NCBI RefSeq assembly: GCF_001579805.1
Contig: NZ_CP014546.1
Coordinates: 4,898,001-4,962,000, forward strand
Source of the DNA: Pseudomonas azotoformans
Lineage (GTDB): Bacteria > Pseudomonadota > Gammaproteobacteria > Pseudomonadales > Pseudomonadaceae
Length of the DNA stretch: 64,000 nucleotides
Direction of reading: 5' to 3'
The notes under the pieces are model-generated. The model ran no database searches, had not been told where the DNA came from, and saw only the letters and a list, made by a program, of their open reading frames with translations. This document shows, one piece after another, positions 1 through 64,000 of this stretch; within the stretch, counting starts at the first letter, position 1, and the number at the start of each line of letters is the position of its first letter. A program made the translations under genes and the position numbers.

Positions 1-179
1 CAGTGATCGGCAATAAACGCGGAGCATACCTAGGGGTGGGGGAAATTACTTGTGAAAGTGCATTGAGGGGACAGGGATCAATGTAGCGACCTTTCCTGTA
101 ATTCCACCGGCCTAGACTGATGTATCGGGTGGTGGCGACAGGTTGGGGGAGGGGACGAGTGGGGTATTGTTGGAATATC

Positions 180-1916
180 ATGGCGCATGGCCATTGCCGC
201 CTACCCACCATAAGGATATGTCCGTTGCAATCGTCCCTGAACCTCCAGAGCCTATTAGCTGACAAGCAAGTCATCGTTCCCGACTATCAACGCGCCTACG
301 CTTGGGAAACGCCTTCAGACAGTAGCCGGTCTTCGCAGGTCGACGTGTTTCTTGCTGACCTTGAACGCCATCAACTCAGCCATAGCTGTTCGCCCTATTA
401 CTTAGGGCATTTCCTTTTCGAGCGCACTGACGACAAGCTCCACATTATCGACGGTCAACAACGGCTAACGACCATTACCCTTTTTCTTCAAGCATTGTTC
501 ACTCAGTTGCGCAGCCTTCGTGAACTGAACGACGATGAAAAACGCTGCTTTTCCGACCTGATCCGTTGTGGACATATGCTACGTTTCCAAACGGTTAACT
601 ATGATCGTCAGTTGATGAACGCCGTAGTACACGGTGGAGAAAAGGTTGATGTTAGCGGGCTGGAAACCAAATCGGCTCAGCGTATTCTGCGTGCCTTCAA
701 TTATTTTACTGAGCAACTGCGTCACCAGCCAGAAGCCTGGCTGGTGACGATGCTCAGAGTGTTGTCTCAAGCCCGTTGCACGGCACATATCGTGCGAGAC
801 AGGGCAGAGGCCATTCAGATGTTTATTTTCCAGAACAACCGGGGGAAACGCCCTTCGAATCTCGAGGTCACCAAGGCACAATTTATGTATGCAGTTCATC
901 TGCGCGCAGAGGATGAACATCTCCGAGAAAACATGATTGAGGACATCAACACTCGCTTCGGGCGTATCTACAAGTCCATCGCATCTATCGGCTATCGGAT
1001 TGATGAAGACGATATTCTGCTTTATACCTTGCGGGTCTACCGCAATTCGCTCTGGGAAAGCACCCCACTTGAAATGATTGAGCAGGCGTTGGTCGGCGAC
1101 GAACCGCTAACCTTCATCCAGAAGTTTGTACAGTTACTGGAGTCGAGTTTTATTTACCTGTCAGTTTTTTTCGGCAAAGACGAGAAGGCTCATTTCGCGA
1201 TTCACTCCCTGGTCAGCCTCGGTTCGTTGGCGATCGCGCTGCCATTCATCATCAAGGCATATCGCCAAGTCATGCCTATAACAGACATTACCGCATTGTG
1301 CTCGGCTTTCGAGAGTCTGTTATTACGACATCGTCTGATAGGCAGCCGCGCAGATCTGACATCACGACTCAACGATGTCTTCGAACTATTTTGTGAACAG
1401 GATGCGGATATCCAGCCGTTGCTGAAGCGTATCGCGTATTTGAAAACGGTGGAAAGAGGCTGGTGGGCATACTGGAATGACATGAAACTTGAAGAGGCGC
1501 TACACGGTGAAATCAGCCATGCCACTGCCCGGCATTTGCTGTGGAAGTATGAAGTTTATCTGGGAGGAAATGGTCAGCGTGGTTACCGCCCGCATCGCTT
1601 CGACCGTATAGATAGACCGGAATTAGAGCATATCGCTCCACGCAGTGAACCAGTTTGCACGCCTCATGGTTACGGAGAATATAGTGAAGACTTCAAAAGC
1701 GGATATCTGAATTGTCTGGGTAACTATTTGTTATTGTCGAAATCGCATAATTGTGCAGTAGGCAAAATCGCCTTTGCAAGCAAGTTGGCGACCTATAACC
1801 ACAGTGCTCAACAGCGCGAGATATTGGCATTCTTGACCGAAGACAGATTATGGGGGATGGATGCCATTGATAAGCGTCATGAGCGGATTGTTCGGGTGCT
1901 GATGGCTCAACTGTAA
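180..1916 (+). CDS. DUF262/DUF1524 GmrSD-like nuclease, probable type IV restriction or abortive defence protein
   Basis: The N-terminal half has the DUF262 (ParB-like NTPase/nuclease) signatures PDYQRAYAW near residue 35 and DGQQRLTT near residue 91. The C-terminal part has a DUF1524 His-Asn endonuclease pattern, LEHIAP followed by LGNYLLL. In GmrSD and relatives this pair binds NTP and cuts modified phage DNA, so a defence role is inferred. At about 578 residues it has the size of a single-chain GmrSD. The frame is open from 120, but the ATG at 180 lies nearer the first conserved block and is chosen; there is no strong ribosome site for either. It is 73 bases upstream of a SMEK-domain gene on the same strand, probably one unit. 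Family call is firm, target unknown. Confidence 0.8.
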   Translation: MAHGHCRLPTIRICPLQSSLNLQSLLADKQVIVPDYQRAYAWETPSDSSRSSQVDVFLADLERHQLSHSCSPYYLGHFLFERTDDKLHIIDGQQRLTTITLFLQALFTQLRSLRELNDDEKRCFSDLIRCGHMLRFQTVNYDRQLMNAVVHGGEKVDVSGLETKSAQRILRAFNYFTEQLRHQPEAWLVTMLRVLSQARCTAHIVRDRAEAIQMFIFQNNRGKRPSNLEVTKAQFMYAVHLRAEDEHLRENMIEDINTRFGRIYKSIASIGYRIDEDDILLYTLRVYRNSLWESTPLEMIEQALVGDEPLTFIQKFVQLLESSFIYLSVFFGKDEKAHFAIHSLVSLGSLAIALPFIIKAYRQVMPITDITALCSAFESLLLRHRLIGSRADLTSRLNDVFELFCEQDADIQPLLKRIAYLKTVERGWWAYWNDMKLEEALHGEISHATARHLLWKYEVYLGGNGQRGYRPHRFDRIDRPELEHIAPRSEPVCTPHGYGEYSEDFKSGYLNCLGNYLLLSKSHNCAVGKIAFASKLATYNHSAQQREILAFLTEDRLWGMDAIDKRHERIVRVLMAQL

Positions 1917-1989
1917 CCCTGTAGCGCAGGACGGAATGTAAGAGCCTGCATTAAGTGCTTCGACTGCTGATCACCCTTAGAGGAATCCC

Positions 1990-2931
1990 ATGCTAGCTCG
2001 TGAACAACTGCTTAAACGCATCGCCGAACACCTTTCCCGTCTCAGCGTGCAAACTGAACTACTTGGAAAAATACATTTCTTCGACCTTAATATCGCGGCA
2101 GAACACTTTTATGCGAGTCTTCTTAATCAAGTGTATGGGTGTGATCTTGTCAATCTCAATCATGCCCAGATGAACGCCGCAGCGATCGACTTGGCCGATC
2201 AAAGCCGGAGTCTGGCAGTTCAGGTTACATCCCAGCGTAGTGCGCAGAAGATCAAAAAGACGTTGGACAAATTCGCTAAACATGGACTGGGAACCAGCTA
2301 CACAACTTTGAAAATTGTGATAATAGGCAAGCGAACAGGCACCTACAGTACTGTATCAGTTCCGACCGGTGTCGCCTTTGACGGCAAGGCTGACGTCATC
2401 GACAATGTGTCTTTAATCAAAGATGTTTCCCTGAAGTCGGTTAGGGAGCTCCAGTGCATCCTAGATCTAATGGAGAGTGAGCTCAACTATAGTCAGGCTG
2501 CTGCATCCATCATGGATAAAACTGATAAAGATGCTCTTTTATGTTTGCGTAACTTAATGGACCGATCCGCCTTCCAGGACCCATGGGACTTAGAAGTAAG
2601 TTATCCAAAATTCCGGAGTACTATCACCGACCTTATTGAGACAATCAATACAGGGCGATCCGAAGGGGTGCTAATCACCAAGCCTCGATTTGTCTACGAA
2701 GATCATGCACTTGCTGAACACCTGAATGCGCTCTGCACTCAGCTGCGAGCGCTACGTCAGTTGTTTCAGCTTCATGTCAAAAGCGGCGAAATTGACTTAA
2801 ACGCAAATGCTTGCAAGTTCCATATTCCTGAGTCTGGAGCGGCTTTCGATGCGCAACGTAATGCAATCATCGCTGGATTCAATGCCATAACGGCGCCGTA
2901 CGGCCTCAAGCCATTACCCAACATTAGCTGA
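1990..2931 (+). CDS. SMEK-domain protein, putative nuclease-fold partner of the upstream DUF262 protein
   Basis: The first 110 residues carry the SMEK-domain pattern: an amphipathic start, a conserved LNIAAEHFYASLLN stretch, VNLN, then AIDLAD (Asp67, Asp70) and AVQVTS (Gln78), followed by a Lys-rich helix. The Asp/Gln arrangement resembles a degenerate PD-(D/E)XK core. The rest (residues 150-313) is mostly helical with no family I recognise. A ribosome site (AGAGGAA) sits 5-6 bases before the ATG. SMEK domains are seen in predicted defence genes; coupling to the DUF262 gene is inferred from same-strand proximity. Biochemical activity is unknown. Confidence 0.65.
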   Translation: MLAREQLLKRIAEHLSRLSVQTELLGKIHFFDLNIAAEHFYASLLNQVYGCDLVNLNHAQMNAAAIDLADQSRSLAVQVTSQRSAQKIKKTLDKFAKHGLGTSYTTLKIVIIGKRTGTYSTVSVPTGVAFDGKADVIDNVSLIKDVSLKSVRELQCILDLMESELNYSQAAASIMDKTDKDALLCLRNLMDRSAFQDPWDLEVSYPKFRSTITDLIETINTGRSEGVLITKPRFVYEDHALAEHLNALCTQLRALRQLFQLHVKSGEIDLNANACKFHIPESGAAFDAQRNAIIAGFNAITAPYGLKPLPNIS

Positions 2932-3040
2932 CTCGCAATACCTAGACCACGCGTTGACGTGCCGCTGTAGTGCAGTACGTGCGGAAATTAAAGGTGAATG
3001 GAGAGAACGGGATGAAATCCAAGGACTCGACATTCACACG

Positions 3041-3140
3041 AAGGGCATAGCCCGTTGAGAGAGTGGAAGTCAGAAGTGGCTTTGTCGAATCCGCGAGTTA
3101 ACACGCTCATAAACATATCTGACCTAATACACTATTTAAC
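3041..3140 (+). repeat. Left copy of a diverged 100-bp direct repeat bordering the defence cassette
   Basis: Aligns without gaps to 7662-7761, about 80 of 100 positions identical by hand count. The longest shared blocks are CCCGTTGAGAGAGTGGA, TTTGTCGAATC and CATAAACAT. Similarity stops inside the XerD half-site that follows, which is what Xer strand exchange would give. Probably the chromosomal flank of an older dif or of an integrated element. Confidence 0.8.
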
Positions 3141-3161
3141 CTATGGGCGATGCGTCCCGTT
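3134..3161. other. Degenerate dif-like site (left attachment-site candidate)
   Basis: The first 11 bases (ATTTAACCTAT) match the XerD arm of dif at 9 of 11 positions. The central six bases and the XerC arm do not match convincingly. Its position at the end of the left repeat mirrors that of the intact dif at the end of the right repeat. Integrative elements that use Xer often leave one intact and one divergent site. Confidence 0.5.
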
Positions 3162-3376
3162 CACTAGCGTCCAAGCACGTTATTAAGCTCAGCTTTTTCA
3201 TCCATTGAGGTGCGAGAAGCTCATCAAATCATGTTCATAGCCGAGAAACCGCTCTCCGTCGTGATAGCCTCAACAATGTCTATCAGGTCTTGAATCATCA
3301 GCCACAATAATCCCTGACTAGCGATAGAAACTATCACTCTCTCCAACCATACAAACTCACGGTTGCCTGACCACCA

Positions 3377-4585
3377 CTAAACCACATCGTCAGCTGTTCC
3401 AATATCTTGATGTATGCGCAAGTAAACCTTCCCGGCGATCATGTCCACGCAGCGTACCAAGGTAGTAATGGCCTGAGCATCAAAGCTGCGGTGCTCTGGG
3501 TTTTCCATGCGAATCGCATAAATTTCAGTCATATTGAAGTCTTGATGGATGACTTCTGATGTGAATGTGTACACGGTGTCATAAAAGCTTCGCCCGAGCG
3601 GGGACATCTGGGCTTTGTTGCTGACATTATTCAAGAAGTCATAGCAGTACCTCATGCTCTCAGCCCACACCTTATTTCGCTTTGTATTATCGGAGCGCGA
3701 GGCTAGGATTAGAGCCGCGTCGAACCCTCTGCGATCGACTGCAGAATGGGTCTGCAGCCAGAAGCCGACCTGCTCTGGGGCTAGCCAATCGACATAGAAG
3801 TCCAACGATATTTCATAAACGGATCGAAGCAATGCGACCGCTTGGTAATAGAAGCTGTTTTTGATCAGCAGCCTGATCGCTTGAATATTTTCACTCAGAC
3901 GATAAAGGACGGAGAACAGTGTCTGATGGTAATGGATGCCGGCGCTATAGGCCCCGTTAAAGTTTTTCAGGCGCCCCGTCAGGGCGTCAATGGTGCTTTG
4001 AAGGTGCTCGAACTTTGAGTCGTCATCGGTGAACTCCTTTTTGCCGAGAAGTGAGTAATACTCGCATTTCTCCGGTAGGGGCATCGTGGAACAGATGAAT
4101 CCGCCCAGATTTTCTTCGTGGAAAAACTGGTGCCTTACCTGAAATGCACTTTCCACAAGATCGGCAGAGGTCTCCAGGATGACCACGGGTACTTTGTGAA
4201 TCCCCAGTTCCTTGTAAGCAAGGTAGACGTCGCTGTCGTCAGGCGCGATGAATTTAGCGTCTGAGTCTGAGTTTATGTTCTTGTAGACATAGAGCGCTGG
4301 TCGATGCCCGGATCTGATCATCTCCTTGGCATGGTCAACCATCTCTCTACGGACAGGGTCTTCGACAAGGTCGAATCGCCCGTTATTTCTCTGGAAAAAG
4401 CCATTGAGGATGTTGTCCAGCGGTAGGCGGGAGAGCAGTGCTTGTTTCTTACCATTGCTGAAGGTCAGATATTTCTTCAGGAAGATTTCGTCATCAACCA
4501 AGTCATCACGGCACAAAATCTTGTCGGCGCAGATTGTTGTGGTGATAGGTCGGCGTACGAGCTTTTTTGATTCAGTTTTGAGCAT
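3377..4585 (-). CDS. ParB-like/DUF5677-like protein, function unknown, in defence cassette
   Basis: 402 residues starting at an ATG with AAAGGAAG about nine bases upstream. The N-terminal 150 residues resemble a ParB/sulfiredoxin-type fold: a segment ending PALYVYKN, then an APDDSDVYLAYKELGIHKVPVVIL block in which DDSD occupies the place of the usual DG-H-R. The C-terminal 200 residues are helical and resemble DUF5677, with ALLRSVYEISLDFYVDWL and a VIHQDFN motif. The DUF5677 and ParB assignments are my reading and need a profile search. It is transcribed leftwards, alone, inside the repeat-bounded segment; AT-richer codons than the core genes suggest transfer. Role in defence is guessed from location only. 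Confidence 0.5.
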   Translation of the reverse strand: MLKTESKKLVRRPITTTICADKILCRDDLVDDEIFLKKYLTFSNGKKQALLSRLPLDNILNGFFQRNNGRFDLVEDPVRREMVDHAKEMIRSGHRPALYVYKNINSDSDAKFIAPDDSDVYLAYKELGIHKVPVVILETSADLVESAFQVRHQFFHEENLGGFICSTMPLPEKCEYYSLLGKKEFTDDDSKFEHLQSTIDALTGRLKNFNGAYSAGIHYHQTLFSVLYRLSENIQAIRLLIKNSFYYQAVALLRSVYEISLDFYVDWLAPEQVGFWLQTHSAVDRRGFDAALILASRSDNTKRNKVWAESMRYCYDFLNNVSNKAQMSPLGRSFYDTVYTFTSEVIHQDFNMTEIYAIRMENPEHRSFDAQAITTLVRCVDMIAGKVYLRIHQDIGTADDVV

Positions 4586-4819
4586 TGGTTGCTTCCTTTC
4601 AGTGTTTGCGTGCCACCGTCACCACAGAGGTAGAGTACGCAGTTTCATGCAAGCGCATCGGTCAGATCCTATCGGTTGAGGTCGCCGGTCGGACAAGGAG
4701 GATAAATTGTAAGCGACTATTAGCTACTTTCACGCCGCCGTTGTTGCGTTGGTCATCAACAAGGGAAAAAGCTGGAAGTACGCACAATTACATCCCTATT
4801 GCGATTCGTGCAAAGGGAA

Positions 4820-5017
4820 ATGAGTAATATCGCTGAGATCTTCGATTACGCCGCAAATCTCATGAAAGACCTCGAAATGTTCTGCCAAAAGCCTAGCCTA
4901 AGACTTGACGGAAGGATCTATGAACTCAGATTTGACATGTACAAGTTCGTTTTCAACATTACGAACACTATTGCGGACAAATGCCGAAAATCCCAGAGCT
5001 CTGCGAAAAGAAGGTAA
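4820..5017 (+). CDS. Small hypothetical protein, possibly remnant
   Basis: A 65-residue open frame beginning MSNIAEIFDYAANLMKD, with AAAGGG a few bases before the ATG, rather close for a good ribosome site. Composition looks protein-like (amphipathic first half, basic tail) but I recognise no family. It overlaps by 37 bases another small frame starting at 4981, so the two could be a coupled pair or one frameshifted gene. It lies in the gap between the DUF5677-like gene and gapS4b. Weak call. Confidence 0.3.
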   Translation: MSNIAEIFDYAANLMKDLEMFCQKPSLRLDGRIYELRFDMYKFVFNITNTIADKCRKSQSSAKRR

Positions 5018-5151
5018 CTCAGAAGCTCAACTGGCCTTATCGTGCCGAAAATAACATTGGCAAACACGACGTTTTCTGCAGCCCGTCTAACATACCAATC
5101 ACCACCATCGAAGGTTTCGTGTACGCCAAGGATATTGATCTGCTTCGTTAA
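4981..5151 (+). CDS. Small hypothetical protein or downstream half of a frameshifted gene
   Basis: A 56-codon frame beginning MPKIPELCEKKVTQKLNWPY and ending VYAKDIDLLR. The ATG overlaps the preceding small frame. The minus strand is also open here for about 75 codons, so strand is uncertain. No family recognised; kept because the residue pattern looks coding and because it is too short for routine gene finding. Confidence 0.25.
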   Translation: MPKIPELCEKKVTQKLNWPYRAENNIGKHDVFCSPSNIPITTIEGFVYAKDIDLLR

Positions 5152-5454
5152 TTTACTTGCTGTGAACCGCCTGCTTTCACATGCCGAGCAATCAAACAGA
5201 TAAGGTCTAGGAAACAGGGTGCACAGCGAGTTCCAGCAGCCAACGATCGTCGAACATCTATTTCAACCCAAGACACGACCTATGTCCTGATGGACCCCGG
5301 TAAGCGGGGGCGTGCACCCCGAGCAGCCCCAAGCAATAAGGGTGATCGCGTCCGCAAAAATAGGAGGACACATTTGCCCTTAATGCTGGAGTTTGGAAGG
5401 AGCGCTCACCCGGCGCTTCCGTTCAGCCAGCTCATAGCGGCCTCACCCCGAGGA
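5152..5454. other. Intergenic stretch downstream of gapS4b
   Basis: Follows two doubtful small frames and precedes the 3' end of the gapS4b-like gene. I see a short hairpin CCCCG/CGGGG at 5295-5309 and an imperfect GC-rich hairpin around 5396-5421 that could end gapS4b transcription, though neither has a T-run. No gene or known RNA is evident. Confidence 0.4.
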
Positions 5455-6591
5455 CTACGGCGCAACCACACCGCCGGCAGGAATCGAGAGGGTCTTGAAG
5501 GTCTCGGTTTTCTCGGACTCCAACTCTTTCAGAATCGTTTCCTTCGCGTCATTCTTGTCGATGGATCGGCCCGTGTTGTCAAAGCTGATCTGCTTGATCC
5601 TCAATTCGATCTCACTGTCTTTTTTCTGGGCCGTAGAAAACTCTGGGAAGCCAAGCGAGATCACACAGTCACCATCGAGGCCCGAGGTGCTGAATCGGAA
5701 TTTGGCATCGATCCTGTGCAGGAAAAGGCTAGGGCGGTAGGACACCTCCGAAAGAAAGTCGGAGTGCTCAAGGCTGAAGCCCTTCAAGTCCAGGTTTCGA
5801 ATTTTCTCCTTCATCCAGTCCAAGGCTGTAGGGAGAATGATATCTGGATCGGGAGAGATCCCGATATCGACGACCTCTACAAACGACAAGGCGATCAACC
5901 TGCTGTGTTGCGTGAGCCCCAATAGATAGTTGAACCTGTTTTGGTTGGTGAAATCGCAAAAACGAATCGAGGTCGCCTGCTCACTTTCACTGATCTGCTT
6001 GACCGATTTAAAATGTGAAATCAGATGCCTGGACATCGCTTTGTTGGTCGTCCGTGTTTCCGGCGCAGTGTGTGTGAAGATCAGGGTGAGCTCGTCCTGA
6101 GCCTTGTTTTTCTTGATCTCGATGGAGCCTTTGAAATTTTTGCGCGAGTCAGCCCAGCTCTTGGAACGGTCAGTCCGCTCCAGCAGGTAGTCCATCCGAA
6201 TCGTGTCGAGGTCTTTGTTGACCGGGTAGAACTCCGGCGTCCCCAAGACCTTGAAGTTGACGAAGTCAAGATCCAGCAGCTTGTTGACGTCCATGACGGC
6301 AGGTATCGCATCCAGCAGGGTATCCTCACCTTGCCACTTGATCGTCTGGGTGGTGATCTTGGGGTTGTCTTCCTTGGTCGTGTAGGCAAGCTGGAGCTTA
6401 GAAAACTCGCTGGGGCGAATCAGGGACAGAGTAAGGGCAGGGATGGAATGCTCTTTCTCTGAGCTGCTGATGAAGACGCCTCGGCTCTTCAGAACCGTTT
6501 TGATATCGCCGGCACCGATGTAAGGCTGAGCCAGATAAGTACGCAGCGCCTCACCCTGGGGAAGGATAGAGTCAATATTTTGATTACTCAC
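5455..6591 (-). CDS. gapS4b: GapS4b-like protein, second component of a probable GAPS4 anti-phage system
   Basis: The frame is open further upstream, but a GTG at 6591 with AGGGG eight to nine bases before it gives 378 residues beginning VSNQNIDSILPQGEALRT, which looks like the true N-terminus. It starts five bases downstream of the end of the nuclease-like gene, so the two are an operon. Visible features are the ILPQGEALRTYL opening and GDIKTVLKSRGVF, then a long mixed alpha/beta body with no catalytic motif that I can name. The GapS4b call rests on recall of the family start, its size and its pairing with a GapS4a-like nuclease, not on a search. Confidence 0.6.
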   Translation of the reverse strand: MSNQNIDSILPQGEALRTYLAQPYIGAGDIKTVLKSRGVFISSSEKEHSIPALTLSLIRPSEFSKLQLAYTTKEDNPKITTQTIKWQGEDTLLDAIPAVMDVNKLLDLDFVNFKVLGTPEFYPVNKDLDTIRMDYLLERTDRSKSWADSRKNFKGSIEIKKNKAQDELTLIFTHTAPETRTTNKAMSRHLISHFKSVKQISESEQATSIRFCDFTNQNRFNYLLGLTQHSRLIALSFVEVVDIGISPDPDIILPTALDWMKEKIRNLDLKGFSLEHSDFLSEVSYRPSLFLHRIDAKFRFSTSGLDGDCVISLGFPEFSTAQKKDSEIELRIKQISFDNTGRSIDKNDAKETILKELESEKTETFKTLSIPAGGVVAP

Positions 6592-6595
6592 TGCA

Positions 6596-7519
6596 TCATC
6601 CCCTGAAATCTGCTTGATAGGATTCGAATTCGACGATTGAAGCGAACTCCTTGTTCGCGATCGACAGCTTTGCAATGTCTGCGATTTCCTCATGAGCTAC
6701 GTAGTTGTAGTCAGGGAACGCGAGGGCCACCTTGTGGGGAAATTCCATGGCGATATCCATCGAAAAGCCGATCATGCGTTTCACCGCTTCGATGCTGAAA
6801 AGATCCTGGCAGCAGATAAGCAAAGATTTCCTTTCGTGCTCCTGGATGAAGAAGGGGATCAAGCCACTGTTGAGGTATTCGGGAGGCAGTATTGTCCCGT
6901 TTGTGACTCTCTGAATGGGGCTTACGTTTTTCCCAGTCGAGGGGTAGAGGAAGCGAACATTCTCTGCACCGAAGCGATTTCTTGCGTACGTGATGGTATC
7001 GAATAGAAAACTGGCTCGATGATTATCAATGACGTAGATCGTGCCGTAGTTGGCGCTATCCAGATTCCGCGAACCCGCCACTTGGCTGACCACATCCGCC
7101 TCTGCGTCCGATGCGGCGCTGAACCAGCAAAGGATGCCTGCAAGCGACTGACCACTCGCGCCGGGATAGCCTAGGTTGACCGACCTTTTCAGCGGCGAGC
7201 GATTGAAGCATTCGACTGTCGTTGCAAGGTCGGCGAAATGCTCTTTGAATATTGTGCCAGGTGAAGTCGGGTAAGGGCCCGATGTAAATTTCGAAGAAAT
7301 GACGAGGTGCTTGAGGACGCCATCTTCCAGTGGGGATAGGCAGCTGAAGACAAAATCGGCACCATGAGTTTTTCTGGAATTGCCGGTCGTGCTATGGGGG
7401 ACAGGTTTTACACAGTCGAACTCGTGCCCCTTGAGTGCTGCCTTCCAACCTATCAGGTTGAGCAGCGCCTCCGTGATGTTTTCACCGCGCTCGCCCAGCT
7501 TCTTTGACCATTCGCCCAT
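6596..7519 (-). CDS. gapS4a: GapS4a-like protein, putative PD-(D/E)XK nuclease of a GAPS4 anti-phage system
   Basis: 307 residues; the ATG at 7519 has AAGGGA six bases upstream, better placed than the GTG just before it. The start MGEWSKKLGERGENITEALL is the expected N-terminal helix of GapS4a proteins. It is followed by a nuclease-like core: GW, then HGADFVFS (candidate active-site Asp) and LVISSKF (candidate catalytic Lys, with Ser where Glu or Asp is usual). GAPS4 was described as a two-gene system that protects by cell suicide; here the partner follows immediately. Family assignment is from recall, so moderate confidence. Confidence 0.62.
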   Translation of the reverse strand: MGEWSKKLGERGENITEALLNLIGWKAALKGHEFDCVKPVPHSTTGNSRKTHGADFVFSCLSPLEDGVLKHLVISSKFTSGPYPTSPGTIFKEHFADLATTVECFNRSPLKRSVNLGYPGASGQSLAGILCWFSAASDAEADVVSQVAGSRNLDSANYGTIYVIDNHRASFLFDTITYARNRFGAENVRFLYPSTGKNVSPIQRVTNGTILPPEYLNSGLIPFFIQEHERKSLLICCQDLFSIEAVKRMIGFSMDIAMEFPHKVALAFPDYNYVAHEEIADIAKLSIANKEFASIVEFESYQADFRG

Positions 7520-7661
7520 CACACGTCCCTTGAATAATGAATGTCTTGCAACCCAATGCCGCCAGAACGCTACGGAGGTTGAGGCATCATGTCTAGTGGC
7601 AATTTGTCAGCAAATCGACGATGGATTGTCTGGTTCGAGCGATAATGGCTATATGAACAGG

Positions 7662-7761
7662 AAGGACATGGCCCGTTGAGAGAGTGGACATCAGAACCGG
7701 ATTTGTCGAATCAGCGACTTAGGTGGCCCATAAACATCTATAACATAATACTTTATTTAAC
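7662..7761 (+). repeat. Right copy of the 100-bp direct repeat, abutting dif
   Basis: Gap-free counterpart of 3041-3140, about 80% identical. It ends in the ATTTAAC that forms the outer XerD arm of the intact dif. If an element entered by Xer recombination, this copy would be its own flank and the left copy the chromosomal one. Confidence 0.8.
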
Positions 7762-7782
7762 ATAATATACATTATGCGTAAT
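7755..7782 (-). other. dif: dif, XerC/XerD chromosome dimer resolution site
   Basis: Read on the plus strand, the XerD arm ATTTAACATAA (7755-7765) and the central TATACA (7766-7771) are identical to the reverse complement of E. coli dif. The XerC arm TTATGCGTAAT (7772-7782) matches at 8 of 11, about what Pseudomonas dif sites show. XerC and XerD resolve chromosome dimers here at division, driven by FtsK. KOPS-like octamers (GGGNAGGG) lie on the plus strand to the left and on the minus strand to the right, as expected for the terminus. No other dif is visible in the window. Confidence 0.9.
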
Positions 7783-7844
7783 ATGGTATTGCGTAATCAG
7801 GGGCAGTGCCCATCAGATTTCAACAGGCAAAACCCCTATCTCAC

Positions 7845-8594
7845 TCAAACCTGAGCAAAGCCTCCATCGACAAACATTTCACTGCCAGTCATGAAGCTGC
7901 TCTCATCCGATGCCAGGAACAACGCTGCCGCTGCAACTTCTTCCGGCTTGCCAATGCGGCTCAACGGAACCTGCGCGGTCATGTCGTCGATGATTGCGTC
8001 TTTCTGGCCTGTACCTGAAAGCGCCAAGTCCAGACCCGGTGTCGAGATCGGCCCTGGTGAAAGTACATTCACACGAATGCCGGTGCCTTTCAGGTCCAGT
8101 GCCCAGCTCCTGGCGAAATTACGCAGCGCCGCTTTTGTGGCGCTGTACACGCTGAATGCTGGTGTGCCCATGGTGCCTGTGGTCGAACCTGTGAGGATCA
8201 CCGAGCTGCCGGCGCTCATCAGTGGCAAGGCTTTTTGTACGGTGAACAACGTGCCTTTGACGTTGATGCCGAAGGTACGGTCAAACGATTCCTCCGTGAT
8301 CGAGCCGATCGGCTGGAAATCCCCCAGGCCTGCATTGGCAAACAGCACGTCGACCCGGCCTTTGGCGGCTTTGACTTGGGTGAACACCCGATTGAGGTCG
8401 TCCAGTTTTGAAATGTCGCCTTGTATGGCGATGGCTTCAGGGCCGATCAGTTGCAGCGCCTTGTCCAGTTCCTCTTGTCGACGGCCTACAATGACGACTT
8501 GAGCGCCTTCCGCCGCGAAGCGAATGGCGGTTGCCAGGCCGATGCCGCTGTTGCCACCGGTTATGACTGCGATTTTTCCGTTGAGCCTGCTCAT
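7845..8594 (-). CDS. SDR-family NAD(P)-dependent oxidoreductase
   Basis: About 249 residues with the classical short-chain dehydrogenase features: TGGNSGIG cofactor loop near residue 12, NAG motif, the serine of ILTGSTTG, catalytic YSATK near residue 150 and the VNVLSPGPI segment. The ATG at 8594 has GGAG six bases upstream and is preferred over the TTG at 8606. Substrate cannot be told. It is transcribed away from an HxlR-type regulator, a common pairing in which the regulator senses a reactive compound and represses the reductase. Its 3' end is 63 bases from dif, so it is the first gene on the core side of the terminus. Confidence 0.85.
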   Translation of the reverse strand: MSRLNGKIAVITGGNSGIGLATAIRFAAEGAQVVIVGRRQEELDKALQLIGPEAIAIQGDISKLDDLNRVFTQVKAAKGRVDVLFANAGLGDFQPIGSITEESFDRTFGINVKGTLFTVQKALPLMSAGSSVILTGSTTGTMGTPAFSVYSATKAALRNFARSWALDLKGTGIRVNVLSPGPISTPGLDLALSGTGQKDAIIDDMTAQVPLSRIGKPEEVAAAALFLASDESSFMTGSEMFVDGGFAQV

Positions 8595-8639
8595 GGTGAA
8601 CTCCAATGAATAAGGTTGAGGCCCAACTGTAGATCCGTG

Positions 8640-8655
8640 CTATTAATTTGAATAG
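8640..8655. promoter_or_regulatory. Candidate HxlR operator between the SDR gene and its regulator
   Basis: An inverted repeat CTATT-N6-AATAG in the 104-base divergent intergenic region. HxlR proteins bind short AT-rich dyads in such positions and usually control both promoters. The assignment is by position and symmetry only. Confidence 0.4.
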
Positions 8656-8698
8656 TATGCACCTTTTAGTAAGTACCCTATGTGGAGTCAGCTCGATC

Positions 8699-9058
8699 AT
8701 GGCCAACAACTCATTCAATTGCGGGCTCGAGGCCGCCCTGGCGGTGATTGGCGGTAAATGGAAGCCGTTGGTGCTGTTCAACCTGGCGCAAAATGTTCAT
8801 CGATATGGGGAATTAAGACGCGCGATTGGCGGCGTAACCGATAAGGTGCTGATCCAGCAACTCAAGGAACTGGAGCGCGACGAGATCATCTCCCGCGTGG
8901 ATTTCCAGGAGATACCGCCCAAGGTCGAGTACTCGCTGACACCGTTCGGGCGGTCCTTGGCGACGGCGTTGGGCGGGCTGTGCCAATGGGGTACGGAGCA
9001 TATGCAAACCGTTGAGCGTATCGCTGAGCGGCGTACTGCCACCCTCTCCCAGTCTTGA
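8699..9058 (+). CDS. HxlR-family winged-helix transcriptional regulator
   Basis: 119 residues from the ATG at 8699 (GGAG ten bases upstream). Shows the HxlR pattern: a conserved Cys near the start (NCGLEAAL), GGKWKPLVLFNL, RYGELRRAIGGVTDKVLIQQLKELERDEI (recognition helix and wing) and YSLTPFGRSL. The N-terminal Cys is used by several relatives (HypR, YodB type) to sense quinones, aldehydes or oxidants. Divergent from the SDR gene, which it probably controls. Ends just before a strong palindrome shared with the chemoreceptor gene. Confidence 0.88.
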   Translation: MANNSFNCGLEAALAVIGGKWKPLVLFNLAQNVHRYGELRRAIGGVTDKVLIQQLKELERDEIISRVDFQEIPPKVEYSLTPFGRSLATALGGLCQWGTEHMQTVERIAERRTATLSQS

Positions 9059-9077
9059 GTCCCCTGCCCTGATAGCC

Positions 9078-9107
9078 AACTCAACTAAATGACTATTTAG
9101 TTGAGTT
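9078..9107. terminator. Bidirectional terminator between converging genes
   Basis: Perfect 13-bp inverted repeat, AACTCAACTAAAT at 9078-9090 and its complement at 9095-9107, with loop GACT. It lies between the 3' ends of the HxlR gene and the chemoreceptor gene, and its AT-rich flanks give short T-rich tails both ways. Confidence 0.7.
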
Positions 9108-9118
9108 AAATCAATAGG

Positions 9119-10732
9119 TTACATCTTGAATCGATCAACCGACTGCGACAACTTCCCGGCCAGGTTGGACAGTTCATCGGTGGTCGACGCCGTCTGCCCG
9201 ATCACTCGGCTATTGCTCTCTGACATCCCCGCAATCATCTCCACCTGGTGCGCAATTTCATTGCTGGCCAGGCTCTGCTCGCCGATGGTCCGCGAGATAT
9301 CGTTGACCATTTCCGTGGTATTCAACGTCGCTTGGAGAATCTCGCGAATCGCCCGCTCCACCTCGGCGGTGACCGCCATGCCTTTGTCCACCTGAGCAAC
9401 GCCCTCCTCCATGCTGGTCACCGCTTCCCGCGTGTTCTGCTGGATACGCCCGACCATGGCGGCAATTTCCTGGGTCGACGCGCTGGTGCGTCCAGCAAGG
9501 CTGCGCACTTCATCAGCAACCACGGCAAATCCGCGCCCCTGCTCGCCCGCACGGGCGGCCTCGATCGCGGCATTCAGGGCCAACAGGTTGGTCTGGTCTG
9601 CGATCCCCTTGATCACCTGGATAATGCTGAAAATGGCCTCGGACTCCTTGTCCAGTGTGCGGATCACCTGGGCCGATTGCTGCGCGGAACGGGCAATGCC
9701 ATCCATGTCACTGACTACCTGATGAATCACCCGGCCGCCGTCTTTGGCCAAGGTTTCCGCCTGGTTGGCCATGTCCAGTGCGCGTCCGGCGTGCCGGGTG
9801 ATTTCCTCGATGCTTGCGGTCATTTCACTCGCTGCGGCGGCCATGGTGCTGGCGGCGGCGCTCTGTTGCTGGCTGCTGCTGGCCACTTCATGGCAGCCAC
9901 GGCTCAGTTGCTCGCTCATGCCATTGACGCCATGGGCGTTGCTGCGCACCACGTCGATCATGCCGCGCAGGTCCTTTTGCATGGTGGCGAGGCTGCGGAT
10001 CAAGGCGCTGGCTTCATCCTTGCGTTGGGGCTCGACGATGGGTTCGCTCAAGTTGCCACGCGCGATGCTGGCAGCAATGCGGCTAGCCGCTTGTAGTGGG
10101 CCCATGATGCTGAGGATCACCCAACGGCCCTGGGCCAACAGCAGTAGAAGACTGGCAATCAACACCACGCCCAGGGTGACGTTGGCGTTGCTGATGGTCT
10201 GCCGGGTGCCCATGCTGGTCTGCTGGTTATTGGTTTCGATCAACTCGCTCAGGCTCGCCATTTGATCTTCCAACTGGCTGAACGCGGCGTTGAATGTGCC
10301 TAGTTCCCCGCGCGCGGCTTCAGGATTGTCCAGCGCCAGGGCGACGATGCGCTCACCAGTAGCGATGTAGTTATCCAGGCTGGGTTTGATTTTTTCCAGG
10401 CTTGCCTTGAGCGTAGCGTCCAGCGGCAACTTGAGGTTGTCCTCCAAGACCTGCCGGAAGTGTTCGGCATGCTCTTTCAAAGAACTGTCGACTTCCGCCT
10501 TGCTGCTGGTGCTTTTGCCCAGGCCTACCAGCATCGCCGACAACACGTCAGCGCGCAGGGCGTCGTGCATCATGTCGGCTTCCATGTGGTTGCGCAGCAC
10601 TGTCATGCTCACTTCGCTGTCTTGCACGGCAGTGCCCATCCGGGTATTTCCCAGGTAGCCGGCCAGGCTCATGATCAAGGCGGCGAGCAATCCGGTCGCT
10701 ATCAACAGCATCAAGCGTAGTTTGATCGTCAT
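9119..10732 (-). CDS. Methyl-accepting chemotaxis protein
   Basis: 537 residues. A signal-anchor helix (residues 5-28), a roughly 150-residue periplasmic helical domain of the four-helix-bundle type, a second membrane helix (about 190-208, LGVVLIASLLLLL), a HAMP domain, then the cytoplasmic signalling bundle with the invariant hairpin tip ADQTNLLALNAAIEAARAGEQGRGFAVVADEVR. No C-terminal CheR-binding pentapeptide. Ligand is unknown. A sigma-28 promoter lies just upstream, so it is likely coexpressed with flagellar genes. It is divergent from the efflux gene. Confidence 0.93.
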   Translation of the reverse strand: MTIKLRLMLLIATGLLAALIMSLAGYLGNTRMGTAVQDSEVSMTVLRNHMEADMMHDALRADVLSAMLVGLGKSTSSKAEVDSSLKEHAEHFRQVLEDNLKLPLDATLKASLEKIKPSLDNYIATGERIVALALDNPEAARGELGTFNAAFSQLEDQMASLSELIETNNQQTSMGTRQTISNANVTLGVVLIASLLLLLAQGRWVILSIMGPLQAASRIAASIARGNLSEPIVEPQRKDEASALIRSLATMQKDLRGMIDVVRSNAHGVNGMSEQLSRGCHEVASSSQQQSAAASTMAAAASEMTASIEEITRHAGRALDMANQAETLAKDGGRVIHQVVSDMDGIARSAQQSAQVIRTLDKESEAIFSIIQVIKGIADQTNLLALNAAIEAARAGEQGRGFAVVADEVRSLAGRTSASTQEIAAMVGRIQQNTREAVTSMEEGVAQVDKGMAVTAEVERAIREILQATLNTTEMVNDISRTIGEQSLASNEIAHQVEMIAGMSESNSRVIGQTASTTDELSNLAGKLSQSVDRFKM

Positions 10733-10795
10733 GCTGGTATCCCCGTGCCTGGTCAGCCGGTTGGGAACCCAACCGCAGAAGCCCCGCTGCTCATG

Positions 10796-10822
10796 TTATC
10801 GGCCATCCCTACTGCTTATTGA
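10796..10822 (-). promoter_or_regulatory. Sigma-28 (FliA) promoter of the chemoreceptor gene
   Basis: On the minus strand, TCAA (10822-10819), a 15-base spacer and a perfect GCCGATAA (10803-10796) match the FliA consensus TAAA-N15-GCCGATAA in 11 of 12 positions. It sits about 64 bases upstream of the chemoreceptor start. Confidence 0.8.
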
Positions 10823-10889
10823 AGCCTAAGTTTGCGGATCTGCGCGTATCCCTTAAGCTGACCGACCCTTGCTCCGCCCGGAACTGCTC

Positions 10890-12098
10890 ATGTCTCGAAG
10901 TATCGCCCACCTCGCCCTCCTGCTGGGCTTGATCACTGCCGTCGGCCCGTTCGCCATCGATATCTATCTGCCGGCGCTGCCAACCCTTGGCGCGAGCCTG
11001 CACGCCTCGCCGGCGTTGGTGCAGATGAGCCTTACCGTGTTCTTCGTCATCGTCGGCGTATGCCAATTGTTCTACGGGCCGATCAGTGATGTGTTCGGGC
11101 GCAAGCCGCCGATTTACGCCGGCCTGGTGATTTTTGCCGTGGCCAGTGTCGGTTGCGCACTGGCGCCGACGATCGAATCACTGATCGCCTTTCGTGCCCT
11201 GCAGGCGTTCGGTGCGTGCGCGGGGATGGTGATTCCACGCGCCATCGTGCGTGACCTGTACACCGGGCATGAAGCCGCGAAACTCATGGCGTTGCTGATG
11301 CTGGTGATGAGTGTTTCGCCGATCCTTGCGCCGCTCGCTGGCAGCCTGGTCATCTCCTTGTGGAGCTGGCGCGAAGTGTTTGCCGTACTGGCGGTGCTTG
11401 CGGTGGCGTGCCTGGTGATGACCATCGTGCAACTGCCAGAAACCCATCCCGCCGAACGGCGCTTGGGCAAGACCCTGGGCAACGCTTTCAGCAGCTACGG
11501 CGCTTTGCTGCGTGACCCGGTATTCATCGGTTTGTCGGTGGTGTGCGGATTCGGTTTGGCGACGTTCTTTGTGTTCATCGGCAGCGCGCCGTTCGTGTAC
11601 ATCGAACATTACGGCCTGACGCCCACGCAGTTCAGCCTGGGGTTTGCCGTGAATGCTGCGTCGTTTTTCGCCATGAGCCAACTCACCGCGCGCCTCAGCG
11701 CACGCTTTGGCCTGGCGCCGCTGATTCGTTGGTCGGTGGTGGCCGTGGCGGCGGTTATGAGCGTGCTGGCATTCACCACACTATGGATCGATAGCCTGGC
11801 CGTGATGATGACGTTGCTGTTTTTCGGCTTTGGTTTTCTCGGCCTGCTGTTGCCGGCTGCCGGCGTGTTGTCGCTGGAGGACCACGGCGCGGTGGCCGGT
11901 TCTGCGTCGGCCTTGCTCGGGGCAATCCAGATGATCACGGCAGCCGTGTCCATGACGCTGGTCGGTGTGTTTGCCGATCACACACCAGCGCCGATGCTGA
12001 TGGGTATTGCGCTGTGCGCTATCGCCGCGATGCTCACCACCCTGTGGACCTTGCGCCGCCTGCCGGCTCACTTGGCCAGCGCCCCGCCCTCCTCCTGA
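10890..12098 (+). CDS. Bcr/CflA-family multidrug efflux MFS transporter
   Basis: 402 residues from the ATG at 10890. Twelve membrane segments; the Bcr/CflA opening motif PFAIDIYLPALP near residue 25; the MFS motif A equivalent GPISDVFGRKPP between helices 2 and 3; and RALQAFGACAGMVIPRAIVRDLY in helix 4, typical of the DHA1 drug:proton antiporter subfamily. Located in the inner membrane, it probably exports drugs such as bicyclomycin or other small toxic molecules. It appears monocistronic, ending in a GC-rich hairpin. Confidence 0.92.
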   Translation: MSRSIAHLALLLGLITAVGPFAIDIYLPALPTLGASLHASPALVQMSLTVFFVIVGVCQLFYGPISDVFGRKPPIYAGLVIFAVASVGCALAPTIESLIAFRALQAFGACAGMVIPRAIVRDLYTGHEAAKLMALLMLVMSVSPILAPLAGSLVISLWSWREVFAVLAVLAVACLVMTIVQLPETHPAERRLGKTLGNAFSSYGALLRDPVFIGLSVVCGFGLATFFVFIGSAPFVYIEHYGLTPTQFSLGFAVNAASFFAMSQLTARLSARFGLAPLIRWSVVAVAAVMSVLAFTTLWIDSLAVMMTLLFFGFGFLGLLLPAAGVLSLEDHGAVAGSASALLGAIQMITAAVSMTLVGVFADHTPAPMLMGIALCAIAAMLTTLWTLRRLPAHLASAPPSS

Positions 12099-12110
12099 TC
12101 ATTGCCCATG

Positions 12111-12129
12111 GCGGCCCGTGTGGGGCCGC
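12111..12129. terminator. Hairpin between converging efflux and membrane-protein genes
   Basis: GCGGCCC, loop GTGTG, GGGCCGC: a seven-base-pair GC stem placed between two convergent 3' ends. There is no clear T-run, so terminator strength is uncertain. Confidence 0.55.
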
Positions 12130-12151
12130 GTATCAGAGGGGGCGGAGTGCG

Positions 12152-12766
12152 CTATGACGTGGGCGGTTTAGCCGGCTCGGCTGATGACGGGAGATGGTAT
12201 TCGACAGTGAGTTCTTCATGTTTCCAGCCTTTTAAGCCGAATGTTCGCGTTACTCGGCTTTCGTTACGCCTGACCAAGCTGTACTTCGGCGGATCTTTCT
12301 TGAGTAGCCCATCGGTAATCAGGTTAACGCCCAATGCACCACCCAAAAGCCCGAGGACTAAACCAATGATTTCAACCACTTTATCCAGTGAGTGGTGCAG
12401 TGGTTCGCTATACACAGAGAGCTTGACTCCTGGCTGCGCGGGTGGGCACGGCTGGGTCTTGTCAGGGCGTCGGTCGCAGTTCTTTTTATAAGTGTCGGCG
12501 TTCCTTCTATCGACTTCGTCTTGCAGGGCCTCAGTTTCTGCGCTCTGGTAAGTCTTGAATTGATCGACTTGATTCCATGAGTAGGTCGACGTCGATACAG
12601 ACGCCAGCACTAGCAGCAATCCCAGAACCATATTCTGACGCGCGGCCGTCCAATTTCCGATCAGTCTACCGCTTCGAATCCAGGCGCAAATCAATACAGC
12701 CACCACCACCCATAGCAGCAGCGCCCCAAGTGTAAGCACCGATACCCTTTCAAGCGTTGTATGCAT
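12152..12766 (-). CDS. Hypothetical inner-membrane protein
   Basis: 204 residues with three hydrophobic helices (about 9-29, 46-63 and 130-152). Between helices 2 and 3 lies a hydrophilic loop with two Cys and several Pro (around KKNCDRR and QPCPP), possibly disulfide-linked if periplasmic; a soluble tail of about 50 residues follows. I recognise no family. It lies between the efflux gene and the tyrosine recombinase gene, and has no evident operon partner. Confidence 0.6.
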   Translation of the reverse strand: MHTTLERVSVLTLGALLLWVVVAVLICAWIRSGRLIGNWTAARQNMVLGLLLVLASVSTSTYSWNQVDQFKTYQSAETEALQDEVDRRNADTYKKNCDRRPDKTQPCPPAQPGVKLSVYSEPLHHSLDKVVEIIGLVLGLLGGALGVNLITDGLLKKDPPKYSLVRRNESRVTRTFGLKGWKHEELTVEYHLPSSAEPAKPPTS

Positions 12767-12805
12767 TCCATCCTCCTTAATTAAATGACGCCATCATCCG
12801 AAAAA

Positions 12806-13720
12806 TTAGAGATCAAACCGATCCACCGCCCGGCGCCGCTCATTGTCGTCACGCACGTCATAGCTGGCGGTGGTCTGGATATTGGTGTGATGTGCCAGTT
12901 TCTGTGCAATCGACAAGTCATGCTCTTCAATCACCCGTGTAATGAACGAGCGGCGGAAGTCATGGGGCATGATCTTCACGCCTACCTGTTCGCCGCGCTG
13001 GCGGGCGATGTAGTAGATCGCGTGCTTGGTGATGCGCTCGCGGGTGATATGGCTGCCGCGGCGGATGCGGTTGAACAGGAAGCTGTCGTCCTGCTCGCCT
13101 TCCTTGAGCTGCTCGCGGCGAAACGCCAGCCACGTCTGCAACTTGGTAAACGCCCAGTCCGGCGCATACTTGATCAACTCCTTGTTGCCCTTGCCGATCA
13201 CCCGCAGGCTGCGCTCTTCGAAGTTGATCTGTGCCAGGTCGAGGTTGACCGACTCCGACTTGCGCATGCCGGAACCATAGAGAATGCCGATCACTGCGGC
13301 ATCCCGCAGGCCCTGGGGCCGAGGGTCGGCGGCGCAGACTTCCATCATTTCGCGGATCAGACTGCGCCGCAGGTTGCGGCCCTGGCTCAGGCGTGTGCCC
13401 GGCGCAGCCTTGACGGTGCGCATGCGCAGCAGGTGTTCCTGACTGATCAGGTTCAGGCGCCAGGCCTCGTTCATCACCCCGCGTACCGCGTTGACGTACA
13501 ACGATGAGGTGTTCGGCGCGTAGCCGTCCTCACGCAAGGCGGCGACCAGGGCAATCACGTGTTCGGGTTGCAGCAGGTGCCAGTCGATGTCGTCGAGGTT
13601 GATGTCCTCGAAGCCCAGGCGGTCGGCCGCGTCTTGCAGCACGTAGCGCATGGTCAGTTGGCTGGAGGGGGCCAGGCGGGTGAGGTAAAGGGTCAGCGGG
13701 TTGCGGATAGACTCAGTCAA
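12806..13720 (-). CDS. Tyrosine recombinase (solo site-specific integrase, XerC/D-like)
   Basis: 304 residues. N-terminal SAM-like core-binding region (residues 10-105) and a C-terminal catalytic domain with the complete set: Arg153 (GSGMRKSE), Lys177 (VIGKGNKE), His253 and Arg256 (HDFRRS), His277 (LAHHTNIQTT) and nucleophile Tyr287 (ASYD). Size equals that of XerC/XerD, but the sequence around the catalytic boxes differs enough that it is a separate recombinase. There are no phage, integron or conjugation genes nearby. It sits 5 kb from dif, so a role in terminus rearrangement is possible but unproven. Confidence 0.88.
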   Translation of the reverse strand: MTESIRNPLTLYLTRLAPSSQLTMRYVLQDAADRLGFEDINLDDIDWHLLQPEHVIALVAALREDGYAPNTSSLYVNAVRGVMNEAWRLNLISQEHLLRMRTVKAAPGTRLSQGRNLRRSLIREMMEVCAADPRPQGLRDAAVIGILYGSGMRKSESVNLDLAQINFEERSLRVIGKGNKELIKYAPDWAFTKLQTWLAFRREQLKEGEQDDSFLFNRIRRGSHITRERITKHAIYYIARQRGEQVGVKIMPHDFRRSFITRVIEEHDLSIAQKLAHHTNIQTTASYDVRDDNERRRAVDRFDL

Positions 13721-13743
13721 GTTATGTCAGCCTTTGGCTTAAA

Positions 13744-13773
13744 CACCTCGAGCAAGCCTTTGATTAATCGAGG
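13744..13773. promoter_or_regulatory. Inverted repeat upstream of the recombinase gene
   Basis: ACCTCGA (13744-13750) and TCGAGGT (13767-13773), 16 bases apart, about 25 bases before the recombinase start on the minus strand. Could be an operator, a recombinase-binding site or the terminator of the gene behind it. Confidence 0.3.
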
Positions 13774-13828
13774 TATTTAGTGAATTGGCGAAGGCCGAGT
13801 CTAACCCAGGACCGGCCCTGGCACAAAA

Positions 13829-14641
13829 TCACGGGGCGGTGTCGTCATCTTCGGTAGGGTCCTGCGGCTGGACCTGGGTCTGGCTCCAGTCGCTGTCTTG
13901 TTTCTGCATCAGCGCGAACCAGTGCTGGCGCATGAACGTCAGGTAGGCGTCGGGGGCCTTGGCAAAGTCCTTCTCGTCGCCGTAGCAACCGGGCAATGGC
14001 AACTCGGTGCCCTGCTCCTTGTACTGGCTGACCAACGCTTGCTGCCCGGCCACGCTGCAATCCTTGGGCAGCGGCATGCCGCGTAGGGCGCCGGCCTCTT
14101 CGTCCCACCAGGCCGCGCCGACCCGGTCGACACCGCGCAGACGGTACTTCTGCGACTTTCCGACATGCATGATCAGCTTGAATTCGTTAGGGCTGACATC
14201 ACTGGTGCAGGTGCGCGAATAGCCCACGGTGGCCTGGGTGATGCCATCGCCAGTCAGGTCAGTAACCTTGGTTGCAGCCCGGTCGAAGCGCAGCGAGGCG
14301 TCGAACTCGCAATGCTGCACATCGTCGTAGAGCATCCATACGCGCTTGGGGCGGTTGCCATCGATCAGGTACTGGGCCGCGTACACAAACGCCGACTGAG
14401 TGCCGTCGTCGTCACGCTCGCTGACCTGCTCGGCAAGCACCAGCAGGTTCTTGCCTTGCTTGTCGTCCCAGGTGTAAGCGGCGATTTGCTTGCCACGCAC
14501 CTCGACACCGTCCGGCACCTGATCAATGCTCGTGAGCGCGACCCCGTCGTCGGCTTGTACGGTGGTGACACACGCCACGCTCATCAACAAACCCATCAAC
14601 ACTGGCCGCAACTGGCCCCGTAAACGCTGCACGCTATTCAT
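13829..14641 (-). CDS. Secreted hypothetical protein
   Basis: 270 residues with a signal peptide (basic start, hydrophobic LMGLLMSVACVTTVQA, cleavage about residue 30). The mature part contains VTDLTGDGITQATVGYS, an FG-GAP/EF-like calcium-loop pattern seen in surface-polysaccharide-associated proteins, plus three further Cys (positions around CEF, RTC and DC) and an acidic, low-complexity tail (PTEDDDTAP). Probably periplasmic. I cannot assign a function. Monocistronic, transcribed away from the arn operon. Confidence 0.6.
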   Translation of the reverse strand: MNSVQRLRGQLRPVLMGLLMSVACVTTVQADDGVALTSIDQVPDGVEVRGKQIAAYTWDDKQGKNLLVLAEQVSERDDDGTQSAFVYAAQYLIDGNRPKRVWMLYDDVQHCEFDASLRFDRAATKVTDLTGDGITQATVGYSRTCTSDVSPNEFKLIMHVGKSQKYRLRGVDRVGAAWWDEEAGALRGMPLPKDCSVAGQQALVSQYKEQGTELPLPGCYGDEKDFAKAPDAYLTFMRQHWFALMQKQDSDWSQTQVQPQDPTEDDDTAP

Positions 14642-15042
14642 CCGATCACCCTGGCAAGAGACGGCTTACTTTACCGGCACTTGGGGCGTATTGCAGAGAA
14701 GATTCTTCACTAAATGGGGTGGCCGAGGTCGCGCGTTCAAGTTGAACCAAACGCACGCCGAACCGTTCCTATTTCGCCTGCCAACTAAGCGTTAGTTCCC
14801 TAGCTGAACCCTAGCTGTCTACCTGTCAAATAAACGAGTTTTTCATCTGCCTTTCATATCTGTTCCACATTTTTACGCTTAATCTTAATCGCAGCACTTC
14901 ATAGCAAACCGCGCTATATCGTCTAACCTCTTGATTACGCTTCACCTTTGGTTCCGCTTTTTAGCCTGCGGCCTGGACTTTCGCCTAATGATTGCTGCTG
15001 TTTCCATGCTCCAAGTTGCTCTAACCCCGAGGTCATGAATCT
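14642..15042. promoter_or_regulatory. Regulatory region upstream of the arn operon
   Basis: AT-rich 400-base gap that must hold the arn promoter. It contains a tandem CTTAATCTTAAT at 14878-14889, reminiscent of PmrA half-sites (CTTAAT) but with a 6-base period rather than the usual 11. A 16-codon frame, starting MIAAVSML at 14988, ends at 15038 just before arnC and could be a leader peptide. There is no trace of arnB. Confidence 0.4.
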
Positions 15043-16068
15043 TTGAAACCCTACCCTATTCATTGCGTGTCGATCGTTATCCCGGTCTACAACGAACAAG
15101 AGAGCCTGCCTGAATTGCTGCGTCGCACCACTGCAGCCTGCAAGCAACTGGCCTACGAATACGAAATCATCCTGGTGGATGACGGTAGTCGCGACAATTC
15201 GGCCCAACTGCTGGAAGACGCCGCTGCTGAAGACGGCAGCAACGTGGTCGCGGTGATCCTCAACCGCAACTATGGCCAGCATGCGGCGATCATGGCCGGT
15301 TTCGAGCAGTGCCGGGGCGAAGTGGTGATCACCCTCGACGCCGACCTGCAGAACCCGCCCGAAGAAATCCCGCGCCTGGTGGAACAAGCCGCCCTCGGCT
15401 ACGACGTGGTCGCCACCGTGCGCAACAATCGCCAGGACTCGGCCTTCCGCCGCTGGCCTTCGCGCCTGATCAACCTGGCCGTGCAGCGCTCTACTGGCGT
15501 TGCCATGACCGACTACGGCTGCATGCTGCGCGCCTACCGCCGCACCATCGTCGACGCGATGCTGGCCTGCCGCGAGCGCAGCACCTTTATCCCGATCCTG
15601 GCCAACGGCTTTGCCCGCCACACCACCGAGATCCTGGTGCACCACGCCGAGCGTGAACACGGTGAATCCAAATACAGCGCCATGCGCCTGATCAGCCTGA
15701 TGTTCGACCTGCTGACGTGCATGACCACCACCCCGCTGCGCCTGCTCTCCATCGTTGGCTTCAGCCTGGCGGCCTTGGGCATGCTGTTTGCCCTGGCGTT
15801 GATCGTCATGCGCCTGGCCTTTGGTGCCGACTGGGCCGGCGACGGCTTGTTTGTGCTGTTCGCGGTGCTGTTCGTGTTCACCGGCGGCCAGTTCATCGGC
15901 ATGGGCCTCTTGGGTGAATACCTGGGCCGCATGTACAGCGATGTGCGCGCCCGCCCACGCTTCTTTATCGAAAAAGTGCTGCGCAACCAACCGGCAGCAC
16001 CGGCTCCCGTGGTCGTCGTTGACGGCCTGGTGTCTTCCCATACCTCTACTTCTGCTGATCAGGTCTAA
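15043..16068 (+). CDS. arnC: Undecaprenyl-phosphate 4-deoxy-4-formamido-L-arabinose transferase
   Basis: 341 residues. A family-2 glycosyltransferase domain ([17 protein letters not shown] at the start; [19 protein letters not shown] as the DxD metal site) is followed by two C-terminal membrane helices (about 235-300). It transfers Ara4FN from UDP to undecaprenyl phosphate on the inner leaflet. Start is a TTG at 15043, preceded by GAGGT nine bases upstream; no better ATG exists. First gene of a compact operon for cationic lipid A modification, giving polymyxin resistance. arnB, usually just before it, is missing here. Confidence 0.96.
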
Positions 16069-16070
16069 AC

Positions 16071-18062
16071 ATGAGTTCAAAAGCTGTTGTATTCGCGTAC
16101 CACGACATTGGTTGTGCAGGCATTGAAGCGCTGCTCAACACCGGTTACGAAATTGCTGCTGTGTTCACCCATGCCGACGACCCGAAGGAAAACAACTTCT
16201 ACGGTTCCGTTGCCCAACTGTGCGCACGCAACGGTATCCCGGTGCACGCGCCGGAAGACGCCAACCACCCGCTGTGGATCGAGCGCATCGCCAAGTTGAA
16301 CCCGGACTACATTTTCTCGTTCTACTACCGCAACCTGCTGAGCGAACCCCTGCTGGCCACCGCCCGCAAAGGTGCATTCAACCTGCACGGCTCGCTGCTG
16401 CCCAAATACCGTGGCCGCGCCCCGGCCAACTGGGTGCTGGTCAACGGCGAAACCGAAACCGGCGTGACCCTGCACCGCATGGTCAAGCGTGCCGATGCCG
16501 GCGCGATCCTGGCCCAGCAGAAAGTCGTGATCGACCGCACGGATACCGGCCTGACCCTGCACGCCAAACTGCGCGAGGCCGCCAGCAACCTGCTGCGCGA
16601 TGCCCTGCCGCAACTGGCCCAAGGCAAATTGGCTGAAACCGCCCAGGACGAAAGCCAGGCCACCTACTTCGGTCGCCGTACCGCTGCCGATGGCAAGCTG
16701 GAGTGGAAGAAACCGGCTGAAGAACTGTTCGACCTGGTGCGCGCCGTAACCCAACCCTATCCGGGCGCCTTCTGCGCGGTGGGCGAGCACAAGTTGATCG
16801 TGTGGCAAGCCGAAGTGGTCAAGGGCAACGAAGGCCTCGCGCCGGGTCGTGTGATCAGCGTCAACCCGCTGCGCATTGCCTGCGGTGAAGACTCCCTGGT
16901 GGTCAAGTTCGGCCAGCGCAACGACAACGGCCTGTACCTGGCCGGTCCTTCCCTGGCCAACGAATTGGGCCTGGTCGACGGTTCCGTGCTGCGTGGCGCC
17001 GAGTCCGGCCGCAAACCGCGCCGTACCCGCGTGCTGATCCTCGGCGTGAACGGCTTTATCGGTAACCACCTGTCCGAGCGCCTGCTGCGTGACGACCGCT
17101 ACGAAGTGTACGGCCTGGACATCGGCTCCGACGCCATCGAGCGCCTGCGCAGCCACCCGAACTTCCATTACGTGGAAGGCGACATCAGCATCCACACCGA
17201 GTGGATCGAGTACCACATCAAGAAGTGCGACGTGGTCCTGCCGCTGGTGGCCATCGCCACCCCGATCGAATACACCCGTAACCCGCTGCGTGTGTTCGAG
17301 CTGGACTTCGAAGAAAACCTCAAGCTGGTGCGCTACTGCGTCAAGTACAACAAGCGCGTGATCTTCCCGTCGACCTCCGAAGTCTATGGCATGTGCCAGG
17401 ACCAGTACTTCGACGAAGACACCTCCAACCTGGTGGTCGGCCCGGTCAACAAGCAACGCTGGATCTACTCGGTCTCCAAGCAACTGCTGGACCGTGTGAT
17501 CTGGGCCTACGGCGCCAAAGGCCTGAACTTCACGCTGTTCCGTCCATTCAACTGGATGGGCCCGCGCCTCGACCGCCTGGATTCGGCGCGTATCGGCAGC
17601 TCCCGTGCGATCACCCAGTTGATCCTGAACTTGGTGGAAGGCACGCCGATCCGCCTGTTCGACGGCGGCGAGCAAAAACGCTGCTTCACCGACATCGCTG
17701 ACGGTATCGAAGCCCTGGCGCGCATCATTGATAACGACAACGACGCGTGCAATGGCCAGATCATCAACATCGGTAACCCGGAAAACGAAGCCAGCATCCG
17801 TCAACTGGGTGAAGAGCTGCTGCGTCAGTTCGAAGCGCACCCGCTGCGTGGCAACTTCCCACCGTTCGCCGGTTTCCGCGATGTCGAGAGCAAGGCGTTC
17901 TACGGCACCGGTTACCAGGATGTGGCCCACCGCAAGCCAAGCATCGAAAACGCCAAGCGCCTGCTGAACTGGGAGCCGACCGTGGAGATGAGCGAAACCA
18001 TCGGCAACACGCTGGACTTCTTCTTGCGCGAGGCCATGCTCGAAATCGCGGACAAGAAGTAA
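16071..18062 (+). CDS. arnA: Bifunctional UDP-Ara4N formyltransferase/UDP-glucuronate decarboxylase
   Basis: 663 residues, full family length. The N-terminal formyltransferase domain shows Asn104, His106 ([13 protein letters not shown]) and Asp142 (KRADAG). The C-terminal NAD-dependent dehydrogenase/decarboxylase starts near residue 315 with [12 protein letters not shown], then PSTSEVYG and YSVSKQ. The C-terminal half oxidises and decarboxylates UDP-glucuronate; the N-terminal half formylates UDP-Ara4N. The two steps bracket the ArnB transaminase, which is not encoded here. It starts two bases after arnC and overlaps arnD. Confidence 0.97.
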
Positions 18063-18946
18063 TGCAGGCAGGTCTTCGCATTGACGTCGACACCTACCGC
18101 GGCACCCGTGAAGGTGTGCCACGGTTGCTCGAATCCCTGGATGAAGCGGGGGTTAAAGCGACGTTCTTCTTCAGTGTCGGGCCGGACAACATGGGGCGCC
18201 ACTTGTGGCGTCTCATCCGCCCGCAGTTCCTGTGGAAGATGCTGCGTTCCAATGCCGTCGGCCTGTATGGCCTGGATATCTTGCTGGCTGGCACCGCCTG
18301 GCCAGGCAAGCCGATCGGCCGGGACCTGGGGCATTTGATGCGCCAGGCCAAGGCCGCCGGGCATGAGGTGGGCCTGCATGCGTGGGACCACCACGGCTGG
18401 CAGGCCAACACCGGGCGCTGGAGCGAGGCACAGCTGATCGAACAGATCCGCCGTGGCGTCGACACCTTGAATGACATTCTCGGCGAGCGCATCGACTGTT
18501 CGGCCGCCGCCGGTTGGCGTGCCGACGAGCGCGTGGTGCAAGCCAAGCAAGGCTTCAATTTCCGCTACAACAGTGATTGCCGGGGCACCAGCCTGTTTCG
18601 TCCAACCTTGGCCGATGGCAGTGCGGGCACCCCACAAATTCCGGTGGACCTGCCGACCTTCGACGAAGTCGTCGGGCCGGTGGTGGCTGCCAAAGACTTC
18701 AACACGTTCATCCTCGACCGCTTTGCCGCGTCGAAGCTCAACGTCTATACGATCCACGCAGAAGTAGAAGGGATTCTGATGGCCAATGATTTTCGCCAGT
18801 TGCTCGCCCAGGCAGGGCAGCGCGGCATCGACTTCAAACCGCTGGGCGACTTGCTGCCGGCCGACCTGACCACCCTGCCCCAGCAACAGCTGGTGCGCGG
18901 CGCCTTGCCCGGCCGCGAGGGTTGGCTCGGAGTGCAACAGGCATGA
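18062..18946 (+). CDS. arnD: 4-deoxy-4-formamido-L-arabinose-phosphoundecaprenol deformylase
   Basis: 294 residues of the NodB/polysaccharide-deacetylase family: IDVDTYRGT at the start (metal and catalytic Asp), [12 protein letters not shown], and [11 protein letters not shown] (metal-binding His pair). It removes the formyl group from undecaprenyl-phosphate-Ara4FN so the sugar can cross the membrane. Start codon overlaps the arnA stop (TAATG). Confidence 0.95.
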
Positions 18947-20598
18947 TCCGCCGTTGGGCCCTGCCCCTGCTCCTGTTGGCGTTTGGCGTGTTTTACCTGT
19001 TGCCGCTTGCCACCCATGGCCTGTGGATTCCGGACGAAACGCGCTACGCGCAGATCAGCCAGGAAATGCTGCTGACCGGCAAGTGGGCGTCGCCGCACTT
19101 CATGGGCATTCGTTACTTTGAGAAACCGGCGGCGGGCTACTGGATGATCGCGCTGGGCCAGGCGATCTTCGGGCAGAACCTGTTCGGTGTGCGCTTTGCG
19201 TCGGCCTTGAGCACCGGCTTGAGCATTGTGCTGGTGTACCTGGTGTCACGCCGGCTGTGGAATGACCCGCAAAAAAGCCTGATCAGCACCGTGCTGTACA
19301 TGAGTTTTGTCAGCGTGGCGGCCCTGGGCGGTTATGCCAACCTCGATCCGCAGTTCACCTTCTGGGTGAATCTGACCGGCGTGGCCCTGTGGTTTTGTTT
19401 CGACAGTGCCACCCGCAATGGGCGACTCGCTGCCTGGGCGCTGTTGGGGTTTGCCTGCGGCATGGGCTTTATGACCAAGGGTTTCCTGGCGTGGCTGCTC
19501 CCCGTATTGATCGCGCTGCCCTATGCGATCTGGCAAAAGCGTTTCCGTGAGCTGCTGGGTTATGGCCTGGTCGCTGTGGTTGTAGCAATTGTCGTCAGCC
19601 TGCCGTGGGCGCTGGCCGTGCACCTGCAAGAGCCCGACTACTGGAACTTCTTCTTCTGGCACGAGCATATCCAGCGCTTTGCCGGCGACGATGCGCAGCA
19701 CGCCGAGCCGTTCTGGTATTACCTGCCGCTGCTGGTTGCGTTCTGCCTGCCGTGGGTGGCGTTGTTGCCGTCCACGCTCAAACAGGCTTGGCAGGACAAG
19801 CGCAGCGCAAAGATCGGTTTTGTGTTGCTGTGGCTGCTGATGCCCCTGGCGTTCTTCAGCCTGGCCAAGGGCAAGCTGCCCTCGTACATCGTGCCATGCC
19901 TGCTGCCGTTGGCGTTGTTGATGGGCAATACCCTGGCCGACAAATTGGCGCAGGGCCGTTATCGGGCATTGCGTATCAATGGCTGGCTGAACCTGATCAT
20001 TGGCATAGTGGTGCTGCTGGCGCTGAGCTGGTTCCAACTGAAAAAGCCGGTGTACGAGCACGGGCAGGAAACCCTCAGCCTGGTGCTGGTGTTCACCTTC
20101 CTGTTTGCCTGGATCCTGGTCAACCTGTTGCAAGCCGCGCGACCTCTACGCCTGTGGGCCGCGCCGGTACTCGGCAGTTGGCTGATGGTGGCCTTGTTGC
20201 CTGCCGCATTGCCGCATTCGGTGGTCTACAACAAGACACCTGACCAATTCATCATCGATCACCTGCAGGAACTGCAGCCAGCCACGGCCCTGCTGAGCAA
20301 TGACCTCGGCGCGGCGTCGGCCTTGTCTTGGCGCCTGGCACGCCCGGACGTGACGCTCTACAACACCGTCGGCGAAGTCAAATACGGCCTGGCCTACCCA
20401 GACGCCACGCATCACAAGATTGACACCACCCAAGTCCAGCAGTGGATGAGCGAGGCGCGCAAGCAAGGCCCGGTCGGTGTGGTGATGCGCGTCAAAGGTG
20501 ACGATGAAATCGCTGAAGTGGCGCTGCTGCCCAATGACGGCAAGCGGTATGAGCAAGGCAATATCGTGATCCTGATCTTCCCGCAGGTGACGCCTTGA
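18943..20598 (+). CDS. arnT: Lipid A 4-amino-4-deoxy-L-arabinose transferase
   Basis: 551 residues, an integral-membrane GT-C (GT83) enzyme. The first periplasmic loop has the conserved [16 protein letters not shown] with the catalytic Asp-Glu pair; about 12 membrane helices follow, then a soluble C-terminal domain of about 110 residues. It moves Ara4N from undecaprenyl phosphate onto lipid A phosphate on the periplasmic face. The ATG at 18943 overlaps the arnD stop (ATGA), making the true start eight codons inside the longest open frame. Confidence 0.95.
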
Positions 20599-20942
20599 TC
20601 ACCCTGCTGCTGTTATTGGCCGCGTGCCTGCTGACCTGCATGGGCCAGGTGTCGCAGAAATTCGCCGTGGAAAGCTGGCGCGATGTGCCCCAGGGCTGGG
20701 CGCTGAAGCTGCGTTCGCCGTGGCTGTGGTCGGCGCTGATGTGCCTGGGCCTCGGCCTGCTGGTGTGGCTGCTGGTGTTGCAGCGCCTGGAAGTGGGCAT
20801 CGCCTACCCCATGCTCAGCCTGAACTTTGTGCTGGTCACCCTGGTGGCGCGGTTTGTCTTTCATGAGCCCATCGACAGCCGTCATTGGCTGGGCGTGGCG
20901 CTGGTGATCGGTGGTGTCGTGTTGTTGGGGCGCCACGTATGA
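20595..20942 (+). CDS. arnE: Undecaprenyl-phosphate-Ara4N flippase subunit ArnE
   Basis: 115 residues, four membrane helices, small-multidrug-resistance/EamA-like: a start rich in Leu, then [12 protein letters not shown] near residue 20, and a last helix ending VVLLGRHV. It pairs with ArnF to flip the aminoarabinose carrier lipid. Start is TTG in TTGA overlap with the arnT stop. Confidence 0.92.
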
Positions 20943-21340
20943 GCCGGGTCCAAGGTTTTGCCCTGGCGTTGGGCAGTGTCGGCCTGGTCAGTACTGCCCA
21001 GTTGGGCATGCGCTGGAGCATGACGCGCTTGCCGCTGCCCAATGAGTGGCTCAGTGCACAGATCGATCTCGGCGCCCTCGGCGTGGTGAGCCTGGCGATC
21101 CTTGCCTACGCGCTGTCGATGCTCTGCTGGCTCGGCGCGCTCAAGCACCTGCCGCTGGGCCGCGCCTATTCATTGTTGAGCATCAGCTACGCGCTGGTGT
21201 ACCTGCTGGCGGCCAGCCTGCCGGTGTTCAACGAACACTTTTCCGTTTCAAAAACCCTGGGGGTGGCCTTGGTCATCCTCGGTGTGCTGGTTATCAACTC
21301 TCGTCGTGCTAGCGCTACAAGTCCCAGGAATGCCCCATGA
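20939..21340 (+). CDS. arnF: Undecaprenyl-phosphate-Ara4N flippase subunit ArnF
   Basis: 133 residues with four membrane helices; features include [42 protein letters not shown] and a C-terminal EamA-like helix. It forms the flippase with ArnE. The ATG at 20939 overlaps the arnE stop (ATGA), and its own stop overlaps the ugd start. Confidence 0.92.
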
Positions 21341-22716
21341 AAATCAGTGTATTTGGTAGTGGTTACGTCGGTCTGGTGCAGGCCACCGTATTGGCCGAAG
21401 TCGGTCACGATGTCATCTGCATGGACGTTGACAAAAACAAGGTCGAATCTTTGCAGAAAGGCCATGTGACGATCTTCGAGCCGGGGCTGGCGGCGATGGT
21501 CAAGGAAAACCTGGAAAGCGGGCGACTGCACTTTACTTATGACGAGAAGCTCGCGGTCGAACACGGCGAAGTGCTGTTTATCGCCGTGGGCACGCCGTCG
21601 GACGAAGACGGCTCGGCTGACCTGAAGTACGTGCTGTCGGTGGGCGATGCGGTCGCTCGTCATCGCAAGGAGCCGGTGATCCTGGTGGAAAAATCCACTG
21701 TGCCTGTCGGTACCGGCGACACCCTGCGCGCGCATATCGAAAAAGCCCTGCACCTGGCGGGTCGTCACCTGGAGTTCGATATCGTCTCCAACCCGGAATT
21801 CCTCAAGGAAGGCTCGGCCGTGGCCGACTGCCGCCGCCCGGACCGCATCATCATCGGCTGCGAGCGCGAAGAAGTGCGCGAGGTGATGCGCGACCTGTAC
21901 GCCCCGTTCAACCGCAACCACGACCGCATCATCTTCATGGACCTGCGCAGCGCCGAGCTGACCAAATACGCCGCCAACTGCATGCTGGCGACCAAGATCA
22001 GCTTCATCAACCAGATCGCCGAGCTGGCCGAACACCTGGGCGCGGACATCGAAGCCGTACGCCTGGGGATCGGTGCCGATTCGCGTATCGGCTACCACTT
22101 CATCTACCCCGGCTGCGGCTACGGTGGTTCGTGCTTCCCCAAGGACATGCGCGCCCTGATCCACAGCGCCAAGCAAGCCAACTGCTCCAGCGACCTATTG
22201 GAAGCAGTAGAAGCCATCAACCAGCGTCAGAAGAGCAAGTTGTTCGAACGTATCAACGCGTTCTTCAAGGGCGACCTGCGCGGCAAGACCTTTGCCCTGT
22301 GGGGCCTGGCGTTCAAGCCGAACACCGACGACATGCGCGATGCGCCGAGCCGCGTACTGATGGAAGCCTTGTGGGCGGCCGGCGCCAACGTGCGCGCGTT
22401 CGACCCCGAAGCCATGCAGGAAACCCAGCGCATCTACGGCGATGATCCACGGCTGATGCTGATGGGCACCCCGGAATCCACCCTGGGCGGCGCCGATGCG
22501 CTGATCGTCTGCACCGAATGGCAGCAGTTCAAGGCGCCGGACTTCGACCTGATCCACCAGCGCCTGAAAACCCCGGTGATCTTCGACGGCCGCAACCTCT
22601 ACGACGGCGAGCGCCTGGCGCGCAAAGGCTTCCAGTACTACCCGATCGGCCGTGGCGACTCCTGCCAGTTGCCGATTCCGCAGCAGCAGTGGTTGCCGCA
22701 GGTCGTGGAAGCCTGA
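21337..22716 (+). CDS. ugd: UDP-glucose 6-dehydrogenase
   Basis: 459 residues. NAD-binding start [33 protein letters not shown], and catalytic Cys266 in [13 protein letters not shown]-terminal UDP-binding domain with [15 protein letters not shown]. It makes UDP-glucuronate, the entry substrate for ArnA. Its location as the last classical arn gene, with an ATGA overlap, supplies the pathway with its precursor. Confidence 0.96.
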
Positions 22717-22719
22717 GAC

Positions 22720-24342
22720 GTGAACAAAGATCGACCGCCCCTGTTAACCCCAACGATCCGCCGCCAATCCCTCGGTTTGGGATTGCTGGCGTTGTTGCTG
22801 TTCATCGCCGGCAGCTGGCACCAGGCGATTATCGGCTTCGATTCCCGCTTCGTGCTGTTCGCCCAGGAGATGCTGCGCCATGGGCCGGGATTCTTCCCGA
22901 CCACCTACGGCCAGCCTTATGCGGATTACCTGGCCACGTCGACGCTGCTGACGTGGTTGTTGTCCTTGCCGTTCGGCCAAGTCACCAGCCTCACGGCCTG
23001 GTTGCCCACGGCGATGGCCTCGGCGGTGATCGTCATGCTGGTGTATCGCCTGACGGCGCCCTACTCCCAGCGCTGGGGCCTGCTGAGCATTGCGATCCTG
23101 TTGCTGAGCAGCACCTTCATCAGCGAAACCCGCGCGGTGTCCCTCGACCAGATGTTGGCCGCCATCGCCTTGGCGGTGTTCTACCTGGGGTATGCCCACG
23201 ATCACTTTGGGGCCGGTAAACGCCTGCATTGGCTGTATCTGCTGCTGATTATCGGCTTTGCCGTGCGCGGGCCGATCGGCTTGGTCATTCCCACGGGCGT
23301 GTTGTGCAGCTATTACCTGATCAACCGCCAATGGCGGCAACTGTTCAGCTTCGGCTTGCTTGCACTGGCGTTGTTGGTGGCCTGTGTCGGCTTGCTATTG
23401 CTGATGGCCAAGCTGAGTGGCGGCGAGCCGTTCATGCAGGACGTAATTCGCATGCAGTTCCTCGGGCGCATGGACGGCAGCGAAGGTTCCAGCGGTGTGC
23501 TGTATTACTTCACCAGCTCCCTGGGCAACTATGCCCTGGCGTATCCGATGGCTGTGCTGGTGCTGTTAGCCATGCTGATCAGCGGGCGGCGGGCGCCTGG
23601 GCCAGCGTTGCAGCTGGTGTGGTACTGCGCGGCCGCCGGGTTGCTGGTGATGCTGGGCTTGTCGATTCCCCAGGCGAAAAAAGCGCGCTATGTGCTGCCG
23701 ATGCTGCCCATGGCGGCGATGATTGCGGCGTATCCGTTCCAGGTTGCACACGGGCGGTTGTTTGCCGGGTTGCGCGGATTGATGCTGGGTATCTGGACGT
23801 TGTTGCCGACACTGTTGATCGCAGGGTTGCTGTTCGCACGGCCGCGTTATCCGGAACAGTTGAGCCATCTGGGCTGGGTATTTGGTGTGCTGGGTGGGCT
23901 GCAAGTCGTGGCACTGCTGGCGCTGCTCAAGACACAACTGCGTACGGTCGGACCGGCGTTTGCCGCGGTACTGGCCGTATGGGCCACCTACATCATGGTG
24001 GTCGAACCGCTGGAGCGCAGCGTCTACGACACCCGCACCTTTACTTTGCAAGTGCATGAACAGGTGATGCAGCAAAAGGCACCGGTGGTGTTGCACGGCC
24101 TGGGCAAAGACGCCAAGGCCATCAAGTACATGGTCAACCTCAATTGCGACCAGGTGCCGTTGTTCACTCAGCAGGCGGCCGACCTCAAGCCCCTCCAGGG
24201 GCCCGCGTGGCTGGTGATGAGCGAGGCAGACTATGAAGGCTTGACGGACCCACGCTTGCGTTCCATCACGCCGACCTTGGCCGGCGAATTTGATCGTAAC
24301 CCTTATGTGCTGCTGCATTTGGAAAAAAGCCCACAACCCTGA
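22720..24342 (+). CDS. ArnT-like GT-C family glycosyltransferase
   Basis: 540 residues, multi-membrane-spanning GT39/GT83-type protein. The first periplasmic loop contains the candidate catalytic segment FDSRFVLFAQEML in the position of the Arn[14 protein letters not shown], with Asp-Ser in place of Asp-Glu. Eleven or so membrane helices and a C-terminal soluble part of about 100 residues follow. Start GTG is three bases after ugd, so it is part of the arn operon. It probably transfers a sugar from a polyprenyl phosphate onto an envelope glycan; donor and acceptor are unknown. Confidence 0.8.
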   Translation: MNKDRPPLLTPTIRRQSLGLGLLALLLFIAGSWHQAIIGFDSRFVLFAQEMLRHGPGFFPTTYGQPYADYLATSTLLTWLLSLPFGQVTSLTAWLPTAMASAVIVMLVYRLTAPYSQRWGLLSIAILLLSSTFISETRAVSLDQMLAAIALAVFYLGYAHDHFGAGKRLHWLYLLLIIGFAVRGPIGLVIPTGVLCSYYLINRQWRQLFSFGLLALALLVACVGLLLLMAKLSGGEPFMQDVIRMQFLGRMDGSEGSSGVLYYFTSSLGNYALAYPMAVLVLLAMLISGRRAPGPALQLVWYCAAAGLLVMLGLSIPQAKKARYVLPMLPMAAMIAAYPFQVAHGRLFAGLRGLMLGIWTLLPTLLIAGLLFARPRYPEQLSHLGWVFGVLGGLQVVALLALLKTQLRTVGPAFAAVLAVWATYIMVVEPLERSVYDTRTFTLQVHEQVMQQKAPVVLHGLGKDAKAIKYMVNLNCDQVPLFTQQAADLKPLQGPAWLVMSEADYEGLTDPRLRSITPTLAGEFDRNPYVLLHLEKSPQP

Positions 24343-24499
24343 GGCTCAACTTCATTTTTTTTGCACTCAACCTTCATTAATATGCATTGGCGCCCTGTTC
24401 ACCGGGGCGGCACACTGCATGCGTTCCTTCCCCCAAATGTTGGAACTTTCAAAGGGCTTTTCCGGGCAACCAGACAAGCCTTTTTTTTGCCCGCTGTTT

Positions 24500-25225
24500 A
24501 TGGATCCCCCTTCAATGCTCGCTCGCTGGTTCCCCGCTGCTATCAACACCCGCCCCACGGAATGGAGCCGTGCCGCCATCGGCATGGCCCTGGGCACGCT
24601 GTTCAGTGTCTGGCTGTGCTCACAAGTGTTTGGGATGGAGGTGGCGCTGCACCTGCTAGGCCCGCTTGGGGCTTCGGCGGTGTTGTTGTTCGCTGTTTCG
24701 TCCGGCGCCCTGGCGCAACCCTGGTCAATTATCGGCAGCTACCTGTGTGCCGGTGTCGTGGCGCTGCTGGTGGCTCGCGTCCTGGGCCCTTCATTGGGAG
24801 GCGCGTGCCTGGCGGCGGGCATGACCGTGGTGCTGATGTGCTGGCTTCGCTGCTTGCATCCGCCGGCCGGCGGCTTGGCCATGACGCTGGTGTTGGCCGA
24901 CCCCGCCTCCGCCGCCCTCGGTTGGTATGAGTTGGGCGCGGTCTTGCTCGGTGCTGGCGCGCTGCTGGCCTGTGCGCTGGCTTACAACAACGCCACTCGC
25001 ACGCGGTATCCCAAAGGCGCCGCTGAAGCTCCAACGCTTCCCTTGAATAACCCTGATGCCGCTCAAAACCCCGCCATTACTGCCGCCGATTTGAAGCTGG
25101 CGCTGGCCGACATGGAGCAGTTCTACGATGTGGAGCCCACGGAGCTGGAACAATTGATCCACGCCGCAGAAACCCACGCGCGACGCCGCAGCATTGGTGA
25201 AGTCCTGGCCAGCCGGGTGCCTTGA
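24500..25225 (+). CDS. HPP-family integral membrane protein
   Basis: About 241 residues. Four to five membrane helices in residues 15-180, with the signature LRCLHPPAGGLAMTLVL near residue 120 that names the family, and a soluble C-terminal tail of some 60 residues (ADLKLALADMEQFYDVEPTELEQLI). Members have been linked to nitrite transport in chloroplasts; in bacteria the role is unclear. The frame runs open from 24290, but the region before 24500 overlaps the previous gene and lacks family similarity. The exact start (24500 or 24515) is uncertain, with no good ribosome site. Confidence 0.8.
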   Translation: MDPPSMLARWFPAAINTRPTEWSRAAIGMALGTLFSVWLCSQVFGMEVALHLLGPLGASAVLLFAVSSGALAQPWSIIGSYLCAGVVALLVARVLGPSLGGACLAAGMTVVLMCWLRCLHPPAGGLAMTLVLADPASAALGWYELGAVLLGAGALLACALAYNNATRTRYPKGAAEAPTLPLNNPDAAQNPAITAADLKLALADMEQFYDVEPTELEQLIHAAETHARRRSIGEVLASRVP

Positions 25226-25366
25226 GCCCATCGTCCCCTCGCTGCATAAATGCAAAAACGACCTGCAGGATTCACGGTTGTACTGGGCAAATTTGCACTG
25301 GTACGATCACGAGAAGGTTCGTCCGCGAACATCTTGATAAAGAACAATAAAAGCAGGGAGTTATCG

Positions 25367-26470
25367 ATGACTGCTCAGGTTTCATCCGAGGCAAGCCACG
25401 CAGAAACACTTCAGGACGAAGTCCTCGCCGAGGTCCGTAACCATATCGGCCACCTCACCCTCAATCGCCCCGCTGGCTTGAACGCCATTACCCTGAACAT
25501 GGTGCGCAGCCTGGCGTCCCAACTGCAGGCCTGGGCCGATGACCCGCAGGTGTACGCCGTGGTCCTGCGCGGCGCCGGCGAAAAGGCCTTCTGTGCTGGA
25601 GGCGATATCCGTTCGCTGTACGACAGCTTCAAGAACGGCGATACGCTGCATCAGGACTTTTTCGTCGAGGAATACGCACTGGACCTGGCCATCCACCATT
25701 ACCGCAAACCGGTACTGGCACTCATGGATGGATTTGTCCTGGGCGGCGGCATGGGCCTGGTGCAAGGCGCTGACTTGCGCGTGGTCACCGAGCGCAGCCG
25801 CCTGGCGATGCCGGAAGTGGCCATCGGTTACTTCCCTGATGTGGGCGGCAGCTACTTCCTGCCGCGCATTCCGGGTGAGCTGGGGATTTACCTGGGCGTC
25901 ACCGGGGTGCAGATCCGCGCAGCCGACGCGCTCTACTGCGGTTTGGCGGATTGGTATCTGGAAAGCAACAAGCTGGCCGATCTGGACCAGAAGCTTGACC
26001 GCCTTCAGTGGCACGACTCGCCACTCAAGGACCTGCAAGGCGTGCTCGCCAAGCTGGCCGTGCAGCAACTCCCCGACGCACCGCTGGCCGCCTTGCGCAC
26101 GGCCATCGACCATTTCTTCGCACTGCCGGATGTGCCGAGCATCGTCGAGCAGCTGCAGCAAGTCACCGTCGGCGACAGCCATGAATGGGCACTGAACACC
26201 GCCAACCTGATGCTGACCCGTTCGCCCCTGGCCATGGCTGTGACCCTGGAGATGCTGCGTCGCGGCCGGCGCCTGCCCCTTGAGCAATGTTTTGCCCTGG
26301 AATTGCACCTGGACCGCCAATGGTTCGAACGTGGCGACCTGATCGAAGGCGTGCGCGCCCTGATCATCGACAAGGACAAAGCCCCGCGCTGGAACCCACC
26401 CACCCTGCATGGACTGGCTCTCAGCCATGTAGAAAGCTTCTTTCATCACTTCGAGAAGGTTGCGAACTAA
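25367..26470 (+). CDS. 3-hydroxyisobutyryl-CoA hydrolase (enoyl-CoA hydratase/isomerase family)
   Basis: 367 residues, longer than plain crotonases. It carries the HIBYL-CoA hydrolase pattern: LNRPAGLNAITLNM, GAGEKAFCAGGDIRSLYD, DGFVLGGGMGLVQG and MPEVAIGYFPDVGGSYFLPR. It hydrolyses 3-hydroxyisobutyryl-CoA in valine breakdown. The ATG at 25367 has AGGGAG upstream and is preferred to the longer open frame. It is followed three bases later by an acyl-CoA dehydrogenase that fits isobutyryl-CoA oxidation, so the pair likely works on valine. Confidence 0.88.
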   Translation: MTAQVSSEASHAETLQDEVLAEVRNHIGHLTLNRPAGLNAITLNMVRSLASQLQAWADDPQVYAVVLRGAGEKAFCAGGDIRSLYDSFKNGDTLHQDFFVEEYALDLAIHHYRKPVLALMDGFVLGGGMGLVQGADLRVVTERSRLAMPEVAIGYFPDVGGSYFLPRIPGELGIYLGVTGVQIRAADALYCGLADWYLESNKLADLDQKLDRLQWHDSPLKDLQGVLAKLAVQQLPDAPLAALRTAIDHFFALPDVPSIVEQLQQVTVGDSHEWALNTANLMLTRSPLAMAVTLEMLRRGRRLPLEQCFALELHLDRQWFERGDLIEGVRALIIDKDKAPRWNPPTLHGLALSHVESFFHHFEKVAN

Positions 26471-26473
26471 GCC

Positions 26474-27625
26474 ATGCAAGACATTGAATACACTGAAGAA
26501 CAAGTGATGATCCGCGACATGGCGCGCGACTTTGCCCGTGGCGAAATCGCGCCCTACGCCCAAGCGTGGGAAAAAGCGGGCTGGATCGACGATGCCCTGG
26601 TCGCCAAGATGGGCGAACTGGGCCTGCTGGGCATGGTGGTGCCGGAAGAATGGGGCGGCACCTATGTCGATTACGTCGCCTACGCCCTCGCCGTGGAGGA
26701 GATTTCTGCCGGCGACGGCGCCACGGGCGCGCTGATGAGTATCCATAATTCAGTGGGTTGTGGTCCGATCCTCAACTACGGCACAGAAGCGCAAAAGCAG
26801 ACATGGTTGGCGGACCTCGCCAGCGGCCAGGCGATTGGCTGCTTCTGCCTCACCGAACCCCAAGCGGGTTCCGAAGCCCACAACCTGCGCACCCGCGCCG
26901 AGCTGCGCGATGGCCAGTGGGTGATCACCGGCGCCAAGCAATTCGTCAGCAACGGCAAGCGCGCCAAACTGGCGATCGTGTTTGCCGTGACCGACCCGGA
27001 ACTGGGCAAAAAAGGCATCTCGGCGTTCCTGGTGCCCACCGCAACAGCGGGCTTCGTGGTGGACCGCACCGAACACAAGATGGGCATCCGCGCGTCCGAC
27101 ACCTGCGCCGTCACCCTCAACCAATGCACAGTGCCCGAGGCCAACCTGTTGGGTGAGCGCGGAAAAGGCCTGGCGATTGCCCTCTCCAACCTGGAAGGTG
27201 GACGCATCGGCATTGCCGCCCAGGCGCTGGGCATCGCCCGTGCCGCGTTTGAGGCAGCATTGGCGTATGCGCGTGATCGCGTGCAGTTCAACAAGGCGAT
27301 CATCGAACACCAGAGTGTGGCCAACCTGCTGGCCGACATGCAGACCCAACTGAATGCCGCACGCTTGTTGATCCTGCATGCCGCGCGACTGCGCAGTGCC
27401 GGCAAACCGTGTTTGTCGGAAGCTTCCCAGGCCAAGCTGTTTGCCTCGGAAATGGCCGAGAAAGTCTGCTCCTCAGCGATGCAGATTCATGGCGGGTACG
27501 GCTATCTGGAGGATTATCCGGTGGAGCGTTACTACCGGGATGCGCGGATCACGCAGATTTACGAGGGGACCAGCGAGATTCAGCGGATGGTGATTGCTCG
27601 CGAACTGAAAAATTACCAGCTGTAA
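26474..27625 (+). CDS. Acyl-CoA dehydrogenase, probably isobutyryl-CoA/short branched-chain
   Basis: 383 residues; short-chain acyl-CoA dehydrogenase layout with [11 protein letters not shown] (FAD and substrate loop), the [18 protein letters not shown] block and the C-terminal [16 protein letters not shown] carrying the catalytic Glu. FAD enzyme introducing the alpha-beta double bond and passing electrons to ETF. Translationally close to the hydroxyisobutyryl-CoA hydrolase, hence the isobutyryl assignment; this is inference. Ends at a REP-like palindrome facing the opposite operon. Confidence 0.9.
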
Positions 27626-27647
27626 CCTGACACGCTACACAACAACG

Positions 27648-27673
27648 GTGGGAGCTGGCTTGCCAGCTCCCAC
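27648..27673. repeat. REP-like palindrome, probable bidirectional terminator
   Basis: Perfect inverted repeat GTGGGAGCTGGC, TT, and its complement. The GTGGGAGC(T/G)GGCTTGCC core is characteristic of repetitive extragenic palindromes of the P. fluorescens group. It lies in the 54-base gap between converging operons, where it would stop transcription both ways. No second copy was noticed in this window. Confidence 0.85.
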
Positions 27674-27679
27674 ATGCGC

Positions 27680-28453
27680 TTACTTGTCCTTGAACTCCGG
27701 CGCACGCTTGGCCACAAACGCTGCCATACCTTCCTTCTGATCCTGCGTCGCAAACGCCGCATGGAACACCCGGCGCTCAAAACGTACGCCTTCCGACAGG
27801 CTCACTTCAAACGCACGGTTCACGCTTTCCTTGACCATCATGCTGATCGGCACCGACTTGCCGGCGATCAGGGTCGCCACTTTCAGCGCTTCTTCCAGCA
27901 GTTCATCGGCGGGCACGATCCGCGCGACAATCCCGCAGCGCTCCGCTTCTACGGCGTCGATAAAACGCCCGGTCAGGCACATTTCCATGGCCTTGGCCTT
28001 GCCCACGGCGCGGGTCAGGCGCTGGGTGCCGCCCATGCCCGGCAGTACGCCGAGGTTGATTTCCGGCTGGCCGAACTTGGCGCTGTCGCCGGCCAGTATG
28101 AAATCGCACATCAGCGCCAGCTCACAGCCGCCACCGAGGGCGAAGCCATTCACGGCGGCGATGATCGGCTTGCGGCGGTTGGCCACGCGGTCACTGTCGC
28201 TGAACAGGTCATCAAGGTAGATCTGCGGGTAGGTCAGCTCGGCCATTTCCTTGATGTCGGCACCGGCGGCGAAGGCTTTCTTGGAACCCGTCAGCACGAT
28301 ACAGCCGATTTCCGGGTTGGCTTCCAGGCCATCCAGCGCCTGGTTCAATTCGCTGACCAGTTGCGCATTCAGGGCGTTCAAGGCATGTGGGCGATTGAGG
28401 GTAATCAGCCCGACGCGGCCTTGGACGTCGAGCAAAATGGTTTCGTAACTCAT
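27680..28453 (-). CDS. fadB1x: Enoyl-CoA hydratase of the short-chain fatty-acid cluster
   Basis: 257 residues, crotonase fold: [39 protein letters not shown] and [20 protein letters not shown], with the two active-site Glu in GGGCELA and GQPEINLG. Hydrates short 2-enoyl-CoAs, including tiglyl- or crotonyl-CoA. Last gene of a four-gene minus-strand operon whose order matches P. putida PP_2214-PP_2217. The symbol is by that synteny, from memory. Confidence 0.9.
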
Positions 28454-28464
28454 GTATCGGCTCC

Positions 28465-29592
28465 TTAGAGATTGCGTGAGATGACCATGCGCTGGATATC
28501 GCTGGTGCCTTCGTAAATCTGGCAGACCCGCACGTCGCGGTAGATCCGCTCCAGGGGGAAGTCGCTCAGGTAACCGTAACCGCCCAGGGTTTGCAAGGCG
28601 GCCGAACAGACTTTCTCGGCCATTTCCGAGGCGAACAGCTTGGCCATCGAGGCTTCTACCAGGGCCGGCTTGCCGCTGTCACGCAGCGCAGCCGCGTAAT
28701 GCACCATCTGCCGGGCGACCGCGATTTGCGTGGCCATGTCCGCCAGGCGGAAGGCCACGGCCTGGTGTTCAATGATCGGTTTGCCGAAGCTTTCACGCTC
28801 GCGGGCATAGTCGCGGGCCGCTTCAAAGGCGGCGCGGGCCATGCCCACCGCTTGTGACGCAATACCCACGCGGCCGCCCTCAAGGTTGGCCAGGGCAATC
28901 TTGTAGCCTTCGCCCTCCTCCCCGAGACGGTTGGCGACCGGAACCTTCACGTCTTCGAACAAAATCTGGCACGTATCGGACGCATGCTGGCCGAGCTTGT
29001 CTTCGACCCGCGCCACGCTGTACCCCGGCGAATCGGTCGGTACGATGAATGCGCTGATCCCACGCTTGCCCGCCGCAGGGTCGGTCACCGCAAATACAAT
29101 CACCACCCCGGCGTTCTGCCCGGAGGTGATGAACTGCTTGCAGCCATTGAGTACGTAATGATCACCTTCCAGGCGCGCGCGGGTTTTCAAACTGCTGGCA
29201 TCGGAACCCGCCTGGGGTTCGGTCAGCGCGAAGGCGCCGAGCATGGCGCCGCTGGCCAGGGGTTTGAGGAACTGTTCTTTCTGCTGGTCGTTGCCAAACT
29301 TGAGGATCGGCACGCAGCCTACCGAGTTGTGCACGCTCATGATGGTGGAGCAGGCGCCGTCACCGGCGGCGATTTCTTCCAGGGCCATGGCGTAGGCCAG
29401 GTAGCCGGTGTCGCAACCGCCCCACTGTTCCGGCACCAGCATACCGAAGAAGCCCAGCTCGGCCATTTCACCGATGGCTTCCTTGGGAAAGCGATGCTCG
29501 CGGTCCCATTCGGCGGCAAAGGGTTTCAGGCGTTCCTGGGCAAATTGCCGGGCGGCGTCGCTGATTTGCAGTTGTTCGTCATTGGGCAGCAT
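28465..29592 (-). CDS. Acyl-CoA dehydrogenase, short/branched chain
   Basis: 375 residues; [52 protein letters not shown] and the catalytic C-terminal [17 protein letters not shown]. Likely substrates are 2-methylbutyryl-CoA or butyryl-CoA given its neighbours. It lies nine bases after the thiolase gene and eleven bases before the hydratase gene, an operon arrangement. Confidence 0.92.
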
Positions 29593-29601
29593 GGTCAGTC
29601 C

Positions 29602-30786
29602 TTAGTACAGGCATTCAACGGCCATGGCCGTGGCTTCACCACCGCCGATACAGATGGCGGCGACGCCACGCTTGAGGCCGTTCTGGCGCAGGGCCGACAG
29701 CAGCGTCACCAGGATCCGCGCACCGGACGCACCGATCGGATGGCCCAAGGCACAGGCGCCGCCGTGGATATTGACCTTGGCGTGGGGGATTTCCAGCTTG
29801 CTCATGGTCACCAGGCTGACCACGGCGAAGGCTTCGTTGATCTCGAACAGATCCACTTCTTCCAGGTTCCAGCCGGTTTTGGTCATCAGCTTGCGGATAG
29901 CGCCCACCGGCGCCACCGGGAACAACCCTGGTTCATCGGCAAACGCCGCATGCCCATGAATCACGGCCAAAGGCTTGAGACCCCGTTTTTCAGCCTCGGA
30001 CTGGCGCATCAGCAGCAAGGCTGCCGCGCCATCGGAAATCGAGCTGGCGTTGGCCGCCGTCACCGTGCCGCCTTCGCGGAACGCGGGTTTCAGGCTGCCG
30101 ATCTTGTCCAGCTTGGCCTTGGGCGGTTGCTCATCATGCAGGATGGTTTTCTGTTCTTTGCCCACGGTGACCTGTACCGGAACGATCTCGGCGGCAAAAT
30201 GGCCGTGGGAGATCGCTTCCTGCGCGCGGGTCAGGGACGCGATGGCGAACGCGTCCTGGGCCTCGCGGGTAAAACCGTTGTGCAGGGCGCAGTCCTCGGC
30301 AAAGGTGCCCATCAGGCGGCCTTTGTCGTAGGCATCTTCCAAGCCGTCGAGGAACATGTGGTCCAGCACCTTGCCGTGGCCCATGCGGTAGCCACTGCGC
30401 GCGCGGTCGAGCAGGTACGGCGCGTTGGACATGCTTTCCATGCCACCGGCTATCACCACGTCGACGCTGCCAGCCAGCAGCGAATCATGGGCCAGGATCG
30501 CGGCTTCCATGCCTGAGCCGCACATTTTGTTGAGGGTGGTGCAGCGCGTGGCTTTATCCAACCCTGCGCCTAACGCTGCCTGGCGTGCTGGCGCCTGGCC
30601 GAGGCCGGCAGGTAGTACGCAGCCAAACAGCACTTCATCTACGGCATCGGGAGCAATACCGGCACGTTCGACGGCGGCGCGGATCGCGGCAGAACCCAAC
30701 TGCGGCGCAGTCAGGCCCTTGAGGTCGCCCTGGAAGCCACCCATGGGCGTGCGCACGGCGCTGACAATAACGATGGGATCGGTCAT
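29602..30786 (-). CDS. fadAx: Acetyl-CoA acyltransferase (thiolase)
   Basis: 394 residues with all thiolase residues: Cys89 in NKMCGSGMEA, His in NIHGGACALGHPIG, and the second Cys in AAICIGGGEATAM. Cleaves 3-ketoacyl-CoA (including 2-methylacetoacetyl-CoA) to acetyl-CoA and a shorter acyl-CoA. Second gene of the operon, 12 bases after the SDR dehydrogenase gene. Symbol by synteny with P. putida. Confidence 0.93.
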   Translation of the reverse strand: MTDPIVIVSAVRTPMGGFQGDLKGLTAPQLGSAAIRAAVERAGIAPDAVDEVLFGCVLPAGLGQAPARQAALGAGLDKATRCTTLNKMCGSGMEAAILAHDSLLAGSVDVVIAGGMESMSNAPYLLDRARSGYRMGHGKVLDHMFLDGLEDAYDKGRLMGTFAEDCALHNGFTREAQDAFAIASLTRAQEAISHGHFAAEIVPVQVTVGKEQKTILHDEQPPKAKLDKIGSLKPAFREGGTVTAANASSISDGAAALLLMRQSEAEKRGLKPLAVIHGHAAFADEPGLFPVAPVGAIRKLMTKTGWNLEEVDLFEINEAFAVVSLVTMSKLEIPHAKVNIHGGACALGHPIGASGARILVTLLSALRQNGLKRGVAAICIGGGEATAMAVECLY

Positions 30787-30798
30787 GGAAAATCCTCC

Positions 30799-31566
30799 TT
30801 ATTTGGCTGCCATACGCAAGGCACCGTCGAGACGGATCACCTCGCCATTGAGCATGCTGTTTTCAATGATGTGCCGCACCAGCGCGGCGTATTCGGCGGG
30901 TTTGCCCAGGCGTGGCGGGAATGGCACGCCAGCCGCCAGGGAATCGCGGACTTCCGGGGTCATACCAGCCATCATCGGCGTCTCGAAAATGCCCGGCGCG
31001 ATGGTCATGACGCGAATGCCAAACCGCGCCAGTTCGCGTGCGGCCGGCAGGGTGAGGCTGGCGATGGCGCCCTTGGACGCGGAATACGCGGCCTGGCCAA
31101 TCTGACCGTCAAACGCGGCAACGGAGGCGGTATTGATGATCACACCGCGCTCGCCGTCGGGATTCGCCTCGGTGTCGGCAATGGCGGCGGCCGCCAGGCG
31201 CAGCAGGTTGAAGCTGCCGATCAGGTTGACGTTGATCACCTGGGCAAAGCTGGCCAGGCCGTGGGGGCCGTTCTTACCGAGGATTTTTTCGCCACGGACC
31301 ACCCCGGCGCAGTTCACCAGCCCATGCAGCCCGCCAAACGCAGCAACGGTGGCCTGCACGGCGGCTTCGGCGGCCGCTTCCTGGCTGATGTCCGCCACGG
31401 CGCTGCGGGCATTCTCGCCCAGCTGCTGGGCCTTTGCGGCCACGGCCTCGGCGTTGAGGTCTACCAGCATGACCTTGGCGCCTGCCGCTACAAGCATTTC
31501 AGCGGTGGCCGCACCCAGGCCAGAGGCGCCGCCGCTGATCAGGAAGATCTTGTTTTCAATCTGCAT
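30799..31566 (-). CDS. fadB2x: 3-hydroxyacyl-CoA dehydrogenase type II (SDR family)
   Basis: 255 residues; SDR with [14 protein letters not shown] at the NAD site, DLNAEA determining NAD specificity, and catalytic [11 protein letters not shown]. The [24 protein letters not shown] block is typical of the HSD17B10/HADH2 group that oxidises 3-hydroxy-2-methylbutyryl-CoA in isoleucine breakdown. First gene of the four-gene operon; a FadR-like dyad lies about 85 bases upstream. Confidence 0.92.
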
Positions 31567-31649
31567 TGTTATTCTCTTTAACAGTCCGAATCGTCGAAAT
31601 AGTCGCCCCAGAGCGCCACTGCGGCAATGGTCAAAGCCCTCAACCTGCC

Positions 31650-31668
31650 TGACTGGTTTGGCCAGTCA
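31650..31668. promoter_or_regulatory. Candidate FadR-like operator in the fad cluster promoter
   Basis: Perfect seven-base inverted repeat TGACTGG-N5-CCAGTCA in the 200-base gap between fadB2x and the bestrophin gene. ACTGGT...CCAGT follows the E. coli FadR operator consensus (ACTGGTC-N-GACCAGT) with two mismatches. A GntR/FadR- or TetR-type regulator is likely, but none is encoded nearby. Confidence 0.5.
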
Positions 31669-31766
31669 TCGACCGCGCCGATCAGCCGGTCAGCCCAAGC
31701 GATTGGACGGGCACACTGCAGGCTTCTACTCTGATGGGCTGCGCCACCCAAGAAGCCCGCCCCTGA

Positions 31767-32660
31767 ATGATAGTCCGACCCAAACCCAACCTCCTGGGCA
31801 TCCTGTTTTCCCTCAAGGGCTCGATTGCCAAGCGCATCGCCCTGCGCAGTTTGCTGGTCACCCTCTTGGCCTCGGTGATCGTGCTGGTGGAAACCCTGCA
31901 CCCGGCGTACTTTTCCAAGGTCAATGCCACGCCGTTCACCTTGCTCGGCCTGTCGTTGTCGATCTTCATGAGTTTTCGCAACAACGCCTGCTATGACCGC
32001 TGGTGGGAGGGCCGCAAGCAACTGGGGCAGATGATCATCGACGTGCGCTCGTTGATTCGAGAAACCCAGGTGCTGCGCGATCCGGCCGAGCGTGCGGGTT
32101 TGCTGCGCAGCCTGTGTGGGTTTGCCCATGGTCTGGTCGCCCGGCTGCGTCATGAAGATGAAGCCCTGGCCATCAAGCCGTGGAGTCAGGTCCAGGCCAG
32201 CCACCCCAACTTGCCCGATAACGTGCTGCAACAGGTCGGCGCGCGGTTTTCCGTATTAGCCGAACAAGGCGTGATCAGCGAATGGCGCTACACCCAACTG
32301 GAGACGCGCCTGGTCAGCCTCAGCCAGGTGCAGGCGTCCTGCGAGCGGATCAAGAGCACGCCGCTGCCCTTCCCCTATACCTTGTTGCTGCATCGCACCA
32401 TTTACCTGTTCTGTATCCTGCTGCCGTTTGCCATGGCCGAGCCGCTGGGCTGGCTGACGCCGGTGTTTACCGCCATTGTCAGCTACACGTTTTTCGGCCT
32501 CGATGAAATCGGTGATGACCTGGAAGACCCGTTCGGCTTTGACGAAAACGACCTGCCCTGCAATGCCCTCCTGCGAACCTTGGAGCGCGAAGTGTTGGCA
32601 GCCCTCGACGAAACCGACCTGCCGCCGCCCCTGGAGCCGGTGGAATACGTGCTGACCTGA
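31767..32660 (+). CDS. Bestrophin-family ion channel-like membrane protein
   Basis: 297 residues, UPF0187/bestrophin. The N-terminal helix region (about 28-46, 57-72) is followed by the family signature FRNNACYDRWWEGRKQLGQM, an amphipathic region, and two more helices around 205-240 with FYTLL/LPFAM; a conserved GLDEIGDDLEDPFG follows. Bacterial bestrophins form pentameric cation or anion channels. Divergent from the fad operon. Confidence 0.9.
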   Translation: MIVRPKPNLLGILFSLKGSIAKRIALRSLLVTLLASVIVLVETLHPAYFSKVNATPFTLLGLSLSIFMSFRNNACYDRWWEGRKQLGQMIIDVRSLIRETQVLRDPAERAGLLRSLCGFAHGLVARLRHEDEALAIKPWSQVQASHPNLPDNVLQQVGARFSVLAEQGVISEWRYTQLETRLVSLSQVQASCERIKSTPLPFPYTLLLHRTIYLFCILLPFAMAEPLGWLTPVFTAIVSYTFFGLDEIGDDLEDPFGFDENDLPCNALLRTLEREVLAALDETDLPPPLEPVEYVLT

Positions 32661-32730
32661 TGCGGGTTTGACACCTGCCGTGGTCTGACCGAAGCTGACG
32701 GCTTTGCTGCCCACGCTTTCGGACGCCTGC

Positions 32731-33789
32731 ATGTCAAAGTCACGCCGTTACTCCATCGTCGGCCTGTGCGCCCTGCTGTTGATTGTGCTGATCACTTGGT
32801 ATTTCTCTCGCTCCACCCCGGTGGCTGTAGCGCCCGCCATCGCCCATGGTTACTCCAAGGCCCTGAAACAGGCGCGTAACGGCGAACCGGGTGCCGCGCG
32901 TGTGCTGTACCAGCAACTGGGCCGGCCGGACCTGTCGCCCGGACGTCGCGCTGCGTTGCATGCTGAATTACCCAACTACCCCAGCCCCCAAGCGCTGAAG
33001 CTGGCAGACAAAGACCTGGCCAGCGAGTCGTCCCTGGTGCGCGAAGCCGCCATCCACAGCATTGTCGGCCTGGTGCCCACCGGTCAACGCACGCTGTTGC
33101 TCGGGCCGGTACTGGACGACCCCGAGCAGGACGTGCGGTTTGCCGCCGCCAATGCCCTGCTTGGCCTGTCGCCCGATACGTTGGGCTTGTACTTCGGGCC
33201 CTTGCAGCAGGTCCTCGATGAGTTCGTGAAGAAACTCAAGGCCCAGCCCGAATCGGCCGAAGGCTGGATTCAACTGGCGCGCCTGTACATCCACAGCGCC
33301 CTGTTGCCGGAGGCGCAAAATGCCCTGGAACAAGCCATGCGCCTGCAACCGGACAATCTGCAAGCGGTGGTGGCGCAGATTGAATTGCTGGATAAACAGG
33401 GCAAGACGGAAGAGTCCCGCCAGCTGCTGGCGCGCCAATTGGCCGCGCACCCTGAGTCAGCCTATCTGCAGCATGCCTTGGGCATGTGGCTGTTGCATCA
33501 CGGCGAGCGGCCGTACGCGCTGCTCGGCCTGTCCAAGGCGGTGGAGCTGGAACCGGACAATCAGGATTACCGCTACGACCTCGCCACCACGCTGCATGCC
33601 CAGCAAGAGCTGGAAGCCGCCCAGCGCCAACTGGAGGAAATCATTCAGCGTCACCCCGCCAATCGCAAGGCCCGCGTGCTGCTGATCAATTACTGGAAGG
33701 AAAGCGGTCAGTTGCAGAACGTCCAGGTTCTGCTCGCGCAGCTTGAGCAACAGAATCCGGATGATCCGGCGTTGCAACAAGGTCTGTAG
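32731..33789 (+). CDS. Membrane-anchored TPR/HEAT-repeat protein
   Basis: About 352 residues. A signal-anchor helix (residues 7-25) places the rest in the periplasm. Residues 60-160 look like HEAT-type helical repeats (SSLVREAAIHSIVGL, DPEQDVRFAAANALLGL); residues 170-340 contain four to five TPRs (AEGWIQLARLYIHSALLPEAQNAL and following). Such repeats usually scaffold protein complexes. The ATG at 32731 is preferred over a TTG nine codons upstream. Role unknown. Confidence 0.75.
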   Translation: MSKSRRYSIVGLCALLLIVLITWYFSRSTPVAVAPAIAHGYSKALKQARNGEPGAARVLYQQLGRPDLSPGRRAALHAELPNYPSPQALKLADKDLASESSLVREAAIHSIVGLVPTGQRTLLLGPVLDDPEQDVRFAAANALLGLSPDTLGLYFGPLQQVLDEFVKKLKAQPESAEGWIQLARLYIHSALLPEAQNALEQAMRLQPDNLQAVVAQIELLDKQGKTEESRQLLARQLAAHPESAYLQHALGMWLLHHGERPYALLGLSKAVELEPDNQDYRYDLATTLHAQQELEAAQRQLEEIIQRHPANRKARVLLINYWKESGQLQNVQVLLAQLEQQNPDDPALQQGL

Positions 33790-33933
33790 GTTCAGGCTAA
33801 AAACTTGTAAACCCAAGCCACCGTTGTACAAATTTTACGAAACGTTGAACCGCTAAAGGCCACTACGGTCAAGTAAATATGGCGCGCCAACACAGGTGCG
33901 CCCCTCTATTTGAACGTGACCTGAGGGCACTCC

Positions 33934-35433
33934 TTGTCTACATCCAATGAGCTGTTCAGTGAAAAGGCCGCCACCGGCATCGAAGGTCTGGATGACATTC
34001 TTTCCGGGGGGCTATCGCGCAGCCACCTGTTCCTGCTGGAAGGTGAACCAGGCACCGGTAAAACCACCGTCGCCCTGCATTTTCTGCAGGCGGGTGCGAA
34101 AAACGGTGAGACTTCGTTGTACATCACCTTGTCCGAGACCGAACGTGAACTGCGTCAAGGTGCCAAGTCCCACGGCTGGGACCTGGACGAGAATATCCAT
34201 ATCTTCGAACTGACCCCTCCGGAAAGCCTGCTCAACGCGGAACATCAGCAAAGCCTGCTGTATTCCTCTGACCTGGAATTGGGCGAAGCCACGCGGCAGA
34301 TCTTCGAGGTGGTTGAGCGGGTCAAGCCGACCCGTGTGGTCGTCGACAGCCTCTCCGAAATCCGCCTGCTGGCGCAGAGCTCTTTGCGTTATCGGCGGCA
34401 GATCCTGGCGATCAAACATTACTTTGTGCGTTATGACGCCACCGTACTGCTGCTGGATGACCTGACCACCGAGTCCCTCGACAAGACCGTGCACAGCGTC
34501 GCCCACGGCGTGATTCGCCTGGAGGAGCTGACCCCCAACTACGGCGCCGAACGTCGCCGGGTACGGGTGGTGAAGTACCGCGGCCAAAAATACCGTGGCG
34601 GCTTCCATGACTTCACCATCATGCAAGGCGGCGTGCATGTGTTCCCGCGCCTGGTCGCGGCCGAGCATCGTGGTGGCTACAACCGCGAGACCCTCACCAG
34701 TGGCATCCGCGAGCTGGATTCGTTGTTGGGCGGTGGCATCGAGACCGGCTCTAGCAGCCTGATCCTGGGACCTGCCGGTACGGGCAAATCGCTGATCTCG
34801 ATGATTTTCGCCGCCGCCGCCGTGGCCCGTGGCGAAAAGGCCGCGCTGTTTATTTTCGATGAAGAGCTGGGCCTGTTGTTCGAACGCATGAAGAACATGG
34901 GCATCGACCTGGCGGCCTTGCAAGCCACCGGCAACCTGCTGATCGAGCAAGTGGACGCCGCTGAACTGTCGCCCGGCGAGTTCTCCCACCGCGTCCGGCG
35001 TTGCGTCGATGATGGGGGCATCAAGACCGTGGTCATCGACAGTATCAACGGCTATCAGGCTGCAATGCCGGAAGAGAATGCGCTGATCCTGCACATGCAC
35101 GAACTGCTGCTGTACCTCAACCGCCGTGGTGCCGCCACCTTCATGACCGTCGCCCAGCATGGCTTGGTGGGCGATATGCAGGCGCCGGTAGACATCACCT
35201 ACCTGGCCGATACCGTGATCCTGCTGCGTTACTTTGAAGCGATCGGTGAAGTGCGCCGCGCCATCTCGATAATCAAAAAGCGTACTGGCTCCCATGAGTC
35301 GACAATCCGTGAATACCGCATCGGCAGCCGGGGCATGACCGTCGGCGAGCCTTTGAACAACTTCCAGGGGGTCCTGCGCGGCATTCCCACCTACATGGGC
35401 GCGGGCTCGCCCCTGCTTAAGGACATGGGCTAG
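33934..35433 (+). CDS. KaiC-like double RecA-domain ATPase
   Basis: 499 residues with two tandem KaiC domains: Walker A at EGEPGTGKTT (Lys43) and GPAGTGKS (Lys285), Walker B-like strands RVVVDSLSEIR and TVVIDSING, and a DEELGLLFERM catalytic-Glu segment in the second domain. Resembles the KaiC/RadA-like signalling ATPases found outside cyanobacteria; no KaiA or KaiB is encoded here. Start is TTG at 33934 with GAGGG seven to eight bases upstream. The stop overlaps the start of a hybrid histidine kinase, so the two are made together and probably work together. Confidence 0.88.
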   Translation: MSTSNELFSEKAATGIEGLDDILSGGLSRSHLFLLEGEPGTGKTTVALHFLQAGAKNGETSLYITLSETERELRQGAKSHGWDLDENIHIFELTPPESLLNAEHQQSLLYSSDLELGEATRQIFEVVERVKPTRVVVDSLSEIRLLAQSSLRYRRQILAIKHYFVRYDATVLLLDDLTTESLDKTVHSVAHGVIRLEELTPNYGAERRRVRVVKYRGQKYRGGFHDFTIMQGGVHVFPRLVAAEHRGGYNRETLTSGIRELDSLLGGGIETGSSSLILGPAGTGKSLISMIFAAAAVARGEKAALFIFDEELGLLFERMKNMGIDLAALQATGNLLIEQVDAAELSPGEFSHRVRRCVDDGGIKTVVIDSINGYQAAMPEENALILHMHELLLYLNRRGAATFMTVAQHGLVGDMQAPVDITYLADTVILLRYFEAIGEVRRAISIIKKRTGSHESTIREYRIGSRGMTVGEPLNNFQGVLRGIPTYMGAGSPLLKDMG

Positions 35434-37103
35434 TGGCGGCCGTTACGCCTGTCTCCGAGCGCGCGATCATCCTCGCGCCGTTGGGACGTGACAGCTCGCT
35501 TGCACTGATGATGCTCAATGAGGCCGGCTACAGCGGCATCATTGCCAGTGACCTGGGCATGCTGTGTGAGGCGTTGGAACACGGCAGCGGCTTGCTGATC
35601 ATCGCCGCCGAAGCGCTGCGCGGCGCTGACCTGGACCCGTTGCTGGAGCATTTGCACCAACAACCCGCCTGGTCAGACTTGCCTATCGTTCTGATGACCC
35701 ACCACGGCGGCAGCGAACAGAACGGTTCATCCCAGTTCAGCGGCTTGCTGGGCAACGTGACGTTCCTGGAGCGTCCGTTCCACCCTGTGACGCTGATCAG
35801 CCTGGTCAGCACCGCCCTGCGCGGGCGTCGTCGGCAATACGAAGCCCGCGACCGCCTGATCGACCTGAGTGAAAGCGAACTGCGCCTGCAGCGCACGCTG
35901 GAGACTCTGGAGCAACAGGTCGAGGAACGCACTGCCCAACTGCGCCACAACGAAGACGCCTTACGCCAGTCCCAGAAGATGGAAGCGGTCGGCCAGTTGA
36001 CCGGCGGTATCGCCCATGACTTCAACAACATGCTCACCGGCATCATCGGCAGCCTGGAGCTGCTGCGCAGGCGCGTGTCCCGAGGCAAACTGGACGACCT
36101 CGACAGCCTGATCGACCTGGGCGTGACCTCGGCCAACCGTGCTGCGGGCCTGACTCACCGTTTGCTGGCGTTTTCCCGTCGCCAGTCCCTTGATTCCAAA
36201 CCCGTGGAGATCAACCAACTGGTGACCTCGATGGGCGAATTGCTGCAACGCAGCATCAACGAGAGCATCGCCCTGGATATGCGTCTCACCGGCCAACTCT
36301 GGACCGCCGAGGCCGACCCCAATCAACTGGAAAGCGCCCTGCTCAACCTGGTGATCAATGCCCGTGACGCCATGCCCAGCGGCGGCAGCCTCACCGTGGA
36401 AACCACCAACCGCCACCTCGACAGCGTCTTCACGGCCGCCTATGGCACCTTGAAACCCGGTGACTACGTTGAACTGAGCGTCAGCGACACCGGCTGCGGC
36501 ATTCCGGAAAGTGTGATGGGGCGCGTGTTCGATCCGTTCTTCACCACCAAGCCGATCGGCCAGGGCACGGGCCTGGGGTTGTCGATGATCTACGGGTTCG
36601 CCCGCCAGTCACATGGTCATGTCACCATTCACAGTGAAGTCGGCAAAGGCACGACAGTCAGCCTGTTTCTGCCTCGATTCATTGGGGAAGTCGTGGCCGA
36701 TGTGGCGGCCGATGCAGCGCTGCTGCCCTTCGCCAATGCCGGAGAAACGGTACTGATCGTCGAGGACGACCCTGCGGTGCGTGTATTGGTCGGCTCAGTG
36801 CTTAAGGAGTTGGGCTATGGGTTTATCGAAGCGGGTGATGCTGATACAGCCGTGCCGATCATCGAGTCGGACCATCGCATCGACCTGATGATCAGCGATG
36901 TTGGCCTGCCGGGCATGAATGGCCGCCAACTGGCGGAAATCGGCCGGCAGATCCGGCCAGAGCTCAAGGTATTGTTCATCACCGGTTATGCCGAACATGC
37001 GGCGGTGCGGGGTGGGTTTCTGGATCCCGGCATGCAACTGATCACCAAGCCGTTCACGTTCGATTTGTTGACCGCGAAAGTTCGGGAAATGATCCAGCAA
37101 TAA
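35433..37103 (+). CDS. Hybrid histidine kinase, partner of the KaiC-like ATPase
   Basis: 556 residues, no membrane segment. Residues 10-125 form a receiver-like domain lacking the usual acidic motif (pseudo-receiver), then a coiled coil (about 140-185), HisKA with His195 (GGIAHDFNNMLTGIIGSLEL), HATPase (NLVINARDAMP, DTGCGIP, GTGLGLSM) and a C-terminal receiver with phosphoacceptor Asp489 (ISDVGLPGMNG). GTG start overlaps the KaiC-like stop by one base. Likely relays the state of the ATPase to an unlinked output protein. Confidence 0.9.
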   Translation: MAAVTPVSERAIILAPLGRDSSLALMMLNEAGYSGIIASDLGMLCEALEHGSGLLIIAAEALRGADLDPLLEHLHQQPAWSDLPIVLMTHHGGSEQNGSSQFSGLLGNVTFLERPFHPVTLISLVSTALRGRRRQYEARDRLIDLSESELRLQRTLETLEQQVEERTAQLRHNEDALRQSQKMEAVGQLTGGIAHDFNNMLTGIIGSLELLRRRVSRGKLDDLDSLIDLGVTSANRAAGLTHRLLAFSRRQSLDSKPVEINQLVTSMGELLQRSINESIALDMRLTGQLWTAEADPNQLESALLNLVINARDAMPSGGSLTVETTNRHLDSVFTAAYGTLKPGDYVELSVSDTGCGIPESVMGRVFDPFFTTKPIGQGTGLGLSMIYGFARQSHGHVTIHSEVGKGTTVSLFLPRFIGEVVADVAADAALLPFANAGETVLIVEDDPAVRVLVGSVLKELGYGFIEAGDADTAVPIIESDHRIDLMISDVGLPGMNGRQLAEIGRQIRPELKVLFITGYAEHAAVRGGFLDPGMQLITKPFTFDLLTAKVREMIQQ

Positions 37104-37159
37104 AACGTGATATGTCTGGCAACAGCTACACACATTAGGATTGGAATCGTTGTTGTGGT

Positions 37160-37187
37160 TATGAATACAAACACTCTGGTATTCATA
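37160..37187. promoter_or_regulatory. Inverted repeat just upstream of the large toxin-like gene
   Basis: Perfect nine-base arms TATGAATAC and GTATTCATA with a 10-base loop, ending 19 bases before the start codon. It may be an operator, a structure occluding the ribosome site, or the terminator of the upstream kinase gene. Confidence 0.45.
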
Positions 37188-37206
37188 CATCCCGACGAGC
37201 GAACCT

Positions 37207-40200
37207 ATGACCGTTGCCGGCCCAATCCATACAGCGCCCCGCCACCTGCCATTGACCCAATTTCAGCAGCGCCCCCTCACGCAAGCGCCCCTTGCTGCCA
37301 GTAGCCAACCCATAGAGTCTCCCCCGCCTCAAGGAAACACCCGCAGCCAAGGCGATCTGGAGCTGTCAAAACACTACGGAATAACGCTGGCCAAGTCCTT
37401 GGATGAACATGATCAAGACGGTCAGGTGTCGCCCATTCCAGCCAACTCGGCGTTCGGTCAATGGTGGGCGCAGCTGAGACGTGCGTTCCAGGCGCCCGAT
37501 ATCACGCAATGGATGAATGATCGCGGCATTGACCCAGATTCGGTGGAAATCAATCCAGGCGAGGGACAAGTCATGTTCCGGCTCAAACGCCTGCTGGACC
37601 CGCGGCAAGTCATACACACTGTAGGACAGGACGATGCGCAGTGGGCGGCCGCGAGCCGCCACCTCATGATGGCCGCACACGTTATTGCTGCCGGTTCGTA
37701 TTTTGCGACATTCAAGCCGCCTCAGGCCAAGACCAGCAACATTGCACCGATGGTACTGATCGGTCATTTCTACAGAGAACGCAATGTTTCGCCTCTCCCA
37801 ACACCCCAGGAGCGTGTCGCGGACTTTGCGGCCGGGAAAGGCTTTCCTGTGATCAACGATCCAGCGTTCGCAGAGCTGCGCGCCCAGCGCGACGAAGACA
37901 CCTTGGCACAGCAAAAAGCCTTGCTGGGTAACGTGCACACCCGACGCAATGTCGCTGAAACATTGAAGACATTGCTCGCGGGACTGGAGTCGGGCACGGC
38001 TGAGATCTCGACCTATCTGACGGACTACCATGCATTGGTCCATCCCGACAGTGATTCTGAATATGCGGGCACCACACCCAGTCTCGAACAGATATTTATC
38101 AGTAATGGCTGGGATATTCCAACCGATCACGCCCAGTTGGAAAATGTTGTACAGGCGTTGATAACGCCATCCCCCGTACGTCCCGAGCATGACAACTACG
38201 CGGGTGCGCTCGACTGGCCGCTGCCCGCAGACAACCTCACACGGCTGGAACTAACGGCAGACCTGCGTCAGGGGGCCTTTGGCGATATCGACATTCCGCC
38301 ATTCGCCAACGTGCTTGAATACCTGCTGGATAAGGCAGTCATCGCGCCTGAGGCGCTGAGCAATCCGCGTCAGTTGCTCGATCGCCTGATCAACTCGCCA
38401 AAAGGCCGTGCGCTGGGTCAAGCGATTCAAGCCCGGTTTATTAACAGATCCGTCAGCGGCAGTGCGAATGATTGGTTGCTGGCGGCCATGAGCGCCGATC
38501 CACAGCACGCGCAGCAAGGCGATAAACGCAATATCGCGGGGTTTTTGCTTACAGATGCCAGAAATGGTGCGTACACGGCCTCAGAGATTGTGCTGACACT
38601 GACTGATCACTTGCTTGACACCGGCAGGTCCTCTTCCTACGAAAAAGCTCAGCTTTTGGCACACCTGCTGCTGTCCTCTCAGGCCCCGGAGTTGCTGGTC
38701 AAGGGGATCCCCGATGCGGTGAAGTTCGGTACCCATAGCTGGGTCAGTTTCGCTACCGCAGTTTCACGCATCGAGGCGAGCGCGCCGGGGGCTACGGCGG
38801 CTATGACGTATGCGCAAGTGATGCTCGCCGCCGACATCGCGCCGATCAGCCTTGAGCAGCGCCAGGTCGAGTACCAGGCGCAACAACAGGCGCTGAAGGA
38901 TTGGGCGGTCGTCAACGGGATGGAGTTTCCTGTGTCCGATGAGGCCATGCTGGCGGTGCGCAAGGCATTTGATCAACACATCAGCGAATTGAGTGCGGCG
39001 TCTGCCGCCCATTCGAGGGTAATGCCCGATGTGAAGCAAAAAGGATTGCAGGAACTGGCAAAGGCCTTTCCTGATATGGCGCCCACGCTCTTTGAGAAAA
39101 AGTGCATCGAGTTGAAACGTCAGCACCTGGATTTCCCCGGCCCCTACTCGTTGCTTGATCTGTATATGCACGACGGCGCGCAGGGGACGCCGGGTTTTTA
39201 TGATGGGATTACGCGGGACACGGCCGACAGCGCAAACCCGTGGATCTCGACGTCAACCGATGTCGATCTCGACACAATACTGCCCGTTCTGATCGATCTT
39301 CCGCATTTGAAAAACGACTTCAGGGTCGCCTTCCCCCTTTACGCCGACGGCATCAACAAGAGCGTGGCGACCCAAGTCAAACAGCTTGTATCGACGCAAA
39401 GCCTGGAACACCGGCGCAACTTCGAGTTTGGCAAGATCACATTGGCCAAACAAGTCATCACCGAGCATGAGGCCTTCAGCCGCAACGTCGTGAAAAGCAG
39501 GACGACCGTGTCTGAGGGCCATAGCCTGCTGGTGAGGACCGAACGCGAGGGTAAGGTCAATATCTACGAAATAGATATCAAGCAGAACAAGATCCTCCAC
39601 CGCGATGACTTGGGAGACTTTGATGTCTCGCAGCAAGAAGGATCTGTGACGTACCAGGGGGTTGTGCCCTCAGGCACCTATGACAGCGGCATTGCCGATG
39701 AAACCAAAGGTGCATCGGGCATACCCAATAGCTTCAGCAGTGACCGCACGTCCTACATTGCTGCAGCGATGGTGAAAGAGGTGAATATCGATGGCCTCAA
39801 GAAAGCCGCCCAAGGGCTGACCACATTCGATACTGAAGTGCCCTTTTACAAGACCGCCACTGAGTTCATGCTAAATTTGATTCCGCTGAGGTCCGCGATC
39901 AAAAACTTCAGTGAGGGTAACTACGGTGAAGGCATTATCGACCTGACCATGGACGCTTTCGGTTTCATGCTTGGGTTGGGGGCCGCAGCCAAAGGCGCCA
40001 AGGCCCTCCAGCTGGGTGCCTCTGTCGCCAGCAAAATCGCCCGAGGAACAAAAATTGTCGGGCGCGCAGCGATCAGTACGCTCAATCCTCTGGACGGCTT
40101 GGGTAATCTGGCGGTTCGATCAGCCAAGGCCGGAGCAAACGGCTCCGTCTATTCCTACCGTTGGCTACGCGGCAGTATCGACAGCTATGACCTGCTCAAG

Positions 40201-41889
40201 GCCAGCAAACGCTTCGACGCCAGTGCCATCGGGACATTCAAGCTGCAAGGTGCCGTTGTTGAAGGGCCCGCCGTGCTCAGCGGCGGTAAATGGCACGCTT
40301 TCGATACCGCCAGCGGGCAGGCGTTTGGCAAGTCGCTGGATGACTTCGTGCCCAGTGCACGACTGGAAACGAACCGTTTGGGAGGCTGGGAGACGACGAG
40401 GGATGTCAGCAAGCTCGATGACAATGTTGTAAACACTTGGAAAAAGGCTGTTCGTAAGCATCGCGAAGGAGACGAGAGGGAAGCATTTGAAAATGGCTAC
40501 AGCTCTGGAACCCTGGCAAGTGTACCTAGGCTATCAAAGTCCTCAAAAATTGCGGACCTGATCAAGTTGGGCGGTAACCAAAACCTGACCGCCCTTCAGG
40601 CAGGTGTCTTGATGCGCAGATACGACGATCTCGCCTACGCGTTCGCTCATCGTGGTGTGGCCCGTTTCATCGACAATATAGAACCGCGCTTCGGCAGTGT
40701 GACGCCCATGCCGCAAGTGGTTTACTTCAGCCAGACATCCCAACTGTCCGAAGGACAATGCGCGGCACTGGCGCGCACATTCGCGAGCGCTATGGCCGAG
40801 GGCAAGGATCATCTGCTGATCAAGAACATGTACACCGCAGCGGCTTTTCCCACAGACCCCACTTCCCGACGGTTCATGGAATCGCTGCGCAAGCTTCAGG
40901 TCCAGGTAGGTGGCGAAACGGCCTTCCACGCCGGCAAAGTCCCTCGCTTGGAGACCTATCAAGAGATGGTAAAGGGATTGGCCGATTCCGCGGTTTCAAA
41001 GTCGGTGATGATTGACTCTCCGGGCCACGCAATGGCCGCCGGCGTCAAAATCGATGGCGATGTCAAAAGCTTTTACTTTTATGACCCCAACCACGGTGTC
41101 GCAACGTTTTCGAGCGCGGCGGACATGGAAGGAGGCCTCAAAAAGCTATTTCACGATAAAAAAATGAATGTGCAGTATAAAACCCACGCCAACGATTCAA
41201 ACACACTGAAGTTCAAGGTATTTGATCATGACGATCAGTGGCAGCAGAAAAACAGCGTGTTCGGTCCGGAGTTCAAGAAACTGTATGAGGCGCAAATTAT
41301 TCCGTCCGCCGCGCCGCATCCTCTCAGTCACCAGCAATTGAAGATGAACTGGGAGAAACTGCATGCAGACCCGGACAATCATGCGCTGAACTGTTATCAA
41401 GCGTCCCTGCGTGTCGGGCAGGCTGAAAAGACGCTCTCTCCCAAAGTATTCGATGCCGTTACCGACACAACGAACGGTAGTGACGGCATCAATTATTCAA
41501 CCCGCTACCTTGAGCTCATGGAGGTCAAACCAGGCAACTTGAAAGATCAATTCAACCCGGCCGAGATTACCGAGTCTGGGTTTCTCAATTTCAAGCACTC
41601 CACACCCAATGGTCAGTTCGGTCATACCGTCTACATCCAGAAAACCAGTAGCAATGAGTTGATGCTGTTCAATACGAACAACCTGGACCTGGATGCGGCA
41701 ATGGTGAGGAATGACAACCCGCCCCAGCTCAGTGGCGCAATGACGGTTTACAACCTTGGCAATGGCAAACACAAAGGCCTGCAGAACTTCATCGACGGAT
41801 TTAATGGAAATGCAGGTTGGCAGTTCGCCTTTACCCCGGCCAGCGTGCTCAATGCCAACGTCAACAAACTAAAGCCATCACCCCTTTGA
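37207..41889 (+). CDS. Large toxin/effector-like protein with two C-terminal papain-type cysteine-protease signatures
   Basis: 1560 residues, no signal peptide. A proline-rich, disordered N-terminus (1-50) precedes a large helical region of about 800 residues. A hydrophobic, Ala/Gly-rich segment (about 890-950, LIPLRSAIKNF and GFMLGLGAAAKGA) could enter membranes. Then comes a YopT/C58-type signature: Cys1185 (LSEGQCAALART), His1274 (DSPGHAMAAG) and Asp1293 (FYFYDPNHG). A second signature follows: Cys1396 (ALNCYQAS), His1473 (FGHTVYI) and Asn1489 (LMLFNTNN). Related Pseudomonas proteins are annotated as membrane-targeted effector toxins. Export route and target are unknown; no secretion genes are adjacent. 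Base use looks AT-richer than its neighbours. Confidence 0.75.
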   Translation: MTVAGPIHTAPRHLPLTQFQQRPLTQAPLAASSQPIESPPPQGNTRSQGDLELSKHYGITLAKSLDEHDQDGQVSPIPANSAFGQWWAQLRRAFQAPDITQWMNDRGIDPDSVEINPGEGQVMFRLKRLLDPRQVIHTVGQDDAQWAAASRHLMMAAHVIAAGSYFATFKPPQAKTSNIAPMVLIGHFYRERNVSPLPTPQERVADFAAGKGFPVINDPAFAELRAQRDEDTLAQQKALLGNVHTRRNVAETLKTLLAGLESGTAEISTYLTDYHALVHPDSDSEYAGTTPSLEQIFISNGWDIPTDHAQLENVVQALITPSPVRPEHDNYAGALDWPLPADNLTRLELTADLRQGAFGDIDIPPFANVLEYLLDKAVIAPEALSNPRQLLDRLINSPKGRALGQAIQARFINRSVSGSANDWLLAAMSADPQHAQQGDKRNIAGFLLTDARNGAYTASEIVLTLTDHLLDTGRSSSYEKAQLLAHLLLSSQAPELLVKGIPDAVKFGTHSWVSFATAVSRIEASAPGATAAMTYAQVMLAADIAPISLEQRQVEYQAQQQALKDWAVVNGMEFPVSDEAMLAVRKAFDQHISELSAASAAHSRVMPDVKQKGLQELAKAFPDMAPTLFEKKCIELKRQHLDFPGPYSLLDLYMHDGAQGTPGFYDGITRDTADSANPWISTSTDVDLDTILPVLIDLPHLKNDFRVAFPLYADGINKSVATQVKQLVSTQSLEHRRNFEFGKITLAKQVITEHEAFSRNVVKSRTTVSEGHSLLVRTEREGKVNIYEIDIKQNKILHRDDLGDFDVSQQEGSVTYQGVVPSGTYDSGIADETKGASGIPNSFSSDRTSYIAAAMVKEVNIDGLKKAAQGLTTFDTEVPFYKTATEFMLNLIPLRSAIKNFSEGNYGEGIIDLTMDAFGFMLGLGAAAKGAKALQLGASVASKIARGTKIVGRAAISTLNPLDGLGNLAVRSAKAGANGSVYSYRWLRGSIDSYDLLKASKRFDASAIGTFKLQGAVVEGPAVLSGGKWHAFDTASGQAFGKSLDDFVPSARLETNRLGGWETTRDVSKLDDNVVNTWKKAVRKHREGDEREAFENGYSSGTLASVPRLSKSSKIADLIKLGGNQNLTALQAGVLMRRYDDLAYAFAHRGVARFIDNIEPRFGSVTPMPQVVYFSQTSQLSEGQCAALARTFASAMAEGKDHLLIKNMYTAAAFPTDPTSRRFMESLRKLQVQVGGETAFHAGKVPRLETYQEMVKGLADSAVSKSVMIDSPGHAMAAGVKIDGDVKSFYFYDPNHGVATFSSAADMEGGLKKLFHDKKMNVQYKTHANDSNTLKFKVFDHDDQWQQKNSVFGPEFKKLYEAQIIPSAAPHPLSHQQLKMNWEKLHADPDNHALNCYQASLRVGQAEKTLSPKVFDAVTDTTNGSDGINYSTRYLELMEVKPGNLKDQFNPAEITESGFLNFKHSTPNGQFGHTVYIQKTSSNELMLFNTNNLDLDAAMVRNDNPPQLSGAMTVYNLGNGKHKGLQNFIDGFNGNAGWQFAFTPASVLNANVNKLKPSPL

Positions 41890-41894
41890 AAACA

Positions 41895-41920
41895 GCGGCG
41901 TCGCAACGGGAGGACGCCGC
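41895..41920. terminator. Bidirectional terminator between toxin and response-regulator genes
   Basis: GCGGCGTC (41895-41902) and GACGCCGC (41913-41920) with a 10-base loop, followed by CTCTTTC, in the 36-base gap between converging genes. Confidence 0.7.
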
Positions 41921-41925
41921 CTCTT

Positions 41926-42303
41926 TCAAGCCAACAACCGCTGGATATGCTCTTGCAGCGTATCCAGGTCAAACGGCTTGGCCAGGATCGGTGCATTGCG
42001 CGTGATCGGGCTGTTGCAGTCGAGGATTTCCTGGGGGTAACCGCTGATGAAGATCACTTTCAGCTCAGGGCGCAATTTGATCGCCGGCTCGGCGATCTGC
42101 ACCCCGGAAATCCCGCCGGGCAGGCGGTAATCGGTGACCATCAGGTCCAGGTGCGGCTTGGTCGCGAGGATTTCGAAGGCCTGCTCCCCATCAATCGCCT
42201 TCAACACCCGATAGCCCAGGCCGGCCAGGTATTCACCCAGCACAAACATAATGGATTCGTCGTCCTCGACGATCAGAACGACATCTTGTGCATCTTCACT
42301 CAT
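41926..42303 (-). CDS. Single-domain response regulator
   Basis: 125 residues from the ATG at 42303 (AAGG a few bases upstream): one receiver domain with acidic pair VEDDES, phosphoacceptor Asp58 (MVTDYRLPGG), the SGYP Thr/Ser position and Lys in ILAKPF. No output domain. Last gene of the leftward signalling operon, 78 bases after the soluble kinase gene. Probably a phosphate sink or protein-binding switch for the nearby kinases. Confidence 0.9.
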   Translation of the reverse strand: MSEDAQDVVLIVEDDESIMFVLGEYLAGLGYRVLKAIDGEQAFEILATKPHLDLMVTDYRLPGGISGVQIAEPAIKLRPELKVIFISGYPQEILDCNSPITRNAPILAKPFDLDTLQEHIQRLLA

Positions 42304-42381
42304 GGGAAGCCTTAGTCCGGTCAATTGCTGCAATTACGACCATGGGGTCACGCAGAGGTTGCGTCGAGGTGACGATTGAAT

Positions 42382-43575
42382 TCATGCCGAGGCCTGCAAC
42401 GGCAGGCATACCCGAAACAAGGCGCCCTCACCTATCTGGCTCTCTACTTCGATAGTGCCACCATGGGCCGCAACGATCTGCTCGGAAATGAACAGCCCGA
42501 GACCCAGGCCTGCAGCCACTTGGCTGGCGGACACGCGCTCAAACTGTTGAAAAATGCGCTTCTGGTTCTCTTCGCTGATGCCGATCCCATGGTCGCGCAC
42601 TTCCACCCGTGCCTCGCCATGCTCGCTGTACACACGCACTTTTACCGGACTTTTGGCCCCGTAACGCAGTGCATTGGTCAGCAGGTTGGTCACCACTTGC
42701 TCGATACGGAACTCGTCCCAGTTGCCTTCGACCGGGCCGTCGGCGGCCAGTGTCATGGACGAATCCGCCGCAGCTACTTGAGGCGCAAAGTTTTCCACCA
42801 GGTTGCTCACCAACTGCGTCAGGTCGAAGCGCGCCGGACGTATCGACAGTTTGCCGGTGCGGATACGCGAGACATCGAGCATGTCTTCGATCAGGCGGAT
42901 CAGGCTCTGGATCTGGCGCTCATCGCGGTCGACCATGGCGTGCATCTTGTCCAGGGTGAATGCGGCGGCGTTGTCACGGGCCAAGTGCATCTTGCGCAGC
43001 TGGGTTTCGAGAATGAGGCCGTTGAGGGGCGTACGCACTTCGTGGGCGACGATCGACATGAAGTCATCCCGCATGCGCACGGCCTGCTCCAACTCAGCCT
43101 GAGTGGCCTGCAGGCGCGTGAGCAGCAGTTCCTGCTCGCGGCGGCTGCGCTCAAGGGCTTCGACCTGTTGCTTCATGGCTTTGCTTTGGCGGAACAGGTC
43201 GACAAACACGTTGACCTTGCTTTTCACCGCATGGATATCCAACGGCTTGTGCAAAAAGTCTACCGCGCCGCTTTCATAGCCCTTGAAGGCGTAATTGAGC
43301 TCGCGGCCGGCGGCGCTGACGAACACAATCGGGATGTTCTTGGTCTTTTCGGTACCGCGCATCAATTCGGCCAGCTCGAAACCATTCATACCGGGCATCT
43401 GTACATCGAGAATCGCCATGGCGAACTCATGCTCCAGCAACAGGGACAAGGCTTCGTCGGCGCTCAATGCCTTGAACACCTGGCGGTCCTCGCGCTTGAT
43501 CAGCGCTTCAAGGGCCAGCAGGTTTTCCGGCAGATCGTCGACGATCAGCAGTTTGGCCTGGACAGTACTTAACAT
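42382..43575 (-). CDS. Soluble receiver-histidine kinase
   Basis: 397 residues in the unusual order receiver, coiled coil, HisKA, HATPase. Receiver: IVDDLPENLLAL and Asp in AILDVQMPGMNG. Kinase: phospho-His in MSIVAHEVRTPLNGL; ATP-binding NLLTNALRYG, DHGIGIS and GLGLGLFI. No membrane helix or sensor, so its input is likely phosphorylation of its own receiver by the large hybrid kinase upstream. Start overlaps the end of the CheB-like gene by 7 bases, indicating coupled translation. Confidence 0.92.
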   Translation of the reverse strand: MLSTVQAKLLIVDDLPENLLALEALIKREDRQVFKALSADEALSLLLEHEFAMAILDVQMPGMNGFELAELMRGTEKTKNIPIVFVSAAGRELNYAFKGYESGAVDFLHKPLDIHAVKSKVNVFVDLFRQSKAMKQQVEALERSRREQELLLTRLQATQAELEQAVRMRDDFMSIVAHEVRTPLNGLILETQLRKMHLARDNAAAFTLDKMHAMVDRDERQIQSLIRLIEDMLDVSRIRTGKLSIRPARFDLTQLVSNLVENFAPQVAAADSSMTLAADGPVEGNWDEFRIEQVVTNLLTNALRYGAKSPVKVRVYSEHGEARVEVRDHGIGISEENQKRIFQQFERVSASQVAAGLGLGLFISEQIVAAHGGTIEVESQIGEGALFRVCLPLQASA

Positions 43576-44174
43576 GGGGAATATTCCAGGGAAGCCAGCA
43601 ATGAGCCAATGTGGCTCAGCGTCAGAATGTGGTCGGGTGTGTGCAACGCCAAGGCTGCGCGGGGCATGACGGCAACGCGTGCTTCTGTGGGCTCTTGCAC
43701 CACAGTGGTTCCACCGTGTTGCTTGACGTGAGCCAGGCCGCGCGCGCCGTCATGGTTGGCGCCGGTCAACAGAATGGCCAGCAGGCCCGTGCCGTAGGCA
43801 TCGGCGGCGGATTCGAAGAGGAAATCAATCGCCGGCCGCGAATGGTGCACGCGGTCTTCCTGGCTCAGGGACAGGCTGCGGTCGTGTTCCACCGACAGGT
43901 GATAGCCAGGGCCGGCAAAATACAATGTGCCCGGCTTGATCACTTCCTTGTCACGGGCCTCCACTACAGGCATGGCCACGCGGCGGTCGAACACTTCGGC
44001 TAATTGGCTGCGACGCTCGTCCGGCAGGTGCAGGACGGTAATGATCGGCAAGCCAAAATCGGCGGGCAGCTCGGCGAATATCGTCAGCAACGCCTCCACG
44101 CCACCGGCGGAGGCGCCGATGACGATCGCTTCTATGCCCCGGACCGATGCCGGGCTGGCAGCCGCTTGATTCAT
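43569..44174 (-). CDS. Stand-alone CheB-type methylesterase
   Basis: 201 residues, the catalytic domain only: Ser22 (IGASAGGVEAL), His49 (VLHLPDERRSQ) and Asp142 (GANHDGARG), with the spacing of classical CheB. The regulatory receiver domain is absent. It would remove methyl esters from glutamates placed by the neighbouring CheR. The ATG at 44174 overlaps the cheR stop (ATGA); the upstream part of the open frame is not part of the protein. No chemoreceptor, CheA or CheW gene is nearby, so the substrate may be one of the adjacent kinases. Confidence 0.9.
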   Translation of the reverse strand: MNQAAASPASVRGIEAIVIGASAGGVEALLTIFAELPADFGLPIITVLHLPDERRSQLAEVFDRRVAMPVVEARDKEVIKPGTLYFAGPGYHLSVEHDRSLSLSQEDRVHHSRPAIDFLFESAADAYGTGLLAILLTGANHDGARGLAHVKQHGGTTVVQEPTEARVAVMPRAALALHTPDHILTLSHIGSLLASLEYSPC

Positions 44175-45001
44175 AGTTTGCGGTAGATCCGTTCCTGTTT
44201 GACCAAGGGTTCGAACTGCTTGCCGTACGCGGAGAAATCCAAGGTCTCTTTGCTGCCCAGCACCAGGAAGCCGCGATGACACAGCGACTCATGGAACAAT
44301 CCAAACGCACGATCTTGCAATTTTTTATTGAAATAAATCAGTACGTTACGGCACGAAATTAATTGAGTCTCTGAGAATACACTGTCGGTTGCCAAGCTGT
44401 GATCGGCAAAGGTGACATTCTCGCGCAGCGTTTTATCGAAGATCGCGTAATCGTAAGCCGCGGTGTAGTAGTCGGCAAATGAACGTTGCCCACCGGCCTG
44501 CTGATAGTTGGCGGTGTAGGCGCGTACGTTCTCCAGGGAGAAGATGCCCTGCTTGGCCTTGTCCAGCGACGCCGGGTTGATGTCGGTGGCGTAGATGATC
44601 GTACGCTCCAGCAAACCCTCCTCGCGCAGCAGGATCGCCATGGAGTACACCTCCTCGCCCGTGCTGCAGCCGGCGATCCAGATTTTGATCGACGGATAAG
44701 TCTTGAGCAGCGGCACCACTTCCTGGCGGATCGCCAGGAAGTGCGACGGGTCGCGGAACATCTCGCTCACTGGAATCGTCAAGAACTGCAACAACTGCAT
44801 GAACGCCGCGGGGTCGTGCAGCACGCGCTCCTGCAAGGCGGAGATGGTCGCGCAATCAAACTGGCGCAGGGCGTGGGCCACGCGCCGCTTCACCGACGCC
44901 CCGGAGTAATCCCGGAAGTCGTAGCTGTACTTGAGGTAAATCGCCTCGATCAACAGGCGCAGCTCAATATCGCTGCTTTTTTCCAAAAAACTTCGCTCCA
45001 C
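44171..45001 (-). CDS. CheR-type protein-glutamate O-methyltransferase
   Basis: 276 residues. CheR N-terminal helical domain (RRVAHALRQF), then the SAM-binding domain with TEMFRD-like SEMFRDPSHF, WIAGCSTGEEVYSMAILL, ATDINPASLDKA and CRNVLIYF. Start is GTG at 45001 immediately after the TAA of the large hybrid kinase gene. Member of the operon hybrid kinase-CheR-CheB-kinase-response regulator. Confidence 0.92.
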   Translation of the reverse strand: MERSFLEKSSDIELRLLIEAIYLKYSYDFRDYSGASVKRRVAHALRQFDCATISALQERVLHDPAAFMQLLQFLTIPVSEMFRDPSHFLAIRQEVVPLLKTYPSIKIWIAGCSTGEEVYSMAILLREEGLLERTIIYATDINPASLDKAKQGIFSLENVRAYTANYQQAGGQRSFADYYTAAYDYAIFDKTLRENVTFADHSLATDSVFSETQLISCRNVLIYFNKKLQDRAFGLFHESLCHRGFLVLGSKETLDFSAYGKQFEPLVKQERIYRKL

Positions 45002-48000
45002 TTAAATGCGTTCCATCTTTGGCAACCAGACGCGAATCAGTGAGAACAGACGGTCAAGATCGATCGGCTTGGCCAGGTAATCATTGGAGCCCGCTGCCAG
45101 GCAGCGTTCCTGATCGTCCTTCATGGCCTTGGCCGTCACCGCAATGATCGGCAGCTTCTTCCAGCGCGGGTCCTGGCGGATCAAGGCAGTGGCCTCGTAA
45201 CCGTCCATTTCCGGCATCATCACGTCCATCAACACCAGGTCGATATCATCGACTTCATTGAGTTTATCGATGGCTTCACGGCCGTTACGCCCGATCACCA
45301 CCACGGCGCCTTTGTGCTCCAGGGCGCTGGTCAGGGCGAAGATGTTGCGTACATCGTCGTCCACCAGCAGGATTTTACGCCCCTCGAAGACCTTGTCGCG
45401 GCTGCGCGCGGTCTTGAGCATCTTCTGGCGGTCATGGGACAGCTGGGATTCGACTTTGTGCAGAAAGAGTGTGACTTCATCCAGCAGGCGCTCCGGCGAG
45501 CGGGCGCCCTTGATGATGATCGAGCGCGAATACTTGCGCAGCTCGGCCTCTTCATCGCGGGTCAGGTTGCGCCCGGTGTAGACGATCACCGGCGGGAACG
45601 AGCAGATATCTTCAGTCGCCATGCGCTTGAGCAGCTCGTTGCCGAGCATGTCCGGCAGCTTGAGGTCGATGATCATGCAGTCGTAGATATTCGTGCGCAG
45701 CAGGTCCAGGGCGGCCTGGGCGTAGCCGACGTCGGTGATCTCGATGTCATCGTCGCCGATCAGGCGGGCAATGCTGTCGCGCTGCAGGTCATCGTCTTCC
45801 ACCAGCAGCACACGCTTGACCTTCTGGGTCAGCTTGGCTTCCAGGCGCGCAAACACGTCCTTGAGTTCTTCGCGGGTGGTCGGTTTGACCGCATAACCAA
45901 TGGCGCCCATGTGCATGGCGGCTTCGACGCGGTCTTCCACGGAAATCACATGCACCGGGATGTGCCGGGTGTTGGCGTGTTCTTTCAGGCGTTGCAGCAC
46001 CGTCAGCCCGGAATGGTCCGGCAGGCGCATGTCCAGCAGGATCGCGTCGGGGACGTATTCTTCGGCCAGGCTGTAGCCTTCGTCCGCGCCGTGGGCCACC
46101 AAGCAGTTGTAGCCCAGCTCGTGGGCCAGGTCGAAGAGGATGCGGGCGAAGTTGGGCTCGTCTTCCACTACCAGGATGCATCGCGTGGTGAAGGGTGCCT
46201 TGTCGCGGTCGTCGGCAAAGCGCGGGATCTGCTGGGTGTCGGCCACCGGCAATGGCGACACCTTCACGGGCGTCGGCGCAGGCGCCACCACGACTTGGCG
46301 CGGTTGCTCGATGGGGGCAGCGTCTTCTTCGCGCTCGACATACTGTTCCGGCAGGACCAGCGTGAAAATACTGCCTTTGCCTGGCTCGCTGGTCACGCTG
46401 ATGTAGCCTCCCAGCAAGGTCGCCAAATCACGCGAAATCGACAGGCCGAGGCCCGTGCCGCCGTAGCGACGGTTGGTGGTGCCATCCGCTTGGCGGAAGG
46501 CTTCGAAGATGCTTTCCTGCTGGTCCGGCGCAATACCGATGCCGGAATCGCGCACGGTAAAGGCAATGCCCTCCCCCGGTGCACGGGACACCGACAGGCT
46601 GACTTCGCCCTGTTCGGTGAACTTGACCGCGTTGGACAGCAGGTTCTTGAGGATCTGCTCCAGGCGCTGGCGATCGGTGAACAGCATGCCCGGCGCGCCT
46701 GCCTGCACTTCCACTTGGAAGCCCAGCTTGCGATCCGCCGCCAGCGGTTCGAACATGCCACGCAGGCCATCGACCAGACGTGCCACGCTGGAATTTTCCG
46801 GACGCATTTCCAGCTTGCCGGCCTCGACCTTGGAGATATCCAGGATGTCGTTGATCAGGTTGAGCAGGTCATTGCCGGCGGAATAGATCGACTCGGCAAA
46901 CTTGACCTGTTCGGCGCTGAGGTTTTCCTGGGGGTTCTCCGCCAGCAATTTGGCCAGGATCAGCGAGCTGTTCAGCGGTGTGCGCAGCTCATGGGACATG
47001 TTGGCGAGGAATTCGGACTTGTACTTGCTGGAACGTTGCAACTCGTCGGCACGGTCTTCCAGTTCGAGCTGCGCCTGGCTGAGTTCAGCGTTCTTGCGGT
47101 CCATGGCGTCGCGTTGCTGGGCCAGGGTTTCGGTCTGTTCGGCCAACTGCTCGTTGGTCTGCTCCAATTCGGCCTGTTGGGTTTCCAGGTGGGCCTGGGA
47201 TTCCTTGAGGATGCGCGATTGTTCTTCAAGCTCTTCGTTGGCGGTCTTGAGTTCTTCTTGCTGCACTTGCAGCTCTTCGTTGAGCTGCTGAGTCTCGGCC
47301 AGCACTTCCTGCAGGCGCTGGCGATAACGGGCGGCTTCGATGGAGGTGCCGATATTCCCGGCGATCAGCTCCAGCAGCTCGACGTCACGTTCTTCCAGAG
47401 GACGCAGGAAGCCCAGTTCGATCACACCGTTGACGCGGTCATCGTCACTGGTCGGCATCACCAGCACGCTGCGGGTCGAACCTTCGCCCAGGCCGGAGCT
47501 GACCTTGAAGTAGTCCACCGGCACATCGTCCAGGCGAATCAGGCGATCCAGCTGGGCTGCTTGCCCAACGATGCCCTCGTCGCTGTAGATCGACTGTTCC
47601 TTCTGCTCCTGCTCGCGGGAGAAACCATAAGTGGCGACACGTTTGAGCCCGCCGTGCTCTTCACGCACGTACAGCGCGGCGACGGCTGAGCCCATGTACT
47701 GGGCAAAGAATTGCAGGATGTTGCGGCCCAGCATGTTCAGCGTGAGCTGGCCGAGCACTTGTTCTGCCAGTTCAGTCTGGCCGTTACGCAACCACGCTTG
47801 TTGCTCCAGGCGCCGTGCAATCTTCTGTTGCGACGCGAGGTTTGCGCTGTAACTCTCTGATAATGAAATTAAATTCTTACGCCCAATGTATGCCAGAAAA
47901 CCACTCAGGCCGAGCACAAATGCCAGGTACAGGGTGACGCTGACCACGGTAGTGCGGGTGACTTCTTCATTGCGGGTGATGCGGAACTGCTGTTCCATCG

Positions 48001-48499
48001 CCACAGCGTCGTCGTATTCCTTGCGGATCTCGTCCGTCAGGCGCTTGCCACGACCCGCCTTGACTGCGCTGCGGTAGTCACCGCTCTCACGCTGCATATC
48101 AATCATCGACTGAGCGTATTTGTTCCACTCGATTTGCAGGGCTTCCAGGCGCTTTAAACGATCCACTTGCTGCGGGTTATCCGACACCAACTCCTGCAAA
48201 TTACGCAAATCGGCAATGATGCGCGGCTTGGCCACCTCGTAAGGGTCGAGGAAATGCTCGTCACCGGTGATCAGGAAACCGCGCATGCCGGTCTCAAGGT
48301 CCACCGTCAGCTTGGACGACTCATTGAGGTTATTGATCACCCGGTCGGTGTGTTCGACCCACTGGATCACCGTCAACAGGTAGGTGATCAGGCAGACGAA
48401 AAACACCGCACTGAGCACGCCTACACCCAGGGGCAGCGCGACGTTTCGGCTCAGGAGGTTACGAAAGCTCTTTTCATCGACGGACGACGCAGGGGTCAT
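45002..48499 (-). CDS. Large hybrid histidine kinase (CHASE3-GAF-HisKA-HATPase-three receivers)
   Basis: About 1165 residues. Membrane helix near residues 25-45, periplasmic CHASE3 helices (TGMRGFLITGDEHFLDPY), second membrane helix about 195-215, GAF domain (about 245-390), a long coiled coil rich in Gln/Glu, HisKA (NMSHELRTPLNSSL), HATPase (NLLSNAVKFT, DSGIGIA, GTGLGLSI), then three receivers with Asp in LLDMRLPDHSG, IIDLKLPDMLG and LMDVMMPEMDG. ATG at 48499 has AAGG eight bases upstream; an ATG at 48562 is a possible alternative. First gene of the CheR/CheB operon, divergent from a response regulator. Confidence 0.92.
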   Translation of the reverse strand: MTPASSVDEKSFRNLLSRNVALPLGVGVLSAVFFVCLITYLLTVIQWVEHTDRVINNLNESSKLTVDLETGMRGFLITGDEHFLDPYEVAKPRIIADLRNLQELVSDNPQQVDRLKRLEALQIEWNKYAQSMIDMQRESGDYRSAVKAGRGKRLTDEIRKEYDDAVAMEQQFRITRNEEVTRTTVVSVTLYLAFVLGLSGFLAYIGRKNLISLSESYSANLASQQKIARRLEQQAWLRNGQTELAEQVLGQLTLNMLGRNILQFFAQYMGSAVAALYVREEHGGLKRVATYGFSREQEQKEQSIYSDEGIVGQAAQLDRLIRLDDVPVDYFKVSSGLGEGSTRSVLVMPTSDDDRVNGVIELGFLRPLEERDVELLELIAGNIGTSIEAARYRQRLQEVLAETQQLNEELQVQQEELKTANEELEEQSRILKESQAHLETQQAELEQTNEQLAEQTETLAQQRDAMDRKNAELSQAQLELEDRADELQRSSKYKSEFLANMSHELRTPLNSSLILAKLLAENPQENLSAEQVKFAESIYSAGNDLLNLINDILDISKVEAGKLEMRPENSSVARLVDGLRGMFEPLAADRKLGFQVEVQAGAPGMLFTDRQRLEQILKNLLSNAVKFTEQGEVSLSVSRAPGEGIAFTVRDSGIGIAPDQQESIFEAFRQADGTTNRRYGGTGLGLSISRDLATLLGGYISVTSEPGKGSIFTLVLPEQYVEREEDAAPIEQPRQVVVAPAPTPVKVSPLPVADTQQIPRFADDRDKAPFTTRCILVVEDEPNFARILFDLAHELGYNCLVAHGADEGYSLAEEYVPDAILLDMRLPDHSGLTVLQRLKEHANTRHIPVHVISVEDRVEAAMHMGAIGYAVKPTTREELKDVFARLEAKLTQKVKRVLLVEDDDLQRDSIARLIGDDDIEITDVGYAQAALDLLRTNIYDCMIIDLKLPDMLGNELLKRMATEDICSFPPVIVYTGRNLTRDEEAELRKYSRSIIIKGARSPERLLDEVTLFLHKVESQLSHDRQKMLKTARSRDKVFEGRKILLVDDDVRNIFALTSALEHKGAVVVIGRNGREAIDKLNEVDDIDLVLMDVMMPEMDGYEATALIRQDPRWKKLPIIAVTAKAMKDDQERCLAAGSNDYLAKPIDLDRLFSLIRVWLPKMERI

Positions 48500-48738
48500 G
48501 GGCATGCCTTGGCCAAGTGTGGAAAAACCGGGAGTTTGCCCCAAAGTGGCATCCAAGACCATTTTTCTGGAACGGTTTTGTACTGATTCCTACAAAAGAA
48601 CAGGCTATTCTCCCTGGTCTTTTCTATCGCATTGTTTTTACGGCCCGCGGGAACTTGTCATGAGTGCGCGCTTACTCAAGGAAGAGGCCTGTCAGAACGG
48701 CCGCGTGTAAACCTCGCCTTTTTTGGGAATTCCATATT

Positions 48739-49104
48739 ATGTCCGCAGTCACCTCCACCATCCTTGTCGTCGAAGACGATGCCATCGTGCGCATGCTGAT
48801 CGTCGATGTCCTGGAGGAGTTGGAATTCAGTGTCTTGGAGGCTGCCGATGCTGAAGAAGCGCTGGCAGTGGTGCAAAACGCCGCTCAGGTGATCGACCTG
48901 ATGATGACCGACGTCGGCCTGCCGGACATGGACGGCAAGCAACTGGCAACCAAAGTGCGTGAGTTGCGCCCTGCACTGCCCATCCTGTTCGCCAGCGGTT
49001 ATGCCGAAAATATCGACGTGCCTGCCGGCATGCAGGTGATCGCCAAACCGTTCTCGATCGATCAATTACGCGACAAAGTCAAATCGATGCTGCCCACCGC
49101 CTGA
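48739..49104 (+). CDS. Single-domain response regulator, divergent from the hybrid kinase
   Basis: 121 residues: acidic pair VVEDDA, phosphoacceptor Asp58 (MMTDVGLPDMDG), FASGYAENI and Lys in VIAKPF. Closely resembles the receiver at the other end of the neighbouring operon in layout, which suggests both serve the same kinases. The 176-base divergent gap holds both promoters. Ends at a strong hairpin. Confidence 0.9.
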   Translation: MSAVTSTILVVEDDAIVRMLIVDVLEELEFSVLEAADAEEALAVVQNAAQVIDLMMTDVGLPDMDGKQLATKVRELRPALPILFASGYAENIDVPAGMQVIAKPFSIDQLRDKVKSMLPTA

Positions 49105-49120
49105 CCCCTCTTTCGTGCAT

Positions 49121-49141
49121 GGCCGCCCAGCCAGGGCGGCC
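49121..49141 (+). terminator. Rho-independent-type terminator of the response regulator gene
   Basis: GGCCGCCC, loop AGCCA, GGGCGGCC, 17 bases after the stop codon; a short T-rich stretch (CCTTTT) follows only after ten more bases. Confidence 0.65.
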
Positions 49142-49295
49142 ATTTGCCGCCTTTTACACACGTCTGAAACGTCCCTCCCCCCGCAACTAATTCGTTTGGA
49201 TGGCTAGCGCGTCTGAATTTAGCTGCTAGCTTCAACCGACATGCCCTGTAGGTATTAATCACAAGGGATAGTCACCCAGGTATGGGGGAGCGCAC

Positions 49296-50078
49296 ATGTT
49301 AGGGTCACCGTACGCGTCGGCATTGATGCTGGCTGTTTTCGCACTGCCTGCCTTGGCGGATAACGCCGAGACGGCCAACAAGAGCAACAACCCCCTGAAC
49401 CTCGCGCCAGGCGCCAACCTGCAGGACTACTACACGCCGCGCCTGTACGACAGCAACGCCCACACCAACGACCTGTTGTTGCGCGGCACCCTGCCGATTG
49501 CGCCGTCGGATTTCATCGGCGTGCCGCAACTGCTGCGCGCCACACTCCCCCTCAGCACCCGCCCCGATCCACATACCGGCTACAGCACAGGCATTGGCGA
49601 CCTGAACCTGTTCGATATCTTCCTGCTCAAGACCGACGGCGTGCAGCTGGGCATTGGTCCGCAAATCACCGCCCCCACCGCCGAACATGACGAACTGGGC
49701 ACCGGCAAATGGCAGGCCGGCCTGGCGGCAATCGCCATCGACGCTTCGCCCAGGGGATTATTGGGCGCGCTGGTGCAATACCAGAGCTCATTTGCCGGCG
49801 ATCGCGACCGCCCGCACGTCGAGAGTGCAACTTTCCAGCCGTTTATCATTCATAACCTGCCGAAAGGCTGGTACCTGCGTTCCACGGGCACTTGGACCTT
49901 CGATTTGAAGAACGACACCCACTACATTCCCATCGGGTTTGGCGCGGGCAAGGCCTGGAAAGCCGGGAGCAACATCGTCAATGCCTTTGTCGAGCCACAG
50001 TGGACGGTAGCGCGCAAAGGTGACGGTTTGCCCCAGTTCACCTTGTTCGCAGGGATTAACGTGACGTTCGGCAAATAA
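49296..50078 (+). CDS. Outer-membrane beta-barrel transporter-like protein (MetA-pathway/neuromedin-U-annotated family)
   Basis: 260 residues with a signal peptide ending PALADN. Alternating hydrophobic strands and the family block GIGDLNLFDIFLL, GPQITAPTAEHDELGTGKWQAG, ending in a beta-strand closing on FAGINVTFGK. The ribosome site GGGGGAG lies six bases before the ATG. Predicted small outer-membrane barrel; substrate unknown. A second member of the same family lies on the other side of the DUF1254 gene. Confidence 0.75.
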   Translation: MLGSPYASALMLAVFALPALADNAETANKSNNPLNLAPGANLQDYYTPRLYDSNAHTNDLLLRGTLPIAPSDFIGVPQLLRATLPLSTRPDPHTGYSTGIGDLNLFDIFLLKTDGVQLGIGPQITAPTAEHDELGTGKWQAGLAAIAIDASPRGLLGALVQYQSSFAGDRDRPHVESATFQPFIIHNLPKGWYLRSTGTWTFDLKNDTHYIPIGFGAGKAWKAGSNIVNAFVEPQWTVARKGDGLPQFTLFAGINVTFGK

Positions 50079-50141
50079 ACCGGTTAACTCGGCGGTTTCA
50101 TCCCACGCCCTCAAAAAAGATCTCTGGAAGGACGCAACAAC

Positions 50142-51542
50142 ATGATTGGAAAACCGACGCGCCTGCTGTTGGCGAGCCTCTCGATACTCATGAGTACCGG
50201 CGCCTGGGCCGACTTCACGGCCACTCCGAGCGAGGCCCGGGCGATTGCCAAGGAAGCCTATCTGTATGGCTTTCCGGTGGTGGAAATGTACAAGACGCTC
50301 TACACCCAGGCCGTTGACAAGGGCGGTGCCAACTTCAAGGCGCCGTTCAACCAGATCGGCAACACCGCGCAAGTGTTCACCCCCAAGGACACGGCGTTCG
50401 TCACCCCCAACTCCGACACGCCCTACTCGTTCGTCTGGATGGACCTGCGCCGCGAACCCCTGGTGCTGACCCTGCCCAAGATCGAGGACAACCGCTACTA
50501 CTCGGTGCAGTTGATCGACCTGTACACGCAAAACTTCGCTTACCTGGGCACCCGCAGTACCGGCAACAACGGCGGCCATTACATGATCGCAGGCCCGGAC
50601 TGGAAGGGTCAGCAGCCCGTGGACGTGGATCGAGTGGTCTACAGTGAAAGCAATATCGCCTATGCCCTGTACCGCACGCAGTTGTTCGACGACAAAGACT
50701 TGGGCAAGGTCAAGCAGATCCAGAGCGGCTACAAAGTCCAGGCGCTGAGCAGTTATGTGAAGCAGGCCGCGCCGGCCAAGGCGCCAAAGATCGAATGGCC
50801 CAAGCCAATGGCGTCCATGACCGAAGGCCCGCAGCTGTTCCGCTACCTGAACTTCATGCTGACCTTCGCCGCGCCCCAGGACAGCGAAAAAGACCTGCTG
50901 GCGCGTTTCGCCAAGATCGGTATCGCCCCCGGTGCGCCGTTCAAGCTCAAGGGCTTGACCGCCGAACAACGCAAAGCCCTGGAAGACGGCATCTCCGATG
51001 CGCGCGCTGAGTTTGCGGCGTTCAAGAAGGATAAGGTCGACACCCACCAAGTCAGCAGCGGTGACCTGTTCGGCAGCCGGGATCGCCTGAAAAACAACTA
51101 CTTGTACCGCTACGCCGGTGCCGACATGGGTATTTTCGGCAACTCCACCGATGAAGCCGCGTACCTCAGCTACTTCGTCGACAGCGAAGGCAAGCCGGCC
51201 AATGGCGCACGCCACAGCTACACCGTGCACTTTGCCAAGGACCAACTGCCGCCTGCCGACGCGTTCTGGTCGCTGACCATGTACGACGCCAAGACCAAGC
51301 TGCTGGTGCCCAATCACAAGAAACGCTACCTGATCAACTCGCGGATGTTGCCCAACCTCAAGCGTGATGCCGATGGCGGCCTGACCTTGGCCCTGCAACA
51401 CCACGAGCCACCTAAAGCCGAACAGAGCAACTGGTTGCCGGCCCCACCGGGCCCGTTCTACGCGGTATTGCGCATTTACCTGCCCAAGCCTGAGGTCGGT
51501 AATGGTCAATGGAAACTGCCACCCTTGACCCCGCTCAAGTAA
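50142..51542 (+). CDS. Secreted DUF1254/DUF1214 domain protein
   Basis: 466 residues; signal peptide LLLASLSILMSTGAWA. The DUF1254 domain follows (EAYLYGFPVVEMYKTLY, TPNSDTPYSFVWMDLRREPLVLTLP, RYYSVQLIDLYTQNFAYLGTRSTGN), and the DUF1214 C-terminal domain covers residues about 340-460 (FWSLTMYDAKTKLLVPN, PGPFYAVLRIYLP). Periplasmic; function not established, though such proteins often accompany outer-membrane barrels and sulfatase or phosphatase genes. GGAAGG ribosome site. Confidence 0.9.
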   Translation: MIGKPTRLLLASLSILMSTGAWADFTATPSEARAIAKEAYLYGFPVVEMYKTLYTQAVDKGGANFKAPFNQIGNTAQVFTPKDTAFVTPNSDTPYSFVWMDLRREPLVLTLPKIEDNRYYSVQLIDLYTQNFAYLGTRSTGNNGGHYMIAGPDWKGQQPVDVDRVVYSESNIAYALYRTQLFDDKDLGKVKQIQSGYKVQALSSYVKQAAPAKAPKIEWPKPMASMTEGPQLFRYLNFMLTFAAPQDSEKDLLARFAKIGIAPGAPFKLKGLTAEQRKALEDGISDARAEFAAFKKDKVDTHQVSSGDLFGSRDRLKNNYLYRYAGADMGIFGNSTDEAAYLSYFVDSEGKPANGARHSYTVHFAKDQLPPADAFWSLTMYDAKTKLLVPNHKKRYLINSRMLPNLKRDADGGLTLALQHHEPPKAEQSNWLPAPPGPFYAVLRIYLPKPEVGNGQWKLPPLTPLK

Positions 51543-51546
51543 CACC

Positions 51547-51582
51547 ACGTGCCCGGCCGCAACAGGGTTAGGCCGGGCACGT
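51547..51582 (+). terminator. Strong hairpin between DUF1254 and second barrel gene
   Basis: Twelve-base arms ACGTGCCCGGCC and GGCCGGGCACGT with a 12-base loop, no T-run. May end or attenuate transcription, or protect the upstream mRNA end, rather than fully separating the operons. Confidence 0.6.
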
Positions 51583-51622
51583 AACCCCCTGATATCAGGC
51601 CGATACAAGGATGGATGACGCC

Positions 51623-52663
51623 ATGATTTCACGTGCACGTATGCATGGGTTTTGCGCCGTGGGCATTCTTGCCAGCTGCGGCGTATCAGCCGCCGGGTTG
51701 CCGGAGCTAGGCAGCACGTCTAACGCGACCAAAGCTGATCCCGAAACCTGCCATCGCCTGCAACAGGACTTCGACATTGACCTCAAGCAAGTGGTCAAGG
51801 CCGGTTGCGACCCTTCGACCGAACAAATCGCCAAGCTGATGGACAACCCGGTGGGCAACCTGGTGCTGTTGTTCAACCAGTTCGACTACAGCGCCCTCAA
51901 AGGCCCGCACAGTAACGGCACGCGTTACCTGGGCAAATACAGCTTCATGCCGACCTTCCCGATTGCCCTGGGCGAGGACTGGAACCTGATCAACCGCCTG
52001 CCGGTGAGTTATGTGAGTGCGCCGGTCAACGCCAAGGTGGGCAACCTGATCGGCATGAGCCCCTACGGCGTGCTGACAGACCGCGACTTCCCGTCGGTGG
52101 TCAACGATCCATTCGACCGCACCTCAGGCTTTGGCGACCTGGCCTATGTGGGCGTGTTCTCGCCCAAGCAACCGGTGCGGTTTGCCAACGGCGGCAAGAT
52201 GGTCTGGGGGTTTGGCCCGACGGCGATGTTCCCCACCGCTGAAAAGGACGTGCTGGGCACCGGCAAATACGCCCTGGGGCCGGCATTTGTCGCGGCATAC
52301 CTCGGTGAAGACTGGACGCTCGGCGTCTTCCCCCAGCATTGGTGGTCGGTCGGCGGCGACGCCCAGCGCAAGGACGTGAGCCTGACCAACATCCAGTACT
52401 TCATCCAGCGCGCGATTCCCGGCCCCGGCCAGTGGCGGGTGGGCATGACGCCCAATATCACCGTGAACTGGAAGGCCGAAAGCGGCAACAAGGTCAACTT
52501 CCCCATCGGTATCGGCGCCGGGCGCATCGTCAATTTCGGCAAGTTGCCAGTGCGGATTTCCGGTGAAGTGCAGTACTCGGTGATTCACGCCGACGACCTG
52601 ATCAGCAGCCGTTGGAACTTCCGCCTGTCGTTTATCCCGGTGATCCCTACTTTCATGCTGTGA
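51623..52663 (+). CDS. Outer-membrane beta-barrel transporter-like protein, paralogue of the 49.3-kb gene
   Basis: About 346 residues with signal peptide ending near VSAAG. A linker with two Cys (ETC and AGCD) precedes the barrel. It shares with its neighbour the blocks GFGDLAYVGVFSPK, GPTAMFPTAEKDVLGTGKYALGPA and a C-terminal strand LSFIPVIPTFML. ATG at 51623 has AAGGA ten bases upstream. Twelve bases before the MoxR gene, so it heads that operon. Confidence 0.75.
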   Translation: MISRARMHGFCAVGILASCGVSAAGLPELGSTSNATKADPETCHRLQQDFDIDLKQVVKAGCDPSTEQIAKLMDNPVGNLVLLFNQFDYSALKGPHSNGTRYLGKYSFMPTFPIALGEDWNLINRLPVSYVSAPVNAKVGNLIGMSPYGVLTDRDFPSVVNDPFDRTSGFGDLAYVGVFSPKQPVRFANGGKMVWGFGPTAMFPTAEKDVLGTGKYALGPAFVAAYLGEDWTLGVFPQHWWSVGGDAQRKDVSLTNIQYFIQRAIPGPGQWRVGMTPNITVNWKAESGNKVNFPIGIGAGRIVNFGKLPVRISGEVQYSVIHADDLISSRWNFRLSFIPVIPTFML

Positions 52664-52675
52664 ACGAGGTGTGCA

Positions 52676-53650
52676 ATGACCGCACTCAATGATTTGAACG
52701 CCCTGCAAGCGAGCATGGCCGAAAGCGTGCTCGGCCAGGACCAGGTGATCCGCCAGATCCTTCTCGGCCTGCTCGCCAACGGCCATCTGCTGCTGGAAAG
52801 CCTCCCTGGGCTGGCCAAAACCCGCACAGTCAAGGCCCTGGCCCGGCACCTGGACGCCAAGATGAGTCGCATCCAGTTCACTCCGGACCTGCTGCCCTCG
52901 GACATCACCGGCGCCGAAGTACTGCACCAGGTCGATGGCCAGAACCAGATCCGGTTCCAACCCGGCCCGCTGTTCGGCAACCTGATCCTCGCCGATGAAA
53001 TCAACCGCGCACCGGCCAAGGTCCAGGCGGCCTTGCTGGAAGCCATGGAAGAACGGCAAATCACCGTGGCCGGCGCCAGTCACCCTCTGCCGGAACTGTT
53101 TATCGTGGTGGCCACGCAAAACCCCATCGAACAGGAAGGCACTTACCCACTGCCGGAAGCCCAGATGGACCGCTTTGTGATGAAGCTGTTGCTGGACTAC
53201 CCCAGCGCCGCCAACGAAAGCCAGGTGTTGCGCCTGTTGCGCGAAGAAGAACAGGCGTCAGTTACCCAGGCGGTCCAGGGCTTTACCTTGGCGCAGGAGG
53301 TGATTTTTGCCGCACGCCAGGAAGTCAGCGCGATCCAGGTGTCGCCGGCCATCGACCGCTATCTGATCGATCTGATCAACGCCACCCGCCACCCCGCCGA
53401 CTACGACGCCGACCTGGCGCGCTGGATCAGCCTCGGCGCCAGCCCCCGTGGCGGCATTGGCCTGGACCGCTGCGCGCGGGCCGATGCCTGGTTGCAAGGC
53501 CAGGCCTTTGTCACGCCGGACAACGTGCAGGCCGTCGCCCATCCGGTGCTGCGCCATCGCCTGCAATTGAGTTATGACGCGGTGGCGGATGGCGTGACGG
53601 CTGATCAGGTGCTTGACCGGCTGCTCAGCAAAGTGGCGATTCCCGCATGA
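52676..53650 (+). CDS. MoxR-family AAA+ ATPase
   Basis: 324 residues. The P-loop is atypical: ESLPGLAKTRTVKALA, with Ala-Lys-Thr in place of Gly-Lys-Ser/Thr. Walker B is LILADEINRAPAKVQAALLEAMEE, sensor 1 VATQNPIEQEGTYPLPEAQMDRF, and the C-terminal lid contains SLGASPRGGIGLDR. Acts as a chaperone-like ATPase for proteins with von Willebrand A domains, which follow in the operon. Confidence 0.92.
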   Translation: MTALNDLNALQASMAESVLGQDQVIRQILLGLLANGHLLLESLPGLAKTRTVKALARHLDAKMSRIQFTPDLLPSDITGAEVLHQVDGQNQIRFQPGPLFGNLILADEINRAPAKVQAALLEAMEERQITVAGASHPLPELFIVVATQNPIEQEGTYPLPEAQMDRFVMKLLLDYPSAANESQVLRLLREEEQASVTQAVQGFTLAQEVIFAARQEVSAIQVSPAIDRYLIDLINATRHPADYDADLARWISLGASPRGGIGLDRCARADAWLQGQAFVTPDNVQAVAHPVLRHRLQLSYDAVADGVTADQVLDRLLSKVAIPA

Positions 53651-54570
53651 ACGCCGACGGGTTTGTCTACGTCAGCCTGGCGCAATTGATGGCCTTGCAG
53701 TTCCAGGCCCGCGACCTGAGCTTTGTCGCGCGTCAGCCCCAGGGCAGCATCCTGGCGGGTAACCATGCGTCACGCCTGCGCGGCCGAGGCCTGAATTTCG
53801 ATGAGTTGCGCCGCTACCAGCCGGGCGATGACCTGCGTCATCTGGATTGGCGCGCGTCGCTGCGCACCGGCAAACCGGTGGTGCGCACCTTTACCGAAGA
53901 GCGCGACCGCCCGGCGCTGATCGTGGTGGACCAGCGCATGTCGATGTTTTTCGGCTCGGTGCGCAGCTTCAAATCCGCCGTCGCCGCAGAGTTGGGCGCG
54001 CTGGCGGCGTGGATGGTGTTTAACGCCGGGGATCGGGTCGGCGGCCTGGTGTTCAACGACCAGCGTGTCGACAGTGTGGCGCCCTTGCGCAGCCGCAAAC
54101 GCGTGGAAGCCTTGTGCAGTCACATCGCTCAGCAAAATGCCGAGTTGACGGCGAGTAATCCCGACCATGAAGGCGATGGCCAGTTGGACAAGGTCTTGCA
54201 GCAATGCCTGGCCGTGGCCGGGCACGACCACCTGATCTGCCTGGTCAGCGATTTTGCCGGCGCCGGGCCGCGTACCTTGCAACTGATGCAGCAACTGTCA
54301 GCGCACAACGACGTGATCGCGTTGCAGGTGTATGACCCGTTGGCACTCAATGTGCCCAGCCGTGGACAGCTGCGGGTCACCCAGGGCCAGTTGCAGGTGG
54401 AACTGGCGGTGGACCAGCGGCAGGTGCGCCAACCCCTGGGGGATTTTCTCGGCGGACGCTTGAAGGATGTCGCTAACCTGCTGCGCCGCAGCCAAGTACC
54501 ACTGCTGATGATCAGCACCGCCCTGCCCGCCGCCGATCAGTTGCGCAGTGAACTGGGGAAGCGTCGGTGA
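53647..54570 (+). CDS. DUF58 domain protein
   Basis: 307 residues, soluble, with the DUF58 core RGRGLNFDELRRYQPGDDLRHLDWRASLRTGKPVVRTFTEERDRPALIVVDQ. A VWA-like fold follows it. Standard partner of MoxR ATPases. ATGA overlap with moxR. Confidence 0.92.
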   Translation: MNADGFVYVSLAQLMALQFQARDLSFVARQPQGSILAGNHASRLRGRGLNFDELRRYQPGDDLRHLDWRASLRTGKPVVRTFTEERDRPALIVVDQRMSMFFGSVRSFKSAVAAELGALAAWMVFNAGDRVGGLVFNDQRVDSVAPLRSRKRVEALCSHIAQQNAELTASNPDHEGDGQLDKVLQQCLAVAGHDHLICLVSDFAGAGPRTLQLMQQLSAHNDVIALQVYDPLALNVPSRGQLRVTQGQLQVELAVDQRQVRQPLGDFLGGRLKDVANLLRRSQVPLLMISTALPAADQLRSELGKRR

Positions 54571-55022
54571 GCCGTCACGTGCCAAGCATCGAGCAACTCA
54601 CGGAGTTGAGCTTGCCTGCGCCGGTCAGTTACTGGCCGCAGACCTGGGGCTGGGGCGTGTTGCTGGGCGTTGTGGTGCTGGCGTTGCTGGTGCTGGCAGG
54701 CCGCAAATGGTTGCGCTGGCGGCGTGATGCCTACCGGCGTGAAGCGCTGGTGCGGCTGGACACCTTGGAAGACCTGCGCGAGCTGCCCGAACTGCTCAAG
54801 CGCGTCGCGCTGTCGATGCCGCTCCCTGTGGAAGAACAGCAACGTATCCCGACCTTGCATGGCGCCGAGTGGCAAGCCTTCCTGCAACGCCACGCCAGAG
54901 GTCCGATTCCCGACGACCTCGCTCAACGGCTGGCCCAGATGGCCTACGGCACAGCGTCGCAGGACCCGCAACTGTTGGCCCAGTGCAAGGCCTGGGTGGA
55001 GCAACACCATGTGGCAGCTTGA
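54567..55022 (+). CDS. DUF4381 family membrane protein
   Basis: 151 residues: LSLPAPVSYWPQTWGWGVLLGVVVLALLVLAGRKWLRWRRDAYRREAL is the typical DUF4381 start with one membrane helix (about 28-46) and a cytoplasmic helical tail. Start GTG overlaps the DUF58 stop (GTGA). Constant member of MoxR/Bat operons; function unknown. Confidence 0.88.
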   Translation: MSRHVPSIEQLTELSLPAPVSYWPQTWGWGVLLGVVVLALLVLAGRKWLRWRRDAYRREALVRLDTLEDLRELPELLKRVALSMPLPVEEQQRIPTLHGAEWQAFLQRHARGPIPDDLAQRLAQMAYGTASQDPQLLAQCKAWVEQHHVAA

Positions 55023-56001
55023 CTATCCCTGGCTGCTATTGATGCTGCCGATGCCGTGGTTGGCCTACCGCTACCTGCCGGTGTATCGCGAAGCGCGCAG
55101 TGCGGTGCGCGTGCCGTTTTTCGGCGGCATGCGCCAGGCGGTCGGTGAAGCGTCTAACCGCAGCGCCCGGACTCATCGCAGCCAGTTGCTGCTCAATCTG
55201 CTGGTGTGGGCGTTGCTGGTGCTGGCGGTCGCCCGGCCGGTCTGGGTGGAAAAACCCATCGAACGCCAACAACCGGTGCGCGACCTGATGCTGGCCATCG
55301 ATATCTCCCAATCCATGGAAACCGAGGACTTTACCGACGCCAACGGCCACAAGATCGACCGCCTGGCCGCCGTCAAACAGGTGGTGCATGGCTTTATCCA
55401 GCAGCGCAAGAACGACCGTATCGGCCTGATCCTGTTCGGCAGCGGCGCCTACCCCCAGGCCCCCTTGACCCTCGACCATGCCAGCCTATCGCTGTTATTG
55501 GACGACAGCGGCATCGGCATGGCCGGGCCGAACACCGCTATCGGCGACGCCATTGGCCTTGGCCTCAAGCTGCTGGACCAGGCCCATGAACCGGAAAAAG
55601 TGCTGATCCTGCTCACCGATGGCAATGACACCAGCAGTGCAATCACTGCGGACCACGCCGCCGACATGGCCGCTGCCAAGGGCGTGATCATCCACACCAT
55701 CGGCATCGGCGACCCGCAGGCCAGCGGCGAAGCCAAGGTCAACCTCAACGCCTTGCAAGACATTGCCAGCGCCACCGGCGGGCATTACTTCCGTGCCGAG
55801 GACCGCGACAGCCTGGATCAGGTCTACGCCACGCTCGACAGGATCACACCGCATCAGGTGAAAACCCTCAGCCATCAGCCCAAGCGCGACCTGTTCTGGT
55901 GGCCGCTGTGTGCCGCGCTGATCGTGTTGGTGGTGTATCACCTGATCGCCGCGATGTGGCCGCATCGATGGAAACGGGAGCGTGCTGATGGACTTCAGTG
56001 A
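55009..56001 (+). CDS. BatA-like VWA-domain membrane protein
   Basis: 330 residues: N-terminal membrane helix, BatA start WQLDYPWLLLMLPMPWLAY, second helix LLLNLLVWALLVLAVARPVW. A VWA domain follows with an intact MIDAS (DLMLAIDISQSMETEDF, LDHASL Thr region, LLTDGNDTS), then a C-terminal helix. Probably binds metal and partner proteins in the periplasm. Its start overlaps DUF4381 by 14 bases. Confidence 0.9.
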   Translation: MWQLDYPWLLLMLPMPWLAYRYLPVYREARSAVRVPFFGGMRQAVGEASNRSARTHRSQLLLNLLVWALLVLAVARPVWVEKPIERQQPVRDLMLAIDISQSMETEDFTDANGHKIDRLAAVKQVVHGFIQQRKNDRIGLILFGSGAYPQAPLTLDHASLSLLLDDSGIGMAGPNTAIGDAIGLGLKLLDQAHEPEKVLILLTDGNDTSSAITADHAADMAAAKGVIIHTIGIGDPQASGEAKVNLNALQDIASATGGHYFRAEDRDSLDQVYATLDRITPHQVKTLSHQPKRDLFWWPLCAALIVLVVYHLIAAMWPHRWKRERADGLQ

Positions 56002-57442
56002 CCTCCACTTTCTGCGTCCTGCCTGGCTGTTGTTGACGATTATGGGCGTACTGCTGCCGTGGGTGTGGCAGCGCAGCCGTGATCTGCAGCGCCGCCTGCG
56101 CGGCACGATCGCCCCGCACCTGTTGCCGCATTTACTGCTCACGCCGAACGATCCCCATCGCCTGCGCCCGGTGCATTTAGCGAGTGCGTTGCTGGTCGTC
56201 GGTGCCTTCGCCGCTGCGGGACCGACCTGGCAGCAGGACCGCCCGGATTTCCTTGAGAACCGTGCACCGCTGATCATCGCCGTGGACCTGTCAGCGTCCA
56301 TGGACACCGCCGATGTGCCGCCCACGCGCCTCACCGCCGCCAAACACAAGCTGCATGACCTGGTCGAGCGCCGCAAAGGCGCGCGCACCGCGTTGCTGGT
56401 CTACGCCGGCAGCGCCCATCTGGTGTTACCGCCCACCGATGATCCGGCCTTGCTCGATACCTTCATTCAGGCATTGGGCACCGACTTGATCAGCAAGAGC
56501 GGCAAGGATCTGGCCGGCGTGATCGAACAGGCCAAGCGCCTGTTGCAGCAATCGCCCGGCACCTTGCTGCTGGTGACGGATGGCGCCGATGTCGCCCAAC
56601 TGCCCGCCCTCAAGGACAATGCGCTGCAAATCCTGATCCTGGCCCTTGGCAGCAGTCCTACGCTCAAGCCATTGGCCTCGGCCCTGAAGGCACCGCTGGG
56701 CAGCCTGACCCTGAATGACGATGATCTGGACTGGATCGAACTGCACGCCCAGCAGCACTTCCAGAACGTCGACGAGCAGCAACGTCTGTTGCAATGGAAA
56801 GACGCCGGCTATTGGCTGTGCTGGCCGTTACTGCTGTTGGCGTTGTTGAGTGTGCGCAAGGGCTGGAGCCTGAACTGGACGGCAGTGGTGCTGCTCGGCC
56901 TGCTGCTGCCGCCGACGCAAGCCGAGGCCAATCCGTTCATGACGCCCGATCAGCAAGGCCGCTGGGCCTTCGAGCACCATCATTACCCGCAGGCCGCCGC
57001 GTTGTTCGTCGACCCTTACTGGAAAGGCATCGCCGCCTACAACGCCGCCGATTACGAGCTGGCCCAAACCACCTTCGCCGCCCTGCATACCGCGCAAGCA
57101 GCGTTCTATCTGGGCAATATCCATGTGCGTCGCTTCAAGTTCGATGACGCCATCGCGGCCTATCAGCAAGCCTTGCGGTTGCAACCCGACTTCCCCGAAG
57201 CCACGGCCAACCTGGCCCTGGCGATTGCGCTGAAAACAGACACCGAAAGCGCGGCGAACAACACGCCGCAGGTCAAGCCGGATGAGATCAAGTTCGATAA
57301 AGCGCCGGGCAAGGGGCAGAGCAAAGCGATTCAGACCCAACAGGCGAATAATGACGCCCTGTGGTTGCAGAACCTGACCACGTCACCGGCCAACTTTCTG
57401 CGCCGCAAATTCAGCTTGCAAGACCAGGAGGCGCGACCATGA
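55988..57442 (+). CDS. BatB-like VWA protein fused to TPR domain
   Basis: 484 residues. Membrane helices at about 12-30 and 60-76, VWA domain with MIDAS IIAVDLSASMDTAD and LLLVTDGAD, further membrane helices (about 280-315), then a periplasmic TPR region (NAADYELAQTTF, FDDAIAAYQQALRLQPDFPEATANLALAI) and a polar tail. Combines BatB and BatC functions in one chain. ATG at 55988 overlaps the BatA-like gene by 14 bases. Confidence 0.9.
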   Translation: MDFSDLHFLRPAWLLLTIMGVLLPWVWQRSRDLQRRLRGTIAPHLLPHLLLTPNDPHRLRPVHLASALLVVGAFAAAGPTWQQDRPDFLENRAPLIIAVDLSASMDTADVPPTRLTAAKHKLHDLVERRKGARTALLVYAGSAHLVLPPTDDPALLDTFIQALGTDLISKSGKDLAGVIEQAKRLLQQSPGTLLLVTDGADVAQLPALKDNALQILILALGSSPTLKPLASALKAPLGSLTLNDDDLDWIELHAQQHFQNVDEQQRLLQWKDAGYWLCWPLLLLALLSVRKGWSLNWTAVVLLGLLLPPTQAEANPFMTPDQQGRWAFEHHHYPQAAALFVDPYWKGIAAYNAADYELAQTTFAALHTAQAAFYLGNIHVRRFKFDDAIAAYQQALRLQPDFPEATANLALAIALKTDTESAANNTPQVKPDEIKFDKAPGKGQSKAIQTQQANNDALWLQNLTTSPANFLRRKFSLQDQEARP

Positions 57443-58488
57443 AGCGCTACTGGGGCGTGTTGCTGTTGGTGTCGGGGCCGTTATGGGCGGCCGAACCGCA
57501 ATTACGGGTGAACGCGCAATTGATCCCCGGTGCATCAGTCGTCGTGGGCGAGCAGTTGCAGGTACAGGTGGATGTGCTGACGGATACCTGGTTCACCGCC
57601 GCCGCGACATTGCCGGACCTGAAACTGGCGGGCGCGCGCGTACAGCAACCGGGGGGCGAGGCCGAGCACACCACACAGGTGATCGACGGGCAAACCTTCT
57701 ACGGGATGCGCTACGCCTACCTGATCACGCCGACGACGGCGCAACACTTCAGCGTGCCCGCGCTGACGGTGAGTGCCCAACCGGGCCAGGCCAGCGCGCC
57801 ATTGAGTGCGCAGAGTGCGCCGCTGACCTTCGAGGCCGTCCAGCCGTCAGGGTTTGCGCCCGGCGAGCCCGTGTTGGTCGCCAGTGGCCTGCGCTTGAAC
57901 CAGACACTTGCGGCCGGCGATCTCAAGGTTGGCGACAGCGTGACCCGTACAGTGACCCTTCAAGCCGACAACACGCCAGGGCTGTCGCTGCCACCGCCTG
58001 CTGCGGCTGACATCAGCGGGCTGCGCCGATACCCGCAGGCGCCTGCCATCAGCAACCTGGATGACGGACGCGGCACCGTCACCGGCGGCCAACGCATCGA
58101 TCACTTGGTGTATCGCGTGGAAAAAGGCGGCCATTACACCCTGCCCGCCCTCCAGCTGAAATGGTGGGACAGCCGCAACCATCGCCTGCAAATCGCGCAG
58201 TTACCCGCGCTGACATTCAAGGCCCAGGCTACCCGCGCCTACACGCCGACCTTTTCCGTCACCGACGACCTCAAGGCGCTCGGGCAGCACGCACGCTGGC
58301 AGCTGTCGCGGCATTTGCTGGGATGGATGGCGGCCATCGTCGTGCTGGTGCTGGCGGCTTATCTGATCCGTACCCTATGGCCCCGCCTGCGGTCATTGTG
58401 GCGAAAGGCATGGCCAGCATTGCGCTGGGCCTGTCGTCAACTACGCTTGGTTCCACTGAACCCTCGTCACGAAAAGGACTTCCCATGA
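57439..58488 (+). CDS. BatD-like protein
   Basis: 349 residues: signal peptide (WGVLLLVSGPLWAAE), periplasmic Ig-like BatD domains (VVGEQLQVQVDVLTDTWF, YAYLITPTTAQHFSVPALTVSA), and a C-terminal membrane helix (about 293-313) with a basic tail. ATGA overlap with the preceding gene. Anchored partner of the BatA/BatB VWA proteins. Confidence 0.85.
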   Translation: MKRYWGVLLLVSGPLWAAEPQLRVNAQLIPGASVVVGEQLQVQVDVLTDTWFTAAATLPDLKLAGARVQQPGGEAEHTTQVIDGQTFYGMRYAYLITPTTAQHFSVPALTVSAQPGQASAPLSAQSAPLTFEAVQPSGFAPGEPVLVASGLRLNQTLAAGDLKVGDSVTRTVTLQADNTPGLSLPPPAAADISGLRRYPQAPAISNLDDGRGTVTGGQRIDHLVYRVEKGGHYTLPALQLKWWDSRNHRLQIAQLPALTFKAQATRAYTPTFSVTDDLKALGQHARWQLSRHLLGWMAAIVVLVLAAYLIRTLWPRLRSLWRKAWPALRWACRQLRLVPLNPRHEKDFP

Positions 58489-59486
58489 CGTCGCTGCGTT
58501 CTGCCCTGCCCCTTCTCCTCCTCTTGAGCCTGCCTGCCCTGGCGGCCGATCCGCTGCCGTCATGGAACGAAGGCCCGAACAAAAAGCAGATCATTGAGTT
58601 CGTCCAGGTGGTGACCGCCGAAGGCTCCAAGGACTACGTGAAGCCCGCCGAACGCATCGCCGTGTTCGACAACGACGGCACGCTGTGGACCGAGCAACCG
58701 GCGTACTTCGAAGTGCTGTTCGCCTTTGACGAGGTCAAGCGCCTGGCGCCGCAGCATCCGGAATGGAAAACTACGCAGCCCTTCCAGGCCGTGCTCGAAG
58801 GCGACCACAAGGCCCTTGCCGCTGCCGGCATGGACGGCTTGTTGAAAATCATCGGCGCCACCCACACTGGGGTCAGCACCGAAGCCTTCATCGACAACGC
58901 CAGGAACTGGCTCAAGCAGGCCCGTCACCCCAAGACCGGCAAGCCGTTCGACCAGATGATCTACCAGCCCATGCTGGAAATGCTCGACTACCTGCGCAGT
59001 CAGCAATTCAAGACCTACATCGTCTCCGGGGGCGATACCGCCTTCATGCGCGCCTTCGCCGAAGAGGTGTATGGCGTGCCGCCTGAGCAGGTGATCGGCT
59101 CCAACTTCGTCACCCAACTCCAGCTCAAGGACGGCAAGCCGCAAGTGCTGCGCACCGCCAAGCTGGCACACAACGACGACGGCCCAGGCAAGCCGGAAAG
59201 CATCGACGCCATCATCGGGCGTCGGCCGATCCTGGCCTTCGGCAACTCCGACGGCGACCTGCAAATGCTGCAATGGACCGCCGCCGGCCCTGGCAAACGC
59301 TTGATGGGCCTGGTGCATCACACCGATGCCCAGCGCGAATGGGCCTACGACCGCAATTCTCAGGTGGGGCGCCTGGACAAGGCACTGGACCTGGCCAAGC
59401 AACAGCAGTGGACCGTGGTGGATATGGCAAGCGACTGGGGCCGTATCTATCCGTTCGATCCAGCTGTGCAAGTGAAGGTGCAATAA
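58485..59486 (+). CDS. Secreted HAD-superfamily phosphatase-like protein
   Basis: 333 residues; signal peptide LLLLLSLPALAAD. HAD motifs: I, VFDNDGTLW (nucleophile Asp and acid/base Asp); II, TYIVSGGDTAFM; III and IV, ILAFGNSDGDLQML. A helical cap lies between motifs I and II. Periplasmic phosphomonoesterase-like enzyme; substrate unknown. The ATG overlaps the BatD-like stop (ATGA), so it is the seventh gene of the operon. Confidence 0.88.
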   Translation: MTSLRSALPLLLLLSLPALAADPLPSWNEGPNKKQIIEFVQVVTAEGSKDYVKPAERIAVFDNDGTLWTEQPAYFEVLFAFDEVKRLAPQHPEWKTTQPFQAVLEGDHKALAAAGMDGLLKIIGATHTGVSTEAFIDNARNWLKQARHPKTGKPFDQMIYQPMLEMLDYLRSQQFKTYIVSGGDTAFMRAFAEEVYGVPPEQVIGSNFVTQLQLKDGKPQVLRTAKLAHNDDGPGKPESIDAIIGRRPILAFGNSDGDLQMLQWTAAGPGKRLMGLVHHTDAQREWAYDRNSQVGRLDKALDLAKQQQWTVVDMASDWGRIYPFDPAVQVKVQ

Positions 59487-59562
59487 GAAAAGACGTCGCG
59501 ATGGACTGTTAAAAACGTTGGTCGCAGGCAATGCGACTCAAGCCCTAAAAGGAGCAAGTCTT

Positions 59563-61149
59563 ATGACTCGCATACGTAAGTGGCTGCCGAAACTCGCCCT
59601 GGTGGCGGTTTCGGTGATCGGCGCCTCGGCATCCGCCTGGGCGGCCGAAAAGCCGAATATCCTGGTGATCTTCGGCGATGACATCGGGCAAACCAATATC
59701 AGCGCCTATTCCATGGGCGTGGTTGGCTACAAGACCCCGAATATCGACCGTATCGCCAAAGAAGGCATGATGTTCACCGACTACTACGCGGAGAACAGCT
59801 GCACCGCGGGGCGTTCGTCCTTCATCACTGGCCAGACGCCGTTGCGCACGGGCCTGTCGAAGGTGGGCGCCCCCGGTGCATCGGTGGGTTTGCAAAAACG
59901 CGATATCACCATTGCCCAGGCGCTTAAATCCCTGGGGTATGCCACCGGGCAATTCGGCAAGAACCACTTGGGCGACAAGGACGAATACCTGCCGACCAAC
60001 CACGGTTTCGACGAGTTTTTCGGCAACCTCTATCACCTCAACGCCGAGGAAGAGCCGGAACGTCCCTATTGGCCCAAGGACGATGCGGAGTTCGTCAAGG
60101 CTAACTCCCCGCGCGGGGTGATCCACAGCTTCGCCGATGGCAAGATCGAAGACACCGGCGCCTTGACCACCAAGCGCATGGAAACCATCGACGACGAAAC
60201 CACCGCGGCGGCCCAGGCGTTCATCAAGAAACAAGCCGAAGCCAACAAACCGTTCTTCGTGTGGATGAACACCACGCGCATGCACTTGTTCACCCATGTA
60301 CGCGAATCGATGAAGGGCCAGAGCGGCATGCCCGGCAACGAATACGCGGACGGCATGGTGGAGCACGACGGTGACGTGGGCAAACTCCTGCAAACCCTCG
60401 ACGACCTGAAGATCGCCGACAACACCATCGTGGTCTACACCACCGATAACGGGCCGAACCAGTTCTCTTGGCCGGACGCGGCGACGACGCCGTTCCGTAA
60501 CGAGAAGAACTCCAACTGGGAAGGTGCCTATCGAGTGCCGGCGATGATTCGTTGGCCGGGCAAGATCAAGCCCGCCGAGGTCTCCAACGAGATGTTCTCG
60601 GGCATGGACTGGTTCCCCACGCTGCTGGCCGCAGCCGGTGACAGTGACGTGAAAGGCAAGTTGCTCAAGGGCTGGGCTCCCGTGACCGGAGGCAGCAACT
60701 TCAAGGTGCATCTGGATGGGTTCAACCAACTGCCCTACCTGACCGGCCAAGAACCGAAGGGCGCACGCGACGAGTTCTACTACTTCAACGATGACGGGGT
60801 CTTGGTGTCCGCGCGTTTTGGCAACTGGAAGGCGGTGTATTGCGAACAGCGGGCACCGGGTGGGTTCAAGGTGTGGAGCGAGCCGTTCGTGTGCCTGCGG
60901 GTGCCGAAGATCCTCAACCTGCGCATGGACCCTTATGAGCGGGCTGATGTGGTCTCCGATCAGTATTACGACTGGAGCACCAAAAACGTCTATCTGGTCG
61001 CGGTGGCGGTGACCAAATCGGCCAAGTTCCTCGAAACCTTTATCGAGTACCCGCCCAGCCAGAAACCGGCCAGCTTCAGTATCGACCAGATTCGAGCGGG
61101 CGTGGATGCGAAGATTGCCGAGAAGATGAAAGCGCAACCTGCGCCATAG
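59563..61149 (+). CDS. Periplasmic arylsulfatase
   Basis: 528 residues; signal peptide ending ASAWAAE. Alkaline-phosphatase-fold sulfatase: metal-binding Asp39-Asp40 in VIFGDDIGQTN, the modifiable Cys80 in SCTAGRSSFITG, GKNHLGD, and VVYTTDNGPN. Cys80 should become formylglycine; the motif is C-T-A-G-R, with Ala where Pro is usual. Ribosome site AAAGGAG 7-8 bases upstream. Ends at a strong terminator. Confidence 0.92.
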   Translation: MTRIRKWLPKLALVAVSVIGASASAWAAEKPNILVIFGDDIGQTNISAYSMGVVGYKTPNIDRIAKEGMMFTDYYAENSCTAGRSSFITGQTPLRTGLSKVGAPGASVGLQKRDITIAQALKSLGYATGQFGKNHLGDKDEYLPTNHGFDEFFGNLYHLNAEEEPERPYWPKDDAEFVKANSPRGVIHSFADGKIEDTGALTTKRMETIDDETTAAAQAFIKKQAEANKPFFVWMNTTRMHLFTHVRESMKGQSGMPGNEYADGMVEHDGDVGKLLQTLDDLKIADNTIVVYTTDNGPNQFSWPDAATTPFRNEKNSNWEGAYRVPAMIRWPGKIKPAEVSNEMFSGMDWFPTLLAAAGDSDVKGKLLKGWAPVTGGSNFKVHLDGFNQLPYLTGQEPKGARDEFYYFNDDGVLVSARFGNWKAVYCEQRAPGGFKVWSEPFVCLRVPKILNLRMDPYERADVVSDQYYDWSTKNVYLVAVAVTKSAKFLETFIEYPPSQKPASFSIDQIRAGVDAKIAEKMKAQPAP

Positions 61150-61155
61150 TGATCC

Positions 61156-61179
61156 AAGGCCGCCCACTCGGGCGGCCTT
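61156..61179 (+). terminator. Rho-independent terminator after the arylsulfatase gene
   Basis: Ten-base stem AAGGCCGCCC, loop ACTC, GGGCGGCCTT, then CTTT. Lies six bases after the stop codon. Confidence 0.85.
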
Positions 61180-61207
61180 CTTTAGGGTTGATAGAAGGTT
61201 CATCGCA

Positions 61208-63700
61208 ATGTTGTCACGCACCGCCAGCAAGCCCATTGAAACCACCGCAACCCTCTCGATCCTGATCCCCGCCCTCCTCCTGTTCCTCTCCGGCGGTGCG
61301 GCCTTGGTGTATCAGGTGCTATGGATCAAGCAACTGTCCCTGGTGGTGGGCGTCGAGGTGTATGCAATTACCGCTGGCATCAGTGCGTTTTTTGCCGGGC
61401 TGGCATTGGGCGGCTGGCTGTTCGGACGTTTGGCGGACCGCTTCGCGCGGCCGCTGTTGTTGTATGCAGGTCTGGAATTACTGGTTGCTTTGCTCGGGGT
61501 GGGCGCAACGCTGGCCCTGGGCGTGGCGGCCGAACCGTTTGCCTGGTTGGAACACCGCATTGGCCTGCTGGCCTGGGCGTTGCCGTTTGCCCTGGTCGGG
61601 CTGCCGGCGGTGTTGATGGGCGGCACGTTGCCGGTACTGGTGCGCTCGCTGGGCATCGACGCCAAGGGCTTGAGCCAGGCGGGTGGACGCCTCTACGCGG
61701 CCAACACCGCCGGGGCGATTGTCGGGACGTTGCTCACGGCATTTGTATTGATTGCCCAGTTTGGCGTGCGCAGCAGTGCGCTTGTGGCGGCGGCGTTGAA
61801 TCTGCTCGCTGCGGTGGGGGCAGTGTTGGCGGTGCGTCATCAAGCGCCTGTTGAGATCGCGCCGGCGCGCCTTGTGCAACCGGCGCGACTGGCATTGGTG
61901 CTGTACGCCATCGCCGGTGGCGTTGCCCTCGGGTATGAAGTGGTGTGGTCGCAGTCCATCGTGCAATTCATGAGTACCCGCACGTATGCGTTCGCCGTGG
62001 TACTTGCCACCTACCTCACCGGGTTGTTCATCGGCAGCCAGTTGATGTCAGGTCGTGTAGAACGTCTTCGCGATCCCTGGGGCGTGTTCGGCCTGCTGAT
62101 CGCGGGTGCAGGCTTGGTGGCGCTGCTGGAAATCGCCCTGTTGGGGCGCTGGCTGGTACTGCTGCAAACCCAGGCTGAAGCACTGGTGCTGGGCCTGGGC
62201 GCAAGCGAACTGCCGGGCATGAGCGCACGTTTTGCGGTGGCGGCACTGTGCATCGTGTTTGTGCCGACCTTGCTGCTGGGCGCAGCGTTTCCCGTGGCGT
62301 TGCGCTTGAGTGTGGGCAATCGGCATGTCGGCCGTGACGTCGGCGCGGTGGTGGCCTTCAACACCTTGGGCGGGATTATCGGGGTGATGCTGTGCGGCTT
62401 TGTGCTGATCCCGTGGTTGGGGTTGGTACGGACCTTGGGCGTGTTGGCGGTGGTGGCTGGCGTCGTGGGGTATCTGGCGGTACGCCGTGGCCAGGGTGTT
62501 AAAAAAGGTCGGCGGCAAGCGGTGATTGCACTGGGGTTGGTGTCGCTAGCGGTCGCACTGCTGACCCCAATGGATCGCTTGGCCAAATTGCTGCCTGGTG
62601 CACGCAACGCCAGCCTGGCGTTTTACCAGGAAGGCCGTGGCGCGACGGTGGCAGTCGTTACCCAGGGCCAAGGAGCGCGGGCGTTTCAGCGGCTGTATAT
62701 CCAGGGCGTCTCCAACACGGGAGACGCCATGCCGTCGCTGCGTTATATGCGGGTCCAGGCGCTGTTGCCGCTGCTGATTCACAACGCCGAGCCCAAGTCT
62801 GCACTGGTGATCGGCTTCGGCACCGGCATCACGGCGGGTGCGCTATTGCGCTATCCAGGCCTGGAACATCGGGTGGTCGCTGAACTCCTGCCAGCGGTGG
62901 TGCAAGCCGCCCCCTTGTTCAAAGGCAACTTCAATGCCGCCAGCGATCCAGGCATCGACTTGCGCTTGCGCGACGGTCGCCAGGAACTGCTGCGCAACCC
63001 GCAAGCCTACGACCTGATCACCCTGGAACCCCCGCCACCCTCCGCTGCCGGCGTGGTGAACCTGTATTCCCAGGACTTCTATGACTTAGCGGCGACGCGC
63101 CTCGAGAAAAACGGCTTGCTCGCCCAATGGCTGCCGCTGCCGACGCAAAACATCGACGACTCCCGCGCCTTGGTGCGCAGCTTCCTCAACGTGTTCCCGT
63201 ACGCGTCGCTGTGGACCAGCGAGTTCCATGAGATGCTGCTGGTGGGCTCCCTGGAGCCGATCACCCTGGATGTACAACGCATACGCCAACGATTTGAGGA
63301 TCAGGGCGTGCGCAGCGCCCTGGCGGACGTGGGTATCGATTCGGCGGCGACTCTGCTGGCAACCTGGGTCACTGATCGCCAGGGCCTTGAACGATTTGCC
63401 GGGGATACGTTGCCGGTCACCGACGATCAACCGCGCATTGAGTACGCGCCGTGGGTGCGCAGCAAGGAAATCACCCGCGTACTGCCGGCCTTGCTCGATC
63501 TGCGCGTGCCCGTGCCGCTGATCCATGCGGATGAGACTTTCGCTCGCACACTGGCTGCCGAGCAGCAACGCCTGATGCAGTTCTACCGCGCCAGCCTGCA
63601 TGCCTACGACGGCGACCGGGATGCCTGGGGGCGGGATATGCGAGAGGTCATACGCGGGGACGGCGCCAATCCCTATTTCCGTTGGTTTGGCGGTCAGTGA
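61208..63700 (+). CDS. Membrane-fused spermidine-synthase-like protein
   Basis: 830 residues. The N-terminal 490 residues contain about 12-14 membrane helices of the MFS-like type found in fused MFS/spermidine synthases (ALVYQVLWIKQLSLVVGVEVYAI at the start). The C-terminal 300 residues form a SpeE-like methyltransferase fold: VIGFGTGITAGALL, LRDGRQELLRNPQAYDLITLEPPPPSAAGVVNLYSQDFYD. The usual acidic polyamine-synthase residues are partly replaced, so true aminopropyl transfer is uncertain. Separated from the sulfatase by a terminator. Confidence 0.85.
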   Translation: MLSRTASKPIETTATLSILIPALLLFLSGGAALVYQVLWIKQLSLVVGVEVYAITAGISAFFAGLALGGWLFGRLADRFARPLLLYAGLELLVALLGVGATLALGVAAEPFAWLEHRIGLLAWALPFALVGLPAVLMGGTLPVLVRSLGIDAKGLSQAGGRLYAANTAGAIVGTLLTAFVLIAQFGVRSSALVAAALNLLAAVGAVLAVRHQAPVEIAPARLVQPARLALVLYAIAGGVALGYEVVWSQSIVQFMSTRTYAFAVVLATYLTGLFIGSQLMSGRVERLRDPWGVFGLLIAGAGLVALLEIALLGRWLVLLQTQAEALVLGLGASELPGMSARFAVAALCIVFVPTLLLGAAFPVALRLSVGNRHVGRDVGAVVAFNTLGGIIGVMLCGFVLIPWLGLVRTLGVLAVVAGVVGYLAVRRGQGVKKGRRQAVIALGLVSLAVALLTPMDRLAKLLPGARNASLAFYQEGRGATVAVVTQGQGARAFQRLYIQGVSNTGDAMPSLRYMRVQALLPLLIHNAEPKSALVIGFGTGITAGALLRYPGLEHRVVAELLPAVVQAAPLFKGNFNAASDPGIDLRLRDGRQELLRNPQAYDLITLEPPPPSAAGVVNLYSQDFYDLAATRLEKNGLLAQWLPLPTQNIDDSRALVRSFLNVFPYASLWTSEFHEMLLVGSLEPITLDVQRIRQRFEDQGVRSALADVGIDSAATLLATWVTDRQGLERFAGDTLPVTDDQPRIEYAPWVRSKEITRVLPALLDLRVPVPLIHADETFARTLAAEQQRLMQFYRASLHAYDGDRDAWGRDMREVIRGDGANPYFRWFGGQ

Positions 63701-63706
63701 AGCGGT

Positions 63707-63730
63707 GGTGAGGGCGCGTAGGCCCTCACC
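63707..63730. terminator. Bidirectional terminator
   Basis: GGTGAGGGC, loop GCGTAG, GCCCTCACC, between the converging spermidine-synthase-like and DUF3313-like genes; followed by TCTT on the plus strand. Confidence 0.75.
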
Positions 63731-63743
63731 TCTTAAGGACTTT

Positions 63744-64000
63744 CTAGTGTTTGAGCTTGACGTATGACTGATGCAAGTCCGACGCCCAGCCGTCGATCAC
63801 GCTTTTCACATCGTCGGCCTTCATTACCTGGGACTCATTGGCCAGCGGCTTGCCAGTGCCTTTGCGCACCACCTGAGCGATCACCTTGCCGTTGGCGCCG
63901 TCGAGGAACTGCGCCTCGGTGCCCAGGGTGGTTTCCTGGTCACGATGGCCGGACGCGGTGCTGACCGTCGCGACGACCAGCGCTACGGGGATGTATTCAT
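63744..64000 (-). CDS. DUF3313-like lipoprotein, C-terminal part (runs off the window)
   Basis: The last 85 residues of a minus-strand protein, ending DDVKSVIDGWASDLHQSYVKLKH. The visible EYIPVALVVATVSTASG, FLDGANGKVIAQVVRKGTGKPL pattern fits the DUF3313 family of secreted lipoproteins. The start lies beyond 64000, so the signal sequence cannot be seen. Confidence 0.65.
   Translation of the reverse strand, partial: EYIPVALVVATVSTASGHRDQETTLGTEAQFLDGANGKVIAQVVRKGTGKPLANESQVMKADDVKSVIDGWASDLHQSYVKLKH

Follow-up and report, generated by a model that had tools for sequence, protein, structure and literature searches.

Gene content of the dif locus

The window analysed here is a stretch of 64,000 nucleotides from contig NZ_CP014546.1 of Pseudomonas azotoformans. 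Its left part carries two elements, A and B, which lie one behind the other and end at dif (Table 1). A GC content of 50.3% was found for the segment forming element B, compared with 60.7% for the 20 kb on its left and 59.0% for the 6 kb on its right. An earlier sequence-only reading had proposed a low-GC segment integrated from 3134 to dif, which restores dif at its right side, has GAPS4 genes as cargo and contains no recombinase, and on these points we reached the same result.

Table 1. Features of the dif locus, with positions in the window
Feature	Position	Strand	Evidence
Element A, right part	1..3140		left-end motif with 4 mismatches at -14840 relative to dif
GmrSD-type restriction protein, cargo of element A	120..1916	+	Pfam GmrSD_N 88.8 bits (cut-off 33.2), GmrSD_C 34.5 bits (cut-off 23)
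SMEK-domain protein, cargo of element A	1990..2931	+	Pfam SMEK_N 139.4 bits (cut-off 27)
R1, right end of older element A	3017..3142	+	profile 88.6 bits; 80% identical to R2
Element B, 4.6 kb, carrying GAPS4 and lacking gin	3135..7761		both ends present; no gin homologue
Left end of element B, degenerate, directly abutting R1	3135..3167	+	23/34 letters of the family left-end motif, counted from 3134
TTTAAC, putative 6-bp crossover segment, left junction of element B	3135..3140	+	common point of divergence between the left and the right ends in relatives
DUF5677 protein	3377..4585	-	Pfam PF18928, 32.1 bits (cut-off 27.1)
Gene remnant with counterpart in another dif island	4799..5205	+	91% identity over 408 bp
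GapS4b open frame	5455..6693	-	NCBIfam NF047934, 394.7 bits (cut-off 300)
GapS4a	6596..7522	-	NCBIfam NF047933, 334.7 bits (cut-off 270)
R2, right end of element B	7648..7764	+	profile 133.1 bits; BLAST pair 7657-7764
dif, rebuilt at right junction	7755..7782	+	exact match
XerD half-site of dif	7755..7765	+	
Core of dif	7766..7771	+	
XerC half-site of dif	7772..7782	+	

The genes gapS4a and gapS4b are adjacent, and both products exceed the curated cut-offs. The GapS4b family profile begins at residue 44 of the open frame, so that translation probably starts near 6591. The pair is predicted to consist of anti-virus genes. GAPS4 and the Gamma-Mobile-Trio were reportedly described by Mahata in 2024. 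The counterpart of the gene remnant, found in a dif island of genome G207, is an open frame of 268 amino acids. GapS4a was present in 4 of 298 Pseudomonas genomes; no R copy (see below) was detected within 3.4 to 3.9 kb around it in the three other genomes, and in one of these, G235, it is located 125 kb from dif. A GAPS4 cassette recurring at dif was therefore unsupported. Solved structures gave no useful match to GapS4a, GapS4b or ginC.

Element A, the left end of which lies outside the window at about position 12915 of locus L003, also contains a 6.8-kb helicase module. In the sister species G017 this module was found at the same locus, but there it lies to the left of the kinase-like gene and no GInt ends could be detected with it. 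Intact elements piled on one another thus do not account for the whole island. Its ends are stacked at the junction between R1 and the left end of element B, for which the best reading of the sequence is that element B was added to an older element A at dif.

Terminal repeats and junctions

With up to 3 mismatches allowed, the first 24 bp of dif match a single place in the genome. The repeats R1 and R2 (collectively R) align as a BLAST pair of 108 nt without gaps at 80% identity (3036-3143 and 7657-7764), and R1 as a whole-genome query returned just these two places, the second with E = 5.8e-21. A profile built from relatives lengthens them to about 3017-3142 and 7648-7778. Positions 3134-3144 match the XerD half-site at 9 of 11 letters, as had been noted previously together with the perfect half-site at dif. 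The similarity was said to stop at the Xer core; instead, the repeats have ATTTAAC in common and already separate within the 11-bp XerD half-site, from its base 8 on, apart from two matching letters later. The TTTAAC of the left junction has its partner at 7756-7761. The left-end-type match of element B has 11 mismatches in 34 letters, and a shuffled control (41 sequences, each shuffled once) gave 0. A simple scan revealed no promoter for R pointing inward.

Whole-island insertion was seen from empty sites in three sister species (G247, G090 and G017), which have dif without R. When the flanks of the island were joined at the 6-mer, they aligned to these sites at 76 to 80% identity with no gap, and sliding the join by 1 to 4 bases left only 40 to 52%. 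The precise join concerns the left junction of element A with dif. Thus, the empty site that had been predicted does exist, but it corresponds to the whole 14.8-kb island and not to the element B segment alone. The closest species by right flank, G209 (94%), has no empty site and no clear GInt ends, and carries about 12 kb of other DNA at the dif locus.

A recombinase operon in relatives with these ends

At least 45 of the 298 genomes, the present one included, have R adjoining dif, counting alignments that reach dif and start at least 40 nt before it. The repeat is not scattered in its own genome, which answers a check raised by the sequence-only reading, and in the genus it occurs beside dif. 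In better-preserved relatives R fills the interval from dif to the start of ginA, 116 bp away, and runs on into this gene, the first of a four-gene recombinase operon. Each of the 9 close ginC copies in the 298 genomes has an R match no more than about 4 kb from it; this R is at dif for 8 of them and, for the ninth (G282), is an older R 58 kb away. Among 46 named ginA loci, at least 11 of which are contigs that also belong to the sampled genomes, 40 have dif at up to 3/24 mismatches, with 37 to 123 bp separating it from where the ginA match starts.

Allowing up to 3 mismatches, 24 of the 298 genomes contain a single copy of the left-end motif, whereas the reversed control gave 0, and the present genome is absent from these 24. 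Eighteen of the motifs share a contig with dif, and every one of these lies to its XerD side, in one orientation and 1.2 to 81 kb away; in four of the remaining genomes dif is not among the matches listed, and in two the motif is on another contig. At 13 left junctions the 6-mer, exact in 10, is followed by AAGT (10/13), TTAT (2/13) or CTAT (1/13), and never by ATAA. The host XerD half-site was kept at none of the 13, a count that is not a blind sample, since the left ends were picked by motif similarity.

The operon is homologous to those of islands at ssb and nrdA. Homologues of GinA, GinB, GinC and GinD are encoded beside ssb (Pfam SSB) in locus L132, those of GinA, GinB and GinC beside ssb in L134, and those of GinA, GinC and, weakly, GinD beside nrdA in L133; homology to GInts at published sites was assessed through these three loci. 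On a P. aeruginosa plasmid, a copy of R lies at a dif-like site, and 21.6 kb separate it from a left end that matches exactly. Phage records gave no match to ginC at 1e-10, and viral contigs gave two ginA relatives, of which one, at 77%, adjoins dif.

None of the four gin proteins of the relatives had a homologue in the examined loci of the present genome, including element B and its flanks. In the whole genome we detected no ginB, in a search that had no positive control, and no ginC, in a search that matched in 28 other genomes. Ten of 12 two-ended chromosomal elements keep both ends without the full gin set; of the two others, G168 has an insertion sequence between ginA and dif and G251 has a stop in ginA. 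Homology to the gin-bearing end stops anywhere from about -1670 to about -36 among the copies. In four loci the break falls close to one and the same codon of ginA, about 343, and the sequences beyond it differ. Two elements, G099 and G122, have in common a gin-less cargo that adjoins their right end, with 94.7% identity along 3.7 kb. A single gin-less lineage was not favoured given the variable break points; the codon-343 break common to four loci is unexplained by this.

Matches to defence models were strong in 4 of the 6 two-ended elements whose cargo was inspected: element A (PDC-S37/Hhe-like helicase and GmrSD), element B (GAPS4), G279 (Tmn) and G140 (CARF6). In G173 there was only a weak match, and G261, from which a single protein was scanned against the defence library, carries adhesins and a two-component system.

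Comparison with known systems

Bardaji 2017 (PMC5385486) describes GInts as having four essential genes, cuts staggered by 6 nt, and sites that include ssb and nrdA; PMC10121019 calls them the Tn6571 family. The elements at dif resemble GInts in their variable cargo, in the 6-nt segment at their junctions and, probably, in site-specific insertion; gin-bearing relatives additionally have a four-gene operon, homologous to the ssb and nrdA sets, at one end, with ginA next to the attachment site. They differ in that the target is dif and that the copies in the window lack gin. The words dif and Xer do not occur in the main text of Bardaji 2017, which reports no common feature in the GInt 3' end, whereas here a 33-nt left end recurs. 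The GInt hallmark, the ginABCD operon of three integrases and a small protein, is absent from element B and present in relatives with the same ends. This absence of the defining feature counts against calling element B a GInt, and it was therefore classed as a gin-less derivative and not as a complete GInt. E. coli GInts likewise carry defence systems, at other hotspots, with dif at 0 occurrences in the main text (PMC10121019).

Integrative elements exploiting Xer (IMEX), such as LME-1 (PMC9765430), are similar in inserting at dif, rebuilding it on one side and having no recombinase in the segment. In contrast, the junctions here are inside the XerD half-site and relatives encode their own recombinases. 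Strand-biased circularizing elements (SE) also have a multi-recombinase operon near one end; PMC10214605 reports them as a group separate from GInts, and they are set apart here on that published description.

The Gamma-Mobile-Trio (GmtY, GmtZ and GmtX) shares the GAPS4 pair with this locus and was rejected on scores: the one match, GinA against GmtY, reached 29.9 bits for a cut-off of 340, and the three other gin proteins did not match GmtY.

Which recombinases placed the island at dif

That host XerC/XerD integrated a circle with a dif-like site, as the sequence-only reading held, fits a segment without recombinase, a perfect dif on the right with a 9/11 XerD half-site on the left, and a plasmid copy likewise at a dif-like site. 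Crossover at the Xer core would, however, leave the host XerD half-site whole. Its loss from all the motif-selected left junctions argues against such a crossover, as does the operon at the attachment end of relatives with the same ends, and neither trait of IMEX, crossover at the Xer core or a family without its own recombinase, was found. We therefore rejected XerC/XerD crossover, which we regard as very improbable. It is even harder to credit that R belongs to the normal chromosome beside dif and that homologous recombination has duplicated or shuffled it. Its frequent position beside dif would suit this idea, but R continues into ginA in relatives, and R1 and R2 (79% identical over the compared stretch) are about as distant from each other as from the best copies of other species (77% and 83%). 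Conserved host sequence was rejected on the empty sites, where dif occurs without R.

The island was probably placed at dif by a GInt's own recombinases, and a question of timing follows. Elements B and A could have lost gin before arrival and travelled as passengers of a helper GInt supplying GinABCD in trans, a possibility that we consider rather unlikely. The many two-ended elements without a full gin set, the common cargo of G099 and G122, and the four breaks near codon 343 are in its favour. Against it, homology stops at variable points, as expected from separate deletions; the sequences beyond the codon-343 break differ, the likeness of G099 and G122 could be by descent, and the genome has no ginC helper. 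Loss of gin in place is thus the probable course. We propose, with a probability of about 0.83, that element B is a gin-less GInt derivative with GAPS4, situated on an older gin-less GInt derivative at dif, and that gin has probably been lost since both were in place. Points against the proposal, besides the missing gin genes, are the degenerate left end of element B and its absence from the 24 motif matches, the other DNA at the dif locus of G209, the arrangement of the helicase module in G017, and the negative promoter scan of R.

Under this proposal, GinA to GinC with GinD would recombine a circular form with dif at 6 bp of its XerD half-site, TTTAAC. At the left junction, the host flank would then run through TTTAAC and give way there to the left end of the element, and at the right junction the ginA-side end would join the rest of dif, rebuilding it. 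Element A would have inserted first, and element B later at the rebuilt dif, bringing R1 against the left end of B. Subsequent loss of the operon from both copies would have left the terminal repeats, with the GAPS4 pair retained in B. Catalysis by the Gin proteins, this order of events and the loss in place are what we infer, whereas the ends, their stacking, the precise insertion of the island as a whole, and the gin operon of relatives with its homology to the ssb and nrdA islands are shown by the sequences.

A broader proposition, which we put forward as speculative, is that dif in Pseudomonas serves as the loading site of a dedicated GInt lineage that evolved to cut the XerD half-site at TTTAAC. 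Rebuilding of dif each time would allow stacking without harm to chromosome dimer resolution, and gin-less members such as the GAPS4 cassette would be satellites of gin-bearing helpers, moving between chromosomes and plasmids with dif-like sites.

GInts and their defence cargo are already known. We recognised no description of a GInt at dif in a literature search of open-licence PMC papers, supplements excluded. The borrowing of Xer recombinases is replaced here by a testable reading, in which the element's own recombinases settled on dif, splitting the XerD half-site and rebuilding the site. If this is true, dif would be an insertion hotspot open to elements independent of XerC/XerD, and the gene content beside dif in Pseudomonas, including defence genes, could be read as layers with recognisable ends.

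Repeats at dif and the corresponding empty site

The sequence-only reading had described a low-GC segment of 4.6 kb next to dif, the XerC/XerD site, bounded by two repeats and carrying a probable GAPS4 pair. This structure was confirmed. Pairwise alignment of the left and right repeats, R1 and R2, was gap-free with 80% identity, and a search of the genome, in which the window covers 4898001-4962000 of a 6.86-Mb contig, matched R1 only to itself and to R2. The GC content of the segment was below that of both flanks, and its two large minus-strand genes, GapS4a and GapS4b, passed the curated cut-offs. The dif site is perfect, and allowing up to 3 mismatches gave no second genomic match to its first 24 bp. 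However, the similarity of the repeats, which had been said to stop at the Xer core, ends earlier, after ATTTAAC within the XerD half-site. R1 and R2 were at similar distances from each other (79%) and from copies in other species (at best 77% for R1 and 83% for R2).

To the left of the island lie genes for a PEP mutase and a kinase-like protein. In three genomes (G247, G090 and G017), these two genes adjoin dif directly; here, about 14.8 kb lies between the kinase-like gene and dif. Flanks joined at TTTAAC, the inferred crossover segment (6-mer), showed 76%, 80% and 77% gap-free identity to the respective empty sites, and sliding one flank by 1 to 4 bases as a control lowered the identity to 40-52%. 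An empty dif was thus found as anticipated, but for the whole of the island and not for the 4.6-kb segment. In G004, only the PEP mutase gene adjoins dif; the kinase-like gene is absent there and may itself be an older insertion. The genome closest by its right flank (G209, 94%) has other DNA, about 12 kb long, at the position of the island.

The left-end motif of related elements was found at the outer end of the island (4/34 mismatches) and again directly after R1 (11/34 mismatches), indicating that the island comprises an older element A, ending at R1, and an element B of 4.6 kb that ends at R2 and dif. A stacked pair was also observed in P. putida ASAD (L084 and L103), where a single contig holds two ginA copies separated by about 35 kb.

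Coordinates of the features discussed (L numbers, fetched loci; offsets are relative to dif)
Feature	Window	Locus or offset	Description
R1	3036-3143		
R2	7657-7764		
dif	7755-7782		XerD half-site 7755-7765, core 7766-7771, XerC half-site 7772-7782
Element A, left end		dif -14840	
Element A			about 10.2 kb; helicase-nuclease related to Hhe/PDC-S37, M48 peptidase-like protein, GmrSD, SMEK protein
Element B, left end	3134	dif -4621	
Element B	3135-7761		GAPS4, DUF5677 protein, gene remnant
Kinase-like gene		L003:12283-12894	beside the island
Left end in G234		L063, dif -1244	
Helicase module in G017		L060, dif -7460 to -696	
p3860P copy		L082:1689-23296	two-ended
dif in G191 with ginA sequences		L135:2974-4305	dif-family ginA relic on the XerD side, ginA of a distant GInt on the XerC side

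A gin operon beside dif in relatives

R, the stretch between dif and ginA in relatives, adjoins dif and extends past it by 40 nt or more in at least 45 of the 298 sampled Pseudomonas genomes, our own included, among the matches listed. In relatives, R leads into a tyrosine recombinase gene (422 aa) whose start is 116 bp from dif; the genes after it encode 517, 705 and 131 aa. The 422- and 517-aa proteins match Phage_integrase; the other two had no match in Pfam or NCBIfam. This set agrees with the GInt islands as described by Bardaji 2017 (PMC5385486), in which a ginABCD operon of four genes, all essential, lies at one end, cargo is present, and cuts are staggered by six nucleotides. Distant sets in Pseudomonas occupy published GInt sites: beside ssb, L132 encodes homologues of all four Gin proteins and L134 those of GinA, GinB and GinC, and beside nrdA, L133 encodes homologues of GinA, GinC and, weakly, GinD. 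Homologues of all four were also found in L131.

Close copies (>80% identity) of the 705-aa gene were present in 9 of the 298 genomes, two of them partial, and all nine lie beside an R match, which is at dif in eight; the ninth (G282) adjoins an R copy that lies 58 kb away. Distant relatives (24-32%) occur in a further 19 genomes. Among 46 named ginA loci, which share at least 11 contigs with the 298 genomes, 40 have dif (at most 3/24 mismatches) near the start of the ginA match, at a distance of 37-123 bp. In L103, the outer copy of the P. putida pair and one of the other six, a further left end comes after R; the remaining five (L097, L098, L105, L121 and L128) show truncation or decay. In G191, the ginA of a distant GInt starts 100 bp from dif on the XerC side, and a second GInt lineage may use dif from there; this genome also holds a relic of the dif-family ginA on the XerD side.

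With up to 3 mismatches allowed, the left-end motif was found in 24 of the 298 genomes (reversed control, 0), a set that excludes our own genome, whose left ends are both too degenerate. Eighteen lie on a contig with a listed dif, all on the XerD side in one orientation at 1.2-81 kb; of the others, four had no dif among the matches listed and two are on other contigs. Inverted sequences occur in both the left end and the end of R (ATGTCAGATGTTCATAAG versus CTTATGAACAT..CTGACAT). Left junctions were compared for 12 two-ended elements and for G234. Of these 13, 10 have an unchanged TTTAAC as the 6-mer, and across the set the next four bases are AAGT (10), TTAT (2) or CTAT (1); the ATAA of the XerD half-site follows in none of the 13, ends that were picked by motif similarity and hence not a blind sample. 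G234 has an exact left end without R, with about 29 bp of host flank on both sides. These comparisons make recombinases encoded by the element family, acting at dif, the most likely agents of insertion, in place of the XerC/XerD that had been proposed.

A copy was also found on plasmids. The 705-aa gene matched 24 of 72,556 plasmid records, 21 of them below 60% and three, in P. aeruginosa plasmids, at 85%. R lies at a dif-like site in both plasmids examined, and p3860P has an exact left end 21.6 kb from it. This copy carries a helicase gene and an IS30 between the second and third gin genes; drug-resistance genes lie outside, past the left end.

Probable loss of gin, and the cargo genes

All four gin genes are recognizable in only 2 of the 12 two-ended chromosomal elements, one with an IS separating ginA from dif (G168) and one with a stop in ginA (G251); in the other 10, gin is partly or wholly missing. 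The point at which homology to gin-bearing ends stops varies widely between copies, which suits separate losses in place. Movement of gin-less elements by a helper could instead account for the gin-less cargo common to G099 and G122 and for ginA being broken near codon 343 in four loci from four species (L104, L106, L107 and L119, near locus position 11000). However, the sequences beyond this break differ, with the last part of ginD following directly in L119, and given the scattered end points we consider helper-driven movement possible but unlikely.

The 6.8-kb helicase module of element A is also present in G017, 88% identical and at the same locus in another order, with no detectable GInt ends around it. 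GapS4a was above the cut-off in 4 of the 298 genomes; the other three showed no sign of such elements in the 3.4-3.9 kb examined around each. The GAPS4 genes point away from R2, as gin would, and no promoter was found on their strand by a simple scan.

GInts and GInt-borne defence are already known (PMC10121019), and searches of the open-licence PMC literature yielded no GInt lineage aimed at dif.
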